From: an uncultured Pelagibacteraceae bacterium
Lineage (GTDB): Bacteria; Pseudomonadota; Alphaproteobacteria; Pelagibacterales; Pelagibacteraceae
Length of the DNA: 64,000 nt
Assembly (NCBI GenBank): GCA_902610755.1
Contig: CACLWW010000001.1
Coordinates: 1 to 64,000, forward strand
Direction: 5' to 3'
A program made the position numbers and the translations under genes. Each line of letters opens with the position of its first letter. Positions within the stretch are counted from its first letter, which is position 1. Below the pieces are notes generated by a model. The model saw only the letters and a program-made list of their open reading frames with translations, had not been told where the DNA came from and made no database searches. Below, in pieces: positions 1 through 64,000 of this stretch.

Positions 1-65
1 AAGGAAAAGAGATTAAGCTTAAAAACCCTTTAAAACATAATACATTTCAAAGGCTAACTGGATGA
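1..65 (+). CDS. 3' end of a CDS truncated by the window edge (…GKEIKLKNPLKHNTFQRLTG*), stop overlapping the next start (ATGA)
   Basis: Open frame from base 3 to TGA at 63-65, overlapping the ATG of the next ORF. Confidence 0.5.
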   Translation, partial: GKEIKLKNPLKHNTFQRLTG

Positions 66-697
66 AATCTTATAGGAACCTTCAAAGTTTAGAAAGTTAT
101 GTTATAAAACAACTTAACAATTTTTTTCCCACCTCTAACAAAATAAAAAAAAATCAAGTCAAAAAAGAGATGAAGTTTTCATTTGAAAGATCTCTTTATT
201 GTTTTGAAAAAATTAAAACAAAGTATTTTAATAATAATAAAAATTTACATCTTAATACGGAGAAGTACTGTATCTTTCTTTATTTTTTATCGAATGAGCT
301 TTATAAAGCTAAAAAAATTGAGATTGCTGAAAAAGCTTACTATTTGAACAAACTTTTAAACGGAATTGATATTTTTTATGAAGTAGAAATGCCAGAAATT
401 TTTTATCTTGTTCATCCAGTTGGTACAGTACTTGGAAAAGCTAAATATAAAAACTTTTTTGTTGCTTATCAGAATTGTACAGTGGGTGCTAATAAGAATA
501 TTTTTCCAAATATTGAGGAATATGTAACAATGAGACCTGGTTCTAAAATAATTGGTAATTGTAGAATAAACTCTAACTGTGACATAGGTCTTAATGCTGT
601 AGTTTTGGATAAAAACATTAAATCTAATTCAATTTATTTGGGTGATCCAAATAATTTCAAAATAATAAAAAATAAAAAAAAAAATATCTGGTTTTAA
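62..697 (+). CDS. Hexapeptide-repeat (left-handed beta-helix) acyltransferase, serine acetyltransferase-like
   Basis: C-terminal hexapeptide pattern (VGANKNIFPNIEEYVTMRPGSKIIGNCRINSNCDIGLNAVV) and GDP end. Confidence 0.65.
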   Translation: MKSYRNLQSLESYVIKQLNNFFPTSNKIKKNQVKKEMKFSFERSLYCFEKIKTKYFNNNKNLHLNTEKYCIFLYFLSNELYKAKKIEIAEKAYYLNKLLNGIDIFYEVEMPEIFYLVHPVGTVLGKAKYKNFFVAYQNCTVGANKNIFPNIEEYVTMRPGSKIIGNCRINSNCDIGLNAVVLDKNIKSNSIYLGDPNNFKIIKNKKKNIWF

Positions 698-698
698 T

Positions 699-2540
699 TT
701 AATTAATTCCTTTAAGAAAGATCTCGAACTCTTTAGATAAAAGTAGGGCACCTTGAGGTGTCAAATGAGAGTGATCGAAATAGATCAACTCGTCATTTTT
801 TAAAGTAGAACAAAAATTCTTTGGGCAAATTTTATCATAAGTGTCAAAAAAATATATATTAGAGTTGGTATTTGAAATTGATTTTATTTTTTTCCTTAAA
901 ATAAAAATATCTGAATCAGTATTTTTTTTTTTCTCTAAATCTTTATCTTTTGAAAATTTACATTCTATTTTTAAATTTAGACATTTTAGAGGATTTATTT
1001 CTTTTTCCAAGTAAGGTATCTGACCCATAATAATTATATTTATATTTGGCATATATTTATTTTTTTCAATGAAAGTTTTGAGTTTTTTAAAATCGTTTAA
1101 AGAATTAATTTGCAACACATAATTAAACTTTTGATACTTTTTACTGAGATCATTCAAAAAACTTGAGTTTTTTTCAACAAATATGTTATTTGAAAAAATA
1201 AAATACATTTTCTCAACAAATGTATTATTCTTAAATAAAGGTATGAAGTGTAAAACAAAACTATTTCCATGTAGAAAAAAAACATTTTTTGGATCTTTTT
1301 TTTTTGATAAAACACATTGTTGTAAATATCCTAACTGGTTGTTTAATTCATAAGCTTTACATTTTTTTATCACAGGGGTTTTTAAAAGTTTTATTTCATC
1401 AGGGTTTATTTTTTTGGAAAAATAATAATTTCTCTCAAAAAAATTTATTTTTTTTAAACTGATAGCAACACTTTCTTTATTTAAATTTAAAATAGAGGAA
1501 AAGATAAAAATTAATAAACTTACTAAAACTACTTTTTTTGTTGTAAAGTTCAGATACCTAAATTTGTTCTCGATGAGATTGTAAGAAAAACTGGTAAAAA
1601 TTATTAAAAAAAATAAAAATAGAGTTATTTTAATAAATCCATCATAATAAAAGTCGAGGTAATAAAGTAGGGGTAAATGAAGTAAATAAATAGAATATGA
1701 AGAATTTCCAATAGACAAAAAAATCCTTCTTATTATCAATTTTTTTTTTAGAACATCTCTGTCTCCAACACCCAAAATCAAAAAATATATACCGGCAGAA
1801 ACTAATAAACTTTTTAACTGGTCGTAATAATTTAAATTAAAAATCAAAACAAAAATAATTAATAAAATTCCCAATAGGCTTAAGGAGGATTTGTATTTAA
1901 ATTTGTTAAAAAAAACTAAAGCCCCAAACAAAAAAATCCAAACTCTTGTAAAGCTTGAGTAAAACGAAAAAACTGGGTGATAAAACTCAATAAACAATGA
2001 CATTGAAAATAAAAAAATTATTAAAAAAATCAAAACTTTTTTAATTCTGTTTACGTTGCTACTTACTTTTTTTAAGAAAAAATAAAAAAGAAATGGATAT
2101 AAAAGATAAAATTGAATTTCAACTGCCAATGACCATGTGTGATTTAAGGGATTTCTAAATATTGTTTCAAAATATGAAACTTCACGAAATATATAATAGA
2201 AGTTTGAGTATGATAATATACTCGAGATTACTTCTCCTCTTAAGCTTTGTATAGGTGGACCAAATAATTTTGCCAAGAAATATGTTAAGATAATTGCAAA
2301 AAGTAAAGCAGGATAAATCCTTAAAAATCGTTTTTTATAAAAATTAATTAAAATAAAAAAAAAAGATTTGTTTTTATAATCAAATAAAATCTTTGTTATT
2401 AAAAATCCTGATATTACAAAAAATACATCTACACCTAAAAAACCGTTAAAAAAATAATTAGGATAGATATGAAATAGTATTACTAAAATTACAGAAATAG
2501 CTCTTAAGTATTGAATATTTGAATTTTGTGACTTTTTCAC
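699..2540 (-). CDS. Acyltransferase-3 (OafA/YrhL-like) membrane protein with C-terminal SGNH-like domain
   Basis: N-term YLRAISVILVILFHIYPNYFFNGFLGVDVFFVISGFLIT motif; multiple TM; C-terminal FDHSHLTPQGA. Confidence 0.85.
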   Translation of the reverse strand: MKKSQNSNIQYLRAISVILVILFHIYPNYFFNGFLGVDVFFVISGFLITKILFDYKNKSFFFILINFYKKRFLRIYPALLFAIILTYFLAKLFGPPIQSLRGEVISSILSYSNFYYIFREVSYFETIFRNPLNHTWSLAVEIQFYLLYPFLFYFFLKKVSSNVNRIKKVLIFLIIFLFSMSLFIEFYHPVFSFYSSFTRVWIFLFGALVFFNKFKYKSSLSLLGILLIIFVLIFNLNYYDQLKSLLVSAGIYFLILGVGDRDVLKKKLIIRRIFLSIGNSSYSIYLLHLPLLYYLDFYYDGFIKITLFLFFLIIFTSFSYNLIENKFRYLNFTTKKVVLVSLLIFIFSSILNLNKESVAISLKKINFFERNYYFSKKINPDEIKLLKTPVIKKCKAYELNNQLGYLQQCVLSKKKDPKNVFFLHGNSFVLHFIPLFKNNTFVEKMYFIFSNNIFVEKNSSFLNDLSKKYQKFNYVLQINSLNDFKKLKTFIEKNKYMPNINIIIMGQIPYLEKEINPLKCLNLKIECKFSKDKDLEKKKNTDSDIFILRKKIKSISNTNSNIYFFDTYDKICPKNFCSTLKNDELIYFDHSHLTPQGALLLSKEFEIFLKGIN

Positions 2541-2557
2541 TTATAAAATTAATTTGA

Positions 2558-2788
2558 TTGAATAATTATATTATAATATTAAGTAATATTAAATTTATAA
2601 ATATCTGTAAAAAAATAAAAGATAAATCTTTGTTTAAACTAAAGCCCAGAAAACAAAACAATTCCTTAAAGATAAGATATTCTAAAAAAATTAATTTTAG
2701 CGAAGACAAAATAAAAGAATATCCACCAAGTATTAAAAAAAATATAAAATTTGACAAAGACGATTATGTCGAACCTTACATACTTTAG
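2558..2788 (+). CDS. Small hypothetical protein, 76 aa
   Basis: ORF filling the gap between flanking genes; no recognised family. Confidence 0.3.
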   Translation: MNNYIIILSNIKFINICKKIKDKSLFKLKPRKQNNSLKIRYSKKINFSEDKIKEYPPSIKKNIKFDKDDYVEPYIL

Positions 2789-2793
2789 ATTTA

Positions 2794-4419
2794 ATGATTA
2801 ATTTTAAGTATAGTTATGTCTTAAGTTTTTTACTTTTATCATCGATCCTTTTCTCAAATTTTTTTCAAATTTCGTTTCAACATTGGAGTGCGATCATCGA
2901 TAATGACATGCAGTATATTTTTGACACTATTTTAGTTTCATCAAATATTGATCAGACCATGAAGGACCATCCTGGATTTACAAATTATTTTTTTTTTTCG
3001 ATAATTGTTAAATTTGTAAGTTTATTCAATCCTAATTTAATATATGACCTAAATGAAGTTATATCTTTAAAAAATCCAAACTCAAAAATAGAGAATATTT
3101 TCATTTTATTGCGAACAGTAAATAGTTTTTTTTGTTATTTTTTTGTAATTTATTTTTACAAAAATTTAAAATGCTTTGAAATTAAAAAAAGTTTAAGATT
3201 ATTAATTACATCTATCTTAGTTTTTTCAGAATTTTTTTTGGACGCTTTGTTTAGAATGAACTCTGACATCACAGCATGCCTATTTTTTTTTATATCAAAC
3301 TATTATTTAATTACATATTTTAAAAAGAACAAAAATTATAGAATATTCCTATCTGGTTTTTTTTTAATTTTTTCTCTTTTGTCAAAAATACTAATCATAT
3401 TCAACTTTTTTTATTCATATCTTGTGTTTGTTTATTTCATGAATAAAAAAAAAATTAATATTTCTTTTTTTTCGAGTACCTCAAAATTATATTTTAGTAT
3501 AATTCTAATACTTTATTACATTTTTCAATTAAGCTTAAATTTGTATGATGAGAAATTTAGATTTATAGATGTAACAGTTTTTTCAATTTATATTATAATT
3601 TTCTTTTTTTTCATTAAAAAAATACTTAAATTTGAAGCAAAACAAATTTATACAATTCAAACAATTTTTACATTTGTTACTGTTGGTGCAATTTTTTCTA
3701 TTTTTTTATTTCTTTTTTTAAGCGAAATTGGTTTGGTAAAATTCTCGCTTAAAAATCTTTTAAGAATCTCAAACCCTTTTCATTATTTAACTATCTATTC
3801 CTCTACAAATAATCTTAGTAGTGGTGGAGAATTTTTTTTATTCTCAATTATGAAAAATTTGATAGAAGCTAAATCAGAATTTATAAATACTAATTTTTAT
3901 CTTGATCATATACTTATATTAACTTGCTTATTTATTTTAATTTTTTTTCGAGCCAAATCTGATTTAAAAGATAACTCTATATATATTTACATAACATTTT
4001 TATTCATTGTGTTTATGATCCTAATTATGAAATTAAGAAATATAGAAAATGTTCTGGCTGGACAAAATTTAGGTTATCATTTTTATTTTAAGCCGACCTT
4101 ATTAATTTTAATAGGATTTTTAATAACTAAACTAAATTTTAATAAACTTGCTAATTTATTTTTAACTTCATTCTTGGTTCTAACAATCATTAATTCATTG
4201 ATATTTTTTGAGGGGTATTATCCTTATCAAGATAATCCAAAAAAAGATTTTCTATCAATCTTCAATAGACCTATAGGGTTTAATAGCAGTGATTGTAAAA
4301 AATTATCTGACTATAATTACGTTTTAAAAAACAGGTATGATAATTACCTTTTAAGATCAACGCCTTATAACGATCATCTTTTTTATAAAAAATTGTGTCA
4401 AGATTTAAAACTTAATTGA
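2794..4419 (+). CDS. Large multi-TM membrane protein (surface glycoconjugate-type, possible GT-C-like)
   Basis: 541 aa, many hydrophobic segments; position in surface island. Confidence 0.6.
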   Translation: MINFKYSYVLSFLLLSSILFSNFFQISFQHWSAIIDNDMQYIFDTILVSSNIDQTMKDHPGFTNYFFFSIIVKFVSLFNPNLIYDLNEVISLKNPNSKIENIFILLRTVNSFFCYFFVIYFYKNLKCFEIKKSLRLLITSILVFSEFFLDALFRMNSDITACLFFFISNYYLITYFKKNKNYRIFLSGFFLIFSLLSKILIIFNFFYSYLVFVYFMNKKKINISFFSSTSKLYFSIILILYYIFQLSLNLYDEKFRFIDVTVFSIYIIIFFFFIKKILKFEAKQIYTIQTIFTFVTVGAIFSIFLFLFLSEIGLVKFSLKNLLRISNPFHYLTIYSSTNNLSSGGEFFLFSIMKNLIEAKSEFINTNFYLDHILILTCLFILIFFRAKSDLKDNSIYIYITFLFIVFMILIMKLRNIENVLAGQNLGYHFYFKPTLLILIGFLITKLNFNKLANLFLTSFLVLTIINSLIFFEGYYPYQDNPKKDFLSIFNRPIGFNSSDCKKLSDYNYVLKNRYDNYLLRSTPYNDHLFYKKLCQDLKLN

Positions 4420-6149
4420 ATAATTGTTAAGAAGTCCCCTTTTGAAGGCTCGGTATCAAAAAATTTCTCATTATAGAAATAAGTAAATTTCTTTATTATA
4501 GGCTCAATTTCTTCTAAAACTAGATTATTCTCCTGTATTGAGCTAATAACAGACATTTTATCAAAATTTACATTATAAAGTTTAAGGTACGAATTTTGTT
4601 TTTTATATTCATTACTTTCGTTCAAGTTAAGTTTAATAATATTTTCAATTTTTTTTTGAGAAAATAAAAATTCTAAATTTTTAATACTTTTTTCATTAAC
4701 AAGATATTTTTTACTGATATTTTCTTTTAAAATTATATAACTAATTTTTTCCTCTCTTAGAAACTTAATAAAGTTGATATCTAATTTTCTTAAAGCATAA
4801 ATTTGTTTTAAAATTAAAGCGTTGCTATCAAAATAAAGGAAGGTTGCTAAACTGTAGTTTTCACTAAAAGAATTTTCTGAAAAACTTTTAAGTGGCAGCC
4901 TATCCTCAAAACTACTTAACATTAAAATTTTATTATCTTCGTTAATTTGATCTTTTAAGTGATCATATAGATACCTTGTTTCGGATTTATAAAACATTTT
5001 GGTATAATTCTCTTTGAATCCTCCAAGGTTAGGAATAAAAGATAAAATACAAATTAAACTAATTATTATTAAAGTTTTAAAATACCTTCTTTTAACTAGG
5101 TCAAAAAAAAGAAGGGATATAAGAAAATAAAATAATATTAAATAAACTAAGAATAAACGATCAGCAACTCTTATAAATAATAAAAAGATTACATAGGATA
5201 ATATTTGAACTGAAATAAATTTTTCTAAAAGATAATCTTTTTTTTTGAAAAAATAAATACATGAAAATATGAGAAGAGTTAATGATATCAAAGAATTAAT
5301 CCAATATACTCTACTAAATATTAATGAGATTTGATTTTTTAAAAATTCAAAATAATTCATATAAAAATAATTTTTACTTATTTCTTTTTCTAAAACTGTT
5401 TCTCTAATTAAGAAGTTTAGATCTCTGTGAATAACATTGAGAATTAAAGAAATTGTTTTTTTAATAAACTCATCTTCGGCAAATAAAAAAAAGAAAACTG
5501 TGAAAATAATTATAAAGCAAAAAATTGAAAAAATTATATTTTTTTTTAACTTGTCATAAAAAAGACATCCTAAAAAAATTATATCTATTATGAATATCAT
5601 CACTAACTCTTCATGTGTAAGAAACAATAAACAACCTAACAAACCTAAAATTAAAAATAGTCTCGTCGAGGTCTGTTCCTGTAGTAAGTTGGAAGTTATT
5701 TTAAAAAATAAAGTAGTATTTAAAATTAATAATGAAATTGCTATTATAGTTGTTTCTTCATTGAATAATGCACCAATTAAAAAAGGATTTAATAGATACA
5801 TTAAAGAAATAATTGCCGGTAAAAAGTAATTATTAGTTTTTTTATATGATAGAATAAAAATTACATTAAAGTTAAAAATATGTAAAAATAAATTACTCAA
5901 TTTTATTGAATAGTCTGAGTAGCTAAAAAGTATTAAGCTAGCTTTACCGTATAAGTAAAAAAATGGCCTAAAAAGTATTGAATAATAATTTTCAGAAAAT
6001 ATATTATTTGACCAATGAAGATATTTATAATTATCATCCCCATCAATACCTGCATTTTTAATATAAAAAAATAAAATAAAAAAAAATATTATAGAGGACA
6101 AAGATAAAAACAAAATTTTTGCCCTCAATTTGAAAAATTTCAATACCAT
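4398..6149 (-). CDS. Large multi-TM membrane protein (possible GT-C-like); ORF track start 6230 probably too long, likely start MVLKFFK at 6149
   Basis: Many TM segments; internal ATG avoids overlap with the divergent GT2 gene. Confidence 0.6.
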   Translation of the reverse strand: MVLKFFKLRAKILFLSLSSIIFFFILFFYIKNAGIDGDDNYKYLHWSNNIFSENYYSILFRPFFYLYGKASLILFSYSDYSIKLSNLFLHIFNFNVIFILSYKKTNNYFLPAIISLMYLLNPFLIGALFNEETTIIAISLLILNTTLFFKITSNLLQEQTSTRLFLILGLLGCLLFLTHEELVMIFIIDIIFLGCLFYDKLKKNIIFSIFCFIIIFTVFFFLFAEDEFIKKTISLILNVIHRDLNFLIRETVLEKEISKNYFYMNYFEFLKNQISLIFSRVYWINSLISLTLLIFSCIYFFKKKDYLLEKFISVQILSYVIFLLFIRVADRLFLVYLILFYFLISLLFFDLVKRRYFKTLIIISLICILSFIPNLGGFKENYTKMFYKSETRYLYDHLKDQINEDNKILMLSSFEDRLPLKSFSENSFSENYSLATFLYFDSNALILKQIYALRKLDINFIKFLREEKISYIILKENISKKYLVNEKSIKNLEFLFSQKKIENIIKLNLNESNEYKKQNSYLKLYNVNFDKMSVISSIQENNLVLEEIEPIIKKFTYFYNEKFFDTEPSKGDFLTIIQLSFKS

Positions 6150-6211
6150 CAATATTTTCCTATAAAATTTATTACAAAACAGTATACTACCATTGTATTT
6201 TACTTTTAAAA

Positions 6212-6910
6212 TTGTCAATGAAAATATCAATAATTATTCCATGCTTTAATGAAGAAAATACTATAGAGAAGATCGTTGATAAGATTTTAAATCAAGATCA
6301 ATTCGAAAAAGAAATTATTGTAGTTGACGATAATTCAAGCGATAATTCCAGACAAATTTTAAACAAAATAAAAGGTAAAAAAATTTCAAAATTATTATTT
6401 AATGAAAAAAATTTTGGTAAAGGTTACTGCATATCTAAAGGTATTGAAAATGCCGAAGGTGATATCATTTTAATTCAAGACGCAGATTTAGAATACGATC
6501 CAAAAGATTATAATAAAATTTTATTTCCCATTATAAACGATTACGCGGATGTTGTTTATGGGTCCAGATTTATTAATTCAGATGAAAAAAGGGTTTTATT
6601 TTTTTGGCACAGTCTGGGTAATAAATTTTTAACATTACTATCAAATATTTTTACAAACCTAAATTTGACTGATATGGAGTGTTGCTACAAAGCTTTTAAA
6701 AGTGAAGTAATCAAAAAGATTAAATTAGAGGAGAACAGATTCGGTTTTGAGCCAGAAGTTACAGCCAAATTAGCAAAAAAAAATTTAAGAATTTATGAAA
6801 TTGGAATTTCTTATCATGGTCGTACTTATAAGGATGGAAAAAAAATTACCTGGAAAGATGGTGTAAGTGCGCTAAGGTGTATTTTAATCTATAACTTATT
6901 TAAAAATTAA
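6212..6910 (+). CDS. Glycosyltransferase family 2 (dolichol-phosphate mannosyltransferase-like)
   Basis: ISIIIPCFNEENTIEKIV, VVDDNSSDNS, DADLEYDPKDY, GSRF motifs. Confidence 0.9.
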   Translation: MSMKISIIIPCFNEENTIEKIVDKILNQDQFEKEIIVVDDNSSDNSRQILNKIKGKKISKLLFNEKNFGKGYCISKGIENAEGDIILIQDADLEYDPKDYNKILFPIINDYADVVYGSRFINSDEKRVLFFWHSLGNKFLTLLSNIFTNLNLTDMECCYKAFKSEVIKKIKLEENRFGFEPEVTAKLAKKNLRIYEIGISYHGRTYKDGKKITWKDGVSALRCILIYNLFKN

Positions 6911-6911
6911 T

Positions 6912-7586
6912 TTGAGCTACAAAAACAAAATTTATCTTCAGGGTCATAACAACATTTTTGATAGTATAATTATAAAAAAGAGAATTGAGATCTCAGAAAT
7001 TGTAAACAAACTTATTCTAAAATATGACCTTCAAAGTGTTTTGGATATAGGTACCACAAGTGATAACGAATTCAAAAGCAGCAATCTTATTATTAAAAGT
7101 TTAAAAAATCTTGTAGAATTTAAATCAATATCAAATCAAGAAATAAATTCTGAAATTTTTAATAAAACTTTAAATAAATCAATCACATCAAATTTTACAG
7201 AAAAAGAAATACAGCAATTTTCGTCAGATTTAGTTATTTCTAGCGCAACTATTGAACACGTTGGATGTTATGAGAACCAGAAGAAAATGTTAGACAATAT
7301 AATAAAACTTACGAATAAAATCTTTATTGTAACAACACCAAATAAGTTTTATCCCGTTGAATTTCATTCTAAGATACCTTTTTTTCATTGGTTGCCTAAT
7401 AAAGTATTTGGCAAAATATTATCTCTTATAGGAAATAAACAATTGTCAAGTATAGATAATCTTAATTTATTAAGTAAAGGAAAAATAATAAAGATTTTAA
7501 ATGAGTTAAACTTTAAAAATTATAAATTTGAGTATATTAGACTTTTTTTGTTAAGATCTAATTTAATTTTAATAGGTTTTAAATAA
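6912..7586 (+). CDS. SAM-dependent methyltransferase-like protein (TTG start)
   Basis: VLDIGTTSD motif I-like, SATIEHVG motif; adjacent to GT2. Confidence 0.6.
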   Translation: MSYKNKIYLQGHNNIFDSIIIKKRIEISEIVNKLILKYDLQSVLDIGTTSDNEFKSSNLIIKSLKNLVEFKSISNQEINSEIFNKTLNKSITSNFTEKEIQQFSSDLVISSATIEHVGCYENQKKMLDNIIKLTNKIFIVTTPNKFYPVEFHSKIPFFHWLPNKVFGKILSLIGNKQLSSIDNLNLLSKGKIIKILNELNFKNYKFEYIRLFLLRSNLILIGFK

Positions 7587-7646
7587 ATAAAGTATCTTAG
7601 TTTACAAACTATTTAGTATAATTTCATGCAAGCTAATTTTTGTAAA

Positions 7647-8495
7647 TTAAGACCATAAATATGAAATATTTTCTTTATCTTCTATTAAAAATCTTTCGTC
7701 AAAAAATTCGAATTTTTTCATCTGTGCAATAATATCATTATTTTTTTTTATAAAATTTTTTGGCAATTTTTTTCTAAATGGAGGCTTACTGTTTTTAAAG
7801 AATAAAAATTTTGGATTTTCTAAAAATCCAAGTTTTTCGATTTTTTCCACATTCAAGAAATTAAGAATTATACATTTCCTTTTTTTTTTTATTTCATCAT
7901 ACTTGCCCCTATGAGGAACAATTGTATCAAAAATTGCACAATCAAATGTGTTTAATTTTAATTCAATTTGACCTTTCTTTAATTTTTTATTTATTTTGCC
8001 TAAAGATCTTAAATTAAAAAAAATATTTGGATAATAATTATTTGTGTTTTTATTTGGCATTAAAACTGTAGGGCAATCTCCATAACCCTCTAAACAAATA
8101 TAAATTTTTAAATTATTGCCAAGATTGTCATTATGCCATGATCCAGAGATGTCCGATATATTGTTCTTGTTTGGTTCTATTTCATCAAAACTAATTGAAT
8201 AAAGTTTACTATTTTTACCTAAATAAGATTGAATTTGACCAAAAAAATTTTTCTCAACCATATCAAATAATTTTATTGTTTCATGAGAAAAAAAATTTTT
8301 ATGAGTAAAATATTCATTCAAATAAGTTAGATCGTCTTTTGATAAAACATTCTTATAAAACTTGTAACCATTTCTTAAATCTTTATCCTCAATATTTAAG
8401 ATATTTTTTTTTGTTCTTTCATCTAACTTATTGATGATAAATGAATTAATTAATTCATTCTTAATATTTGAAGCATATAAAAGTATTTTTTTCAT
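7647..8495 (-). CDS. 2-oxoglutarate/Fe(II) oxygenase-like protein
   Basis: SWHNDN…VPHRGKYD…RKCIILNF, an HxD…H…R-like arrangement. Confidence 0.5.
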   Translation of the reverse strand: MKKILLYASNIKNELINSFIINKLDERTKKNILNIEDKDLRNGYKFYKNVLSKDDLTYLNEYFTHKNFFSHETIKLFDMVEKNFFGQIQSYLGKNSKLYSISFDEIEPNKNNISDISGSWHNDNLGNNLKIYICLEGYGDCPTVLMPNKNTNNYYPNIFFNLRSLGKINKKLKKGQIELKLNTFDCAIFDTIVPHRGKYDEIKKKRKCIILNFLNVEKIEKLGFLENPKFLFFKNSKPPFRKKLPKNFIKKNNDIIAQMKKFEFFDERFLIEDKENISYLWS

Positions 8496-8620
8496 TTTAA
8501 TAAAATTAAATATATATTAGAAGTATTAATATCATAGATTTTTTAATTTAAAATGAAAAATAAATTATTTTAGTATATAATAAATATTTTTTATATTAGT
8601 GAAAAAAAAATTTTAATTGA

Positions 8621-9940
8621 ATGAAAAAAGCCTCATCTTTTTTAATCCTATCAGTAATTTTTTTACTTTTTTACGTTTTTTATAAATCAGAAATTGTTTA
8701 TAATGGAAGTAAGTATTCCTATTACTTGCCTTATTACAAGATATTATTTTTATTTTTAATTTTTTCGATAGCAATTTATTTTTTTCCAGAAAAAATAAGA
8801 ATATATTCATTAATAACAATTTTTTCGATAATATTGGCAGGATATGCGTTTGAAGTCTTTTTATTTTATAAATATTACACTAAGGATAGTTTTTCAAAAA
8901 GAAAAGAAAAAATTTATTTTGAAGAGTTTGGTAAAAAATTTGATAAAAGAAGTATAATTGAAATATATGATGATTTAAAAGATGAAAAGTATACTGTTTC
9001 AGCTGATAATGTAGGGTATTTTCTCGAACAAAATAATGGAAGTCTTGAATTGTATCCTTTGGCTGGTGTCTCGAATAAAAAAACAATTTTGTGTAATGAA
9101 AATGGATACTACTCAACCTATCTTAGTGATCGTTATGGATTCAATAATCCAGATGAAGAGTGGGATAATGATGAAATTGAGTATTTATTGTTAGGAGATT
9201 CTTTCACTCAAGGATCGTGTGTAAATAGGCCCCATGATATTGCTTCGAACTTGAGAAGATTATCAAAAAAACCAGTAATAAATTTAGGCATGGGTGGTAG
9301 TGGTACTCTATTAGAGTATGCTACTTATAAAGAATATGCACCTAAAAATGTTAAAAATATAATTCTTTTATTTTTTGACGGCAATGACATTAAAGATTTA
9401 AAACGAGAATTAGATTCAATTATTTTAACAAAATATTTAGATGATAAAAATTACTCTCAATATTTGAGAGAAAAACAGAAGCAAATAGATGAAAAAATTA
9501 CTGAATATATAAATAAAGAATACTTGTTAAGTAGTAAAAAATCAAAATCTAAAATAAATTTAGAAGATTTAATTAAGTTAGTAAAATTATACAGAACAAG
9601 ATTACAAATATTTAAACCAGTTATGAAAATACCAAATGAATTTGAAGAAATTTTAATTTCTATGAAAGAGATAGCTAATAAAAATAATTCAAATTTTTTT
9701 ATTGTTTATCTTTATGGATACCAAAAATATGGTTTTAGGAATTTTAAGCCTCAAAACTCAAATTACATAAAGTCTTTAGCTAAAAAATTAGATATTATTT
9801 TTATTGATACGGATGAACTGGTATTTTCTAAGGAAAAAGACCCTCGAGATCTATTTCCTTTTAAGATGTATGGACATTACAATATCGAGGGATATCAGAA
9901 AATTTCTGAAGCAATTTTTAAATATATAAATTCTTTATAA
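8621..9940 (+). CDS. Membrane-anchored SGNH/GDSL hydrolase-like protein
   Basis: N-terminal TMs; LLGDSFTQGSCV block; GHYNIEGYQKISEAI C-terminal block. Confidence 0.7.
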   Translation: MKKASSFLILSVIFLLFYVFYKSEIVYNGSKYSYYLPYYKILFLFLIFSIAIYFFPEKIRIYSLITIFSIILAGYAFEVFLFYKYYTKDSFSKRKEKIYFEEFGKKFDKRSIIEIYDDLKDEKYTVSADNVGYFLEQNNGSLELYPLAGVSNKKTILCNENGYYSTYLSDRYGFNNPDEEWDNDEIEYLLLGDSFTQGSCVNRPHDIASNLRRLSKKPVINLGMGGSGTLLEYATYKEYAPKNVKNIILLFFDGNDIKDLKRELDSIILTKYLDDKNYSQYLREKQKQIDEKITEYINKEYLLSSKKSKSKINLEDLIKLVKLYRTRLQIFKPVMKIPNEFEEILISMKEIANKNNSNFFIVYLYGYQKYGFRNFKPQNSNYIKSLAKKLDIIFIDTDELVFSKEKDPRDLFPFKMYGHYNIEGYQKISEAIFKYINSL

Positions 9941-9967
9941 ATATATTTTATTAGTTTATAAATTTAA

Positions 9968-11092
9968 ATGATCAAAAAAATTATAATTTCAGTCTTACTT
10001 ATTTTTTTTTCAGTAGAAATTTTAAGCTATCTATATTATGACTTTTATCATAATGAATCCAATGGGTTTTTAATAAAAAGACAAAACAAAGTTGAAAGAG
10101 AAGATTGTCAGCAATTTCTATTCGATTACGGTTTAAATTTTATTTATAATGATAAATATAAATGTGATAAAATCGAAGGATACCATAAAGAAAATATAAT
10201 TTATTACGATAATAATAATAATGACGATAACATAATTTTAACTCTTGGTGGATCCACCACTAATGGTCGCTATTTTCAAAGGAAAGAGAATGGAGATGAA
10301 TATATCATGTGGCCTTTTTTTTTAAATAAAAGATGTGAAAAAAATTCTAATTGTAAAATAATTAATGGTGGACATCCAGCCTACTCATCAAGAGATGAGC
10401 GAAAAAAACTTATTAGGAGTATTTTAACATTAGAAAAATTACCTAAAGTAGTTATTTCTTTAAGTGGAATTAATGATGTAAGGAATATACAGCATTCATT
10501 GGACATTAAATATCCATACCAACCAATGAATTCAACGCTTCTTCTTTTTGAGCAAAGAAGTTTCGAACAAAAAGATATTTATTTTCCTGCAACACTTAGA
10601 CTTTTAAAATCAATAATAAACTTTTTTGTCAATTATAATTTCTATAATCCAGAAGATAGAATTTTGGCGTCAAAAGTTTATAAAGATTATGATCTTTCTT
10701 TACCAAAAAACTTACGACACGATTCAGTTGATTTGTGGTTTTTAAATACTAAAATGAGTCAATCAATAGCAAAAGAATTTGAAATTAAGTATTTAGTTTT
10801 TCTTCAGCCCACTCTAGGTTTAGATATTTATTCAAATACAGAAATATCTAAAGACGATAGAGATAAATTAAAAAATATTCCTAGTGAAAACTATTTAAAA
10901 GATTTAAATTTTTCCTACGATAAACTTAAAAAAATTTGTGCTTCTTTAGATTATTGCTTTGATATTTCCGAAATATTTTTAGGTAATAAAGAAAGATTAT
11001 ATTTTGATTATAGGCATACCAATCAACTTGGTAGTAAGATTATAGCTGAAGAAATTTTTAAAACCCTTAAAATGTTACAATATATTAAGTGA
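9968..11092 (+). CDS. SGNH/GDSL hydrolase-like protein
   Basis: LTLGGSTTNG, GGHPAYSS, ISLSGINDVRN, FDYRHTNQLGSKIIAEEI blocks. Confidence 0.7.
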   Translation: MIKKIIISVLLIFFSVEILSYLYYDFYHNESNGFLIKRQNKVEREDCQQFLFDYGLNFIYNDKYKCDKIEGYHKENIIYYDNNNNDDNIILTLGGSTTNGRYFQRKENGDEYIMWPFFLNKRCEKNSNCKIINGGHPAYSSRDERKKLIRSILTLEKLPKVVISLSGINDVRNIQHSLDIKYPYQPMNSTLLLFEQRSFEQKDIYFPATLRLLKSIINFFVNYNFYNPEDRILASKVYKDYDLSLPKNLRHDSVDLWFLNTKMSQSIAKEFEIKYLVFLQPTLGLDIYSNTEISKDDRDKLKNIPSENYLKDLNFSYDKLKKICASLDYCFDISEIFLGNKERLYFDYRHTNQLGSKIIAEEIFKTLKMLQYIK

Positions 11093-11147
11093 AACATAAA
11101 AAACTCTTAAAGTTTTTAAATTTTATATAATAAAAAATTTTTTTCAG

Positions 11148-13906
<2,759 letters not shown>

Positions 13907-14053
13907 TGCACAGAAAAAAATTCTGTGTTTGAATCAAATTTTGTTGGAATGTTCATCTATTCGAACATTCTTGATTGTCCATCTATTCGGACAATCGGAT
14001 ATAGATATTGATAATAATTAAAATATTTACATTTAAAATAACTAGGTTTCTCA

Positions 14054-14129
14054 TGGTGGAGGATAGCGGGATCGAACCGCTGACCTCCTGAATGCAAATC
14101 AGGCGCTCTCCCAGCTGAGCTAATCCCCC
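14054..14129 (-). tRNA. tRNA-Ala (TGC), CCA encoded
   Basis: GGGGGATTAGCTCAGCTGGGAGAGC…CTGATTTGCATTCAG…CGATCCCGCTATCCTCCACCA. Confidence 0.97.
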
Positions 14130-14137
14130 AGATTTAT

Positions 14138-14214
14138 TGGTGGGCCGAGATAGACTCGAACTATCGACCCCACCCTTATCAAGGGTGTGCTCTAACCAAC
14201 TGAGCTACCGGCCC
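14138..14214 (-). tRNA. tRNA-Ile (GAT), CCA encoded
   Basis: GGGCCGGTAGCTCAGTTGGTTAGAGC…CCCTTGATAAGGG…GGCCCACCA. Confidence 0.97.
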
Positions 14215-14320
14215 TCATTGTTTTCAGAGAAACACAAAAATTAAAAAGAGAAGTGCGGACGGTCAACATTAACCTGTTAAATATTTAGAATAAAATTTTT
14301 AAAATTTTATTCATCCTTAG

Positions 14321-15797
<1,477 letters not shown>

Positions 15798-15975
15798 AAA
15801 CGGCGCACACTAGCTTCTATATAAATCTAAGAATAAATTTATATAATGTTGAAGTGTGTACGACAAATTTTGGTAACCTTAACCGTCCACACTTCTCTTC
15901 TTAAAATTTTACTTTTTAAATAGCTAATTAGGTTTCACCCTAATATTTCACAATTTTCATTGTTTGGAGAGAATG

Positions 15976-16003
15976 CTTATAGTACAAATCATTTGTAAAT
16001 CAA
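15976..16003 (-). promoter_or_regulatory. Putative rRNA operon promoter: -35 TTGATT, 16-nt spacer, -10 TATAAG
   Basis: Minus-strand TTGATT-TACAAATGATTTGTAC-TATAAG upstream of 16S; spacer is an odd palindrome. Confidence 0.4.
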
Positions 16004-16094
16004 GGTTTTATCAAAGAAAAAAGTGTTAAAAAGTCAATAAAAACCTATGCTTTTAGGGCTGGTTTTTCTGAAGACAATAATTTATAGAAATCCA

Positions 16095-17402
16095 ATGAAA
16101 TTAATTCAACTTAAGGTTACATCATTTATTAAGAGAAATACCGAGGTATTTCTTTTAATACTTTTATTGGTAGTATCTACGCTCATAATTCAAGTTTATA
16201 ATTTTCAAAAAAAAAAAATTGATAATGAGTATATTAAGATTTTAAGAAATACTTACTTTAAAAAAACAATAAATCATATTTTTTTTAATCTAACTCCTAG
16301 ATACGAGCAAATAGATTATTCTGTCAAGAGCGGACAAACGCTTAAAGACATTCTAAAAGAATTTTCAGTAAAGGATGAGGAAATTAAAAAAATTTTTGCA
16401 ATTTTAAATAAAAAAGAGACTAATAAAATTAGATCAAAACAAATTTTAAATATTATATTAGATAATACAGACAAGAATAACAAAAAAATTTTAAGTCTTT
16501 TAATACCTGTTTCAAAAACAAGAAAAATACAAATAGTCAAAAATTTAGAAACAGGTCAGCTTAAAAAAGAGGAAATTGTAACTAATCTTTCTAAAAGACT
16601 CGTTTTAAAGGAGGGAGTTATAAGATCTAGTCTGTATAAATCCGCCACAAAACAAAAAATAAAACCCAATGTTATAATTGAGTTTGCTAGGCTTTATGGT
16701 TTTCAGGTAGATTTTCAGAGGGATATAAGAAAAAATGACTCATATCAGATTATATATGAAACATTTATCGATGAAAATAATGAAGTTTTTAGTACAGGAG
16801 AAATAATTTATGCCAACTTAGTTTTAAGAGGTCAATCAAATCAATTATATTTTTATCCAGACAAAAAATTTTTTGGGCATTATGATGAAAATGGAAAGAG
16901 TATTAAAAAGGCTTTAATGAAGACTCCAATAAATGGGGCCAGGCTATCATCTCCATTTGGAATGAGAAAACATCCCATTCTCGGTTTTAATAAAATGCAT
17001 CGAGGAACTGATTTTGCTGCACCTATGGGTACGCCAATCATGGCATCTGGCGATGGTATTATAATTAAAGCGGGATGGTGTGGTGGTGGTGGCAATTGTG
17101 TAAAAATAAAACACAACACAACTTATCAAACAATTTATGCACATATGTCCAAATTTTCAAATCTTGCAATACCTGGGTCTAGAATAAAACAAGGACAAAT
17201 TATTGGTTACGTTGGATCAACTGGAATGTCAACAGGTCCACATTTACATTATGAGGTAATTGAAAATGGGAAAAAAATAAATTCACAAACTTTAAAGTTA
17301 CCTCCTGGAAAAGCTCTTAAAGGTCCAGTAAGAGAAGATTTTGAAATAGTTAGAATAAAAACAGATGTTCTTAAGTCAGATTTAATAGTTAAAATTAATT
17401 AG
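16095..17402 (+). CDS. M23 family metallopeptidase / murein DD-endopeptidase-like
   Basis: GARLSSPFGMRKHPILGFNKMHRGTDFAAPMGTPIMASGDG…YAHMSKF…STGPHLHYEV. Confidence 0.92.
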   Translation: MKLIQLKVTSFIKRNTEVFLLILLLVVSTLIIQVYNFQKKKIDNEYIKILRNTYFKKTINHIFFNLTPRYEQIDYSVKSGQTLKDILKEFSVKDEEIKKIFAILNKKETNKIRSKQILNIILDNTDKNNKKILSLLIPVSKTRKIQIVKNLETGQLKKEEIVTNLSKRLVLKEGVIRSSLYKSATKQKIKPNVIIEFARLYGFQVDFQRDIRKNDSYQIIYETFIDENNEVFSTGEIIYANLVLRGQSNQLYFYPDKKFFGHYDENGKSIKKALMKTPINGARLSSPFGMRKHPILGFNKMHRGTDFAAPMGTPIMASGDGIIIKAGWCGGGGNCVKIKHNTTYQTIYAHMSKFSNLAIPGSRIKQGQIIGYVGSTGMSTGPHLHYEVIENGKKINSQTLKLPPGKALKGPVREDFEIVRIKTDVLKSDLIVKIN

Positions 17403-17408
17403 AATTCT

Positions 17409-17702
17409 TTAAGAGAGGTCTTTTTCTTTTTGCTCTAAAGAAACTCTTAAAAAATGATCAGCATACTGAAAATAGTTTTCTGAAAGTATTTTGTCACCAT
17501 TTGATAAAGCTTCTCTAGCAAGGTCATTATACTTAGAAATTAATTTTTGAACATTTCCATTGCTTCTATTTATATTTCGCCTAAAAGAATTATCATTATT
17601 TGCAAAATTGCCATTTAATCTATCTACATCTGAATTTCTTTTAAATGGTCTGTCAGAGTGATTTCTTCTATTTCTTTTTAAATTGTTTTTAAATTGTCTC
17701 AT
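17409..17702 (-). CDS. DUF4167-family protein
   Basis: RNVQKLISKYNDLAREALSNGDKILSENYFQYADHFLRV; position downstream of prmC. Confidence 0.8.
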   Translation of the reverse strand: MRQFKNNLKRNRRNHSDRPFKRNSDVDRLNGNFANNDNSFRRNINRSNGNVQKLISKYNDLAREALSNGDKILSENYFQYADHFLRVSLEQKEKDLS

Positions 17703-17712
17703 TTATAATTTT

Positions 17713-18552
17713 TTAATTTATTTTTGTAGATACTATACATCTGGTGTTATTTCCATAGTCTTTGATAATTTTATTTATAAAAAATTTTTTTTCTTTTAAG
17801 AATTTAGTCACTTTGTATTTCTGATCATATCCGATTTCAAGGACAAGTTTACCATTAGTTTTTAACAAATATTTTGATTTTGAAATAACTTTTTTAATTA
17901 TTTCTAAACCATCCAATCCACCATCTAAAGCAATTTTTGGTTCATAATTAATTGAGCCCAAATATTTTATTTTATGTTTAATAATATATGGAGGATTGCT
18001 TATAACTAAATCATATTTATCGTTGTAAAAATTGTCAACATCTCTTTTGTAAAATTTAATTCTATCTGATAACTGATGTAATTTTGCATTAATTTTGGCT
18101 AATTTTAAAGCTTTTTTGGATAGATCTATTGCATCAAATTTACAAAATGGTCTTTCTTTTAAGATAGATATTGATAAACATCCAGAACCTACACCAACAT
18201 CTAGAATTCTTTTACCCTGATTTTTTTTAATTAGTCTTAATGTTTGCTCCACCAAGTGTTCTGAGTCTGGACGTGGGATCAGAACATTTTTATCTGTTAT
18301 AAACGTATCTCTCCAAAAATCTTTATTGTTAATTATATAAGCAATGGGCTCATTTTTTCTTCTTCTATTAATAAAATTAAAATATTCATCTTTTTCCTCT
18401 TTTTTTATATTTCTTTCTAAATTTAGAAGAACCTCCTCTCTTGATATATTAAGAGTTTGTGACATTAAAATTTCACAGTCAATTTTATGAGAAGATATGT
18501 TGTTTTTTTTAAGTATTTCACCACCATCTTTTAAACTGTTTATAATTTTCAT
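17713..18552 (-). CDS. prmC: Peptide chain release factor N5-glutamine methyltransferase
   Basis: NPPY motif ([12 protein letters not shown]), [11 protein letters not shown], follows prfA. Confidence 0.93.
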
Positions 18553-19623
18553 GATATTTTTTTTAACTCTTCCTCCTGGGCTTGTAGGCTTAAATTATCA
18601 ATCATTTCATCAAAAATTTCTCCTTCCATAAACTCTTCAAGTTTGTGTAATGTTAAATTGATCCTATGGTCTGTGACCCTGCCTTGAGGAAAATTGTATG
18701 TCCTTATTCTTTCAGATCTATCACCCGATCCAATTTTACTTTTACGGTCTTTTGCTCTTTCCTCATCTCTTTTATTTCTTTCAAATTCATAAATTCTTGA
18801 TCTTAAAATTTTAAGACCCTTTTCTTTATTTCTAATTTGAGATTTTTCATCTTGTTGGCTGACAACAATTCCTGTGGGAATGTGAGTAATTCTAACAGCT
18901 GAGTCTGTGGTATTAACACTTTGTCCTCCAGGACCACTACTTCTAAATACATCAATTCTTAAATCTTTTTCCTCAATCTTAATATCTACCTCCTCTGCTT
19001 CTGGTAATACCGCAACTGTAGCTGCTGATGTGTGAACTCTACCTTGTGTTTCAGTGTCAGGAACACGTTGAACTCTATGAACGCCACTCTCATATTTTAA
19101 TGAAGAATATATATTTCTTCCTTTTATTGAGGCAATTATTTCTTTTAATCCACCTGCATCACTTTTTGATATACTAATTATTTCCAAAGACCATTTTTTT
19201 CTTTTGGCTTACCTTTTCATACATTTTAAAGAGGTCCGATGCAAACAAACTTGCTTCTAATCCACCTGTACCTGCTCGTATTTCCATAATTGCATTTTTT
19301 GTATCTGCCTCATCTTTTGGTAACAAAAATAATTTAAGTTTACTCTCATTTTTGCCTTTTTTAACTTCAAGCTCATTAAGTTCAATCTTGGCTAATTCTA
19401 TCATTTCTTTATCGTTGTTTTCGTCGCCAATAATTTTTTTAAGATCATCCCTAGTTTTGTCAAACGTTAGATAGTCCTTCGCGTGACTAATTACTGCATT
19501 TAATTCTGAATATTCTTTTGATTTAGAAGCAAATAATTTTTTTTCGATAGCTCCAGAGGATAATTCCTTTTCAAGAATCTCATGTTTTTTTATTATCTCC
19601 TTCACCTTATCAACTGGTATCAT
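18549..19623 (-). CDS. prfA: Peptide chain release factor 1, split by a +1 frame change at an A7 run (plus T7 at 19194-19200) into ORFs 19174-19623 and 18549-19187
   Basis: N-part ends [17 protein letters not shown]-part begins [16 protein letters not shown] with GGQSVN (GGQ) motif; dropping one A gives …[16 protein letters not shown]…. Confidence 0.9.
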
Positions 19624-20723
19624 TAAATTTTATTTTTGATGTCTTTTTCTTTTTTCTCTACCAATGCTACAACTTTGGAAATTATCTCATCATTTTTTAG
19701 TTTTTCTTTTTGAACACCATTTAAATATAACATATTACTATCCTTGCCGCCTCCTGTAATACCAATATCAGTTGAAGCTGCTTCCCCTGGACCATTAACG
19801 ACACATCCAATTATTGATAAAGTTAAAGGTGTTTTAATATGAGATAACTTTTCCTCCAGTTTTTTTACTACATCAATTACTTCAAAACCTTGGCGAGCAC
19901 ATGAGGGGCATGAAATGATTTTTACACCTCTATTTCTTAAGTTTAGAGATTTTAAAATTTCATTACCTATTTTAATTTCTTTAATAGGATCATCTGATAA
20001 AGAAACCCTGATTGTGTCGCCAATTCCCTCCATCAAAAGCGAACCTAAACCTATCGAGGTTTTTACACTTCCTGGCACAAAGCTGCCTGACTCTGTAACA
20101 CCTAGGTGCAGAGGATAATCTGTCTTAGATGAAAGGAGTCTGTACGACGCTACTGATAAAAATACATCCGATGATTTTACACTAACCTTAAAGTTATAAA
20201 AATCTTCATCCTCTATAAGCTGGATATTCCTCATCGCACTTTCTACTAAAGCTTCTGGACAGGGTCCTTTATATTTTTCTAAAATATCTTTTTCTAGAGA
20301 ACCAGCATTAACTCCAATCCTTAATGCACAGTCATAATCTTTAGCTGCTGCTATCACTTGTTTAATTTTTTCTTTTTGGCCAATATTACCTGGATTTATC
20401 CTCAAACATTTTGCCCCACTTTTAGCCGCCTCTATAGCTCTTTTGAAGTGAAAATGAATATCTGCAATAATTGGAACTTTGCTATTTTTTACTATCTCTT
20501 TTAAAGAATTTGTTGACTCCTCATCTGGACATGAAACTCTTACAAGTTCAGCACCTTCTTCAGCACAATCATTAATTTGTTTAATTGTTTCTTTAACATT
20601 AGTAGTTAAAGTATTTGTCATTGACTGAACTGAGATAGGGTTATCCCCGCCAATTTTTACATCACCAACGTTTATTTCTTTTGTTTTTTTTCTTTTGATA
20701 TCTCTAAATTCTTTATATCTCAT
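19623..20723 (-). CDS. ispG: 4-hydroxy-3-methylbut-2-en-1-yl diphosphate synthase
   Basis: [31 protein letters not shown]. Confidence 0.96.
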
Positions 20724-21934
20724 CTATTTAAATTAAATTCTTTATGTAATAATTCAACTGATTTTTTTAAATTTTTACTTTGAATTAAGACAGATATTTT
20801 TATTTCGGAAGTAGAGATAACAAGAATATTTATTTTTTTATTCGCTAATGCCTGGAACATTCGATAAGTTACCCCTGGTGTTGTGATCATTCCAACACCC
20901 ACAATAGAAACTTTTGCAACATTTTTATCTACAATCAGCTTCTTAAATTTAATTTTTCTATTTTTAGAAATAAGTCTTTTAGACTTTAAAAGATCACCAG
21001 ATTTAATGGTAAAAGTTAAATCAGTTTGTTTGCCATCTGAAGAAATATTTTGAACAACCATATCAACATTTATAGAATTTTTGTATAGTGGCTCAAATAT
21101 TGCTGCAGCTACACCTGGTTTGTCCTTTACACCAAGAAGACTTACTTTCGCATCATTTTTAGTAAAAGATAGACCTCTAATTATATTTGTATCTTTAATC
21201 TTTTTTCTACCAATTATTTGTGTGCCTGTTTTATTTGTAAATGATGATTTAACATCAATTTTTACTTTATTTAATTTTGCATCCTGAATTGAGGCTGGCT
21301 GCATTACTTTAGCACCAAGCGAGGACATTTCAAGCATCTCTTCATAAGATAATGCTTTTATTTTTTTTGCCTTTTTCAAAAAATTAGGATCAGTCGTATA
21401 TACACCATCAACATCAGTATAAATTATACATCTTTTGGCTTTAAAAAATTTAGCGAGCATAATTGCACTTGCATCACTGCCACCTCTTTCTAAAGTTGTA
21501 AGTCTGCCTTCTCTATTTAAACCCTGAAAACCAGTTATTATTGGGGTTCCACCTTTTTTTAAATATCTTTTTAACTGGTCTGTTCCAATCTTTATAATTC
21601 TTGCAGCGCTATAATTACCCCTTGTTATAATAGGTATCTGCCATGACATCCAAGATCTTGAATTAAAACCTAAGTCACATAACTTTCCAGCTATTAAAGC
21701 ACTAGCCATTTGTTCACCAGTCGATAACAGCACATCTCTCTCAGAGTTTGGAAAATTTTTAGAAATTTTTTCAGCTTTTTTTATTAGTTCATTTGTAACG
21801 CCACTCATTGCAGAAGTTACAACAATAACTTTGTATTTTTTTTTTATATAAGAAACTATTATTTTAGATATTTTTACAATTCTGTCTAATGTACCAACCG
21901 ATGTTCCACCAAATTTTAAAACAATTATTTTCAT
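20720..21934 (-). CDS. lysC: Aspartate kinase
   Basis: [17 protein letters not shown], two ACT-like repeats. Confidence 0.96.
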
Positions 21935-21999
21935 TGATATTTTATATTTAAATTTTTATATTTAGATAAAATACATCTAAATTGTAAAGTCAACAACCA

Positions 22000-22728
22000 A
22001 TGAAAAAAGATACTATTAATAAAAAGGAAATTGATAAATTTTCAAAGTTAGCTGATGAATGGTGGGATCCCGAGGGTAAGTTTAAACCATTGCATAATTT
22101 TAATCCTGTAAGACTAAGATATATTAAAGACACAATTATTAAAAAATTTGGAAATAAATCAGAAAAATTACCTTTAAAAGATATTAAGATATTAGATATT
22201 GGATGTGGTGGAGGCCTTTTAAGTGAACCTCTTTCAAGATTAGGCGCAACTGTTACAGGTATAGATGCCTCGGACAGAAATATCAAAATTGCTAAAATGC
22301 ATTTAAAAAAAAGTAAATTAGATATTAACTATTACTGTTCATCTCCAGAAAGTTTTGAAGCTAAGGAAAAATTCGATGTAGTGTTAAATATGGAAATAGT
22401 TGAACACGTAGATAATGTTGATTTTTTTTTATTGAAAAGCTCAGAACTTTTGAAAAAAGATGGTTTAATGTTCATCGCAACTTTAAATAAAACACTAAAG
22501 TCTTATGTCTTCGCAATTATAGGAGCTGAATATATCTTAAAATGGCTGCCAATAGGTACACATGATTGGAATAAATTTTTAAAACCTGACGATTTAATCA
22601 ATATTTGTAAAAATAATTCGTTAAATTTAAATAACTTAATTGGTGTAAAGTTTGACATTTTGAAAAATGAATGGACTGTATCTAATGATAAATCTATAAA
22701 CTATCTCGCGCAATTTTCTAAAACTTAA
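22000..22728 (+). CDS. ubiG: Ubiquinone biosynthesis O-methyltransferase
   Basis: KFSKLADEWWDPEGKFKPLHNFNPVRL, ILDIGCGGGLLSEP. Confidence 0.95.
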   Translation: MKKDTINKKEIDKFSKLADEWWDPEGKFKPLHNFNPVRLRYIKDTIIKKFGNKSEKLPLKDIKILDIGCGGGLLSEPLSRLGATVTGIDASDRNIKIAKMHLKKSKLDINYYCSSPESFEAKEKFDVVLNMEIVEHVDNVDFFLLKSSELLKKDGLMFIATLNKTLKSYVFAIIGAEYILKWLPIGTHDWNKFLKPDDLINICKNNSLNLNNLIGVKFDILKNEWTVSNDKSINYLAQFSKT

Positions 22729-23147
22729 TTTTCTTTATCTTCTAACCAAGGAAACTCCTCAGTTTTAATACCCTCTTGTTTGAGATCTTCTATTTCCTCT
22801 CTCGAAGCTTTTCCATAAATTGCTTTATTCTTTTTTTTTGGGTCATAATGGATTGACCTAGCCTCATGGGCAAAATTTTCTCCAACGTATTTAAAGTTGT
22901 TCTTTATGAACTTTTTAAATTCTCTTAGCTTTGATTTAATCTCCTTAATTTTATTTATATCTTTACTCTTCAATTCTGAATTATTTAATATATTTGGTGC
23001 CATCAAAGCTTTTTCTATTTTACGAGAATCACAAATATGACAGCTCAAATATTTTCTCTTCTTGAGTTTCTCGTATTCTTTAGAACTAGAAAACCAGCTA
23101 TCAAAAATGTTATTACAATTCTTACAAACTAATTTATATTTGATCAT
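22725..23147 (-). CDS. DUF1178 family protein
   Basis: MIKYKLVCKNCNNIFDSWFSSSKEYEKL and HYDPKKKNKAIYGKAS. Confidence 0.85.
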   Translation of the reverse strand: MIKYKLVCKNCNNIFDSWFSSSKEYEKLKKRKYLSCHICDSRKIEKALMAPNILNNSELKSKDINKIKEIKSKLREFKKFIKNNFKYVGENFAHEARSIHYDPKKKNKAIYGKASREEIEDLKQEGIKTEEFPWLEDKEN

Positions 23148-23184
23148 GCACTACAAGTAATAATACTTTACTCTTTTTCAACCC

Positions 23185-24486
23185 TTAACTTCTATAATCC
23201 GAATTAATAGATATGTACTTTTGAGTGAAGTCCATCGTATAACAAGTAAAACTTTTCTTGCCGTTATTAATCTCAATCGTGATTTCTAAATTAGCTTGCT
23301 TCATATAATCCGCAACATCTTTTTCGATATAATTTTTATTCAGCTGTCCTTTCTCCAAAATTTTATACTCTCCTATAAATAAATTTACTCGATCTATTTC
23401 AAACTCTACACCCGCTTTACCTGCCGCCATTAATATTCTTCCCCAATTTGGATCTTCTCCTGTAATTGCTGTTTTTACTAATGGTGAGTTAGCAATCGAA
23501 AATGATATTTTTTTTGCATCAATTTCACTAGAACACTTTAAACAATTAATCTTTATAAACTTTGAGGCACCTTCACCATCACTCACAACCCTTTTTGCTA
23601 AGTTTAACAAAACACTATTTAGAGCTAAATCAAAATCTTTAAGTTTTATATCATTTACATTGTTAACAGATTTATTTTTTGCTTTTCCTGTTGAAAAAAT
23701 TGTTACCATATCATTTGTACTGGTATCACCATCACAACTAATTGCATTAAAAGTGTTTTGAATATTTTTTTTCAAAATCTTTTTTAATACATTTGATGAA
23801 AGGTCTGCATCAGTAAAAATATAAGCTAATGTTGTCCCCATATTTGGAAAAATCATTCCAGAACCCTTAGCAAGACCATAAATTTTTACTTTAGTATTTC
23901 CAATATTGCATTCTTCCATTGCAAGTTTTGGTTTTAGATCGGTAGTTAAGATACCCATTGCAGCTTTCATCCATAAATACTTATTTTGGGTATATTTAAT
24001 CTTGTTTACCAAATCTTTGATTGAGGACTTAATTTTTTCTTTTGGAAAGATCTCTCCTATTGTGCCAGTACATCCAAATAAAACTTCGTTTGGTTTAATT
24101 TTTTTTGGATGATCTTCGTCATCTTTTTGTTTCTTTGTTAAATTTGTAGATATTTCATCTGAGATTTCTTCAAGGGCTTCATACCCTTTTTTTCCTGTAA
24201 GCGCATTAGCATTTCTTGTATTTACTAAAAGAGCACGAATTTTTTTTGTTTTTATTTTCTTATTCCATTTAATGTTTTCAGAAATTACCTGGGATTGGGT
24301 ATAAACTGATGCGTGTTCGGCGCCATGTCTAAAATAAAAAAGGACTAAATCATCTCTATCATTATTATATAAATTAGCAGAAGTCGTCGATACTGAGACG
24401 CCATCAATATGGTCTAAGTCCTGGAAGTCAGCCATTTTTGACTTATCTTTTTTAGATAACAAAAAATTGCTTAAATTTAGAGGCAT
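23185..24486 (-). CDS. argJ: Bifunctional glutamate N-acetyltransferase/amino-acid acetyltransferase
   Basis: NTRNANALTG, GSGMIFPNMGTTLAY, DEDPNWGRILMAAG-like (EDPNWGRILMAAGKAG). Confidence 0.95.
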   Translation of the reverse strand: MPLNLSNFLLSKKDKSKMADFQDLDHIDGVSVSTTSANLYNNDRDDLVLFYFRHGAEHASVYTQSQVISENIKWNKKIKTKKIRALLVNTRNANALTGKKGYEALEEISDEISTNLTKKQKDDEDHPKKIKPNEVLFGCTGTIGEIFPKEKIKSSIKDLVNKIKYTQNKYLWMKAAMGILTTDLKPKLAMEECNIGNTKVKIYGLAKGSGMIFPNMGTTLAYIFTDADLSSNVLKKILKKNIQNTFNAISCDGDTSTNDMVTIFSTGKAKNKSVNNVNDIKLKDFDLALNSVLLNLAKRVVSDGEGASKFIKINCLKCSSEIDAKKISFSIANSPLVKTAITGEDPNWGRILMAAGKAGVEFEIDRVNLFIGEYKILEKGQLNKNYIEKDVADYMKQANLEITIEINNGKKSFTCYTMDFTQKYISINSDYRS

Positions 24487-24551
24487 TCTATTTAAAAAAA
24501 TTAATTTATAACTATATAATCAATTAATAATTAATTATATATCAAAAAAAA

Positions 24552-26960
24552 ATGTTAAATCCATTAAGCTTTATTAGTAGAATATTTAAGAGTAGTAACG
24601 ATATCGAGCTTGTTAAATTCAGAAAGATTCTAGAAAAAATTAATTCACTCGAAAACGATGTGGCTAAGATTAAAGATAGTGATTTTCCAAATAAAACTAA
24701 TGAACTTAAAAATCTAATTAAAATTGGAAAAACTCTTGATGAGGTTTTGCCAGAGGCTTTTGCGTATGTAAGAGAAGCATCTCGCAGAGCAAGAAATGAA
24801 AGGCACTTTGATGTTCAGTTGTTAGGAGGAATTGCATTACATCAGGGTAAAATAGCTGAAATGAAAACTGGAGAAGGAAAGACAATCACAATTGCATTAG
24901 CAGCTTATTTAAATGCCCTCTCTGAAAAAGGCGTTCATGTTGTTACAGTAAACGATTATCTAGCAAAGAGAGATTGTGAGAATATGTCAAAAATTTATAA
25001 CTTTCTTGGTTTGAGCGCAGGTTATATCAACAATGATCAATCTGATGATGAGAGAAGAGAAAATTACCTAAAAGATATTACTTACGCAACTAATAGTGAA
25101 CTTGGTTTCGATTATTTAAAAGATAATATGAAATATACATCAAACAAATTAGTTCAAAGAGAACATAGTTTTGCTATTGTAGATGAAATTGACTCTTGTC
25201 TAATAGATGAGGCAAGGACACCGTTAGTTATTTCTGGACAATCAGACGAAACAAGTAATCAATATAAAGCTATCAATAAACTCGTAAAAAAATTAGAACC
25301 AAGTGATTATGAGTTGGATGAAAAAGACAAAAACGTCACTTTAACTAATAAAGGGATAGATTCTATTGAAAAATTATTGAATGACATTGGAGTACTTAAA
25401 AATAATAATTTTTACGATCCATCAAATTTAAACCTTGTACATCACGTTAATCAAGCTTTGAAAGCAAATCATCTTTTCGCAAAAGATAAGGATTATGTTG
25501 AGGTAGATGGAAAGATCAAAATTGTTGATGAGCTTACAGGAAGAATTCTTGAAGGTAGGAGGTATGGTGATGGATTACACCAGGCTTTAGAGGCTAAAGA
25601 AAATTTGAAAGTCCAAATGGAGAATCAGACACTTGCTTCAATTACTTATCAAAATTATTTTAAACTATATAAAAAACTTGCAGGATGTACTGGTACTGCT
25701 GTTACGGAAAGTCAGGAGTTTTATGAAATTTACAATCTCAATGTTGTTGTTATTCCAACTAATAAAGAAATGATTAGAAAAGATTGGAACGATCAAATTT
25801 TTAGAACAGAAAAAGAAAAGCAAGATGCAATTATTTCTAAAGTAAAAATGTTAAATTCAAAAGGGCAACCATTACTTATATTTACATCCAGTGTAGATAA
25901 ATCAGAGGTCTATTCAAATTTATTTAGAAAAAATAAAATTACTCATACAGTTTTAAACGCTAAAAATCACGAAAAGGAGGCTGAGATTATTGCCAATGCA
26001 GGAAAATTGAACTCGGTGATAATTACAACAAGTATTTCAGGAAGAGGTGTAGATATTAAATTAGGAGGGAAAGATTCAGATAACTTAAAAGAGAATAAAG
26101 AAAAAATTAAATCTCTAGGTGGGCTTTTTGTTATTGGCACAGAAAGAATGGAATCTAGAAGAGTTGATAACCAGGCAAGAGGAAGAGCTGGGAGACAGGG
26201 TGATGAAGGTAATTCAATTTTTTATGTAAGCTTGGAAGATGATTTGATGAGAATTTTTGGATCAGAATCTATTAATAAGATATTAGAAAAACTAGGATTA
26301 AAAGACGGAGAAAGTATTGACCATCCTTGGATCAACAAAGCTTTAGAAAGAGCACAACAAAAAGTTGAGGCTAGAAACTTTGATATAAGAAAAACTTTAT
26401 TAAAGTTTGACGATGTACTTAATGACCAGAGACATGTAATATTTAGTCAAAGAAAAGAAGTCCTAGAAAAACAAAACATATTTGAAACTATTGACAACTT
26501 TTTAAAAGATGAAATTGAAGATTTAATAAAAGAAAAAGAAAAATCTCCATCAATTTTTGAAAATAAAGCTCAAGTAAATAGAATTAACACACTTTTTGGT
26601 CAAAATGTGGATAATTTAAATGAGAAATTAAAAAGTCTAAGTGACAAAGAAATATCAAGCTCCATAAATTCAAATTTTAAAAAAAAGAGAGAAGAAAGAA
26701 GCGCTTATTTAGGAGAGGAAAGTTCAAAAGAAATAGAAAAGAAAATCTTTTTGCAATTAATTGATTTAAATTGGAAAAATCATATTCAGTATTTAGAACA
26801 GTTGCGTCAAGTCATAGGTTTAAGGTCTTATGGTCAAAGAGATCCCTTAGTTGAGTACAAAAAGGAAGCATTTCATTCTTTTGAAACACTGCTCAATAAA
26901 ATTAGGCAAGATATAGTGATGATTTTGCTAAATTTAAAAATTGTAGAAAAAAGAAGATAA
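24552..26960 (+). CDS. secA: Preprotein translocase subunit SecA
   Basis: MKTGEGKTITIALAAYLNAL, VNDYLAKRD, TERMESRRVDNQARGRAGRQGD. Confidence 0.98.
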   Translation: MLNPLSFISRIFKSSNDIELVKFRKILEKINSLENDVAKIKDSDFPNKTNELKNLIKIGKTLDEVLPEAFAYVREASRRARNERHFDVQLLGGIALHQGKIAEMKTGEGKTITIALAAYLNALSEKGVHVVTVNDYLAKRDCENMSKIYNFLGLSAGYINNDQSDDERRENYLKDITYATNSELGFDYLKDNMKYTSNKLVQREHSFAIVDEIDSCLIDEARTPLVISGQSDETSNQYKAINKLVKKLEPSDYELDEKDKNVTLTNKGIDSIEKLLNDIGVLKNNNFYDPSNLNLVHHVNQALKANHLFAKDKDYVEVDGKIKIVDELTGRILEGRRYGDGLHQALEAKENLKVQMENQTLASITYQNYFKLYKKLAGCTGTAVTESQEFYEIYNLNVVVIPTNKEMIRKDWNDQIFRTEKEKQDAIISKVKMLNSKGQPLLIFTSSVDKSEVYSNLFRKNKITHTVLNAKNHEKEAEIIANAGKLNSVIITTSISGRGVDIKLGGKDSDNLKENKEKIKSLGGLFVIGTERMESRRVDNQARGRAGRQGDEGNSIFYVSLEDDLMRIFGSESINKILEKLGLKDGESIDHPWINKALERAQQKVEARNFDIRKTLLKFDDVLNDQRHVIFSQRKEVLEKQNIFETIDNFLKDEIEDLIKEKEKSPSIFENKAQVNRINTLFGQNVDNLNEKLKSLSDKEISSSINSNFKKKREERSAYLGEESSKEIEKKIFLQLIDLNWKNHIQYLEQLRQVIGLRSYGQRDPLVEYKKEAFHSFETLLNKIRQDIVMILLNLKIVEKRR

Positions 26961-26979
26961 ATTCCAATAAGTTTCAGTA

Positions 26980-28080
26980 TTATTTTAAGAGGAAAATTAA
27001 AGCTGCTAAAATAAATATCGATCCTATAAAAAAATATTTGTATTTGAATAAAACTTTTTTAAATTTATTTAAATTCGTAAAATTAATTGCCAATTTATTG
27101 GAAATAGAAACTCCCTCTGTTAAACCTCTATCCCTACCGATTTCTAAAAATTTTTCTTTTTTACGAGATATAATTTCAGCTTTAGAAAGATTGCTTAACT
27201 CATCTAAATTTTTATCAATAGACATCTTTACATTTTCTAAAATTAAGTTTTTGTCTCTGTGAGCTCCTCCCGTTGGTTCAGGAATTATTTCATCAATAAT
27301 TTTTAAATTCAAAAGATCATTAGAAGTAAGTTTCATTGCTTTTGCAGCTTCTAAAGTTTTTGTTGGGTCTCTCCATAAAATAGATGCACACCCTTCGGGA
27401 GAAATTACTGAATAAATTGCGTTTTCTAACATTATAATTTTATTTGATGATGCTAAAGCAATTGCGCCACCAGATCCTCCCTCCCCAATGATAATTGAAA
27501 TTGTAGGAACGCCAATTGACATTGAACATTCTATTGATCTTGCTATTGCCTCTGCTTGGCCTCTCTCTTCTGCTCCTACTCCTGGATAAGCACCGGGTGT
27601 ATCTATAAATAAAATTATTGGTAAATTAAATTTATCAGCTAACTTCATAAGTCTAATTGATTTTCGATATCCTTCAGGTTTCATCATTCCAAAATTTCTT
27701 TCAATTCTAGAGTCAAGATCCTCGCCCTTTTCTTGTCCAATTACCATTACAGATTTGTTTTGAAAAGTCGCTAATCCAGAAATCAAAGATTTATCCTCTC
27801 CGAATAATCGGTCACCATGAATTGGAAAGAAATCCTCAAAAAGATTATCAATAAAAAATTTTGATTTAGGACGGTCCTCATGACGAGCAACCATTGTGGT
27901 TTGCCATGGATCAAGGTTTGAATAAATTTCATTTAATTTAGAACTTAATTCATTCTGAAGTTTTAACAATTTTCCAGTTTCAACTTGTGTAATACCATCT
28001 TTGGCAAATGGATCTTGAAGTTTTTCAATCTCACTTTCTAAGGATTTTATATCTTTTTCAAAATTCAAATAATTTTTCAT
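26980..28080 (-). CDS. accA: Acetyl-CoA carboxylase carboxyltransferase subunit alpha with extra C-terminal TM segment; start corrected to MKNYLNFE
   Basis: VMVIGQEKG, FIDTPGAYPG, IIGEGGSGGAIALA; C-term YFFIGSIFILAALIFLLK. Confidence 0.93.
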   Translation of the reverse strand: MKNYLNFEKDIKSLESEIEKLQDPFAKDGITQVETGKLLKLQNELSSKLNEIYSNLDPWQTTMVARHEDRPKSKFFIDNLFEDFFPIHGDRLFGEDKSLISGLATFQNKSVMVIGQEKGEDLDSRIERNFGMMKPEGYRKSIRLMKLADKFNLPIILFIDTPGAYPGVGAEERGQAEAIARSIECSMSIGVPTISIIIGEGGSGGAIALASSNKIIMLENAIYSVISPEGCASILWRDPTKTLEAAKAMKLTSNDLLNLKIIDEIIPEPTGGAHRDKNLILENVKMSIDKNLDELSNLSKAEIISRKKEKFLEIGRDRGLTEGVSISNKLAINFTNLNKFKKVLFKYKYFFIGSIFILAALIFLLK

Positions 28081-28180
28081 AATTAAATATCCACTAATAT
28101 TTAAAAATGGCAATAAAATGATTACTTTTATTAGTGTGTAATTATTATATATGTTAATTTATTAATTTCTAAGATAATTT

Positions 28181-30361
28181 TTGACTATGAAAACTAAAAA
28201 TTTAAAAGAATACTCGAGTGTTGGAAGTCTTTATGTATCAAAAGAGCTATTAAAGTTTGTGAACAACGAGGTTCTTAAGGGTACAAAAATAAAGCCAAAA
28301 AATTTTTGGAGTGGGTTTGAAAAATCTTTACAAATTTTAAAACCAAAAAATGAAAAGTTGATTGATTTAAGGGAAAGTATTCAAAAAAAAATTGATGATT
28401 GGCACATACAAAACAAAGATAACGAGTTCAATTTAACAGCATATAAAAAGTTTTTATATTCTATTGACTATCTAAAAAAAGAGGGAAAAAACTTCAAAAT
28501 CCAAACAGAAAATGTTGATGAAGAAATATCAAAAACGCCAGGTCCCCAATTAGTTGTTCCAATTTCAAATGCAAGATACGCTTTAAATGCAGCAAATGCG
28601 AGATGGGGAAGTTTATATGATGCTTTATATGGAACAGATGCAATCGGCTCTGAAAAACTTGACAACAGATATAATCCTGTCCGTGGAGGAAAAGTCATAA
28701 ATTATTGTAGAAATTTCTTAGATGAAATTTTTCCATTAAAAAATGCTTCATGGAAAAAACTTAGTGAATTAAAAATTTTTAAACATAAATTAATTTTAAA
28801 AATTGGTAAAAAAACTATATTTTTGAAAGATAAAAAGCAGTTTAAAGGATATCGACAAGATAAGAAAGGTCTTAAAGGTGTTTTGCTTATTAATAATGGA
28901 CTTCATGTAGAATTAATTATTAATCCTTACGCTTTCCATGCAAACAATGATCCCATTGGGCTTAGTGATCTAGTAATAGAGTCAGCTGTCTCAACCATCA
29001 TAGATCATGAAGATAGTGTTGCTGCGGTAGATGCAAGCGACAAAGTAATGGGCTACAGAAATTGGTTGGGTCTAATGAAAGGAAACTTACAGGTCAAATT
29101 TGAAAAATTAGGAAAAAAATATAAAAGAGTTTTAAACTCGGATAGAAATTATATTTCTCAAAACGGAAAAAAATTTAAATTACATGGAAGAGCTCTTTTG
29201 TTAAATAGGAATGTTGGGCACTTAATGACAAACCCCTCAATTTTATTATCAGATAAGTCAGAGGTTCCCGAAGGTATTATGGATGCCTTTATAATCTCAG
29301 CAGCATGTTTGCATGACTTTATCAAAAAAGGGAATTCAAGAAAAAATTCAATTTATATCGTTAAACCAAAGATGCATGGACCGGATGAAGTCGCATTCGC
29401 TGATGAAATTTTTAGTCATGTTGAAAATATTTTAAAAATGAAAAAGAATACAATAAAAATTGGAATAATGGATGAGGAAAGACGAACAAGCGCAAACTTA
29501 AAAGAGTGTATTAGAAACGTAAAAAGAAGAGTTGTCTTTATAAATACTGGGTTTTTAGATCGAACTGGAGATGAGATACATACATCTATGGAATCGGGTC
29601 CAGTGATTAAGAAAGGTGATATAAAAAATTCTGATTGGATTAAAGCATATGAGAACAATAATGTTACTGTTGGATTGGAATGTGGTTTTTCTGGTAAAGC
29701 ACAAATTGGAAAAGGAATGTGGGCTGCCCCAGATAGAATGGCAGATATGTTAAAAGAAAAAATAGGACATCCTTCCTCTGGAGCGAATTGTGCCTGGACT
29801 CCTTCACCTACTGCAGCAACTTTACATGCAACTCATTATCACAAAGTGAACGTTTTCAAAGTTCATAAAAAACTATCTAATAAAAGGAAATTTGACTTAG
29901 ACAATCTTTTAAAATTACCAATTATTCGAGGTCCAAACTGGTCAATGGATGAAATTAAAACTGAACTTGAAAATAATTGCCAAGGGATATTGGGATACGT
30001 AGTAAGATGGATAGATAGCGGTGTAGGTTGTTCAAAAGTTCCAGACATAAACAATATCGGTCTCATGGAGGATCGTGCAACTTTAAGAATTTCTTCTCAG
30101 CATATTGCTAACTGGTTACACCATAATATATGTACTCCTAATCAGGTATTAGAAACGTTAAAAAAGATGGCAAAAATTGTTGATGATCAAAACAAAAATG
30201 ATCCTGAATACAAAAAAATGTCTGATAATTTTGATAATTCTATTGCCTTTAAAACTGCTTGTGACTTAGTTTTTAAAGGTAAGGACCAATCATCAGGTTA
30301 CACGGAACCCTTGTTACACTTGAACAGATCTATAAAAAAAAATTTAAGTCCCTCTAGATAG
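28181..30361 (+). CDS. glcB: Malate synthase G
   Basis: NARWGSLYDALYGTD, GIMDEERRTSANLKECI, NRTGDEIHTSMEAG-like motifs. Confidence 0.97.
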   Translation: MTMKTKNLKEYSSVGSLYVSKELLKFVNNEVLKGTKIKPKNFWSGFEKSLQILKPKNEKLIDLRESIQKKIDDWHIQNKDNEFNLTAYKKFLYSIDYLKKEGKNFKIQTENVDEEISKTPGPQLVVPISNARYALNAANARWGSLYDALYGTDAIGSEKLDNRYNPVRGGKVINYCRNFLDEIFPLKNASWKKLSELKIFKHKLILKIGKKTIFLKDKKQFKGYRQDKKGLKGVLLINNGLHVELIINPYAFHANNDPIGLSDLVIESAVSTIIDHEDSVAAVDASDKVMGYRNWLGLMKGNLQVKFEKLGKKYKRVLNSDRNYISQNGKKFKLHGRALLLNRNVGHLMTNPSILLSDKSEVPEGIMDAFIISAACLHDFIKKGNSRKNSIYIVKPKMHGPDEVAFADEIFSHVENILKMKKNTIKIGIMDEERRTSANLKECIRNVKRRVVFINTGFLDRTGDEIHTSMESGPVIKKGDIKNSDWIKAYENNNVTVGLECGFSGKAQIGKGMWAAPDRMADMLKEKIGHPSSGANCAWTPSPTAATLHATHYHKVNVFKVHKKLSNKRKFDLDNLLKLPIIRGPNWSMDEIKTELENNCQGILGYVVRWIDSGVGCSKVPDINNIGLMEDRATLRISSQHIANWLHHNICTPNQVLETLKKMAKIVDDQNKNDPEYKKMSDNFDNSIAFKTACDLVFKGKDQSSGYTEPLLHLNRSIKKNLSPSR

Positions 30362-30971
30362 TTGTCCTATTTTTAAAAGCAGAATTTAGAGTGCCATCAT
30401 CCAAACTTTCTATTTCGCCACCCACAGGTAAACCTTGTGCCAACTTAGTTATTTTAATATTTAAATTTTTTAAACTGTCTTGAATGTAATATGCGGTCGT
30501 TTGACCTTCCACAGTCGCGCTTGTAGCTAAAATAACCTCTTTAATTTTATCTTTTTTAACCCTTTCAACTAAAGAGCTGACTAATAAATCCTCTTTATTT
30601 TGTCCTGCTGAAGAAATTGTCCCCCCTAAAATGTGGAAATAACCCTTATAAATGTTTGAACTTTCAATACTCCATTGATCAGAAATATTTTCAACAACAC
30701 AAATTTTATCAAATTTACTATCAATAAAGTTACAATCACTAAAACTACATTCTATTGAGTTACTTTTCAAAGTCCCACAAATTTTACAACGAGATACATT
30801 TTTATAAACCTCCGCCAAAGTTTTTGCCATTGGCTTTATTAGCTCCTCGCGATTATTAATTAATTTTAAAACTATTCTTTTTGCAGATTTTGGCCCAAGT
30901 CCTGGAAGTTTAGAAATTATTTTTATTAATTCCTCTATTTCAGTGAGATTATTCATACTTAGAAAGGCCAC
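30354..30971 (-). CDS. recR: Recombination protein RecR
   Basis: KLPGLGPKSAKRIVLKLI, Cys4 zinc motif, LAQGLPVGGEIESLDDGTL. Confidence 0.96.
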   Translation of the reverse strand: MAFLSMNNLTEIEELIKIISKLPGLGPKSAKRIVLKLINNREELIKPMAKTLAEVYKNVSRCKICGTLKSNSIECSFSDCNFIDSKFDKICVVENISDQWSIESSNIYKGYFHILGGTISSAGQNKEDLLVSSLVERVKKDKIKEVILATSATVEGQTTAYYIQDSLKNLNIKITKLAQGLPVGGEIESLDDGTLNSAFKNRTTI

Positions 30972-31294
30972 TTAAAGCCTGGAATGCCAAAATTACCAGT
31001 GGCTTTTGTTATTTCTTCAGTAGTTTTAGTTTTTAAATTTTTTTTTGCTTCATTATGGGCAGCAATAATTAAATCTTCTAACATAGTTTTATTTTCAGAA
31101 AAGATTTTTTCAGAAATATCTATTTTTTCTATTTCACTATTACCGTTCAAAATAACTTTAACTAAACCACCACCAGATAAACCTTCCGCTTTAATTTGTT
31201 TAATCTTTTCTTGACTATCCTTTATCTTTTCTTCTATCTCTTTTGCCTTATCTAAAATTTTATTAAAATCAGTCATCCTTATTATCCTTAACAT
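30959..31294 (-). CDS. YbaB/EbfC nucleoid-associated protein
   Basis: GLSGGGLVKVILNGNSEIEKIDI; dnaX-ybaB-recR order. Confidence 0.92.
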   Translation of the reverse strand: MLRIIRMTDFNKILDKAKEIEEKIKDSQEKIKQIKAEGLSGGGLVKVILNGNSEIEKIDISEKIFSENKTMLEDLIIAAHNEAKKNLKTKTTEEITKATGNFGIPGFKWPF

Positions 31295-32897
31295 CTATCA
31301 ATTCAGCATCGGGAAATGAGTTTTTAATATTATTAAATATATCTGTTTGTTCAAAATCTTTTAAATTATTTTTCTTCTCTCCTTCTGATGTTTTTTTAAT
31401 TGTTTCTTGTCCTTTATTTTGTGAAAGAGAAATAATCCATCTAATGTTAGTCCACTCATAAAGCTTGGATGATAATATTTTTACAAAATCTTTTTTTAGA
31501 TTTTCATTAAAAGAAATTTCGATGTAACCGTTTTTAAAGTTTATTAAATTTACATTAGTTTCTAACTCATATTTCAATTCTACTTCTTTTTTTGAATTGC
31601 ATATATTAACTAAATCATTGAAAGATTTGATTTCTAAATTATTTATAGATTTATTTTCTTCTAAAATCTTTTTTTGTTTCTCTTGAGAAGAAGATTTTAG
31701 TTGATTTACAGCTATTTTCTTTTTCTCAAAATTACTATCGATTTTATTGTTTTGATTTGATGCTGGAATATCAGTTTTGGTTTGATTACCTTTTAAATAA
31801 AGCAAGCGTATCAAAAACATCTCTACAGACAAGTTTGGATCGTTTACAATATTAACTTCATCCATTGTCTCTATAGTGAATTGCCAGAAAAGAAGTAGTG
31901 TATGAGAGTCTAATTTCTCAGACATTTCTTTAATTTTTTTAAAATTATTTTCAGTTAAATCAGTAGAAAAACTAACTCTTTCTAGATTTTTAAAATTTTT
32001 TAAATAATAGATGATTTCCAAAAAACCATTTAAAAAAATTTTTGGCTCTACTCCTCTTTGATAAATCTGCCTGTAAAGATCTAGAGTTTTGTGCTCATCT
32101 CCATCAAATATTTTCTCTATTAGATTTATGGTAAATTCTTTATCAAAATATCCAAATATTTCCCTTGCGCTTTCTAAGCTAATGTTCCCTTTTTGGCTAT
32201 CATCATTGGTTAGTGATATTCTATCTAATAATGACAATGCATCTCTAACTGAACCCTCTGAAATTTTTGAGATTAGGTTTAAAACATCTTGATTGATATC
32301 TATTTTCTCCATTTCAGCAACTTTTGCTAAAAATTCACTCAATTCCTCAAGCTTAATTCTTGATAAATCAAATCTCTGACATCTTGATAAGACTGTTATT
32401 GGGATTTTGTTAACCTCAGTTGTTGCAAAAATAAACTTTAAATAACTCGGCGGTTCCTCAAGAGTTTTTAGTAAGGCATTAAAAGCTTGTTTACTTAACA
32501 TGTGGACTTCATCAATTATAAAAATTTTAAATTTTGAAGATGTTGGTCCATATCTTGAAAATTCTATTAAATCCCTAACGTCATCAACACCAGTTTTGCT
32601 TGCCGCATCCATTTCTAGAACATCGATGTGTCTTGACTCGGATATTTCATCACAATTTTTACACTTATTTTTTAAACAACAATTTTTTTCAGAATTTCCA
32701 CAATTTAAAGATTTTGCTAAAATTCTTGCAATTGTCGTTTTGCCAACACCCCTAATTCCTGTAAACAAAAAAGCATTGGGAATTTTATTTTGAGAAATGG
32801 ACTTTTCAATTGTTTCTACAATAATGTTCTGACCTATTAAATCTTTAAAGACTTGAGGCCTGTATTTCAGTGCTAAAACTTTTGAATTATTGCTCAT
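31269..32897 (-). CDS. dnaX: DNA polymerase III subunit gamma/tau; start corrected to MSNNSKVLALKYRPQ (ORF-track start lies inside SRP RNA)
   Basis: ALKYRPQVFKDLIGQ, GIRGVGKTTIARILAK, FIIDEVHMLSKQAFNALLKTLEEPP. Confidence 0.96.
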   Translation of the reverse strand: MSNNSKVLALKYRPQVFKDLIGQNIIVETIEKSISQNKIPNAFLFTGIRGVGKTTIARILAKSLNCGNSEKNCCLKNKCKNCDEISESRHIDVLEMDAASKTGVDDVRDLIEFSRYGPTSSKFKIFIIDEVHMLSKQAFNALLKTLEEPPSYLKFIFATTEVNKIPITVLSRCQRFDLSRIKLEELSEFLAKVAEMEKIDINQDVLNLISKISEGSVRDALSLLDRISLTNDDSQKGNISLESAREIFGYFDKEFTINLIEKIFDGDEHKTLDLYRQIYQRGVEPKIFLNGFLEIIYYLKNFKNLERVSFSTDLTENNFKKIKEMSEKLDSHTLLLFWQFTIETMDEVNIVNDPNLSVEMFLIRLLYLKGNQTKTDIPASNQNNKIDSNFEKKKIAVNQLKSSSQEKQKKILEENKSINNLEIKSFNDLVNICNSKKEVELKYELETNVNLINFKNGYIEISFNENLKKDFVKILSSKLYEWTNIRWIISLSQNKGQETIKKTSEGEKKNNLKDFEQTDIFNNIKNSFPDAELIDVKDNKDD

Positions 32898-32906
32898 TTT
32901 TTTTAA

Positions 32907-32993
32907 GGAGACCAATCAACCTGGAAAATACTCATTACCCTTGCTCTTTTTCAAGCCTGGGGGATTCGTGGTACCACCACCTGATTGGCCCCC
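32907..32993 (-). ncRNA. ffs: Small bacterial-type signal recognition particle RNA (4.5S)
   Basis: Minus strand GGGGGCCAATCA…TGATTGGTCTCC 12-bp closing stem; domain IV CAGG-CTT-GAAA-AAG-AGCA (symmetric loop plus GNRA tetraloop); adjacent to dnaX. Confidence 0.85.
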
Positions 32994-33044
32994 AGTTATT
33001 ATAACAGTTATATTTTCTAGTCTACAACAAAACTTTGTAAATTT

Positions 33045-33875
33045 TTAGATTTTTCTATATTCGCTTGCTTCGTAAACTCCTAGAATATCTAAACTAACAG
33101 TATGGAAACCTAGCTCTTCTAAAGATTTTTGGATTTTTGGATCTTCAATATGTCCATAAATATCGCATATAAATAAATATTGTTCAAAACTGTTTTGATC
33201 AGAGAAACTTTCTAATTTGCTTAAATTAACATTATTAGTAGCAAAGCCGCCTAAACATTTGTAAAGAGCAGCAGGTTTATTTTTTACTTTAAAAATACAA
33301 CTTGTAATATAATTTTTTTTCTTAAATTCTGGATGGGAAGCTTTGCTACCCATAATTAAAAACCTTGTAACATTACCTTTGTTGTCCTCAATATTCTTTT
33401 TTACTATTTTCAGATTATAAATTTCAGCGGCTAGCTCAGATGCGATTGCAGCTTCATTTTTAATTTTGTTATCACTGATATATTTTGCACTACCTGCAGT
33501 ATCTGCCGCAATTATCGGCTCGAGCTTGTTTTCTGTGATAATTTTTTGACATTGTGAAATAGCTTGGGTGTGCGATCTTACTGAAGATATATTTTTCATA
33601 CTTGAACTTGGCAATATCATTAAATTATGGGTGATCGGTTGAAAATGTTCTGCGTAAATTTGAAGTTTATATTTGTTAATTAAATATTGTATGTCTGCAA
33701 CTCTTCCAGCTATTGAATTTTCTACAGGAATAATTGTCCTATAACTCTCATTTTTTAAACAAAGACTAAAGCATTCTTCAAAAGTATTTTGTGAAATAGG
33801 TTCATACTCTGGGTATATCTTTTTAGCCGCTAAGTGGGAATATGCTCCTGGTGAACCTTGGTATACTATTTTCAT
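33045..33875 (-). CDS. pheA: Prephenate dehydratase
   Basis: YQGSPGAYSHLAAKK, NSIAGRV, GNVTRFLIM, ACT domain. Confidence 0.95.
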   Translation of the reverse strand: MKIVYQGSPGAYSHLAAKKIYPEYEPISQNTFEECFSLCLKNESYRTIIPVENSIAGRVADIQYLINKYKLQIYAEHFQPITHNLMILPSSSMKNISSVRSHTQAISQCQKIITENKLEPIIAADTAGSAKYISDNKIKNEAAIASELAAEIYNLKIVKKNIEDNKGNVTRFLIMGSKASHPEFKKKNYITSCIFKVKNKPAALYKCLGGFATNNVNLSKLESFSDQNSFEQYLFICDIYGHIEDPKIQKSLEELGFHTVSLDILGVYEASEYRKI

Positions 33876-33879
33876 AAAT

Positions 33880-34626
33880 TTAGTCTTTTTTATATTCCAT
33901 TATTTTTTTAATTTCCATAAAATCATCCATTGTATCTACACCTATTGGAGAATTTTGTGTATAGATAACATCTATCGGAATACCGTTATCTAAAGCACGT
34001 AGCTGCTCCAATCTAAATTTTTTTTCATTTTCTGTCTGTTTTAAATTTATAAATTTCTTTAAGGTCGTGATTTCATACTGATAAATTCCAATGTGGTGAT
34101 AGGTTTTTTTTTCATCAAGATCATCTGCGTTTCTAAAAAAAGTCAGAGCTGGCGAATAATTATTTTTTCGAAAAGTTTCATTTACAGAGACTTTTACAAT
34201 ATTCTTATTACTAAATATTCTTTTGTCCTTAATATCTGTGCAAAGCGTACCAATTTTTGAATTTAGTTTTCTAACTTTCTTATCAAGATTAATTATGTCC
34301 TCTGTCGATATTTGAGGTTCGTCTCCCTGTAAATTAATAACATATTTGATATTTTCTGTTTCTTTAATTTTCTCTACTGCTTCAAAAATTCTATCAGTGC
34401 CTGTTTGATGATTTTTACTAGTCATTATCGAATTACCACCATTTTTTTCAATTTCAGTCTGAATTTCAGTATCCTCTGTTGCAACATAAACTTTGCCCAA
34501 ATTTGTCGCCTTAGCTTTGTTGTATACATGCTGAATTATGCTTATCCCATTTATTTTTAATAAAGGTTTTCCTGGAAGCCTTGATGCGCTCATTCTAGAC
34601 GGTATCAAGATAATTGTGTTATTCAT
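33880..34626 (-). CDS. kdsB: 3-deoxy-manno-octulosonate cytidylyltransferase
   Basis: IPSRMSASRLPGKPLLKINGISIIQHVYNKA, NLQGDEP, GVDTMDD. Confidence 0.95.
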   Translation of the reverse strand: MNNTIILIPSRMSASRLPGKPLLKINGISIIQHVYNKAKATNLGKVYVATEDTEIQTEIEKNGGNSIMTSKNHQTGTDRIFEAVEKIKETENIKYVINLQGDEPQISTEDIINLDKKVRKLNSKIGTLCTDIKDKRIFSNKNIVKVSVNETFRKNNYSPALTFFRNADDLDEKKTYHHIGIYQYEITTLKKFINLKQTENEKKFRLEQLRALDNGIPIDVIYTQNSPIGVDTMDDFMEIKKIMEYKKD

Positions 34627-34717
34627 TTTAAAGTTTAATGCGTCTTACAGACGCAAATAATTTTTTAATTAGTTTATTTTAATATTAACATGTTATATGA
34701 GTTCTTAAGAAAAAATA

Positions 34718-35257
34718 ATGGATTCTTTTGAATTAAATAAAATAATTGCTGCTGTATTGTTAGTTGCACTTTTGGTAATTGGTATCGGGAAAATCTCAAA
34801 CTTATTGTTCAATGTAGAAAAGCCAGAGGTTTCTGGTTATAAAGTTGAGGTAACTGAAGATGTTTCAAAAAAGTCAGTGGCCCAAAAAGAGGAAGAAGTC
34901 GAAGTTGATATATCTGCTTTAATGGCCCAAGCTGATCTAGTGCATGGCGAAAAAATCTTTAAAAAATGTTCAGCATGTCATTCGATACAGGCAGGTGGGG
35001 GAAACAAAATTGGACCAGCTTTATACAATGTTGTGGGAAGAAAAGTTGCTGCCATCGAAGATTACAAATATTCAAAAGCACTTGTTGCTTATACAAAAAA
35101 TTGGACTTTTGAAGAATTGAATGGTTATTTAATTAAACCTCAAACTTGGATAAAAGGTACAAAAATGGCATTTGCTGGTTTAAGAAAAGAGAAAGATAGA
35201 GCATCAGTTATTTTATATTTAAACAAAAATTCGGATAGCCCTTTACCGTTACCTTAA
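34718..35257 (+). CDS. Membrane-anchored class I cytochrome c
   Basis: N-terminal TM, KKCSACHSIQAGGGNKIGPALYNVVGR, TKMAFAG. Confidence 0.92.
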   Translation: MDSFELNKIIAAVLLVALLVIGIGKISNLLFNVEKPEVSGYKVEVTEDVSKKSVAQKEEEVEVDISALMAQADLVHGEKIFKKCSACHSIQAGGGNKIGPALYNVVGRKVAAIEDYKYSKALVAYTKNWTFEELNGYLIKPQTWIKGTKMAFAGLRKEKDRASVILYLNKNSDSPLPLP

Positions 35258-36178
35258 TTTTCCAAAACAGTATAATAAAATACTTTTTTGAACATGAACT
35301 CTATTAAGTGCTTGTTGCCAGACATATGAGTTTTTACTCAAAAAAACGTCTTCCGAAACTTCATTTCCTCTAGGTAAACAATGTAAAAATATAAAATTCT
35401 TTTTTGCTAATCTGGTCAACTTTTTATCTATCTTAAAATTTTTAAAAGCAAGGATCTTTTTTTTCTTATTCACTCTATCGTTGAGTGAAATTACTTTATC
35501 TGAAAATATAACATCAGCACCAGAAACTGCTTTTTTGGGATCATTATAAATGTAAATTTTCTTATTATTTTTTTTGACCCAGTTTTTAACTTCTTTTCCA
35601 GGTTCAAATTTTTTTGGGCAGCCAATGCTTAGCTTAAAAGAAAATTTCACTGAGGCAGCAATTAAACTGTTCAAAACATTATTTGAGTCACCAATCCAAC
35701 AAATGTTCAATTTTGAAATAGGTTTTTTTTTAATCTCTTCAACTGTGAAAATATCAGACAATACTTGTGTGGGATGGGATAAAGGGCTTAAACCATTTAT
35801 TACAGGTATTGATAAACATTTTTTGAAGTCCTCCATTTTTTTTTCACTATCAGTTCTAAGCATAAAACCATCTCCGTAAGTAGAGAGAACTTTGGCCGTA
35901 TCGGTAATACTTTCTCCTCCTTGGCCTAAATGCAGCTCATTAGATCTTAATGTTAAAGTTCCTCCTCCTAACTGTTTAATTGCCAAATAAAAACTTATTC
36001 TTGTCCTTAAACTTGGTTTTTCAAACATTTGTATTAATATTTTTCCTTTAAGTGGAGATCCTCTGTCAACTTCAAGAGTGCTAAGTTTTTTTCTTAATCT
36101 TTTTCTGTTTTTAGCATCAACAATAATCTTTCTAAGATCTTTTGAAGATATATCTTTTAAATTTATAAAATGTTTCAT
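35249..36178 (-). CDS. argF: Ornithine carbamoyltransferase
   Basis: FEKPSLRTRISF, SHPTQVLSDIFT, FLHCLPRGNEVSEDVF. Confidence 0.95.
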   Translation of the reverse strand: MKHFINLKDISSKDLRKIIVDAKNRKRLRKKLSTLEVDRGSPLKGKILIQMFEKPSLRTRISFYLAIKQLGGGTLTLRSNELHLGQGGESITDTAKVLSTYGDGFMLRTDSEKKMEDFKKCLSIPVINGLSPLSHPTQVLSDIFTVEEIKKKPISKLNICWIGDSNNVLNSLIAASVKFSFKLSIGCPKKFEPGKEVKNWVKKNNKKIYIYNDPKKAVSGADVIFSDKVISLNDRVNKKKKILAFKNFKIDKKLTRLAKKNFIFLHCLPRGNEVSEDVFLSKNSYVWQQALNRVHVQKSILLYCFGKLR

Positions 36179-36182
36179 GGAA

Positions 36183-37346
36183 TTAAAATTCTGAGCAAAC
36201 TTTATTAATAATCTTTAATGCTACATCGATTTCACTCTTCTTAACATTTAAAGGTGGTAAAATACGAATTACATTTTCAGCTGCTTTAATAGTCAATAGT
36301 TTATTTTCCATTAGTTTTTTTATGAATAAAGTCTGATCTTTATGTAATTGAATACCTATTAACAAACCTTTTCCTCTAATTTGTTTAATTATATTTGGAT
36401 ATTTGTCTTTTATATAACTTAATTTTTCTAAAAAATATTTTGATAAATTTTTGACATTATTCAAAAATTTTTTATTTGAAATTATATCCATTACTTCATT
36501 TCCAACAGACATGGCCAAGGGATTGCCTCCAAATGTAGATCCGTGGGATCCAGGCACCATTGCTTTACTGACCTTATTATTCATTAATACTGCTCCGATA
36601 GGAAACCCGCCCCCAATTCCTTTTGCAATAGGCACAATATCTGGTTTAACTTTTGAGCTTTCAAAAGCAAAAAAATCTCCTGATCTTCCAATGCCACATT
36701 GAACTTCATCAAGTATAAGTAATATTTTTTTCTTGTTACATAACTTTCTCAAATCTCTTAAACACCAATCAGGTATTACTTTTATTCCACCTTCACCCAT
36801 AATCGTCTCAACCATAATAGCTGCAGTATTTTTTGATATTCTTTTTTTTAAAGAATTATGATCCCCAAAAATAAAATGATCGAAACCACTTACTTTCGGG
36901 CCAAAGCCTTCTGTCATTTTTTTTGATCCACTAGCAAAAATTGCGGCTATAGTCCGACCATGAAATGAATTTTTTACACAAAGTATTCTATTTTTTTTTG
37001 GTTTTCCTATTGAGTAAAAGTATCTTCTTGCCACTTTTATAGCAACCTCTGTTGCTTCAGTCCCAGAATTTTGAAATATCACCGAGTCTGCAAAAGTTTT
37101 CTTGACCAATTTTTTTGCTAACATCTCTCCCTCTGGAATTGTGAAAGCGTTTGAAACGTGCCAAACTTTTTTTGCTTGTTTATATAATGCTTTTACTAAC
37201 CTTGGATTTGCATGGCCTAAACTATTGACCGCAATTCCAGAGCAAAAATCTAAATATTTCTTACCATTTGTGGTAATTAGATAGCTTCCAATACCCTTTT
37301 TAAAAGAAATTTTTTTTCTATTATAATTATTTGCTAAAAATGTCAT
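36183..37346 (-). CDS. argD: Acetylornithine aminotransferase
   Basis: DFCSGIAVNSLGHANP, LILDEVQCGIGRSGDFFAFE, GSHGSTFGGNPLA. Confidence 0.94.
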   Translation of the reverse strand: MTFLANNYNRKKISFKKGIGSYLITTNGKKYLDFCSGIAVNSLGHANPRLVKALYKQAKKVWHVSNAFTIPEGEMLAKKLVKKTFADSVIFQNSGTEATEVAIKVARRYFYSIGKPKKNRILCVKNSFHGRTIAAIFASGSKKMTEGFGPKVSGFDHFIFGDHNSLKKRISKNTAAIMVETIMGEGGIKVIPDWCLRDLRKLCNKKKILLILDEVQCGIGRSGDFFAFESSKVKPDIVPIAKGIGGGFPIGAVLMNNKVSKAMVPGSHGSTFGGNPLAMSVGNEVMDIISNKKFLNNVKNLSKYFLEKLSYIKDKYPNIIKQIRGKGLLIGIQLHKDQTLFIKKLMENKLLTIKAAENVIRILPPLNVKKSEIDVALKIINKVCSEF

Positions 37347-38159
37347 TTAATTTCTAATTTTGTATCCTTTTTTATAAAGGAGGAATGATATGAACCATAT
37401 AATCAAACTAAACAAAAATAAATATATAAGACCAAATTTAATTGAACCGTCACTACTTCCGATAAAAGAAAATCTCAAACCGTCAATCATATGAAAAAAA
37501 GGATTTAAAAAACTTATTTTTTGTAAGATTTCAGGAAGTCTATCAATTGAGTAAAAAGTACCCGACAAAAATGACATTGGAACAATAATGAAGTTGGTTA
37601 CAGTTGCCATATTCTCCCATTTATCAGACCACATACCTGCTATAAACCCCATTACTCCCATAGAAAAAGATGAAAGAAATAAGAAAACTGCAAAATAAAG
37701 AAAGTTTTCAAGACGGATTTCTATAAAAATACTGAACACTAAGATTGATAAAAAACTTATCATAATAGACCTTGTAATTGAGGCGAAAACTACAGCGAGC
37801 GTTACTTCAAGTGCTGAAAGTGGACTTCCTACCAAATCCACAATATTTCCCATCATTTTTCCTGATAGTATTGAGGATGATGAGTGAGCAAAAGATTGTT
37901 GAATTATTTGCATGCTTATTAACCCAGGTGCTAAAAATTCTATGAAAGGAACCTCAAGAACCATTCCTCTATTTTCACCTATTGCAAGAGAAATGACCAT
38001 TAAAAATAAAATTGCAGTTACCACTGGTCCTAAAATTGTTTGACCAGATACAATAAGAAAACGAAGTGTCTCTTTTTTATACAAAGAGTAAAAGCCTATC
38101 CAATTAATATAGCTAAAACGTCGTACTCCAATTTTATATTTTTTGTTTAATTCAACCAT
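37347..38159 (-). CDS. ABC-2 type transport permease
   Basis: Six TM segments; ABC-2 signature MSFLSGTFYSIDRLPEILQKISFLNPFFHMIDGLRFSFIG. Confidence 0.88.
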   Translation of the reverse strand: MVELNKKYKIGVRRFSYINWIGFYSLYKKETLRFLIVSGQTILGPVVTAILFLMVISLAIGENRGMVLEVPFIEFLAPGLISMQIIQQSFAHSSSSILSGKMMGNIVDLVGSPLSALEVTLAVVFASITRSIMISFLSILVFSIFIEIRLENFLYFAVFLFLSSFSMGVMGFIAGMWSDKWENMATVTNFIIVPMSFLSGTFYSIDRLPEILQKISFLNPFFHMIDGLRFSFIGSSDGSIKFGLIYLFLFSLIIWFISFLLYKKGYKIRN

Positions 38160-38278
38160 AAGTATTTATTAATTTATTTTAATAAATTGTTAAGAAGTTA
38201 AAAAAAATCCTTGTTTTGATACATTTATTATGAATTACTACATATTGTTATATTTTATTTTAAACAACAAAATATTGT

Positions 38279-38827
38279 ATGAGCTGGACACCAGAAAAAG
38301 TAAATAAACTGAAAGAATTGTGGGGTAAAGGCAATACTGCGAGCCAAATAGCTGAAATACTAGGTGGAGTTACTCGTAATGCCGTTATCCGCAGAATGGC
38401 TGTCTTAGAATAAAGATAGCCATTCTGTCTCTGCATCGGTAAAGCGCATCGTTTAAATCTTTCGGGAAAATTTCAGACAAGAAAAAGCTCGCAGTTAGCT
38501 ACTAATGTCAATGTTAATGAAAATAAAGTCTCTCGTAAAAATTTAAGAAGAGGTAAATTCAAATCTTTAATTATAGATAAAGATTTTGAACCTGAAAATC
38601 CTAAACAGCTTGAGGAGCTTGATGAAAATTCTTGTAAATGGCCGATTGGACACCCCGATGAGGATAATTTTTATTTTTGTGGGAGAACTTCATTGAAAGA
38701 TTTTTCTTATTGTAAACTACATTTATTATATGCATTCCAGCCAAAAAATAAAAAAGAAGATGTTTTGGATAAAGACAAAGACAATGAAGTGCCCAAATTT
38801 ATTAGAAGAAAGATTAAATCAGCTTAA
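38279..38827 (+). CDS. gcrA: GcrA cell-cycle regulator, interrupted by a 48-nt in-frame hairpin insert with TAA and TAG; absent from the ORF track
   Basis: MSWTPEKVNKLKELWGKGNTASQIAEILGGVTRNAVI | 48 nt | GKAHRLNLSGKFQTRK…CKWPIGHPDEDNFYFCGRTSLKDFSYCKLHLLYAFQP…KSA*; same frame both sides. Confidence 0.88.
38390..38437 (+). other. 48-nt stop-containing hairpin insert inside gcrA (stem 38392-38406 / 38413-38427, 6-nt loop)
   Basis: cagaatggctgtctt-agaata-aagatagccattctg; ATC codons at 38387-38389 and 38435-38437. Confidence 0.85.
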
Positions 38828-38828
38828 A

Positions 38829-39095
38829 CTACTCGCCTAATATTTTTTTCTTAGCCGCTGCAAATTCCTCATCATTTAAAATTTTTTTTTCGTGTAATTC
38901 TTTTAGCTCGTTAAGTTTGCTAATTAAATCCTCTTGATTGTTAGAATTATTTATATTCAAATTATCTTCTTTAGTATTATCTAAATTTTTGTTGGCTTTT
39001 TTTGCTTCCATGCCTGTATTTATAGCTCTAAATGCAATATATAAAACAAAACATAATATTAATCCGATCAAAGTATAAACTATAGATGTAACCAT
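38829..39095 (-). CDS. Small membrane protein with C-terminal SHOCT-like domain
   Basis: N-terminal TM; DLISKLNELKELHEKKILNDEEFAAAKKKILGE. Confidence 0.8.
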   Translation of the reverse strand: MVTSIVYTLIGLILCFVLYIAFRAINTGMEAKKANKNLDNTKEDNLNINNSNNQEDLISKLNELKELHEKKILNDEEFAAAKKKILGE

Positions 39096-39104
39096 AAAAT
39101 TAAT

Positions 39105-40052
39105 TTACTCTTTTTTTGAATACTCTCCTTCATTCCTCCACATATAAGAATATTTATTTACCTCATCTTCAAATTTCAATGAGCAATTTAAGTTGAAGTC
39201 AATATTGCTTTTGTATTTTCCAGATAAAACATTATCATACTTTAATAATCTTAACTGATCATTCGTAATTAGTGGTCTTGGTAAAAGTTCAAATATGTGT
39301 GCAGTCATTCTAGCAAGGGAGATTGGCATTGGAAATAACAGCCTTTTTTTTTCTATTGAGGAAAGAAGTTTTTCTAAAATTTCCTTGAATGACATTTCAT
39401 CTGGTCCTGCAAACTCAATTATATTTTCTCTAATATCATCGGTTATTATCTTTGTTATGGAATTTGTTAAGTCTGAGCAATGAATAGGTCTAAACTTTGT
39501 TTTGCCATTATAGTAAATTGGAAAAATTGGCAACAATCCCAACAATGTCATTAATTGCGTAGTGAAATTATCGTCGACAGAATATACTATCGAGGGTCTG
39601 AGAATTACAGCTTTGTTGAAATTATTTAAAATTTCTTTTTCACCTTTTAACTTACTTTGAGCATAAATTGACTCCCCTGCATTTTCAATACCAAGGGCAG
39701 ACAAGTGAATAAATTTTTCTAAATTATATATCGAGGCTAATTTTGAAATCATTTTTGGAAATTCAATATGGATATTGGTAAAATTATTTTTTCCTTTTTC
39801 AAATAGTATACCAACTAAATTTACACATAGATCGGCTTGGCGAAACAATTTTTTTAACAAATCATAATTAAAAATACTTCCTTCCACTATTTCAAGGTAT
39901 CCAGGGTTAGCTTGAGTTTTAATTATATAGCCTTTTTGATGGATGTTTCTTGTTAATGCTGTCACTTTAATATTACTTTTGGTTAAACTTCTAATTAAAT
40001 TTCTACCGATTTGACCACTTGCGCCAAAAATTAGACAATTTTTTGGTTTCAT
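39105..40052 (-). CDS. NAD(P)-binding protein, complex I NDUFA9-like / NmrA-like
   Basis: CLIFGASGQIGRNLIRSL, YAQSKLKGEKEIL, ILRPSIVYS. Confidence 0.88.
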   Translation of the reverse strand: MKPKNCLIFGASGQIGRNLIRSLTKSNIKVTALTRNIHQKGYIIKTQANPGYLEIVEGSIFNYDLLKKLFRQADLCVNLVGILFEKGKNNFTNIHIEFPKMISKLASIYNLEKFIHLSALGIENAGESIYAQSKLKGEKEILNNFNKAVILRPSIVYSVDDNFTTQLMTLLGLLPIFPIYYNGKTKFRPIHCSDLTNSITKIITDDIRENIIEFAGPDEMSFKEILEKLLSSIEKKRLLFPMPISLARMTAHIFELLPRPLITNDQLRLLKYDNVLSGKYKSNIDFNLNCSLKFEDEVNKYSYMWRNEGEYSKKE

Positions 40053-40072
40053 ATATATATATTTTATTAGTT

Positions 40073-40678
40073 ATGGATATAAAAGTTCACAAAACTGATT
40101 TACCAGAAGATCTTGATGTTGGCAATAGGGTCGCTGTTGACTGCGAGTTTATGGGACTTAATTTTCAAAGAGATAAATTATGTTTGGTTCAAATATCTTC
40201 AGGAAATTCTGACGCCCATATAGTTCAATTAGATCGAAGTGAGTACAAGGCGCCAATGTTAAAAAAAATTTTATCTGATAAATCGATTAAAAAAATTTTT
40301 CACTTTGCAAGAGCAGATCTTTCTTTTATTAAGAAATATCTTTTAGTTGAAGTCAATAATATTGAGGATACGAAGCTTCAATCAAAACTAGCAAGATCTT
40401 ATACAGATAAACACGGGTTAAAAGATCTAATTAAAGAATTTATAGGTGTTGACATAAGTAAGCAATATCAAAGTTCAGATTTTGGAGGAGAGTTATCGCA
40501 AGCACAAATAAAATATTGTGCAAATGATGTTTTGTATTTACATAAAATAAATGATGCCCTAACAAAAATTCTAAAAAGAGAAAAAAGATATCATCTTTAT
40601 GAAGATTGTTTAAAATTCATAAACACTAGAGTCAATTTAGATTTAGCATCTTTTTCGGATGATATTTGGTCACACTAA
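40073..40678 (+). CDS. Ribonuclease D-like 3'-5' exonuclease (short form)
   Basis: VAVDCEFMGLNFQRDKLCLVQIS, FHFARADL, QIKYCANDVLYLHKI. Confidence 0.92.
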   Translation: MDIKVHKTDLPEDLDVGNRVAVDCEFMGLNFQRDKLCLVQISSGNSDAHIVQLDRSEYKAPMLKKILSDKSIKKIFHFARADLSFIKKYLLVEVNNIEDTKLQSKLARSYTDKHGLKDLIKEFIGVDISKQYQSSDFGGELSQAQIKYCANDVLYLHKINDALTKILKREKRYHLYEDCLKFINTRVNLDLASFSDDIWSH

Positions 40679-41658
40679 TGAAAAAAGATATTTATAAAAA
40701 AATTGCAAAAGATGTAATAAATACAGAAATAGTTTCATTAAATAAATTGAAAAAATCTTTAGATGCAAATTTTAAGAAAGCTGTAGAAAAAATTTTAGAC
40801 TGTAAAAAAGGAAAAGTAATTTTATCTGGAGTTGGAAAGTCGGGAATTATAGCAAAAAAAATTGCTTCCACATTAGCATCAGTTGGTACTCCATCTTTTT
40901 TTGTAGACGCTAGTTCTTGCTCTCATGGAGATCTAGGACAAATTAGTTCAAATGATGTTTTGATACTGATAAGCAATAGTGGGGAGTCGGTTGAATTAAA
41001 AAATATTATACAATTTGCAAATAGAAATAAAAATATTACTTTAATCGGAATAGTATCAAAAAAAAACTCACTTTTATACAAAGCTTCTGATATTAAAATT
41101 TTAACTCCTGAAGTTAAAGAAGCCGGTCCTGGAAGTATAGTTCCAACATCTTCGACTATTGTTCAATTAGCAATAGGTGATGCAATAGCAATTGCTACTA
41201 TGAAACAAAAAAAATTTGGACAAAAAGATTTCAAAAAGTTTCATCCTTCAGGGAGTTTGGGATCTAAATTAAAATCTGTAGAAGATCTTATGCTTACAGG
41301 AAAAAAAATACCGTTTATTAACGAAAATTCTAATATGAAAAATGCTTTAAAATTTATTTCACAAAAAAAACTTGGTGTTCTTGTTGCTAGAAATAGTAAG
41401 AAAAGAACAACTGGAATTATAACTGATGGACAGATTAGACGTAAAAGTGAAAAAAAAGGAAATCTTCAAAAACTAAAAGTAAAAGATGTAATGACAAAAA
41501 ACCCAATTTCTATAAATGCTGAAGTTTTGGCAGCTAGAGCATTATCTTTGATGAATTTAAATAGAATTACATTTTTGTGTGTACACAAAAAAAAACAAAA
41601 AAATAAAACAATTGGAGTAATTCATATTCATAATATTCTTGAGAATAATATTCAATAA
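40678..41658 (+). CDS. kdsD: Arabinose-5-phosphate isomerase (KpsF/GutQ)
   Basis: SIS domain GVGKSGIIAKKIASTLASVGTPSFFVDASSCSHGDLGQI, tandem CBS. Confidence 0.93.
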   Translation: MKKDIYKKIAKDVINTEIVSLNKLKKSLDANFKKAVEKILDCKKGKVILSGVGKSGIIAKKIASTLASVGTPSFFVDASSCSHGDLGQISSNDVLILISNSGESVELKNIIQFANRNKNITLIGIVSKKNSLLYKASDIKILTPEVKEAGPGSIVPTSSTIVQLAIGDAIAIATMKQKKFGQKDFKKFHPSGSLGSKLKSVEDLMLTGKKIPFINENSNMKNALKFISQKKLGVLVARNSKKRTTGIITDGQIRRKSEKKGNLQKLKVKDVMTKNPISINAEVLAARALSLMNLNRITFLCVHKKKQKNKTIGVIHIHNILENNIQ

Positions 41659-42249
41659 ATGAGAAATAAAATTTATATTCAATTATTTTTAATATTTATT
41701 TTGTTAACTATATCTTTGACGATATTTCTTAAATATTTTAAAAAAACAGACTTCGAAAAAGGCGTAAAAAATAGTGTAGAACAAGCGACAATCGTTGGTG
41801 AAAGTTTAATAGAAGATCTTAAATACCTCTCAACTGACAAAAAAGGTAATAAGTACAAAATAGAGGCAAAAAAAGGAAATATAGATAAAGTTAACCCGGA
41901 CGTTATTTATTTAGAAAACGTAAAAGCAATAATCTCGTTACAGAATTCTGAATTCATATCAATAGAATCAAAATTTGCAAAATATAATACAAAAAGTTTT
42001 GATACTTTATTTAATGATACTGTTTCTATTGACTATGGTGAGCATCTTTTAAAAAGTGAGTTTTTAGATTTATCTTTTGAAAATAGCTTAGTTTCTATAT
42101 ATGATAATGTTCGATACCTCAGTGGAATTTCGTCATTAAAAGCAGACAAAGCTGAGATAGATATATTAAACAAAAAAACAAAAATTTTTATGGAAGATCC
42201 AAAAAAGAAAATTAAGATTAATAATATGTCAAAAAATGGCAATAATTAA
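41659..42249 (+). CDS. lptC: LPS export periplasmic protein LptC-like
   Basis: Single N-term TM; YKIEAKKGNIDKVNPDVIYLENVKAII; between kdsD and lptB. Confidence 0.8.
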   Translation: MRNKIYIQLFLIFILLTISLTIFLKYFKKTDFEKGVKNSVEQATIVGESLIEDLKYLSTDKKGNKYKIEAKKGNIDKVNPDVIYLENVKAIISLQNSEFISIESKFAKYNTKSFDTLFNDTVSIDYGEHLLKSEFLDLSFENSLVSIYDNVRYLSGISSLKADKAEIDILNKKTKIFMEDPKKKIKINNMSKNGNN

Positions 42250-43012
42250 AAAATTTAGGATTAAAAGCTTTAAACAAAAAAAACCAATTTTAAAGTTGGA
42301 AAATGTTTCATTATCATTTGGAAACAGACAAATTTTAGAAAATATTAACTTCGAAATTAATAAAGGGGAAATTTTTGGAATGCTTGGGCCTAATGGAGTT
42401 GGAAAATCTACAATCTTTAACCTGATAACAGGCCTAATTTCACCTGAAAAAGGCTCTATTTTCATTGGGGGAGAAAAAGTAAATAATTTTCCAATATTTC
42501 TTCGAACAACTAAATTTAAAATTGGTTATGTACCACAATATGGTGGCTACTTTTATGATTTAACTCTATTTGAAAATCTTAAAGCAGTTGGTGAAATTCT
42601 TATTAAAGATCCAAGAGAAAGAATAGAAAAAATAAATTATCTTACCTCAAAATTCGATCTTGAGTCAATTCGAGACATTAAAGCAAAATTTTTGTCTGGG
42701 GGTCAGAAGAAAAAGTGTGTTATTGCTATGGCTCTTCTTGGAAATCCTGAATTACTTTTATTAGACGAATGTTTTGCGGCTTTAGATGTTATGACAATAA
42801 AGATGTTACAACAAATTATAGTTAACCTTCAATCTGAAAATAGAATCACGATTTGTATATGTGATCATCAAGCAAGAGACCTTCTGACTTGTGTTGATGT
42901 GGCAGTAGTTTTGTCAGATGGAAAAGTAATTGCTAAAGGAACCCCTTCAGAACTTGTAAAAAATCCAAATGCTCAGTCCGCTTACTTTGGTGATTCTTTC
43001 AAATTTAATTAA
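42236..43012 (+). CDS. lptB: LPS export ABC transporter ATP-binding protein
   Basis: GMLGPNGVGKSTIFNLITGL, FLSGGQKKKCVIAMALLGNPELLLLDECFAALD. Confidence 0.92.
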   Translation: MAIIKKFRIKSFKQKKPILKLENVSLSFGNRQILENINFEINKGEIFGMLGPNGVGKSTIFNLITGLISPEKGSIFIGGEKVNNFPIFLRTTKFKIGYVPQYGGYFYDLTLFENLKAVGEILIKDPRERIEKINYLTSKFDLESIRDIKAKFLSGGQKKKCVIAMALLGNPELLLLDECFAALDVMTIKMLQQIIVNLQSENRITICICDHQARDLLTCVDVAVVLSDGKVIAKGTPSELVKNPNAQSAYFGDSFKFN

Positions 43013-43017
43013 ATCTA

Positions 43018-44355
43018 ATGGGAAAGAGATTAATTATAAATAATAAATATAATTCATTCAAAAAAACTATTTTTATAGACGGCGACAAGAGTATCTCTAT
43101 AAGGTCATTATTACTTGGATCTCAAGCTTTTGGTAAAACATCTATAAAAAATATATTATTGTCAGAAGACATTATTAGTTCGATAAATTGTTTAAAAAAA
43201 TTGGGCGTGAAAATTACTTTAAATAAAAAAGACTGTTCTATTTATGGAAAGGGTCTTAACGGATTTGAATTTAAAAAAAATATTGTTTTAAATGCCGGGA
43301 ATTCAGGAACGTTTGCAAGATTAATTTTAGGACTTTTAGTAAAATCTCCTTATTACATAAAATTAATTGGCGATAAAAGCTTGTCGAAGAGAGATTTTGA
43401 GAGAGTAGTATTGCCATTACAACAAATGGGAGCAAATTTTAAAATGAATAATAAAAAAACTTTGCCTTTACAAATAATCGGGTCTACTTTTACAAATCCT
43501 ATTCACTATTTCGAAAATAAAGGATCTGCGCAATGCAAAAGTACTGTGATGTTAGCTGCATTAAATTCACCAGGTGAAACGGTAATAGAAGCAAAAAAAT
43601 CTAGGGATCATACTGAAAATATTTTTAAACATTTGGGAATTCCTATCATTGTCAAAAGAAACAAAAATAATGATGAAATTAAGATACAAGGTCAAAAATT
43701 TTTTAAGTCTTTTAAATATAAGGTCCCATCTGACCCAAGTTCATGTGCTTTTTTTATAGTGCTTACACTTTTATCAAAAAATTGTAAGTTAAAAATTAAG
43801 AATGTAAATATAAATCAATCTCGAATTGGATACATAAAAATTTTAAATAAAATGGGTGCAAAGATTAAGATAAAAAATATAAGAACAAAATACGGCGAAA
43901 AACAAGCTAATATTTTTGTTCAAAGTCAACCTAATTTAAAAAAGATCAACTGTCCCTCAAGTCTAAATAGTAATTTGATTGATGAGTTTTTGATTATGTT
44001 TTTAGTAGCTGCAAAAGCAAAAGGGGTTTCGACTTTCACAAATTTAAGTGAGCTTAACAAAAAAGAAAGCCCTAGGTTAAAGTTGGGATCAAAATTACTA
44101 AACCAATTAGGAATTAAAAATAAATTGACAAAAGACTCAATAAAAATATTTGGAAATCCAGGTATTAATTTAAAAAAGAGTATTCATATTAAAAATTATT
44201 TTAAAGACCATCGAATATTTATGACCTCTGTAATCGCAGCATACACCTTTGGTGGAAGGTGGATAATAGATGATGTGAGCTCGTACAAAAGCTCGTTTCC
44301 GTCTTTTTTAAATATAATAAAAAAATTAGGTTATAAATTTAAGGTTGGCAAATAA
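43018..44355 (+). CDS. aroA: 3-phosphoshikimate 1-carboxyvinyltransferase
   Basis: DGDKSISIRSLLLGS, NAGNSGTFARLILGL, GDKSLSKRDFERV. Confidence 0.95.
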   Translation: MGKRLIINNKYNSFKKTIFIDGDKSISIRSLLLGSQAFGKTSIKNILLSEDIISSINCLKKLGVKITLNKKDCSIYGKGLNGFEFKKNIVLNAGNSGTFARLILGLLVKSPYYIKLIGDKSLSKRDFERVVLPLQQMGANFKMNNKKTLPLQIIGSTFTNPIHYFENKGSAQCKSTVMLAALNSPGETVIEAKKSRDHTENIFKHLGIPIIVKRNKNNDEIKIQGQKFFKSFKYKVPSDPSSCAFFIVLTLLSKNCKLKIKNVNINQSRIGYIKILNKMGAKIKIKNIRTKYGEKQANIFVQSQPNLKKINCPSSLNSNLIDEFLIMFLVAAKAKGVSTFTNLSELNKKESPRLKLGSKLLNQLGIKNKLTKDSIKIFGNPGINLKKSIHIKNYFKDHRIFMTSVIAAYTFGGRWIIDDVSSYKSSFPSFLNIIKKLGYKFKVGK

Positions 44356-44468
44356 TTGGTGTATTAAAACAGTAAAAAGCCTCTAATATCTTTACTTGAT
44401 TTAAATTTAACTAATTCTGGCTTGATTAATTCTTTTTTTTTATCTAAAACATCGAGATTTTTAAAATT

Positions 44469-46196
44469 ATGGAAATATTCAAAAGCGCTAAAACAGAAGC
44501 ATCTAAAGAATTTGAAAAATTATTAGACACTCAATTCACAAAAAATCAAAGCCTTGTGGAAGGTAAAATAATTGAGGGAGTCGTTACTAAAGTAACAGAA
44601 AAATTTGCCTTTTTAGATTGTGGTCTTAAATCGGAAGCAATTTTAGATATTAATGAATTAAAAACCATCGGACTTGAAAAAAAAATTAAAGTTGGTGAAA
44701 AAATTCAGGTTTTGCTAGAACGTCTCGAGGACCGAGAAGGAAATGTTGTCGTTTCAGCAAGTAAAGCACAAAAGATAAAAGGGTGGAACATTTTACTAGA
44801 GTGTTACGAAAAAAATGAACCTATAACTGCACGGTTTATTAGCCGAACTAAAGGAGGAGCTATATGTGAACATATTGATACAGGTTTTTTAATGTTTTGT
44901 CCCGGAAGCCAGATTCACACAACACCTCTTAAGGATATCACTGAACTTTTTAATGAACCACAAAAATTTGCAATTATAAAAGCTGATAAAGCCCGAGGAA
45001 ATTTGTGTGTTTCAAGAAGACAAATACTAGAGTCAGGCAAAAAAGAAGACAAAGCAAAAATTATTGAAAAGTATAAGGTTGGATCGATTCTGAAAGATGC
45101 GATCTGTAAGGGTGTTGGGTCATTTGGAGTTTTTTTTAATGTTAACAACGAACTTGATGTACTGGTTCACCAATCTGAGGTGAGTTATTCAAGAGTGAAT
45201 GATTTACAAGATGTCTTTTCTGTCGGTGACAAAAGTGATTTAAAAGTCATTTCAATTGATAAAGAAAAAATGCAAGTTGGATGTTCAATAAAACAGCTTT
45301 CTCCTGACCCATTTGAAAAAATTTCTAATTACGAACTTAACAAAAAATATGAAGCAAAGGTTATTAAACTTATGGAGTTCGGAATTTTTGTAGAGCTCGA
45401 GCCAAATTTAACGTGCTTATTACACTCGAGCCAAATAAGTTGGTCAAAAAAAAATGTTAACCCAAAAAAAGCTTTTAAAGTAGGTAGCATGATACCTGTA
45501 ATCATTACGGAGATAGATAATGAAAAACGAAGGATTGCTGTATCTCATAGGCTAACACTTGATAATCCTTTCAAAGTTTTAGCTGATAAGAGTCCAGTCG
45601 GAAGTACAATTGAAGGAATAGTAGAAAGTTCAAATGATTATGCCATTTATGTTAAATTGAATGGATACGATATTTCAGGATTTTTACACTGTAATGATCT
45701 TCACTACACAAATGATCCTGAAACTGAATTAAAAAAATATAAAATTGGAGATAAAATTAAAGTTAAAATTTTGGAAATTAAAGAAGATCAACAAAAGGTT
45801 AGGGTTGGTCTAAAACAAACTCAAAAAGATCCTTTTGACTACTTCAAAGATAAAAAAATTAATGACACTATTACGGTAAAAATAATATCATCTGACAATA
45901 AAGGTTTAGTCGTTCAGCCAGAAGGATGTGAAATGAATGTATTAATTAAAAAATCTCAAATAGCTGTAAACGCAAGCGATGCCCGTCCATCAAGATTTGT
46001 TGGTGGAGAGCGTATTGATTCTGCAATAGCTGAACTGAACCTTGAAAAAAGAAAAGTATCGCTAAGTATTAAACTTCTTGAAGAAATACAAAAAAAAGAA
46101 GCTCTGGACAAATACGGTGCTGAAGGTTCTGGAAAAAATCTACCTTTTTCGACCTTATCTGATAAACTGAAAAAAAAAGATAAAGAAAAAAAATAG
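44469..46196 (+). CDS. rpsA: 30S ribosomal protein S1
   Basis: Repeated S1 domains; follows aroA. Confidence 0.95.
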   Translation: MEIFKSAKTEASKEFEKLLDTQFTKNQSLVEGKIIEGVVTKVTEKFAFLDCGLKSEAILDINELKTIGLEKKIKVGEKIQVLLERLEDREGNVVVSASKAQKIKGWNILLECYEKNEPITARFISRTKGGAICEHIDTGFLMFCPGSQIHTTPLKDITELFNEPQKFAIIKADKARGNLCVSRRQILESGKKEDKAKIIEKYKVGSILKDAICKGVGSFGVFFNVNNELDVLVHQSEVSYSRVNDLQDVFSVGDKSDLKVISIDKEKMQVGCSIKQLSPDPFEKISNYELNKKYEAKVIKLMEFGIFVELEPNLTCLLHSSQISWSKKNVNPKKAFKVGSMIPVIITEIDNEKRRIAVSHRLTLDNPFKVLADKSPVGSTIEGIVESSNDYAIYVKLNGYDISGFLHCNDLHYTNDPETELKKYKIGDKIKVKILEIKEDQQKVRVGLKQTQKDPFDYFKDKKINDTITVKIISSDNKGLVVQPEGCEMNVLIKKSQIAVNASDARPSRFVGGERIDSAIAELNLEKRKVSLSIKLLEEIQKKEALDKYGAEGSGKNLPFSTLSDKLKKKDKEKK

Positions 46197-46208
46197 GTAA
46201 AATATAAA

Positions 46209-46496
46209 TTGCCGATAACTAAGTCAGAATTAGTAAAACAGCTGTCTAAAACTTACCCCAATCTATTGAAAAAAGATTTAGAGAAATTTTTTGATATATT
46301 CATAAACGAGGTAAAATTAGCTCTTAAAAATGATGAAAGAGTTGAACTTCGTGGGTGGGGTGTTTTTTCTACCAAAAACCAAAAAAGCAAAACTTCAAGA
46401 AATCCGAAAACTGGAGAGAAATTAATTGTTGAAGAAAAAAAAAGCATAAATTTTAAAATGTCAAAAGATCTGTTTAGTGAGATTAACAATGAATAA
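46209..46496 (+). CDS. ihfB: Integration host factor beta / HU-family DNA-binding protein (TTG start)
   Basis: SELVKQLSKTYPNLLKKDLEKFFDIF…RVELRGWGVFSTKNQKSKTSRNPKTGE. Confidence 0.92.
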   Translation: MPITKSELVKQLSKTYPNLLKKDLEKFFDIFINEVKLALKNDERVELRGWGVFSTKNQKSKTSRNPKTGEKLIVEEKKSINFKMSKDLFSEINNE

Positions 46497-47163
46497 AAAA
46501 AAAATATTTATTGCTGTAGATACTAATACAGTCTCCAAAGCAAAAAAAATAATTAGAGACACACAAACAAAAAAAATTCAAGTAGGTTATAAATTTGGCC
46601 TTGAATTTTTTTACTCAAAAGATGGGAGAAAATTTCTTTCAAAATTAAAGAATCAAACAATTTTTTTAGATTTAAAACTTAATGATATCCCAAACACTTT
46701 AAGATCGGCGATGAGATCATTAAAAAACTTAAGGGTTGCATATTTGACTGTTCATTTAAGCTCTGGATTAAATGCTTTAAAGGCATTAAAAAAAGAGAGT
46801 AAAAATATTAAAATTGCCGGTGTAACGACACTAACCTCGTTAAATAATAATGATTTAAAAGAGATTGGATATAATAAAAAGGTCAACGAACTTGTTAGGC
46901 ATCAAGCCAAACTTGCCACAAAAGCAAAATTAGATGCAATAGTCTGTAGTGGACATGAAATAAGATCAGTTAAGAGAGTGTTTAAAAAAGAAATAATTAC
47001 ACCTGGAATCAAGTTACACAATACAAAAAATGATCAAAAAAGAGTTATGAAGCCCAATGACGCTTTTGCTGCAGGAAGTAATTGGTTGGTAATGGGTAGA
47101 TCAATAACAAATGGTAATATTAAAAAGAATATTAAGAATTTACTAGAAATTTTAGAGGACTAA
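46489..47163 (+). CDS. pyrF: Orotidine 5'-phosphate decarboxylase
   Basis: FLDLKLNDIPNTLRSAM, CSGHEI, TPGIKLHNTKNDQKRVMKPNDAFAAGSNWLVMGRSIT. Confidence 0.94.
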   Translation: MNKKKIFIAVDTNTVSKAKKIIRDTQTKKIQVGYKFGLEFFYSKDGRKFLSKLKNQTIFLDLKLNDIPNTLRSAMRSLKNLRVAYLTVHLSSGLNALKALKKESKNIKIAGVTTLTSLNNNDLKEIGYNKKVNELVRHQAKLATKAKLDAIVCSGHEIRSVKRVFKKEIITPGIKLHNTKNDQKRVMKPNDAFAAGSNWLVMGRSITNGNIKKNIKNLLEILED

Positions 47164-47780
47164 TGCAATCTAAGATTTGTGGTGTAAAGGATAGTGAAAC
47201 ATTAAACTTTTTAATAAACTATAAATACCCACCTGAATTAATTGGCTTTATTTGTAATTATCCAAAATCTAAAAGATTTGTTGATATAGATTCTCTTAGG
47301 AAACTTCTCAAAGTTGATAATCAAAAGTCCCGATTTGTTTCTGTACTGGTAAAACCTGATGAATTTATTTTAAACGAAATGCAAAAACTAAATTTTGATT
47401 ATTTTCAAATTTATGATTGTAATCCTGATGAAATAAAATCAATAAAAAAGAAATATAACAAAAAAATAATTTCTGCAATTACCGTAGAGACTAAAGAAGA
47501 TATTCTCAAATATAAGGAATACGAGGATTGTTCTGATATAATATTATTTGACAGTAAGGGGTATGAAAAATCATTAGAATTTGACCACACTTTAATGAAA
47601 AATGTGCCAGTCAATATTAATAGGATGATAGCTGGAAACATTAAACACAACGATAATCTTGATAAGTTTATGAAAATTTGTAATTATATTGATATATCTG
47701 GGGGCTTAGAGACATCTGGATTAAAAGACATTTCTAAAGTAAAAATTTTCTTAGACAACGTTAAAAAATTAAATGATTAA
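47163..47780 (+). CDS. trpF: Phosphoribosylanthranilate isomerase
   Basis: SKICGVKDSETLNFL, IAGNIKHND, DISGGLETSGLKDISKV. Confidence 0.92.
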   Translation: MQSKICGVKDSETLNFLINYKYPPELIGFICNYPKSKRFVDIDSLRKLLKVDNQKSRFVSVLVKPDEFILNEMQKLNFDYFQIYDCNPDEIKSIKKKYNKKIISAITVETKEDILKYKEYEDCSDIILFDSKGYEKSLEFDHTLMKNVPVNINRMIAGNIKHNDNLDKFMKICNYIDISGGLETSGLKDISKVKIFLDNVKKLND

Positions 47781-48987
47781 ATTAAAGAAAAAAACCCCTC
47801 TTATTGACCAGCACGATAAGTTTGGATTTTATGGAAATAAATTTGGTGGAAACTATTGTGCAGAAACAATGCGAAAACCAATTGAGGATTTATCTAACCT
47901 TTTTGAAAAATTAAGAAAAGATAGGAAATTTCTTAAAAAAAGAGATAATTATTTCGAACATTATCTAGGTGGTGAAACGCCCTTTTTTAAATTAGAAAAT
48001 TTAACTAGACATTTAGGTGGAGCTCAAATTTGGTGTAAAGACGTGTCAGCTATAAACGGTGATGCGCATAAGGCATATCACGCAACGGTCAACGCATTGA
48101 TTTGTAAAGAAAGTGGTAAACGTTATATAGCAGGTGATACTGGTGCTGGAATGTTCGGAAAAAATCTTGCAATGGCAGCAAAAAAAATGAATTTAAAGTG
48201 TAAGATTTTTATGGGAACAAAAGATATTTCTAGACAAGCACCTAATGTAAAATTCATGCGTGACGCAGGTGCTGAAGTTGTGCCTGTTGACTCAGGTTCA
48301 AAGACTTTGGTGGACGCTGTTTCTGAGTGTATGCGCCACTATGTTTCAAACTGTGATAATACACATCTAGCGGTAGGTTCAGCAATTGGCTGCAATATTT
48401 TTTTAAAAATTTGTGCATGGTCAACTTCTCAAATTTCAAGAGAATTAAAAAAACAATTAGTAAAAGAGTTTGGTAAAATACCGAAACTAAAATTAATCAA
48501 TGTCATAGGTGGGGGAAGTAGCGCTCTAGGATTTTGGAATGAGTTCATTGACTTCGATAAAAAACATGTTGAGCTAATTGGTGTTGAAGCAAAGTATGCT
48601 GCACCTTTATCTACAAATGCAAAAGTAGCTATTTTGCATGGGGCTGCACAATATTGTTTGACTGATAAAGAAGGTCAAATAGCAGAAACCCATTCATTGA
48701 GTGCGGGTTTAGATTATCCAGGTTCGAGTCCATTACATGGATTATTAAAAGACTCTGGAAGAGCGCGATACACTAATGCTTCAGATAAAGAGGCATTAGC
48801 TGCTTTCAAGTTAATCACTAAATTAGAAGACATAAGACCAAGTTTGGAACCAGCGCATGCATGGAGCGAATGTATTCGTTTAGCTCCAAAATTGAAAAAA
48901 AGTGATGTGATTGTAGTCAATAATTGTGGAAAAGGTTACAAAGATAAAAAGATCTATATTGAGCAATTAGGATATTATCCGAAATGA
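47773..48987 (+). CDS. trpB: Tryptophan synthase subunit beta
   Basis: FGFYGNKFGGNYCAETM, GDAHKAYHATVNAL, GGGSSALGFWNEF. Confidence 0.95.
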   Translation: MIKLKKKTPLIDQHDKFGFYGNKFGGNYCAETMRKPIEDLSNLFEKLRKDRKFLKKRDNYFEHYLGGETPFFKLENLTRHLGGAQIWCKDVSAINGDAHKAYHATVNALICKESGKRYIAGDTGAGMFGKNLAMAAKKMNLKCKIFMGTKDISRQAPNVKFMRDAGAEVVPVDSGSKTLVDAVSECMRHYVSNCDNTHLAVGSAIGCNIFLKICAWSTSQISRELKKQLVKEFGKIPKLKLINVIGGGSSALGFWNEFIDFDKKHVELIGVEAKYAAPLSTNAKVAILHGAAQYCLTDKEGQIAETHSLSAGLDYPGSSPLHGLLKDSGRARYTNASDKEALAAFKLITKLEDIRPSLEPAHAWSECIRLAPKLKKSDVIVVNNCGKGYKDKKIYIEQLGYYPK

Positions 48988-49784
48988 AAAATTCTATTAA
49001 CAACGCCTTTAAGGTTGCAAAAAAAGAAAATAGACCTGCGTTAATATCTTATACAGTTTGTGGCGATAATACTAAGGACAAATCATTACAAATACTTAAT
49101 TCAATATCAAAGGATTTAGATATCGCAGAATGGGGAATACCTCACAACTGCCCAACTGCAGACGGTAAAGATATTCAAAATAGCTCTTATAGAGCTTTAC
49201 AAAATGGTATTCGATTAAATGATATTTTTAAACTTGTAAAAAGATTTAAGAAAACAAAACCATCTAAACCAATGATATTAATGGGTTATTACCAAATGAT
49301 ATTTAATTATGGAGATAAAAAATTTATTCGAAAATGTAAAGAATCTGGTGTTGATGGGTTAATTGTTGTTGATTTATCATTTCCTGATAATAAAAATTTT
49401 GCCAAATTGTGTAAAAGAAATTCTATTTGTTTCGTTCAGTTGATAGCTCCTACTACAACTTTGAAAAGAATGAAAGAAATAATAAAGAGTTCACATGAAA
49501 TGATTTATATGATTTCAACTATATCAACTACAGGGTCTGCATTAAAATATAGTATAAAAAGAATTATTAAAAATTATAATGTTATAAAAAAAATCAAACC
49601 ATCAAAAAATGTCGTAATAGGTTTTGGTATTACCGAAAAAACTATTTCGAATCTGAGATCTGCTGACGGTCTAGTTGTTGGTAGTGCAATTTGTCGAGAA
49701 ATAACAAGAAGTTTAAAAGATAGACAAAATCCCGTCACAAATGTAAGTAAATTAGTAAGGAAACTAAAAAACAAAATTATATGA
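48984..49784 (+). CDS. trpA: Tryptophan synthase subunit alpha
   Basis: AEWGIPHNCPTADGKDIQNSSYRALQNG, MGYYQMIFNYG, VIGFGITEKT. Confidence 0.95.
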   Translation: MKNSINNAFKVAKKENRPALISYTVCGDNTKDKSLQILNSISKDLDIAEWGIPHNCPTADGKDIQNSSYRALQNGIRLNDIFKLVKRFKKTKPSKPMILMGYYQMIFNYGDKKFIRKCKESGVDGLIVVDLSFPDNKNFAKLCKRNSICFVQLIAPTTTLKRMKEIIKSSHEMIYMISTISTTGSALKYSIKRIIKNYNVIKKIKPSKNVVIGFGITEKTISNLRSADGLVVGSAICREITRSLKDRQNPVTNVSKLVRKLKNKII

Positions 49785-50713
49785 ATTGGTTGAAAAAAAC
49801 TCTTAGATTTGGTGAAAAGATAAAACAGTTATTAAAAAAAAGACCATCAAAGAGTGATATAGAAAATAGTGATTGGGCATCTTGCTGCAAAGGCCCAATT
49901 TTAAAAAAAGATCTGGAAGAAAATTTATGGGTATGTCCAGGTCCGTGTGGAAAACATTTTAGAATCAGTCCTATTCAAAGATTTGATCTTTTTTTTGGAA
50001 AAAATAATTATGAAATATTAAAAACTCCCATACCTGCGGATGATCCTTTAGAATTTGAAGATTCTTCTCCATATATAAAAAAATTAAACTCTGCGAGAAA
50101 GAAAACAAATCAAGATTGTGCAGTTATGATCGCCAAAGGTAAGGTTGAGAATATAGATGTGATAGTAGGTGCAATCAACTTTGCTTTCATGGGTGGTTCA
50201 ATAGCAACTAGTGAAGGTGAAGCAATTATTTTTGGTATTCAAAAAGCTGTTGAAGAAAAAAAACCTTTTGTGATTTTTACTTGTGGTGGTGGTCAAAGAA
50301 TGCATGAAAGTCCCCTAGCCCTTGCGCAAATGACAAGAACTACTATGGCAATTAATGACTTAAAAGAGAATAAATTACCTTATATAGTGTGTCTTACAGA
50401 TCCAACTGCTGGAGGGATCACAGCATCTTTTGCGATGCTTGGTGACATTCAAATTTCTGAACCCGGAGCCCTAATTGCATTTGCAGGTAGAAGAGTTATT
50501 GAGGGAACAGTTAAAGAAGAATTACCTGAAAACTTTCAAAAAGCTGAGCATGTTCTTGATTGTGGATTTGTAGATAACATAATACCTCGTAAAGATTTAT
50601 CAAAAAAAATTAGCCAGGTATTATCTATATTGCTAAAGAAAAATTCTGAAGTAAATTCAGAGAATAATGAACAAACTCCAGAATTTAATATCGGAACTAG
50701 AGAAGCATCATAA
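49781..50713 (+). CDS. accD: Acetyl-CoA carboxylase carboxyltransferase subunit beta
   Basis: FMGGSIATSEGEAI, TCGGGQRMHESPLALAQM, LTDPTAGGITASFAMLGD. Confidence 0.95.
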   Translation: MNWLKKTLRFGEKIKQLLKKRPSKSDIENSDWASCCKGPILKKDLEENLWVCPGPCGKHFRISPIQRFDLFFGKNNYEILKTPIPADDPLEFEDSSPYIKKLNSARKKTNQDCAVMIAKGKVENIDVIVGAINFAFMGGSIATSEGEAIIFGIQKAVEEKKPFVIFTCGGGQRMHESPLALAQMTRTTMAINDLKENKLPYIVCLTDPTAGGITASFAMLGDIQISEPGALIAFAGRRVIEGTVKEELPENFQKAEHVLDCGFVDNIIPRKDLSKKISQVLSILLKKNSEVNSENNEQTPEFNIGTREAS

Positions 50714-51935
50714 AAAAAAATTAGACCTTTCTTTAGGTCGAACTTTTAATCTTTTAAAAAAACTTGGAAACCCTCAAGACAAACTTAAAAATATAGTTAC
50801 TGTAGTAGGAACGAATGCAAAAGCAAGTATGTCATACAGTCTAAAGGCAATCCTTAATCAAGCTGGATTAAAGTGTAATATGTACACCTCTCCACATCTT
50901 CAATCCTATACTGAACGTTTTGTATTTAATGATACTGAAATTGATGAAGAAAATCTTTTTAAATTATTAGAGGATACAGAAAAAGTCTTAGGAGATGATA
51001 ATGCGACTGTTTTTGAAATACTTACATGTGCTTTTTTAAAATATGCAGAAAGCTTCAAAAACAATATCAATATAATTGAAGCTGGATTATTTCATCAATT
51101 CGATAGTACCAATGTTTTTAAAAAAAATTTAATGACATTGATTGGTGTGATACATAACGATCATTTTCAATGGTTAGATAATAAGAGTATTGACGGAGTT
51201 ATACATGAAAAAACTTGTAAGCTTTTAAACTCTAATATTTTTGTAAACAAACAGGTGAATGATGAAATAGGTAAAAAAGTGGAAGAATCTTTAGCTCAAA
51301 ATACATCAAATAAATATTTTTTTGGAAAAAACTTCAATATCTCAAGATCAGATAATAGCTTCATTCAATACCAAGATGATATTGGTGAATTGATATTACC
51401 AGAACCCAATATTCTAGGAGACCATCAACTTAATAATATTAGTACTTCAATTGCAGCATCTAGAAAAATATTTAATGTTAAAGATCAAGATATCAAATCA
51501 GGTATTCAAAATATCTCTCTTAAAGGAAGATTGCAGGAAATAAAGTCAGGAAAAATCAAAAAAATTGCAGGTAATAATAGATTGGTAGTTGACGGAGGCC
51601 ATAATATTTCAAGCAGTTATGTTATTGCAAACTGGATTAAAAAACAAAATCAAAAAGTTAATCTCGTTGTAGCTATGATGAAAGATAAGGATCATAAAGA
51701 ATTTATGAAATCTTTTGAAGGTCTAGTAAACTCAATTACTTTAATTGATATTCCTAATCAAGATGGAGGAATTTCCAAAAAAGAATTGAAGGAAAAAATA
51801 AGCGATCTCAATTTTACATTAAAAATATCCGATAGTATCGATAGTGCAATTCGATCAAATTCAAAAGATATAAATGCTATTACCTTAGTGTGTGGATCGC
51901 TTTATTTAATTGGGGAAGTCTTAAATTTAAATTAA
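50667..51935 (+). CDS. folC: Bifunctional folylpolyglutamate/dihydrofolate synthase
   Basis: VVGTNAKASMSYSLKAIL, TSPHLQSYTERF, LGDHQLNNISTSIAA. Confidence 0.93.
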   Translation: MNKLQNLISELEKHHKKKLDLSLGRTFNLLKKLGNPQDKLKNIVTVVGTNAKASMSYSLKAILNQAGLKCNMYTSPHLQSYTERFVFNDTEIDEENLFKLLEDTEKVLGDDNATVFEILTCAFLKYAESFKNNINIIEAGLFHQFDSTNVFKKNLMTLIGVIHNDHFQWLDNKSIDGVIHEKTCKLLNSNIFVNKQVNDEIGKKVEESLAQNTSNKYFFGKNFNISRSDNSFIQYQDDIGELILPEPNILGDHQLNNISTSIAASRKIFNVKDQDIKSGIQNISLKGRLQEIKSGKIKKIAGNNRLVVDGGHNISSSYVIANWIKKQNQKVNLVVAMMKDKDHKEFMKSFEGLVNSITLIDIPNQDGGISKKELKEKISDLNFTLKISDSIDSAIRSNSKDINAITLVCGSLYLIGEVLNLN

Positions 51936-52249
51936 GTATTTTCTTTAATCCAAGAAACAATATTAGATTTAGTGGTTGCTCCAACTTTTGTCGCCTTTAA
52001 TTCTCCACCAGAAAATAGGAGCATAGTTGGTATACCTCTGATTCCGTATTTTGTTGGAGTGTTAGGTTCGTTATCAATATTGTGTTTTGCAATTACAACA
52101 TCAGACATCTCATTAGAAATTTCTTCTAAGATTGGTCCGATTTGTTTGCAAGGTCCACACCACTCTGCCCAGAAGTCAACTATAACTGGTTTGCCAGCTT
52201 TAATAACTTCTGCTTCAAAATTTTCATCTGTTACGTTTACAGTAGCCAT
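51932..52249 (-). CDS. trxA: Thioredoxin
   Basis: VDFWAEWCGPCKQIGPILEEI, YGIRGIPTMLLFSGGE. Confidence 0.96.
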   Translation of the reverse strand: MATVNVTDENFEAEVIKAGKPVIVDFWAEWCGPCKQIGPILEEISNEMSDVVIAKHNIDNEPNTPTKYGIRGIPTMLLFSGGELKATKVGATTKSNIVSWIKENT

Positions 52250-52315
52250 AGTATTTATATATAAAGATTGGATTTATATTCAAGCCCAAAATGATTAAAA
52301 TTTATTTTATCCACA

Positions 52316-53746
52316 TTAAACATTTTGATATTTCTTCTCAATGGACATTACAAAATTATTTAGTTGGTCCAAAAATTTGAGATTTTTCTCGTCGTTTTCA
52401 TTGGTAAACTTATCTCTTAAATTGTCGCACTCAAAATAAAATTCTTTGCAAGTCCACCACTTCTCTTTTTTATCACTAAGAATTCTCTTAGCTATATCTT
52501 GCTTCACCTGTTTTAAAATAGATTCGGGCAGAACATGTGGAGCTTCTTGAAATATTATTTTTTTACCAAATCCAACAAGTCTTTCATCCTCAAACTTATC
52601 CAGCAGTCTTAGTTTATCTGACCAAGATGCCTCGTGCCATTTTGAGAATAAATTTGTATCTTTGTTTGGAGTGAACTTTTTATATATACTTTCTTCTGGA
52701 AGTATATCCTCTTGAGATTTTGATTGTTCTTTTTCTTCAGCAATTTCTCTTAAAGCGGTTAATATATTTTCTGAAAACTTTTCGTTACTGTTTACTAATT
52801 CAGCTCTTTTTATCAGAATATTTTTATCTATTGCATTATAGGGTTCAACATCCATACCAAATTTTTTATCCAAAATTATAGGTGCTTTGTTTGATCTGAT
52901 AGTTCTTAAAAATTTGGGTGATTTTTTCATCTCAGCTTTTAAATCATTGATCGACATTTTTAGAAGAGGCTCTACATCAACCCTTAAGTCGACTGCTTGA
53001 CCCCACTGATATATTGGATGGGTACAGAATTTCGGGTGGAGAGGAGCACAAAGGTAAAGTCTTGATTTTCCATAGAAATACTCATTTAAAGTAATAACCT
53101 TTTCTTTTTTAATAATTGTTTCTGTGTCTAGCTTATTTGCAGTTTTTAAAAAATCGTTCCAAGTTTCTGGCTGCTTTTTCTTAATTAAGCCTAGTACTTT
53201 AAGTGTGAGCTCAGCATCAAAAATTGCACTATGAGCTCCGCCAGATTCAAAACCATTCATTCTTGCTAAAGACTCTAATTTCATCACCGCGTTACCCTTC
53301 TCGTTAATTTCAGTGTTTAATATTTTATTATCAATAGCGAAAGCACCTCTTGCTATATTTAGTCCATCGTGTCTTTTGTTTGGTGAGGCATTAGTAATAT
53401 AGGGGTATCTAATACCCTTAAAAAACTCTTTTCTAATCATTTCATCATCAAAACCTATGTTTGACCATCCCATGAAGATTGCGGGACTCCACTTTTTAAA
53501 AATTGCTTCAACTTGATTTAACATCTGATAATGGCTTAGGTTCGTTTTTGTTAGCAAATCTACGTTTGTTTTATTAACGAGCAGAGCCATACACTGGGGT
53601 ATTTCACCTTCGGGTAGTCTACATCTTAGATTAAATCTATCTTTTTCTTTAAAGTTTTCATCTACCAATATTCCTCCAATTTCAATTATGCTGCCAAAAT
53701 CAGTAGAAGAACTTGATGATTCAATATCCCAAATAACAATATTCAA
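52316..53746 (-). CDS. sbcB: Exodeoxyribonuclease I
   Basis: VIWDIESSSSSTDFGSIIEIGGI (DEDD ExoI), MGWSNIGFDDEMIRKEFF, SAIFDAELT. Confidence 0.9.
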   Translation of the reverse strand: MNIVIWDIESSSSSTDFGSIIEIGGILVDENFKEKDRFNLRCRLPEGEIPQCMALLVNKTNVDLLTKTNLSHYQMLNQVEAIFKKWSPAIFMGWSNIGFDDEMIRKEFFKGIRYPYITNASPNKRHDGLNIARGAFAIDNKILNTEINEKGNAVMKLESLARMNGFESGGAHSAIFDAELTLKVLGLIKKKQPETWNDFLKTANKLDTETIIKKEKVITLNEYFYGKSRLYLCAPLHPKFCTHPIYQWGQAVDLRVDVEPLLKMSINDLKAEMKKSPKFLRTIRSNKAPIILDKKFGMDVEPYNAIDKNILIKRAELVNSNEKFSENILTALREIAEEKEQSKSQEDILPEESIYKKFTPNKDTNLFSKWHEASWSDKLRLLDKFEDERLVGFGKKIIFQEAPHVLPESILKQVKQDIAKRILSDKKEKWWTCKEFYFECDNLRDKFTNENDEKNLKFLDQLNNFVMSIEKKYQNV

Positions 53747-53851
53747 TTTTTTTCCTTTTAACTAAATGCTTTTTGTGAAGAAGATATGATCTCGCATCTA
53801 AACAAGTAGCAAGTAAATTTGTTAGTATATTAATTTAATAATTTGTCAATT

Positions 53852-54535
53852 TCATTTGACAAAAAGGTTGTAAAATTTTTCAACTCTCTCAAGAAATTTA
53901 TTTTGATAATCTAAAAGTTCATTACCTTCAATTTTAAAATCTTGAAATAGTCTGTCTACTGTACACATCAAAACAACTCCCTGTGTGATGTTGGAGTTAT
54001 AAACTGTATTATGCGCTAATGAATAGGCTCCTATTTGTAAAAAATAGTCTTCAATATACTCTTTCTTTTTTGGTTTATTACTTTGTTTAAAATCTAAAAT
54101 TGTCTCTCTACCTTCATAAACACCTATACAGTCAGCTGTGCCAGCATATTTGTTGGGGTAATATAGTGTTGCTTCAGCACCCCAAACCTCTGTTAGTTTG
54201 TTTTTTAGGCCATTATCTATAATTTCTTCTGCCATTTTTTTTGAGTGATTTTTATCATCAATTAAATCTTGATTAAGCTTTCCATGTAGAAACTCTTCAA
54301 TAAACTTGTGAATTGAGCTACCTCTACTTGATGCTTCTTTTTTGATTCTATCTGCCTCAAGCTTTCCGACTCTTTCCTTCCATGCAGCTAATGCAGCTTT
54401 GTCCTCTTCACTTTTTGTTGCTGAGAGTATAGTTGTAACAGAGGGTAAGTTAGATCCATCTAAAGAGTAGTGCCTTTTTCCTTGAATTAATGCTCGAGTA
54501 GAACTTGGATAATTAAATTTTTTATTCCATTCCAT
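53852..54535 (-). CDS. PD-(D/E)XK superfamily nuclease (MGME1/Cas4-like fold)
   Basis: SSIHKFIEEFL, KYAGTADCIGVYEGRETILDFKQSNKPK, YFLQIGAYSLAHN. Confidence 0.82.
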   Translation of the reverse strand: MEWNKKFNYPSSTRALIQGKRHYSLDGSNLPSVTTILSATKSEEDKAALAAWKERVGKLEADRIKKEASSRGSSIHKFIEEFLHGKLNQDLIDDKNHSKKMAEEIIDNGLKNKLTEVWGAEATLYYPNKYAGTADCIGVYEGRETILDFKQSNKPKKKEYIEDYFLQIGAYSLAHNTVYNSNITQGVVLMCTVDRLFQDFKIEGNELLDYQNKFLERVEKFYNLFVK

Positions 54536-54571
54536 TTGAGCTGTTATATTTGTTTTTTAATTTGAAATGAA

Positions 54572-55627
54572 TTAGTTTTTAGCTTGTTTGGGTTGTTTAC
54601 TTAGCTTTTCTACATTCTCTGTATTGATAGCTCTTTCAATCTGCTCTGGATCTTTTATATTTTCTAGTGTCCGCGTTATAGATCTGGCATCTTTTCCAAA
54701 ACTGTCAACGACTGTCATAGCCTCCTCTAATTTTTTTCTTAATTTATAAATATTATCGAAATGAGTTGAAAATCTAGTGCTGATTGTTTTTAAATGATCA
54801 TAGATTTCTGTTGCGTGCTTTTGAACTTTCAAAGTTTGAAATCCCATATGAAGAGATTGCAAATAAGCTGAGAGAGTATTTGGTCCTAAAATTACAACTT
54901 TATACTTTTTCATTATTTCTTGTGTCAACAGCTCTTTATTAACAGGGTCTTGGTAAGAGCTTAATTCCGAAAATAAACTTTCTGTTGGAGCATAAACAAT
55001 TGCGAAGTCTGTGGTTTTAGGAGGGTTTATATATTTATCATTAACTGATTTTGCTTTGTCCCTAAAAGCTTTTGCTAAATTTTTTCTTGCATCAGCGGCG
55101 GCCTTTTTATCCTCATCTTTAAATGCATCCTCTATGGCCTTAAATTTATCTACAGGAAAATGACTATCTACAGGTACAAGCACATCCTCCTTAAGTTTGA
55201 TAGCAAACTCAACATTTTCACTCGTATCTTCTTTCATTTTAACATTAGACAAATATTGTGAAGCTGGTAACAAATCCTCTAATAAAGATCCTAAACTGAA
55301 TTCAGCTAACGTTCCAAATTTTTTCACCCCTGCAAGTATCTTATTTATGCCTCTCTGGCTTTCATTCAAATCTTTTACCTGCATATTAAATGCTTCAACT
55401 TTTTGATTTACTGATGTTAGTGTCTGAGTCATATCTCTTGTGACATCTTTAGATAAACTGTTAAAAGATGCACTCATTGTATTAAATGAACTATTAATAC
55501 TATCCCTTAAATTATTAATTTCTTGAGAATTATCTTTTGGTTCCGATTTATTTCTCCTCTGAGTAATTAATAGGTAAATTATTATTACCATTAAAACTAA
55601 AATTAAATATAATATCGAATCTTGCAT
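54572..55627 (-). CDS. rmuC: RmuC-family DNA recombination protein
   Basis: N-term TM, long coiled coil, LPVDSHFPVDKFKAIEDA-like, ILGPNTLSAYLQSLHMGFQTLKVQKHA. Confidence 0.93.
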   Translation of the reverse strand: MQDSILYLILVLMVIIIYLLITQRRNKSEPKDNSQEINNLRDSINSSFNTMSASFNSLSKDVTRDMTQTLTSVNQKVEAFNMQVKDLNESQRGINKILAGVKKFGTLAEFSLGSLLEDLLPASQYLSNVKMKEDTSENVEFAIKLKEDVLVPVDSHFPVDKFKAIEDAFKDEDKKAAADARKNLAKAFRDKAKSVNDKYINPPKTTDFAIVYAPTESLFSELSSYQDPVNKELLTQEIMKKYKVVILGPNTLSAYLQSLHMGFQTLKVQKHATEIYDHLKTISTRFSTHFDNIYKLRKKLEEAMTVVDSFGKDARSITRTLENIKDPEQIERAINTENVEKLSKQPKQAKN

Positions 55628-55718
55628 GCTATCAATTATGAATATTCCTATTTTATCAAACTATACAAGTAAAAAGATTAAAAAAACAAATGAAATTGTA
55701 ATATAATTAATTAAAATA

Positions 55719-55850
55719 ATGGAATTTCAATTAACCTTTAAAATAATAATTATAGTAGGAGTTTTAATAGCTGTTTATGCAACTTTAAGAAATTTAGATG
55801 TAATTAAAATTATTCTTATCTATCTTAAGGACTTGTTACTAAGAAAGTAG
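55719..55850 (+). CDS. Possible 43-aa single-pass membrane microprotein, not in ORF track
   Basis: ATG…TAG MEFQLTFKIIIIVGVLIAVYATLRNLDVIKIILIYLKDLLLRK, fills the hisG/rmuC gap. Confidence 0.4.
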   Translation: MEFQLTFKIIIIVGVLIAVYATLRNLDVIKIILIYLKDLLLRK

Positions 55851-56522
55851 CTTAATAATATTTTTTAAACCTATTTTTGAAAAACTTTTTTTTGATGAAA
55901 AAACACACGCCTGAGATTTCAAAATTTCACCGTCTTTAAGTATACGTAAATTGTTACTTTTAATAGTTTTCCCAGTAGAGGTAATATCAGAAATCAAATT
56001 TGCTGAACCAGTAAAAGGATAAACTTCCGTGGCGCCCAAACTTTCGACAATTTGAAATTGAGTTACACCTTTTGAAAATAAGAAGTCCCTAGTCAGTTTG
56101 GGATATTTTGTTGCAACTCTAAGTCTTTTCTTTTTTTTATCTCTAAATTCAAAAGCAATTTCTTCTAAGTCTGCAATTGTTTGAACATCAATCCACGGAT
56201 CAGGAATAGCAACAACCAGATTCGCTTTTCCAAAATCGTATTTTTTAACAAGGTTTATTTTTTTTTGTGTATTAAATTCACTTTCTTTAAATAAGTCAAA
56301 GCCAGAAAAACCTATATCTAGAGAACCATCCCCTAGTCTTTCTACAATTTCTCTAGCATGTAAATATAATATTTTTAAATTTTTTTTATTTTTAATTGAT
56401 CCAATGAGATCCCTTTCCCCTCTTTCTGAAATAAGTTTTAGTTTTTTTATTTTAAAAATCTTTAAAACGTCTTTCCTTAATCTGCCTTTGCTTGGTATAC
56501 CTATGTTAATTATATTTTTCAT
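55839..56522 (-). CDS. hisG: ATP phosphoribosyltransferase, short form
   Basis: NIGIPSKGRLRKDVL, GFSGFDLF, AEIAFEFRDK-like; 227 aa with HisZ neighbour. Confidence 0.93.
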   Translation of the reverse strand: MKNIINIGIPSKGRLRKDVLKIFKIKKLKLISERGERDLIGSIKNKKNLKILYLHAREIVERLGDGSLDIGFSGFDLFKESEFNTQKKINLVKKYDFGKANLVVAIPDPWIDVQTIADLEEIAFEFRDKKKKRLRVATKYPKLTRDFLFSKGVTQFQIVESLGATEVYPFTGSANLISDITSTGKTIKSNNLRILKDGEILKSQACVFSSKKSFSKIGLKNIIKLLS

Positions 56523-56525
56523 AAT

Positions 56526-57575
56526 TTACTTTAAATTTATTGCTGCCCCAACAGCTGGCACTTTTTTTTTCGATCCTAAATCGGAAATTAATTGATCATA
56601 TCTTCCACCATTAAATATATTTTTAATTTTATTTTTTGATTTAATGTCAATTTTAAACACCATGCCTGTGTAGTATTCGAGTTGTCTTCCAAAGGCAGTT
56701 GAAAAAATTACATTAAGCTTTGAAACTTTTTTATTTGATAAAGGAAAATATTTTTGATCAACTGCTAGATTAATTTTATTTTTTTTAAAAAATTTATTTA
56801 ATTTCTGTGCCGCTTTGTTGATTGGACATTTGATCTTTAAAAACCCTCTAATAATTTTAGAAACATTTCTACCCTTGCTTGGGCGTCTTGGATCTTTAAT
56901 CTTTTTATCAAACCTCTTTAAAATTTCATCAATGGATCTGCCAGCAATTATTGATGACTTATTTTCTTTTGTCATTCTTAAATAACGTTTTTTATCAACC
57001 TCTACAATTGTTGGATCAACATCTGAGTTTGTTTCTAATCTTTTCAGCAAGTCGTTGAAATAGCTTTCTCTCCAAAAATGTCTTGAAAGTCTCAACTTCC
57101 ATCTCTTAGGGATATCCAATTTTGAGATTAAAAGATTAAATATTTCCACATTTCCTATTGTCAATGTGCCTGTAGAATACTTTAAGTTTTTTATTGATTT
57201 AAGAGAAGTATCAATTATTTCTTTATCATCTTTTTTCTCATCTTTTGAACCAATAATTTCAAATCCAATTTGGTCTCTAATAATTGAGTCTTTTTTATTG
57301 TTTGATTTTCTATATGCCTGACCGCTATAAAATATTTTTTCTTTAGTTTTAAGATTGTTTTCAAGGTACCTTAAGCAAGAAACTATTGTTAAATCAGGTC
57401 TTAAACATAACTCGCTTCCATTTTGATCAATAAATGAAAAAATAAACTTTCTAAAATTTTCACCTGATCTTTGAACTATGTGATTAGCTTCAATTACGGA
57501 TGGTAATTCAATGTATTTAAATCCTTTAGATTTTACAGATTTAAGAATTTTTTCAGATAAATTTTTTGATTTCAT
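56526..57575 (-). CDS. hisZ: ATP phosphoribosyltransferase regulatory subunit
   Basis: HisRS-like fold (LCLRPDLTI, YSGQAYRKSNN), between hisS and hisG. Confidence 0.87.
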   Translation of the reverse strand: MKSKNLSEKILKSVKSKGFKYIELPSVIEANHIVQRSGENFRKFIFSFIDQNGSELCLRPDLTIVSCLRYLENNLKTKEKIFYSGQAYRKSNNKKDSIIRDQIGFEIIGSKDEKKDDKEIIDTSLKSIKNLKYSTGTLTIGNVEIFNLLISKLDIPKRWKLRLSRHFWRESYFNDLLKRLETNSDVDPTIVEVDKKRYLRMTKENKSSIIAGRSIDEILKRFDKKIKDPRRPSKGRNVSKIIRGFLKIKCPINKAAQKLNKFFKKNKINLAVDQKYFPLSNKKVSKLNVIFSTAFGRQLEYYTGMVFKIDIKSKNKIKNIFNGGRYDQLISDLGSKKKVPAVGAAINLK

Positions 57576-58947
57576 TGATTAAATTTTCTTTTGAAAACGT
57601 AACTTGATTATTTTCTCCTTTAACCCCAAGAAGATTTTTCAAGGTGATGTTGTTATCTTTAAATTCATTTTCCCCACAAATTACAGCGACCGGACACCCT
57701 CTTTTATTGGCATAAGTTAATTGTTTCCCGAGATTTTTTTTACTGTCTAAAAAGATTTCTGAATTAATATTACTTTCTCTCAAAGTTTCTAAAATTTCGT
57801 AGTAATTTTTTAAATATTTTTCATCCATCACACAAACAATAACTGGCTTTTGTTCGTTGACTTCTGGGTTTAATTGCATCATCGCAAATAACAATCTATC
57901 AACACCAATACTTACACCTGTACCAGGTATATCTACTCCTTTAAATCTAGATATTAATTTATTGTATTGTCCTCCAGAGCAAATGCTTCCAATATCTACT
58001 TCTTTGTTTTTGTTGTTTTTTGCTTTAAAACTAAGATTGGTTTCAACACAAAAACCATCATAATATGCAAGACCTCTTACAATTGCAAAATTAGTTTTAA
58101 TTTGACCAGAATAATTTCCAAATTTTAAAATTTCTAGAAGATCCTCTAATTCTTTAATTCCTTCTTGTGTTAAAGGATTTTTAAAATTTTGTTTAAGTTT
58201 ACTCAAATCATTAATCTTTAAAAAATCTAAAATCTTAGATACTTGGTCATCACTTAGATTAGCACCTTTTGTAATTGCACCACTTTTATCTTTTCTCTCT
58301 TTTTTTAATAAATCCTCAACACCTCTTAATCCAAAACCAGGTTTATCAAGCTTGTCTATAGCTCTCATAACCTTTGTCTGTTTAGTATCTGGAATCTTTA
58401 GATCTTTGATTATACCTTGAATTATTTTTCTGTTGCTGACGTTGATGATAAATTGATCTGTTTCTAAGCCACACTCCGACAATGTGCTTGCAATTAAATT
58501 ACATAATTCTGCATTCGCTTGAGCTGGGTTAACATTTCCTACAATATCACAATCTGCTTGCGTAAATTCCCTGTATCGCGCATTTCCAGCTTTCTCATTT
58601 CTAAATACATTTTGGATTGCATATCTTTTATATATCGATGGAAGATCTTGATTGTTTAGAGCAACAAATCTCGCTAATGGACTTGATAAATCATAACGAA
58701 GGGTAATATCTTTAGTTCCGTCTTTAAAAGAAAATACATCTGACATAGGATTACTTTCATCCTCTGCGAGAAAGGATCCAATATTTTCTGCAATTTCAAA
58801 AGATGGAGTTTCCAAAGGGTCAAACCCGTATTTTATAAAATTATTCTCTATAACTTTTAAAAGTTTCTTTTTAAGAAGTAATTTTTTATTCCACCTATCT
58901 TCAAATCCCTGAGGCAACCCAGGAGTTAATTTATTTTCTTTACTCAT
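57553..58947 (-). CDS. hisS: Histidyl-tRNA synthetase; start corrected to MSKENKLTPGLPQGFEDR
   Basis: RYDLSSPLARFVA, REFTQADCDIVG, GLAYYDGFCVE. Confidence 0.95.
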   Translation of the reverse strand: MSKENKLTPGLPQGFEDRWNKKLLLKKKLLKVIENNFIKYGFDPLETPSFEIAENIGSFLAEDESNPMSDVFSFKDGTKDITLRYDLSSPLARFVALNNQDLPSIYKRYAIQNVFRNEKAGNARYREFTQADCDIVGNVNPAQANAELCNLIASTLSECGLETDQFIINVSNRKIIQGIIKDLKIPDTKQTKVMRAIDKLDKPGFGLRGVEDLLKKERKDKSGAITKGANLSDDQVSKILDFLKINDLSKLKQNFKNPLTQEGIKELEDLLEILKFGNYSGQIKTNFAIVRGLAYYDGFCVETNLSFKAKNNKNKEVDIGSICSGGQYNKLISRFKGVDIPGTGVSIGVDRLLFAMMQLNPEVNEQKPVIVCVMDEKYLKNYYEILETLRESNINSEIFLDSKKNLGKQLTYANKRGCPVAVICGENEFKDNNITLKNLLGVKGENNQVTFSKENLINEIKKFI

Positions 58948-58952
58948 TTTTT

Positions 58953-59027
58953 TGGTACCCTGGCTTGGGATCGAACCAAAAACTGAAGTTCCACAAACTT
59001 CCGTGATAACCATTTCACCACCAGGGC
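58953..59027 (-). tRNA. tRNA-His (GTG), CCA encoded
   Basis: GCCCTGGTGGTGAAATGGTTATCACGGAAGTTTGTGGAACTTCAGTTTTTGGTTCGATCCCAAGCCAGGGTACCA; loop TTGTGGA. Confidence 0.95.
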
Positions 59028-59191
59028 CTATGTTTATTTTATATTAATTGTTGTTAAATTTAAATTTATTAAATAATTAAATAGCTAGCGTGCAGCCAGC
59101 ATGCGTATGATGTCTGTGAAGTGAATTGAACTTATTATTTAATATAGTCATAGAGCTTAAATAGCATTTAATTCTAGAAATACAAGAATGA

Positions 59192-59238
59192 ATTGTATAG
59201 GAATAGCAAACTCAATGGGTTTTATACTCCTATACAAT
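59192..59238 (-). terminator. Inverted repeat downstream of the cold-shock gene (attgtatagga / tcctatacaat, perfect 11 bp)
   Basis: Arms 59192-59202 and 59228-59238, 25-nt loop. Confidence 0.35.
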
Positions 59239-59253
59239 AATGATGAATTAGAA

Positions 59254-59463
59254 TTAAGAGGTTTTTTGCAGTTTTACTGCGGCAGGACCTTTTTCTCCGT
59301 CTTCAACTTCAAATGTAATTTCGTCACCTTCGTTTAAGAATCTTAAACCAGCTTCTCTAACAGCAGAAGCATGCACGAATACATCTTTTTCTTTATCTTC
59401 TCGTTCAATGAAACCATAACCTTTTTTTCCATTAAACCACTTTACTTTACCTTTTAGACTCAT
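59254..59463 (-). CDS. Cold-shock domain protein
   Basis: [31 protein letters not shown]. Confidence 0.96.
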
Positions 59464-59572
59464 TTTACTCTTTCTTTATTAGTTTATCTTTGTTTATACA
59501 AAGAATGTGTTTTGTTATTAGATTTCTAAATTAGATGCAAGTGATTTAATTGTCTATTATTGAGCTTTTTGG

Positions 59573-59647
59573 TGGTGGCCTTGGTAAGAATCGCACTTAC
59601 GACACATACCTTTTCAGGGTACTGCTCTACTACTGAGCTACAAGGCC
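59573..59647 (-). tRNA. tRNA-Phe (GAA), CCA encoded
   Basis: GGCCTTGTAGCTCAGTAGTAGAGC…loop CTGAAAA…CAAGGCCACCA. Confidence 0.96.
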
Positions 59648-59648
59648 A

Positions 59649-59864
59649 TTAAAATCTAAATGTTATACGACCCTTTGTAAGATCATATGGAGTTACTTCT
59701 ACAGTAACATTGTCTCCCTGCAAAACTCTAATTCTGTTTTTTCTTAATTTTCCAGCTGTATGTGCTGTAACAATGTGATTATTTTCTAATTTGACCCTAA
59801 ACATTGCATTGGGCAAAAGGTCTATTACCTTTCCTTTAAATTCTAAAGAGTCTTGTTTTGACAA
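59649..59864 (-). CDS. infA: Translation initiation factor IF-1
   Basis: [60 protein letters not shown]. Confidence 0.97.
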
Positions 59865-59866
59865 AT

Positions 59867-61153
59867 TTATAATTCTCCTAATCTTTTTTTAATTGATTTA
59901 GCATGTCCATCTAAACCTTCATTAGTTGCAAGAGTTATAACTGATGGACCAAGAGTTTCAATACCCTTTTTTGATAAATTTATGTATGAAATTTTTTTAA
60001 TGAACTCTGAAACACTTAATCCACTTGAGTATTTGCTGGTCATATTAGTTGGAAGAACATGATTAGTGCCCGGTACTCCATAATCTGTCATTGCCATCAC
60101 TGCATATTTTCCCAAGCAAATAGAACCAGCATTCTTAATTTTTGGAATTAAAGACTTATAATTTTTTATATTTAGCTCTAAGTGCTCTGGGCCCACCTTA
60201 TTAATTATTTCTGCAATTCTATTATCTGAATTTTCGTAGATTAGTATGCCGTTTGTCATTAAGCTTTTTTTTGCAATTGAGCTTCTCGAAATATTTTTAA
60301 GTTGATTTGTTATTTCATTCTTGGTTTTTTTTAGAATGTTTTTATCTTTTGAAATTAAAATACATTGGGCGAGAGAATCATGTTCAGCTTGAGCAATTAA
60401 ATCACTTGCCAACCATTCTGGATTAGATTTGTTGTCACAGACAACTAAAACTTCTGAAGGTCCAGCTGTCATTGACTCAATTCCTATATCCCCAAAGACC
60501 TCTTTTTTTGCTGATGCAACATATGAATTTCCTGGTCCTACAATTTTATTTACAGATTTAATTGATTTAGTTCCATATGCGGCAGCTGCAATTGCTGAAG
60601 GACCACCAATAGAATAAATTTCCTTAATTTTACATTTTCTTGCAGCGTACAAAACTGCAGCGTTTTGCTTTCCCTTATAACCAGGATTTATCATAACAAT
60701 TCTTTTAACTCCTGCAACAATTGCAGGTATGGTGCTCATTAAAACACTCGATGGATAGGAAACTTTTGAACCTGGAACATAGATCGCAACTGACTCGAGT
60801 GGAACATATTTATATTTCACTTTATTTTGATACTTATCAATATATGACACATCTTTGAATTTTTGAAGTGAATGGAATTTATAAATTCTATTATAAGCTG
60901 CATCTATCGCTTTTTTTACTTTTTGGTCTAAGGATTTAATGGAGTCTTTTATTTTTTTTGAGTTCGGAATAATTGTTTTATTTTTATTAAATTTTTTCTC
61001 ATATTTTACTAGGGCTTTATCTCCATTTTTTCTTACATCTTTAATAATATTTTTTACTGAAATATAATCTGATCGAAGCTTATTTTTTCTTTTAGAAAGA
61101 AGATTGTCCAACAATTTATCAAAATTCTTATTTTTAGCAGAAATTACTTTCAT
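59867..61153 (-). CDS. hisD: Histidinol dehydrogenase
   Basis: [48 protein letters not shown]. Confidence 0.96.
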
Positions 61154-61154
61154 T

Positions 61155-61544
61155 TTATTTCTTTTTTAAATCCTCTAATGTTACCTCTATAATTTCAGAA
61201 TATAGGGTTATAAAACGATTATCTGAAAATAACAAATTAATTTCATATTGTTTATCAATTTTCATTACATCTATTCCCATCAACTTTAATTTCAGTTTAC
61301 TATCTTTTTGATCTATATTTTTTGCTACTACATTTTCAATAAATTCGAATTTACAAACACTTATAATGTTGCTTTTTTTGTTATCTTTCAGAGATTTTCG
61401 AGTTAAAGACAGTAAAAATATTTTATTTTTTTTTAGATATTTAATCTCTGAAACGCTTGTAGTTGAGTCCTCACAGTATGTCGAAATTATATTTAAACCA
61501 TTGAGATCTCTTGCTAATATTTTGGATAAAAAATTTTTTACCAT
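61155..61544 (-). CDS. DUF2948-family protein
   Basis: Position between murA and hisD; ARDLNGLNIISTYCEDSTTSVSEIKYL. Confidence 0.7.
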   Translation of the reverse strand: MVKNFLSKILARDLNGLNIISTYCEDSTTSVSEIKYLKKNKIFLLSLTRKSLKDNKKSNIISVCKFEFIENVVAKNIDQKDSKLKLKLMGIDVMKIDKQYEINLLFSDNRFITLYSEIIEVTLEDLKKK

Positions 61545-62812
61545 TATATTTTTATTTTTACTTTAATACCAAGTTTTCTTAATTTAAGTTGAAGGTTTGA
61601 GTATCCTCTCAATCCATGATAAATTCTTGATATAGTTGATGATCCCTTGGCTACGATTGCACCCAATATAATTGAGAAAGTAGTTCTGAGATCAGATGAA
61701 ATACAATCAGCAGAATTCAATTTTTTTTCTCCATTAATTACAGCAAAATTTTTTTTAATTTTTATATCTGCTCCCATTCTATTTAGTTCGGGCACAGCCA
61801 TAAATCTATTTGTAAAAATCGTTTCTTCAATTTTACTTTGTCCAAAAATTCTTGTTAAAACAGGTATTAAAATAGGCAAACAATCTGTTGCAAATCCAGG
61901 CCATGGTCCAGTTTTGACGTTAATAGGTTTTAATTTTTTAATTGTATTTAATTTTATATAATTTTTACTTAAATCAATTTTAAAACCTATTTTTTTTAAT
62001 ATCTTTAATTCTGAAGGTAAAAATTTAGGATTTATATTCGCCACTTTTACACTGCCCTTTGTAATTGCTCCTACACATAAATAACTAAATGCTTCTATCC
62101 TATCACCAATAATTTTATGATTACCACTTAACAGCTCTTTAACTCCTTTAATTCTTAAAGATCTTTTGCCAATAAACTTTATATTTGCACCTGAGTTGTT
62201 TAGGAATTTTATAAGATCTGTTACTTCAGGTTCTAAAGATATATTTTTTAGAACATGGGAACCTCTTACAAAAACTGAAGACATGATTAAATTCGAAGTG
62301 CCTGTAACTGTAATTTTCGGAAACTTATAGCTCTTACCTACCAAACCATTCTTTGAAGATATTTTCACATATCCCTTTTCCAAAACATGTTTAGCCCCTA
62401 AACTTTTGAAACCTTCGAGATGCCAAGATGTATCACGAATTCCTAATGCACAACCTCCTCCTTGAGCAACTCTTATGTTTTTTTTTGGATATCTTCCAAG
62501 TAAGGAACCCATGGTTAGAACTCCTGCTCGCATTGTAGATACCAAGTTATAGGGAACAGTCAATTTATGATCCTTTTTATTTGTAATAATCATTATCTTT
62601 TTCTTCTCTAAAATTTTTACTTTAGAACCTAAGGAAATTAAAAGATCTTTCATGGTAAAAACGTCTTGAACCAAAGGAACATTTCTTAAAATTACTTCTT
62701 TTTTAAAAAGAATAGATGCTGCCATAAGAGGAAGGCATGAGTTTTTTGCACCACTTATATTTACTATTCCATTTACGGCTTTGCTTGGGCCAGTAATTAT
62801 AAATTTTTTCAT
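61544..62812 (-). CDS. murA: UDP-N-acetylglucosamine 1-carboxyvinyltransferase
   Basis: VNISGAKNSCLPLMAASIL, RVAQGGGCALGIR, GPWPGFATDCLPI. Confidence 0.96.
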   Translation of the reverse strand: MKKFIITGPSKAVNGIVNISGAKNSCLPLMAASILFKKEVILRNVPLVQDVFTMKDLLISLGSKVKILEKKKIMIITNKKDHKLTVPYNLVSTMRAGVLTMGSLLGRYPKKNIRVAQGGGCALGIRDTSWHLEGFKSLGAKHVLEKGYVKISSKNGLVGKSYKFPKITVTGTSNLIMSSVFVRGSHVLKNISLEPEVTDLIKFLNNSGANIKFIGKRSLRIKGVKELLSGNHKIIGDRIEAFSYLCVGAITKGSVKVANINPKFLPSELKILKKIGFKIDLSKNYIKLNTIKKLKPINVKTGPWPGFATDCLPILIPVLTRIFGQSKIEETIFTNRFMAVPELNRMGADIKIKKNFAVINGEKKLNSADCISSDLRTTFSIILGAIVAKGSSTISRIYHGLRGYSNLQLKLRKLGIKVKIKI

Positions 62813-62813
62813 A

Positions 62814-63365
62814 CTATTTTGATTTTGCTAAAGTTATACCAACTTGACCTTGATATTTTCCTTTTCTATCAGAATAGGATACCTCTGGCTGATCTCCACT
62901 GAAGAACAAAATTTGTGCTGCTCCACTATTTGCATACAATTTTATGGAGTTGCTTGTGTGATTTGAAAATTCTAAAACTAAGTTGCCATGCCAGCCTGCC
63001 TCTAAAACTGTGGGGGGAGTTCCAAGTCCACATCTTGCGTAAGTACTCTTGGCAGTTACTAATCCAGTTACGTTTCTTGGCATTTTAAAATACTCAAGAC
63101 TACTTGCTAGTGCGAAAGAATTTGGAGGAATTAAAATAGAATCTTCACCTTTAATAGTTATAAAATTATCCTCACTAAAATTCTTTGGGTCAGCTGTGGC
63201 TCCTTTTATATTTGTAAAGATTTTGAATTCAGAGCCACATCTTAAGTCATAACCAAATGAATTAAGTCCATGACTAATGCCTTTAGATACGCTTTCACTC
63301 ACAAAGGGACTAATCATCTCCTCTTTTTCTGCAAGTTCTTTAATTTGTTTATCGTTTAGAATCAT
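62814..63365 (-). CDS. dcd: dCTP deaminase
   Basis: SFGYDLRCGSEFKIF, GLVTAKSTYARCGLGTPPTVLEAGWHGNLVLEFSN. Confidence 0.95.
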   Translation of the reverse strand: MILNDKQIKELAEKEEMISPFVSESVSKGISHGLNSFGYDLRCGSEFKIFTNIKGATADPKNFSEDNFITIKGEDSILIPPNSFALASSLEYFKMPRNVTGLVTAKSTYARCGLGTPPTVLEAGWHGNLVLEFSNHTSNSIKLYANSGAAQILFFSGDQPEVSYSDRKGKYQGQVGITLAKSK

Positions 63366-63462
63366 TTTTTTGGTTTTTTCGTTTGTGAATTTTTCTTTTC
63401 CTTAAATTTTTTCTAAGTGCTTTCTCGAGATCAAGCTTAGTAGGCTTTCTTTTAGAATTCAT
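63349..63462 (-). CDS. Possible 37-aa very basic microprotein overlapping the dcd start, not in ORF track
   Basis: MNSKRKPTKLDLEKALRKNLRKRKIHKRKNQKNDSKR*. Confidence 0.35.
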   Translation of the reverse strand: MNSKRKPTKLDLEKALRKNLRKRKIHKRKNQKNDSKR

Positions 63463-63470
63463 TAAAAAGA

Positions 63471-63665
63471 TTATTTTTTCTCAGGATTGGTAAGATGCTC
63501 CAAAGTTACAACTTGATCAATTGGTATTGTCTTATCTTCAGATTTATTTGTTCCCTGCTTAGACTGTTTTTTGGCCCTTCGCTCAGCTAATTTCTTTTCT
63601 CTTTTAGCTTGCTTCTCCATTGCTTTAGCGCCTCTTGTAGATTTATAATCGTAGTGAATTCCCAT
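63471..63665 (-). CDS. Small charged hypothetical protein, start corrected to MGIHYDYKSTRGAKAMEKQAKREKKLAERRAKKQ
   Basis: Internal ATG at 63665; upstream extension of ORF runs across a plus-strand tRNA. Confidence 0.65.
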   Translation of the reverse strand: MGIHYDYKSTRGAKAMEKQAKREKKLAERRAKKQSKQGTNKSEDKTIPIDQVVTLEHLTNPEKK

Positions 63666-63757
63666 AAAATTACCAAAAATTATTATAGACTTAATAAAAT
63701 AAAAAATTAAGTCAAAAATTTGAATTTTATTGATTTTTACACTATTTTTATTTACTC

Positions 63758-63832
63758 GCCCTTGTAGTTTTAGTGTTAAAACAGGCCCTTGGTAAGGGTC
63801 AGTCATGAGTTAGATTCTCATCGAGGGCACCA
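63758..63832 (+). tRNA. tRNA-Thr (GGT), divergent D- and T-loops, CCA encoded
   Basis: GCCCTTG TA GTTT-TAGTGTTA-AAAC A GGCCC-TTGGTAA-GGGTC AGTC ATGAG-TTAGATT-CTCAT CGAGGGC A CCA; all four stems pair. Confidence 0.8.
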
Positions 63833-64000
63833 TTACTTTTTGAGGAAAAATTTTCTTAAAAAAAATGTCAGAACAAACAAAAATATTATAGCTGATATTG
63901 GTAAATAAATTTCTTGGGTTTTTAAAAGATCAAATATTTTTGGTAATTCATCACTTTCATATACTTTCTTTTCTAAAGCTGATCCTAACGAACAAACAAT
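63833..64000 (-). CDS. C-terminus of a membrane protein (window edge)
   Basis: …LGSALEKKVYESDELPKIFDLLKTQEIYLPISAIIFLFVLTFFLRKFFLKK*; TVP38/TMEM64-like only as a guess. Confidence 0.5.
   Translation of the reverse strand: MVCSLGSALEKKVYESDELPKIFDLLKTQEIYLPISAIIFLFVLTFFLRKFFLKK

Follow-up and report, generated by a model that had tools for sequence, protein, structure and literature searches.

Candidate translational-bypass elements interrupting gcrA and other conserved genes of SAR11 bacteria

The window, a stretch of 64,000 nucleotides belonging to an 867-kb, 74%-complete SAR11 (Pelagibacteraceae) assembly coded G000, contains a gcrA gene interrupted near its 5' end by a short hairpin-forming insert. 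The features of this locus, all on the forward strand, are the following.

38279-38827, + strand: gcrA, interrupted by a 48-nt hairpin insert, with its stop codon at 38825-38827
38279..38389, + strand: gcrA segment 1, codons 1-37 (MSWTPEK...TRNAVI), ending in the putative take-off codon; PF07750 match 1-43, 44.2 bits
38387..38389, + strand: putative take-off codon ATC (Ile), identical to the ATC at 38435
38390..38437, + strand: 48-nt insert, made up of a non-coding gap and the putative landing codon; missing in the nearest relatives, 49 nt in G083
38390..38392, + strand: CGC, in the A site during take-off; the least used sense codon of G000 (42/209,121 codons)
38391..38428, + strand: hairpin of 16 bp with a 6-nt loop (38407-38412); -25 kcal/mol, z -5.8
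38411..38413, + strand: in-frame TAA stop within the gap
38417..38419, + strand: in-frame TAG stop within the gap
38435..38437, + strand: putative landing codon ATC, matching the take-off ATC
38438..38827, + strand: gcrA segment 2 (GKAHRLNLSGK...RRKIKSA), 129 codons and the stop; PF07750 match 37-152, 73.5 bits

The coordinates given in the initial annotation, with the 48-nt insert, its two stops and the matched ATC codons, are all confirmed in the sequence, and the stem described there as 15 bp around a 6-nt loop comes to 16 bp once a terminal G-U pair is included, a further G-U lying within the stem. None of 200 shuffled sequences folded equally well, and the first stop is the eighth codon of the gap. 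Beyond the insert the frame resumes with GGT AAA GCG CAT and stays open to the stop codon, in keeping with the roughly 130 codons first estimated. A continuous GcrA had been expected upon removal of the insert, and indeed the joined protein scores 133.6 bits against the GcrA HMM (PF07750), as compared with 44.2 and 73.5 bits for its halves. The insert occurs only once in the assembly, and a GcrA profile search of this 74%-complete sequence found no second gcrA.

Alignment to close relatives showed the insert to be lacking in the nearest uninterrupted ones, G008 (L005) and L059, and present in the sister species G083 (AG-453-K22), where it measures 49 nt, retains both flanking ATC codons despite the 1-nt longer gap, and carries an A to T change in the loop that closes one extra pair. 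A degenerate pattern (NAVI...GKxHR with 26-56 extra bases), used to find gapped gcrA genes, matched 11 SAR11 single-cell genomes as well as six unrelated chance places; a match of the insert in G161 was likewise attributed to chance. Including the window, 12 SAR11 genomes thus carry a hairpin insert at one shared codon boundary of gcrA, each with an open frame in segment 1. Ten of these belong to a second type (ATH|GGG CGC ...hairpin... |GGA AAA, 42-48 nt) whose hairpin is unrelated to that of the window, CGC at the A site being common to both. Within a 399-genome sample of the genus gcrA was present in 335 genomes and interrupted in at least four; all 18 genomes checked for their weak GcrA scores proved intact, and the other weak cases reflect divergent N-terminal domains or contig ends. 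Insert lengths among the 12 carriers range from 42 to 49 nt and represent all three residues modulo 3, so that neither read-through nor a single frameshift would restore GcrA, and both were rejected, the more so as stops lie inside the gaps.

Two observations on the gene itself were made among the relatives. In L008, L109 and L113 a quite different N-terminal domain (of the TRNSIIGKASRL type) is found on an ordinary gcrA body, which suggests domain exchange by recombination. Two C-terminal types, CKWPIGHP... and CKYM..., separate L027-L029, L114 and L135 from most other GcrAs, and inserts are present with both.

Related elements are found in three other genes, in each case at a conserved Gly codon. 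A scan for hairpins breaking open frames located them in rpsA (ribosomal protein S1) of G574, G700 and G242, at KLDKVR-G-NACVSRR, and in a histone-deacetylase-family gene of G574, at RPP-G-HHA, while the chromosomal phage-type exonuclease (phrog_298 family) of G281 and G306 carries the same hairpin as gcrA at LQL-G-AYTLAHN. The family thereby amounts to 18 distinct elements of 42-50 nt in 14 genomes, with at least eight distinct hairpin sequences. When the element is skipped, rpsA yields a full-length S1 (TIGR00717, 14-534), the deacetylase-family gene a Hist_deacetyl domain (PF00850, 20-303), and the exonuclease a protein that aligns end to end with intact relatives at up to 90% identity. The joined proteins align with intact homologues without gaps, and the empty site in uninterrupted homologues is a single Gly codon. 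Two of these genes are intact in the window and serve as controls.

44466..46163, + strand: rpsA (ribosomal protein S1), empty site of the G574/G700/G242 element; in L038 the tblastn pieces are directly adjacent
53867..54535, - strand: phage-type exonuclease (phrog_298 family), empty site of the G281/G306 element; 1-223, no stops

Joints of the form GG[GA]...hairpin...GG[GA], with both codon match and hairpin required, were lastly sought across 2.42 Mb. There were 40 matches at or below -23.4 kcal, several of them one place under more than one locus id, and all fell in gcrA, rpsA, the exonuclease or the deacetylase gene. The next four matches, at about -15 kcal, are chance-like, and this clean energy gap rejects a chance origin of the joints. 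In Rfam no element rose above the gathering score, the passing hits being unrelated tRNA and SRP, and CM matches under 24 bits were mostly intergenic terminators. Separately, an exonuclease homologue at G036:C12:3795-4474 appears as two overlapping matches, probably owing to a frameshift and not to an element.

The codons bordering the gaps follow two patterns. Sixteen of the 18 elements pass from GGG to GGA, both read by tRNA-Gly(UCC) (only UCC and GCC tRNA-Gly were found in G000 and in about 67% of G574), and the other two pass from ATC to ATC. All 16 GGG-type elements, across four genes, complete the landing codon with an A; in uninterrupted gcrA that Gly codon is GGA or GGG in 28 of 66 cases. 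Gaps between take-off and landing codons span 39-47 nt, and every one contains a stop at which the upstream frame terminates, the first stop lying at least one codon beyond the position directly 3' of the take-off codon. The A site holds CGC in 15/18 elements, the codons met across the family being CGC, TGC, GCG or GGC, so that CGC was rejected as a universal A-site codon; it is the second rarest sense codon in G574, and the GC-rich stems may contribute to its occurrence. All hairpins begin within the take-off codon or 1-4 nt after it, with energies of -23 to -37 kcal.

In GGG-type gcrA (n=10) the coding sequence directly upstream forms an additional 5' stem-loop of 8 bp (GGCGGCAT/ATGCCGTC, -8 to -13 kcal), compared with a mean of -2.2 kcal for the same region in 66 uninterrupted genes. 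All eight pairs are present in 10/10 carriers versus 2/66 uninterrupted genes, counts that are not statistically independent since the ten carriers are related by ancestry or exchanged tracts. The synonymous codons of the arms are invariant across species while those of the loop vary normally, and two carriers maintain the structure with different bases. Co-conversion alone was rejected as an explanation for codon conservation upstream: L128 did exchange a tract, yet arms are invariant and loop codons vary. The 5' stem-loop is not a universal feature either, being absent from the G000/G083 type and the exonuclease and weak or absent in rpsA and the deacetylase gene.

Taken together, these comparisons point to a family of programmed translational-bypass elements in SAR11 chromosomes, skipped during translation and spread between genes and species, a reading to which we assign a probability of roughly three in four. 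A ribosome arriving at the take-off codon would stall, with the hairpin ahead and usually the rare CGC in the A site; the peptidyl-tRNA would release the take-off codon, slide past the hairpin and re-pair with the landing codon 40-47 nt downstream, where translation would resume and produce GcrA, S1, the deacetylase-family protein or the exonuclease as one unbroken chain. The extra 5' stem-loop of GGG-type gcrA might re-form in the wake of the ribosome, on the model of T4 gene 60. The comparisons establish the recurrence of the elements, their hairpin and in-frame stop, a gap length free of frame, open flanks under selection and the lack of a second gcrA in the carrier assemblies; we infer from them the sliding itself, its efficiency and the roles of the rare codon and the stem-loops. 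The initial annotation had proposed either bypass or a palindromic mobile element, and comparative support has been gained for both sides, with bypass as a proposed mechanism.

The main rival is a possible excision of the RNA, in which the hairpin would act as a minimal intron, removed from the mRNA by an RNA-processing activity that rejoins the ends before ribosomes meet it. Precise, frame-free removal would restore the protein just as well, a strong hairpin with fixed ends could signal processing, and introns and inteins typically insert at highly conserved codons. However, we are aware of no bacterial machinery that joins the mRNA ends flanking a 45-nt hairpin, and Rfam has no family matching the elements. 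Furthermore, the invariant A of the GGG-type landing codon would be needed for tRNA re-pairing and not for excision, and the window's type has a different, again matched, codon pair. Excision is thus regarded as unlikely, though it fares best among the alternatives to bypass.

The elements appear to move independently of their flanks and to behave like a mobile palindromic element, judging by sequence similarity. Inserts are often much more alike than their surroundings (up to 98% identity vs 62%, with flanks at 62-80%), and G574 and G700 share an identical rpsA element although the synonymous sites of their flanks approach saturation. Mapping the carriers onto a tree built from the downstream portion of gcrA takes nine changes, at least five of them forced by well-supported branches. 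Beginning at about codon +11, most of the L128 gene matches uninterrupted relatives at 97-100% identity, while agreement is much lower around the insert site and promoter, a pattern that implies exchange of a short stretch carrying the element. Recombination of such short tracts would be the route for at least part of the spread among genes and species. The matched GG...GG ends could also represent a target-site duplication, a point against bypass. The four target genes lie at 38.3, 44.5, 53.9 and 70.5 kb on the window's contig, all within some 32 kb of one neighbourhood (window 38279-54535, continuing on contig C1 to ~71.4 kb, with L310/L311 in G281 and L263/L268 in G574). No element turned up outside this region when most of G000 and two thirds of G574 were scanned.

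Islands were observed in this neighbourhood. A variable defence island, missing in G000, adjoins the targets just past the interrupted exonuclease of G281 (L310:12494-17818); it encodes DruA (Druantia) and an HSP90-like ATPase weakly similar to MzaB. G574 has an island at nearly the same location (L263:322-3126), with an ARPP-1-domain protein and one of 525 aa to which no Pfam or PADLOC family corresponds, and without hits in G000.

Such high insert similarity between species with diverged flanks speaks for recent spread, as would be expected had a palindromic mobile element recently broken each gene, leaving pseudogenes with truncated products only. Against this stands purifying selection past the stop. 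The cleanest case is the G000/G083 pair, in which the insert is as diverged as its flanks (94% identity for both), and where gcrA beyond the gap differs by 25 synonymous and 4 non-synonymous substitutions (dN/dS 0.029). For this region dN/dS lies at 0.04-0.21 in six further carrier pairs, the median for uninterrupted genes being 0.10, and rpsA of G574 and G700 beyond its 46-nt gap gives 0.059 at dS 2.4, values to be read with the proviso that for recently transferred inserts part of the flank divergence is older than the insertion. In addition, every other codon of the interrupted rpsA, gcrA, exonuclease and deacetylase genes is intact, stem arms upstream of the site are maintained, and no intact second gcrA was found in any of the 12 carrier assemblies, including those of G574 (97% complete) and G700 (91%). 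Loss of function is thus very improbable.

Even less credible is a two-piece protein, whose halves would be translated separately by re-initiation after the stop and act together. The upstream frame does always end in the gap, and non-canonical starts are conceivable, but the window has no ATG, GTG or TTG close to where the downstream frame begins, and the splits fall inside the GcrA helix-turn-helix (in its recognition helix), the deacetylase RPPGHHA motif and an S1 repeat, with conserved residues on both sides, positions at which two separate pieces are unlikely to work. Least probable of all is an artefact of sequencing, MDA or assembly, to which the single-cell origin of the named carriers lends some colour, since independent cells and plates yielded at least eight distinct hairpins at one codon boundary and in four genes, with lengths in all frames and 5' stem-loops maintained. 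The artefact, isolated pseudogene and two-piece protein listed as alternatives at the outset are made unlikely by these comparisons.

Translational bypass over such distances is very rare, a 2016 review listing as established cases one gene of a phage and the mitochondria of one yeast lineage (PMC5009743). In T4 gene 60 the ribosome passes from GGA to GGA over a 50-nt gap with the help of a take-off SL and a 5'SL, gaps of up to 56 nt being tolerated (PMC11194080, PMC5009743). The SAR11 elements resemble it in the matched Gly codons of the GGG type, a gap of about 45-50 nt, a strong take-off stem-loop that overlaps or abuts the take-off codon, a 5' stem-loop just upstream (GGG-type gcrA only), an early take-off (codon 37 or 38 in gcrA, 46 in T4), and in that bypass would neutralise an insert. 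They differ in residing in at least four chromosomal genes of many bacterial species and not in a phage gene, in passing from GGG to GGA or ATC to ATC, usually with CGC in the A site, and in having the stop further on, whereas in T4 it directly follows the take-off codon. T4 bypass also draws on a signal in the nascent peptide, some 30 residues upstream of the P site; GcrA has K7, K10 and K12 at 26-31 residues before take-off, but uninterrupted GcrAs have them likewise, and no signature particular to carriers was seen. The window's own element is of the less T4-like type, with ATC codons, no 5' stem-loop and its stop at the eighth gap codon.

The byp elements of Magnusiomyces capitatus, with 81 sites in one mitochondrial genome, are thought to be bypassed independently of context, in connection with relaxed mitochondrial decoding (PMC5009743). 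They too are short frame-disrupting inserts in several conserved genes, usually with matched flanking codons, and the unused codon in their A site (PMC5009743) is comparable to the rare CGC in SAR11. The many inserts and context-free bypass of that system were not encountered here, as strong hairpins are universal and one to three elements were found per genome (1 in 840 kb of G000, 3 in 783 kb of G574). Rickettsia palindromic elements (RPE), of about 100-150 nt, are in frame and translated into protein; they are similarly palindromic and inside alphaproteobacterial coding genes, whereas the SAR11 elements are shorter, carry stops and occur in any frame. Bypass has been proposed in bacteria or their phages for a 29-nt hop in Prevotella loescheii, without follow-up, and as likely for the terminase of Streptomyces phage Hau3 (PMC5009743), in both instances for single genes. 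Within the PMC literature, which the search covered, no report of bypassing in SAR11 was found.

With somewhat less assurance than for bypass as such, we favour the broader view that these elements constitute a mobile class in bacterial chromosomes that survives inside essential conserved genes through ribosome jumping, a translational counterpart of introns and inteins that would spread between genes and species, so far within one SAR11 chromosomal neighbourhood. Bypass then appears to be used by very abundant free-living bacteria for core genes, including that of ribosomal protein S1. It would account for broken-looking genes, would imply that gene callers mis-annotate these loci, and would show selfish hairpins persisting in essential genes without splicing. 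The natural variants of the element offer material for dissecting bypass signals and make bypass testable by comparative genomics.

As to where the hairpins came from, a phage origin was rejected: 22 viral contigs with GCCCCTCTA..TAGAGGGGC resemble plain terminators, none of the viral contigs has a gapped gcrA or the G000 hairpin, and no phage record matches. Intergenic terminators of SAR11 itself (L184, L187, L190-L193) are similar to the upper stem of the elements, for example CCCCTCTAATTTTTTTTAGAGGGG, and by this resemblance are a possible source of the element hairpins.
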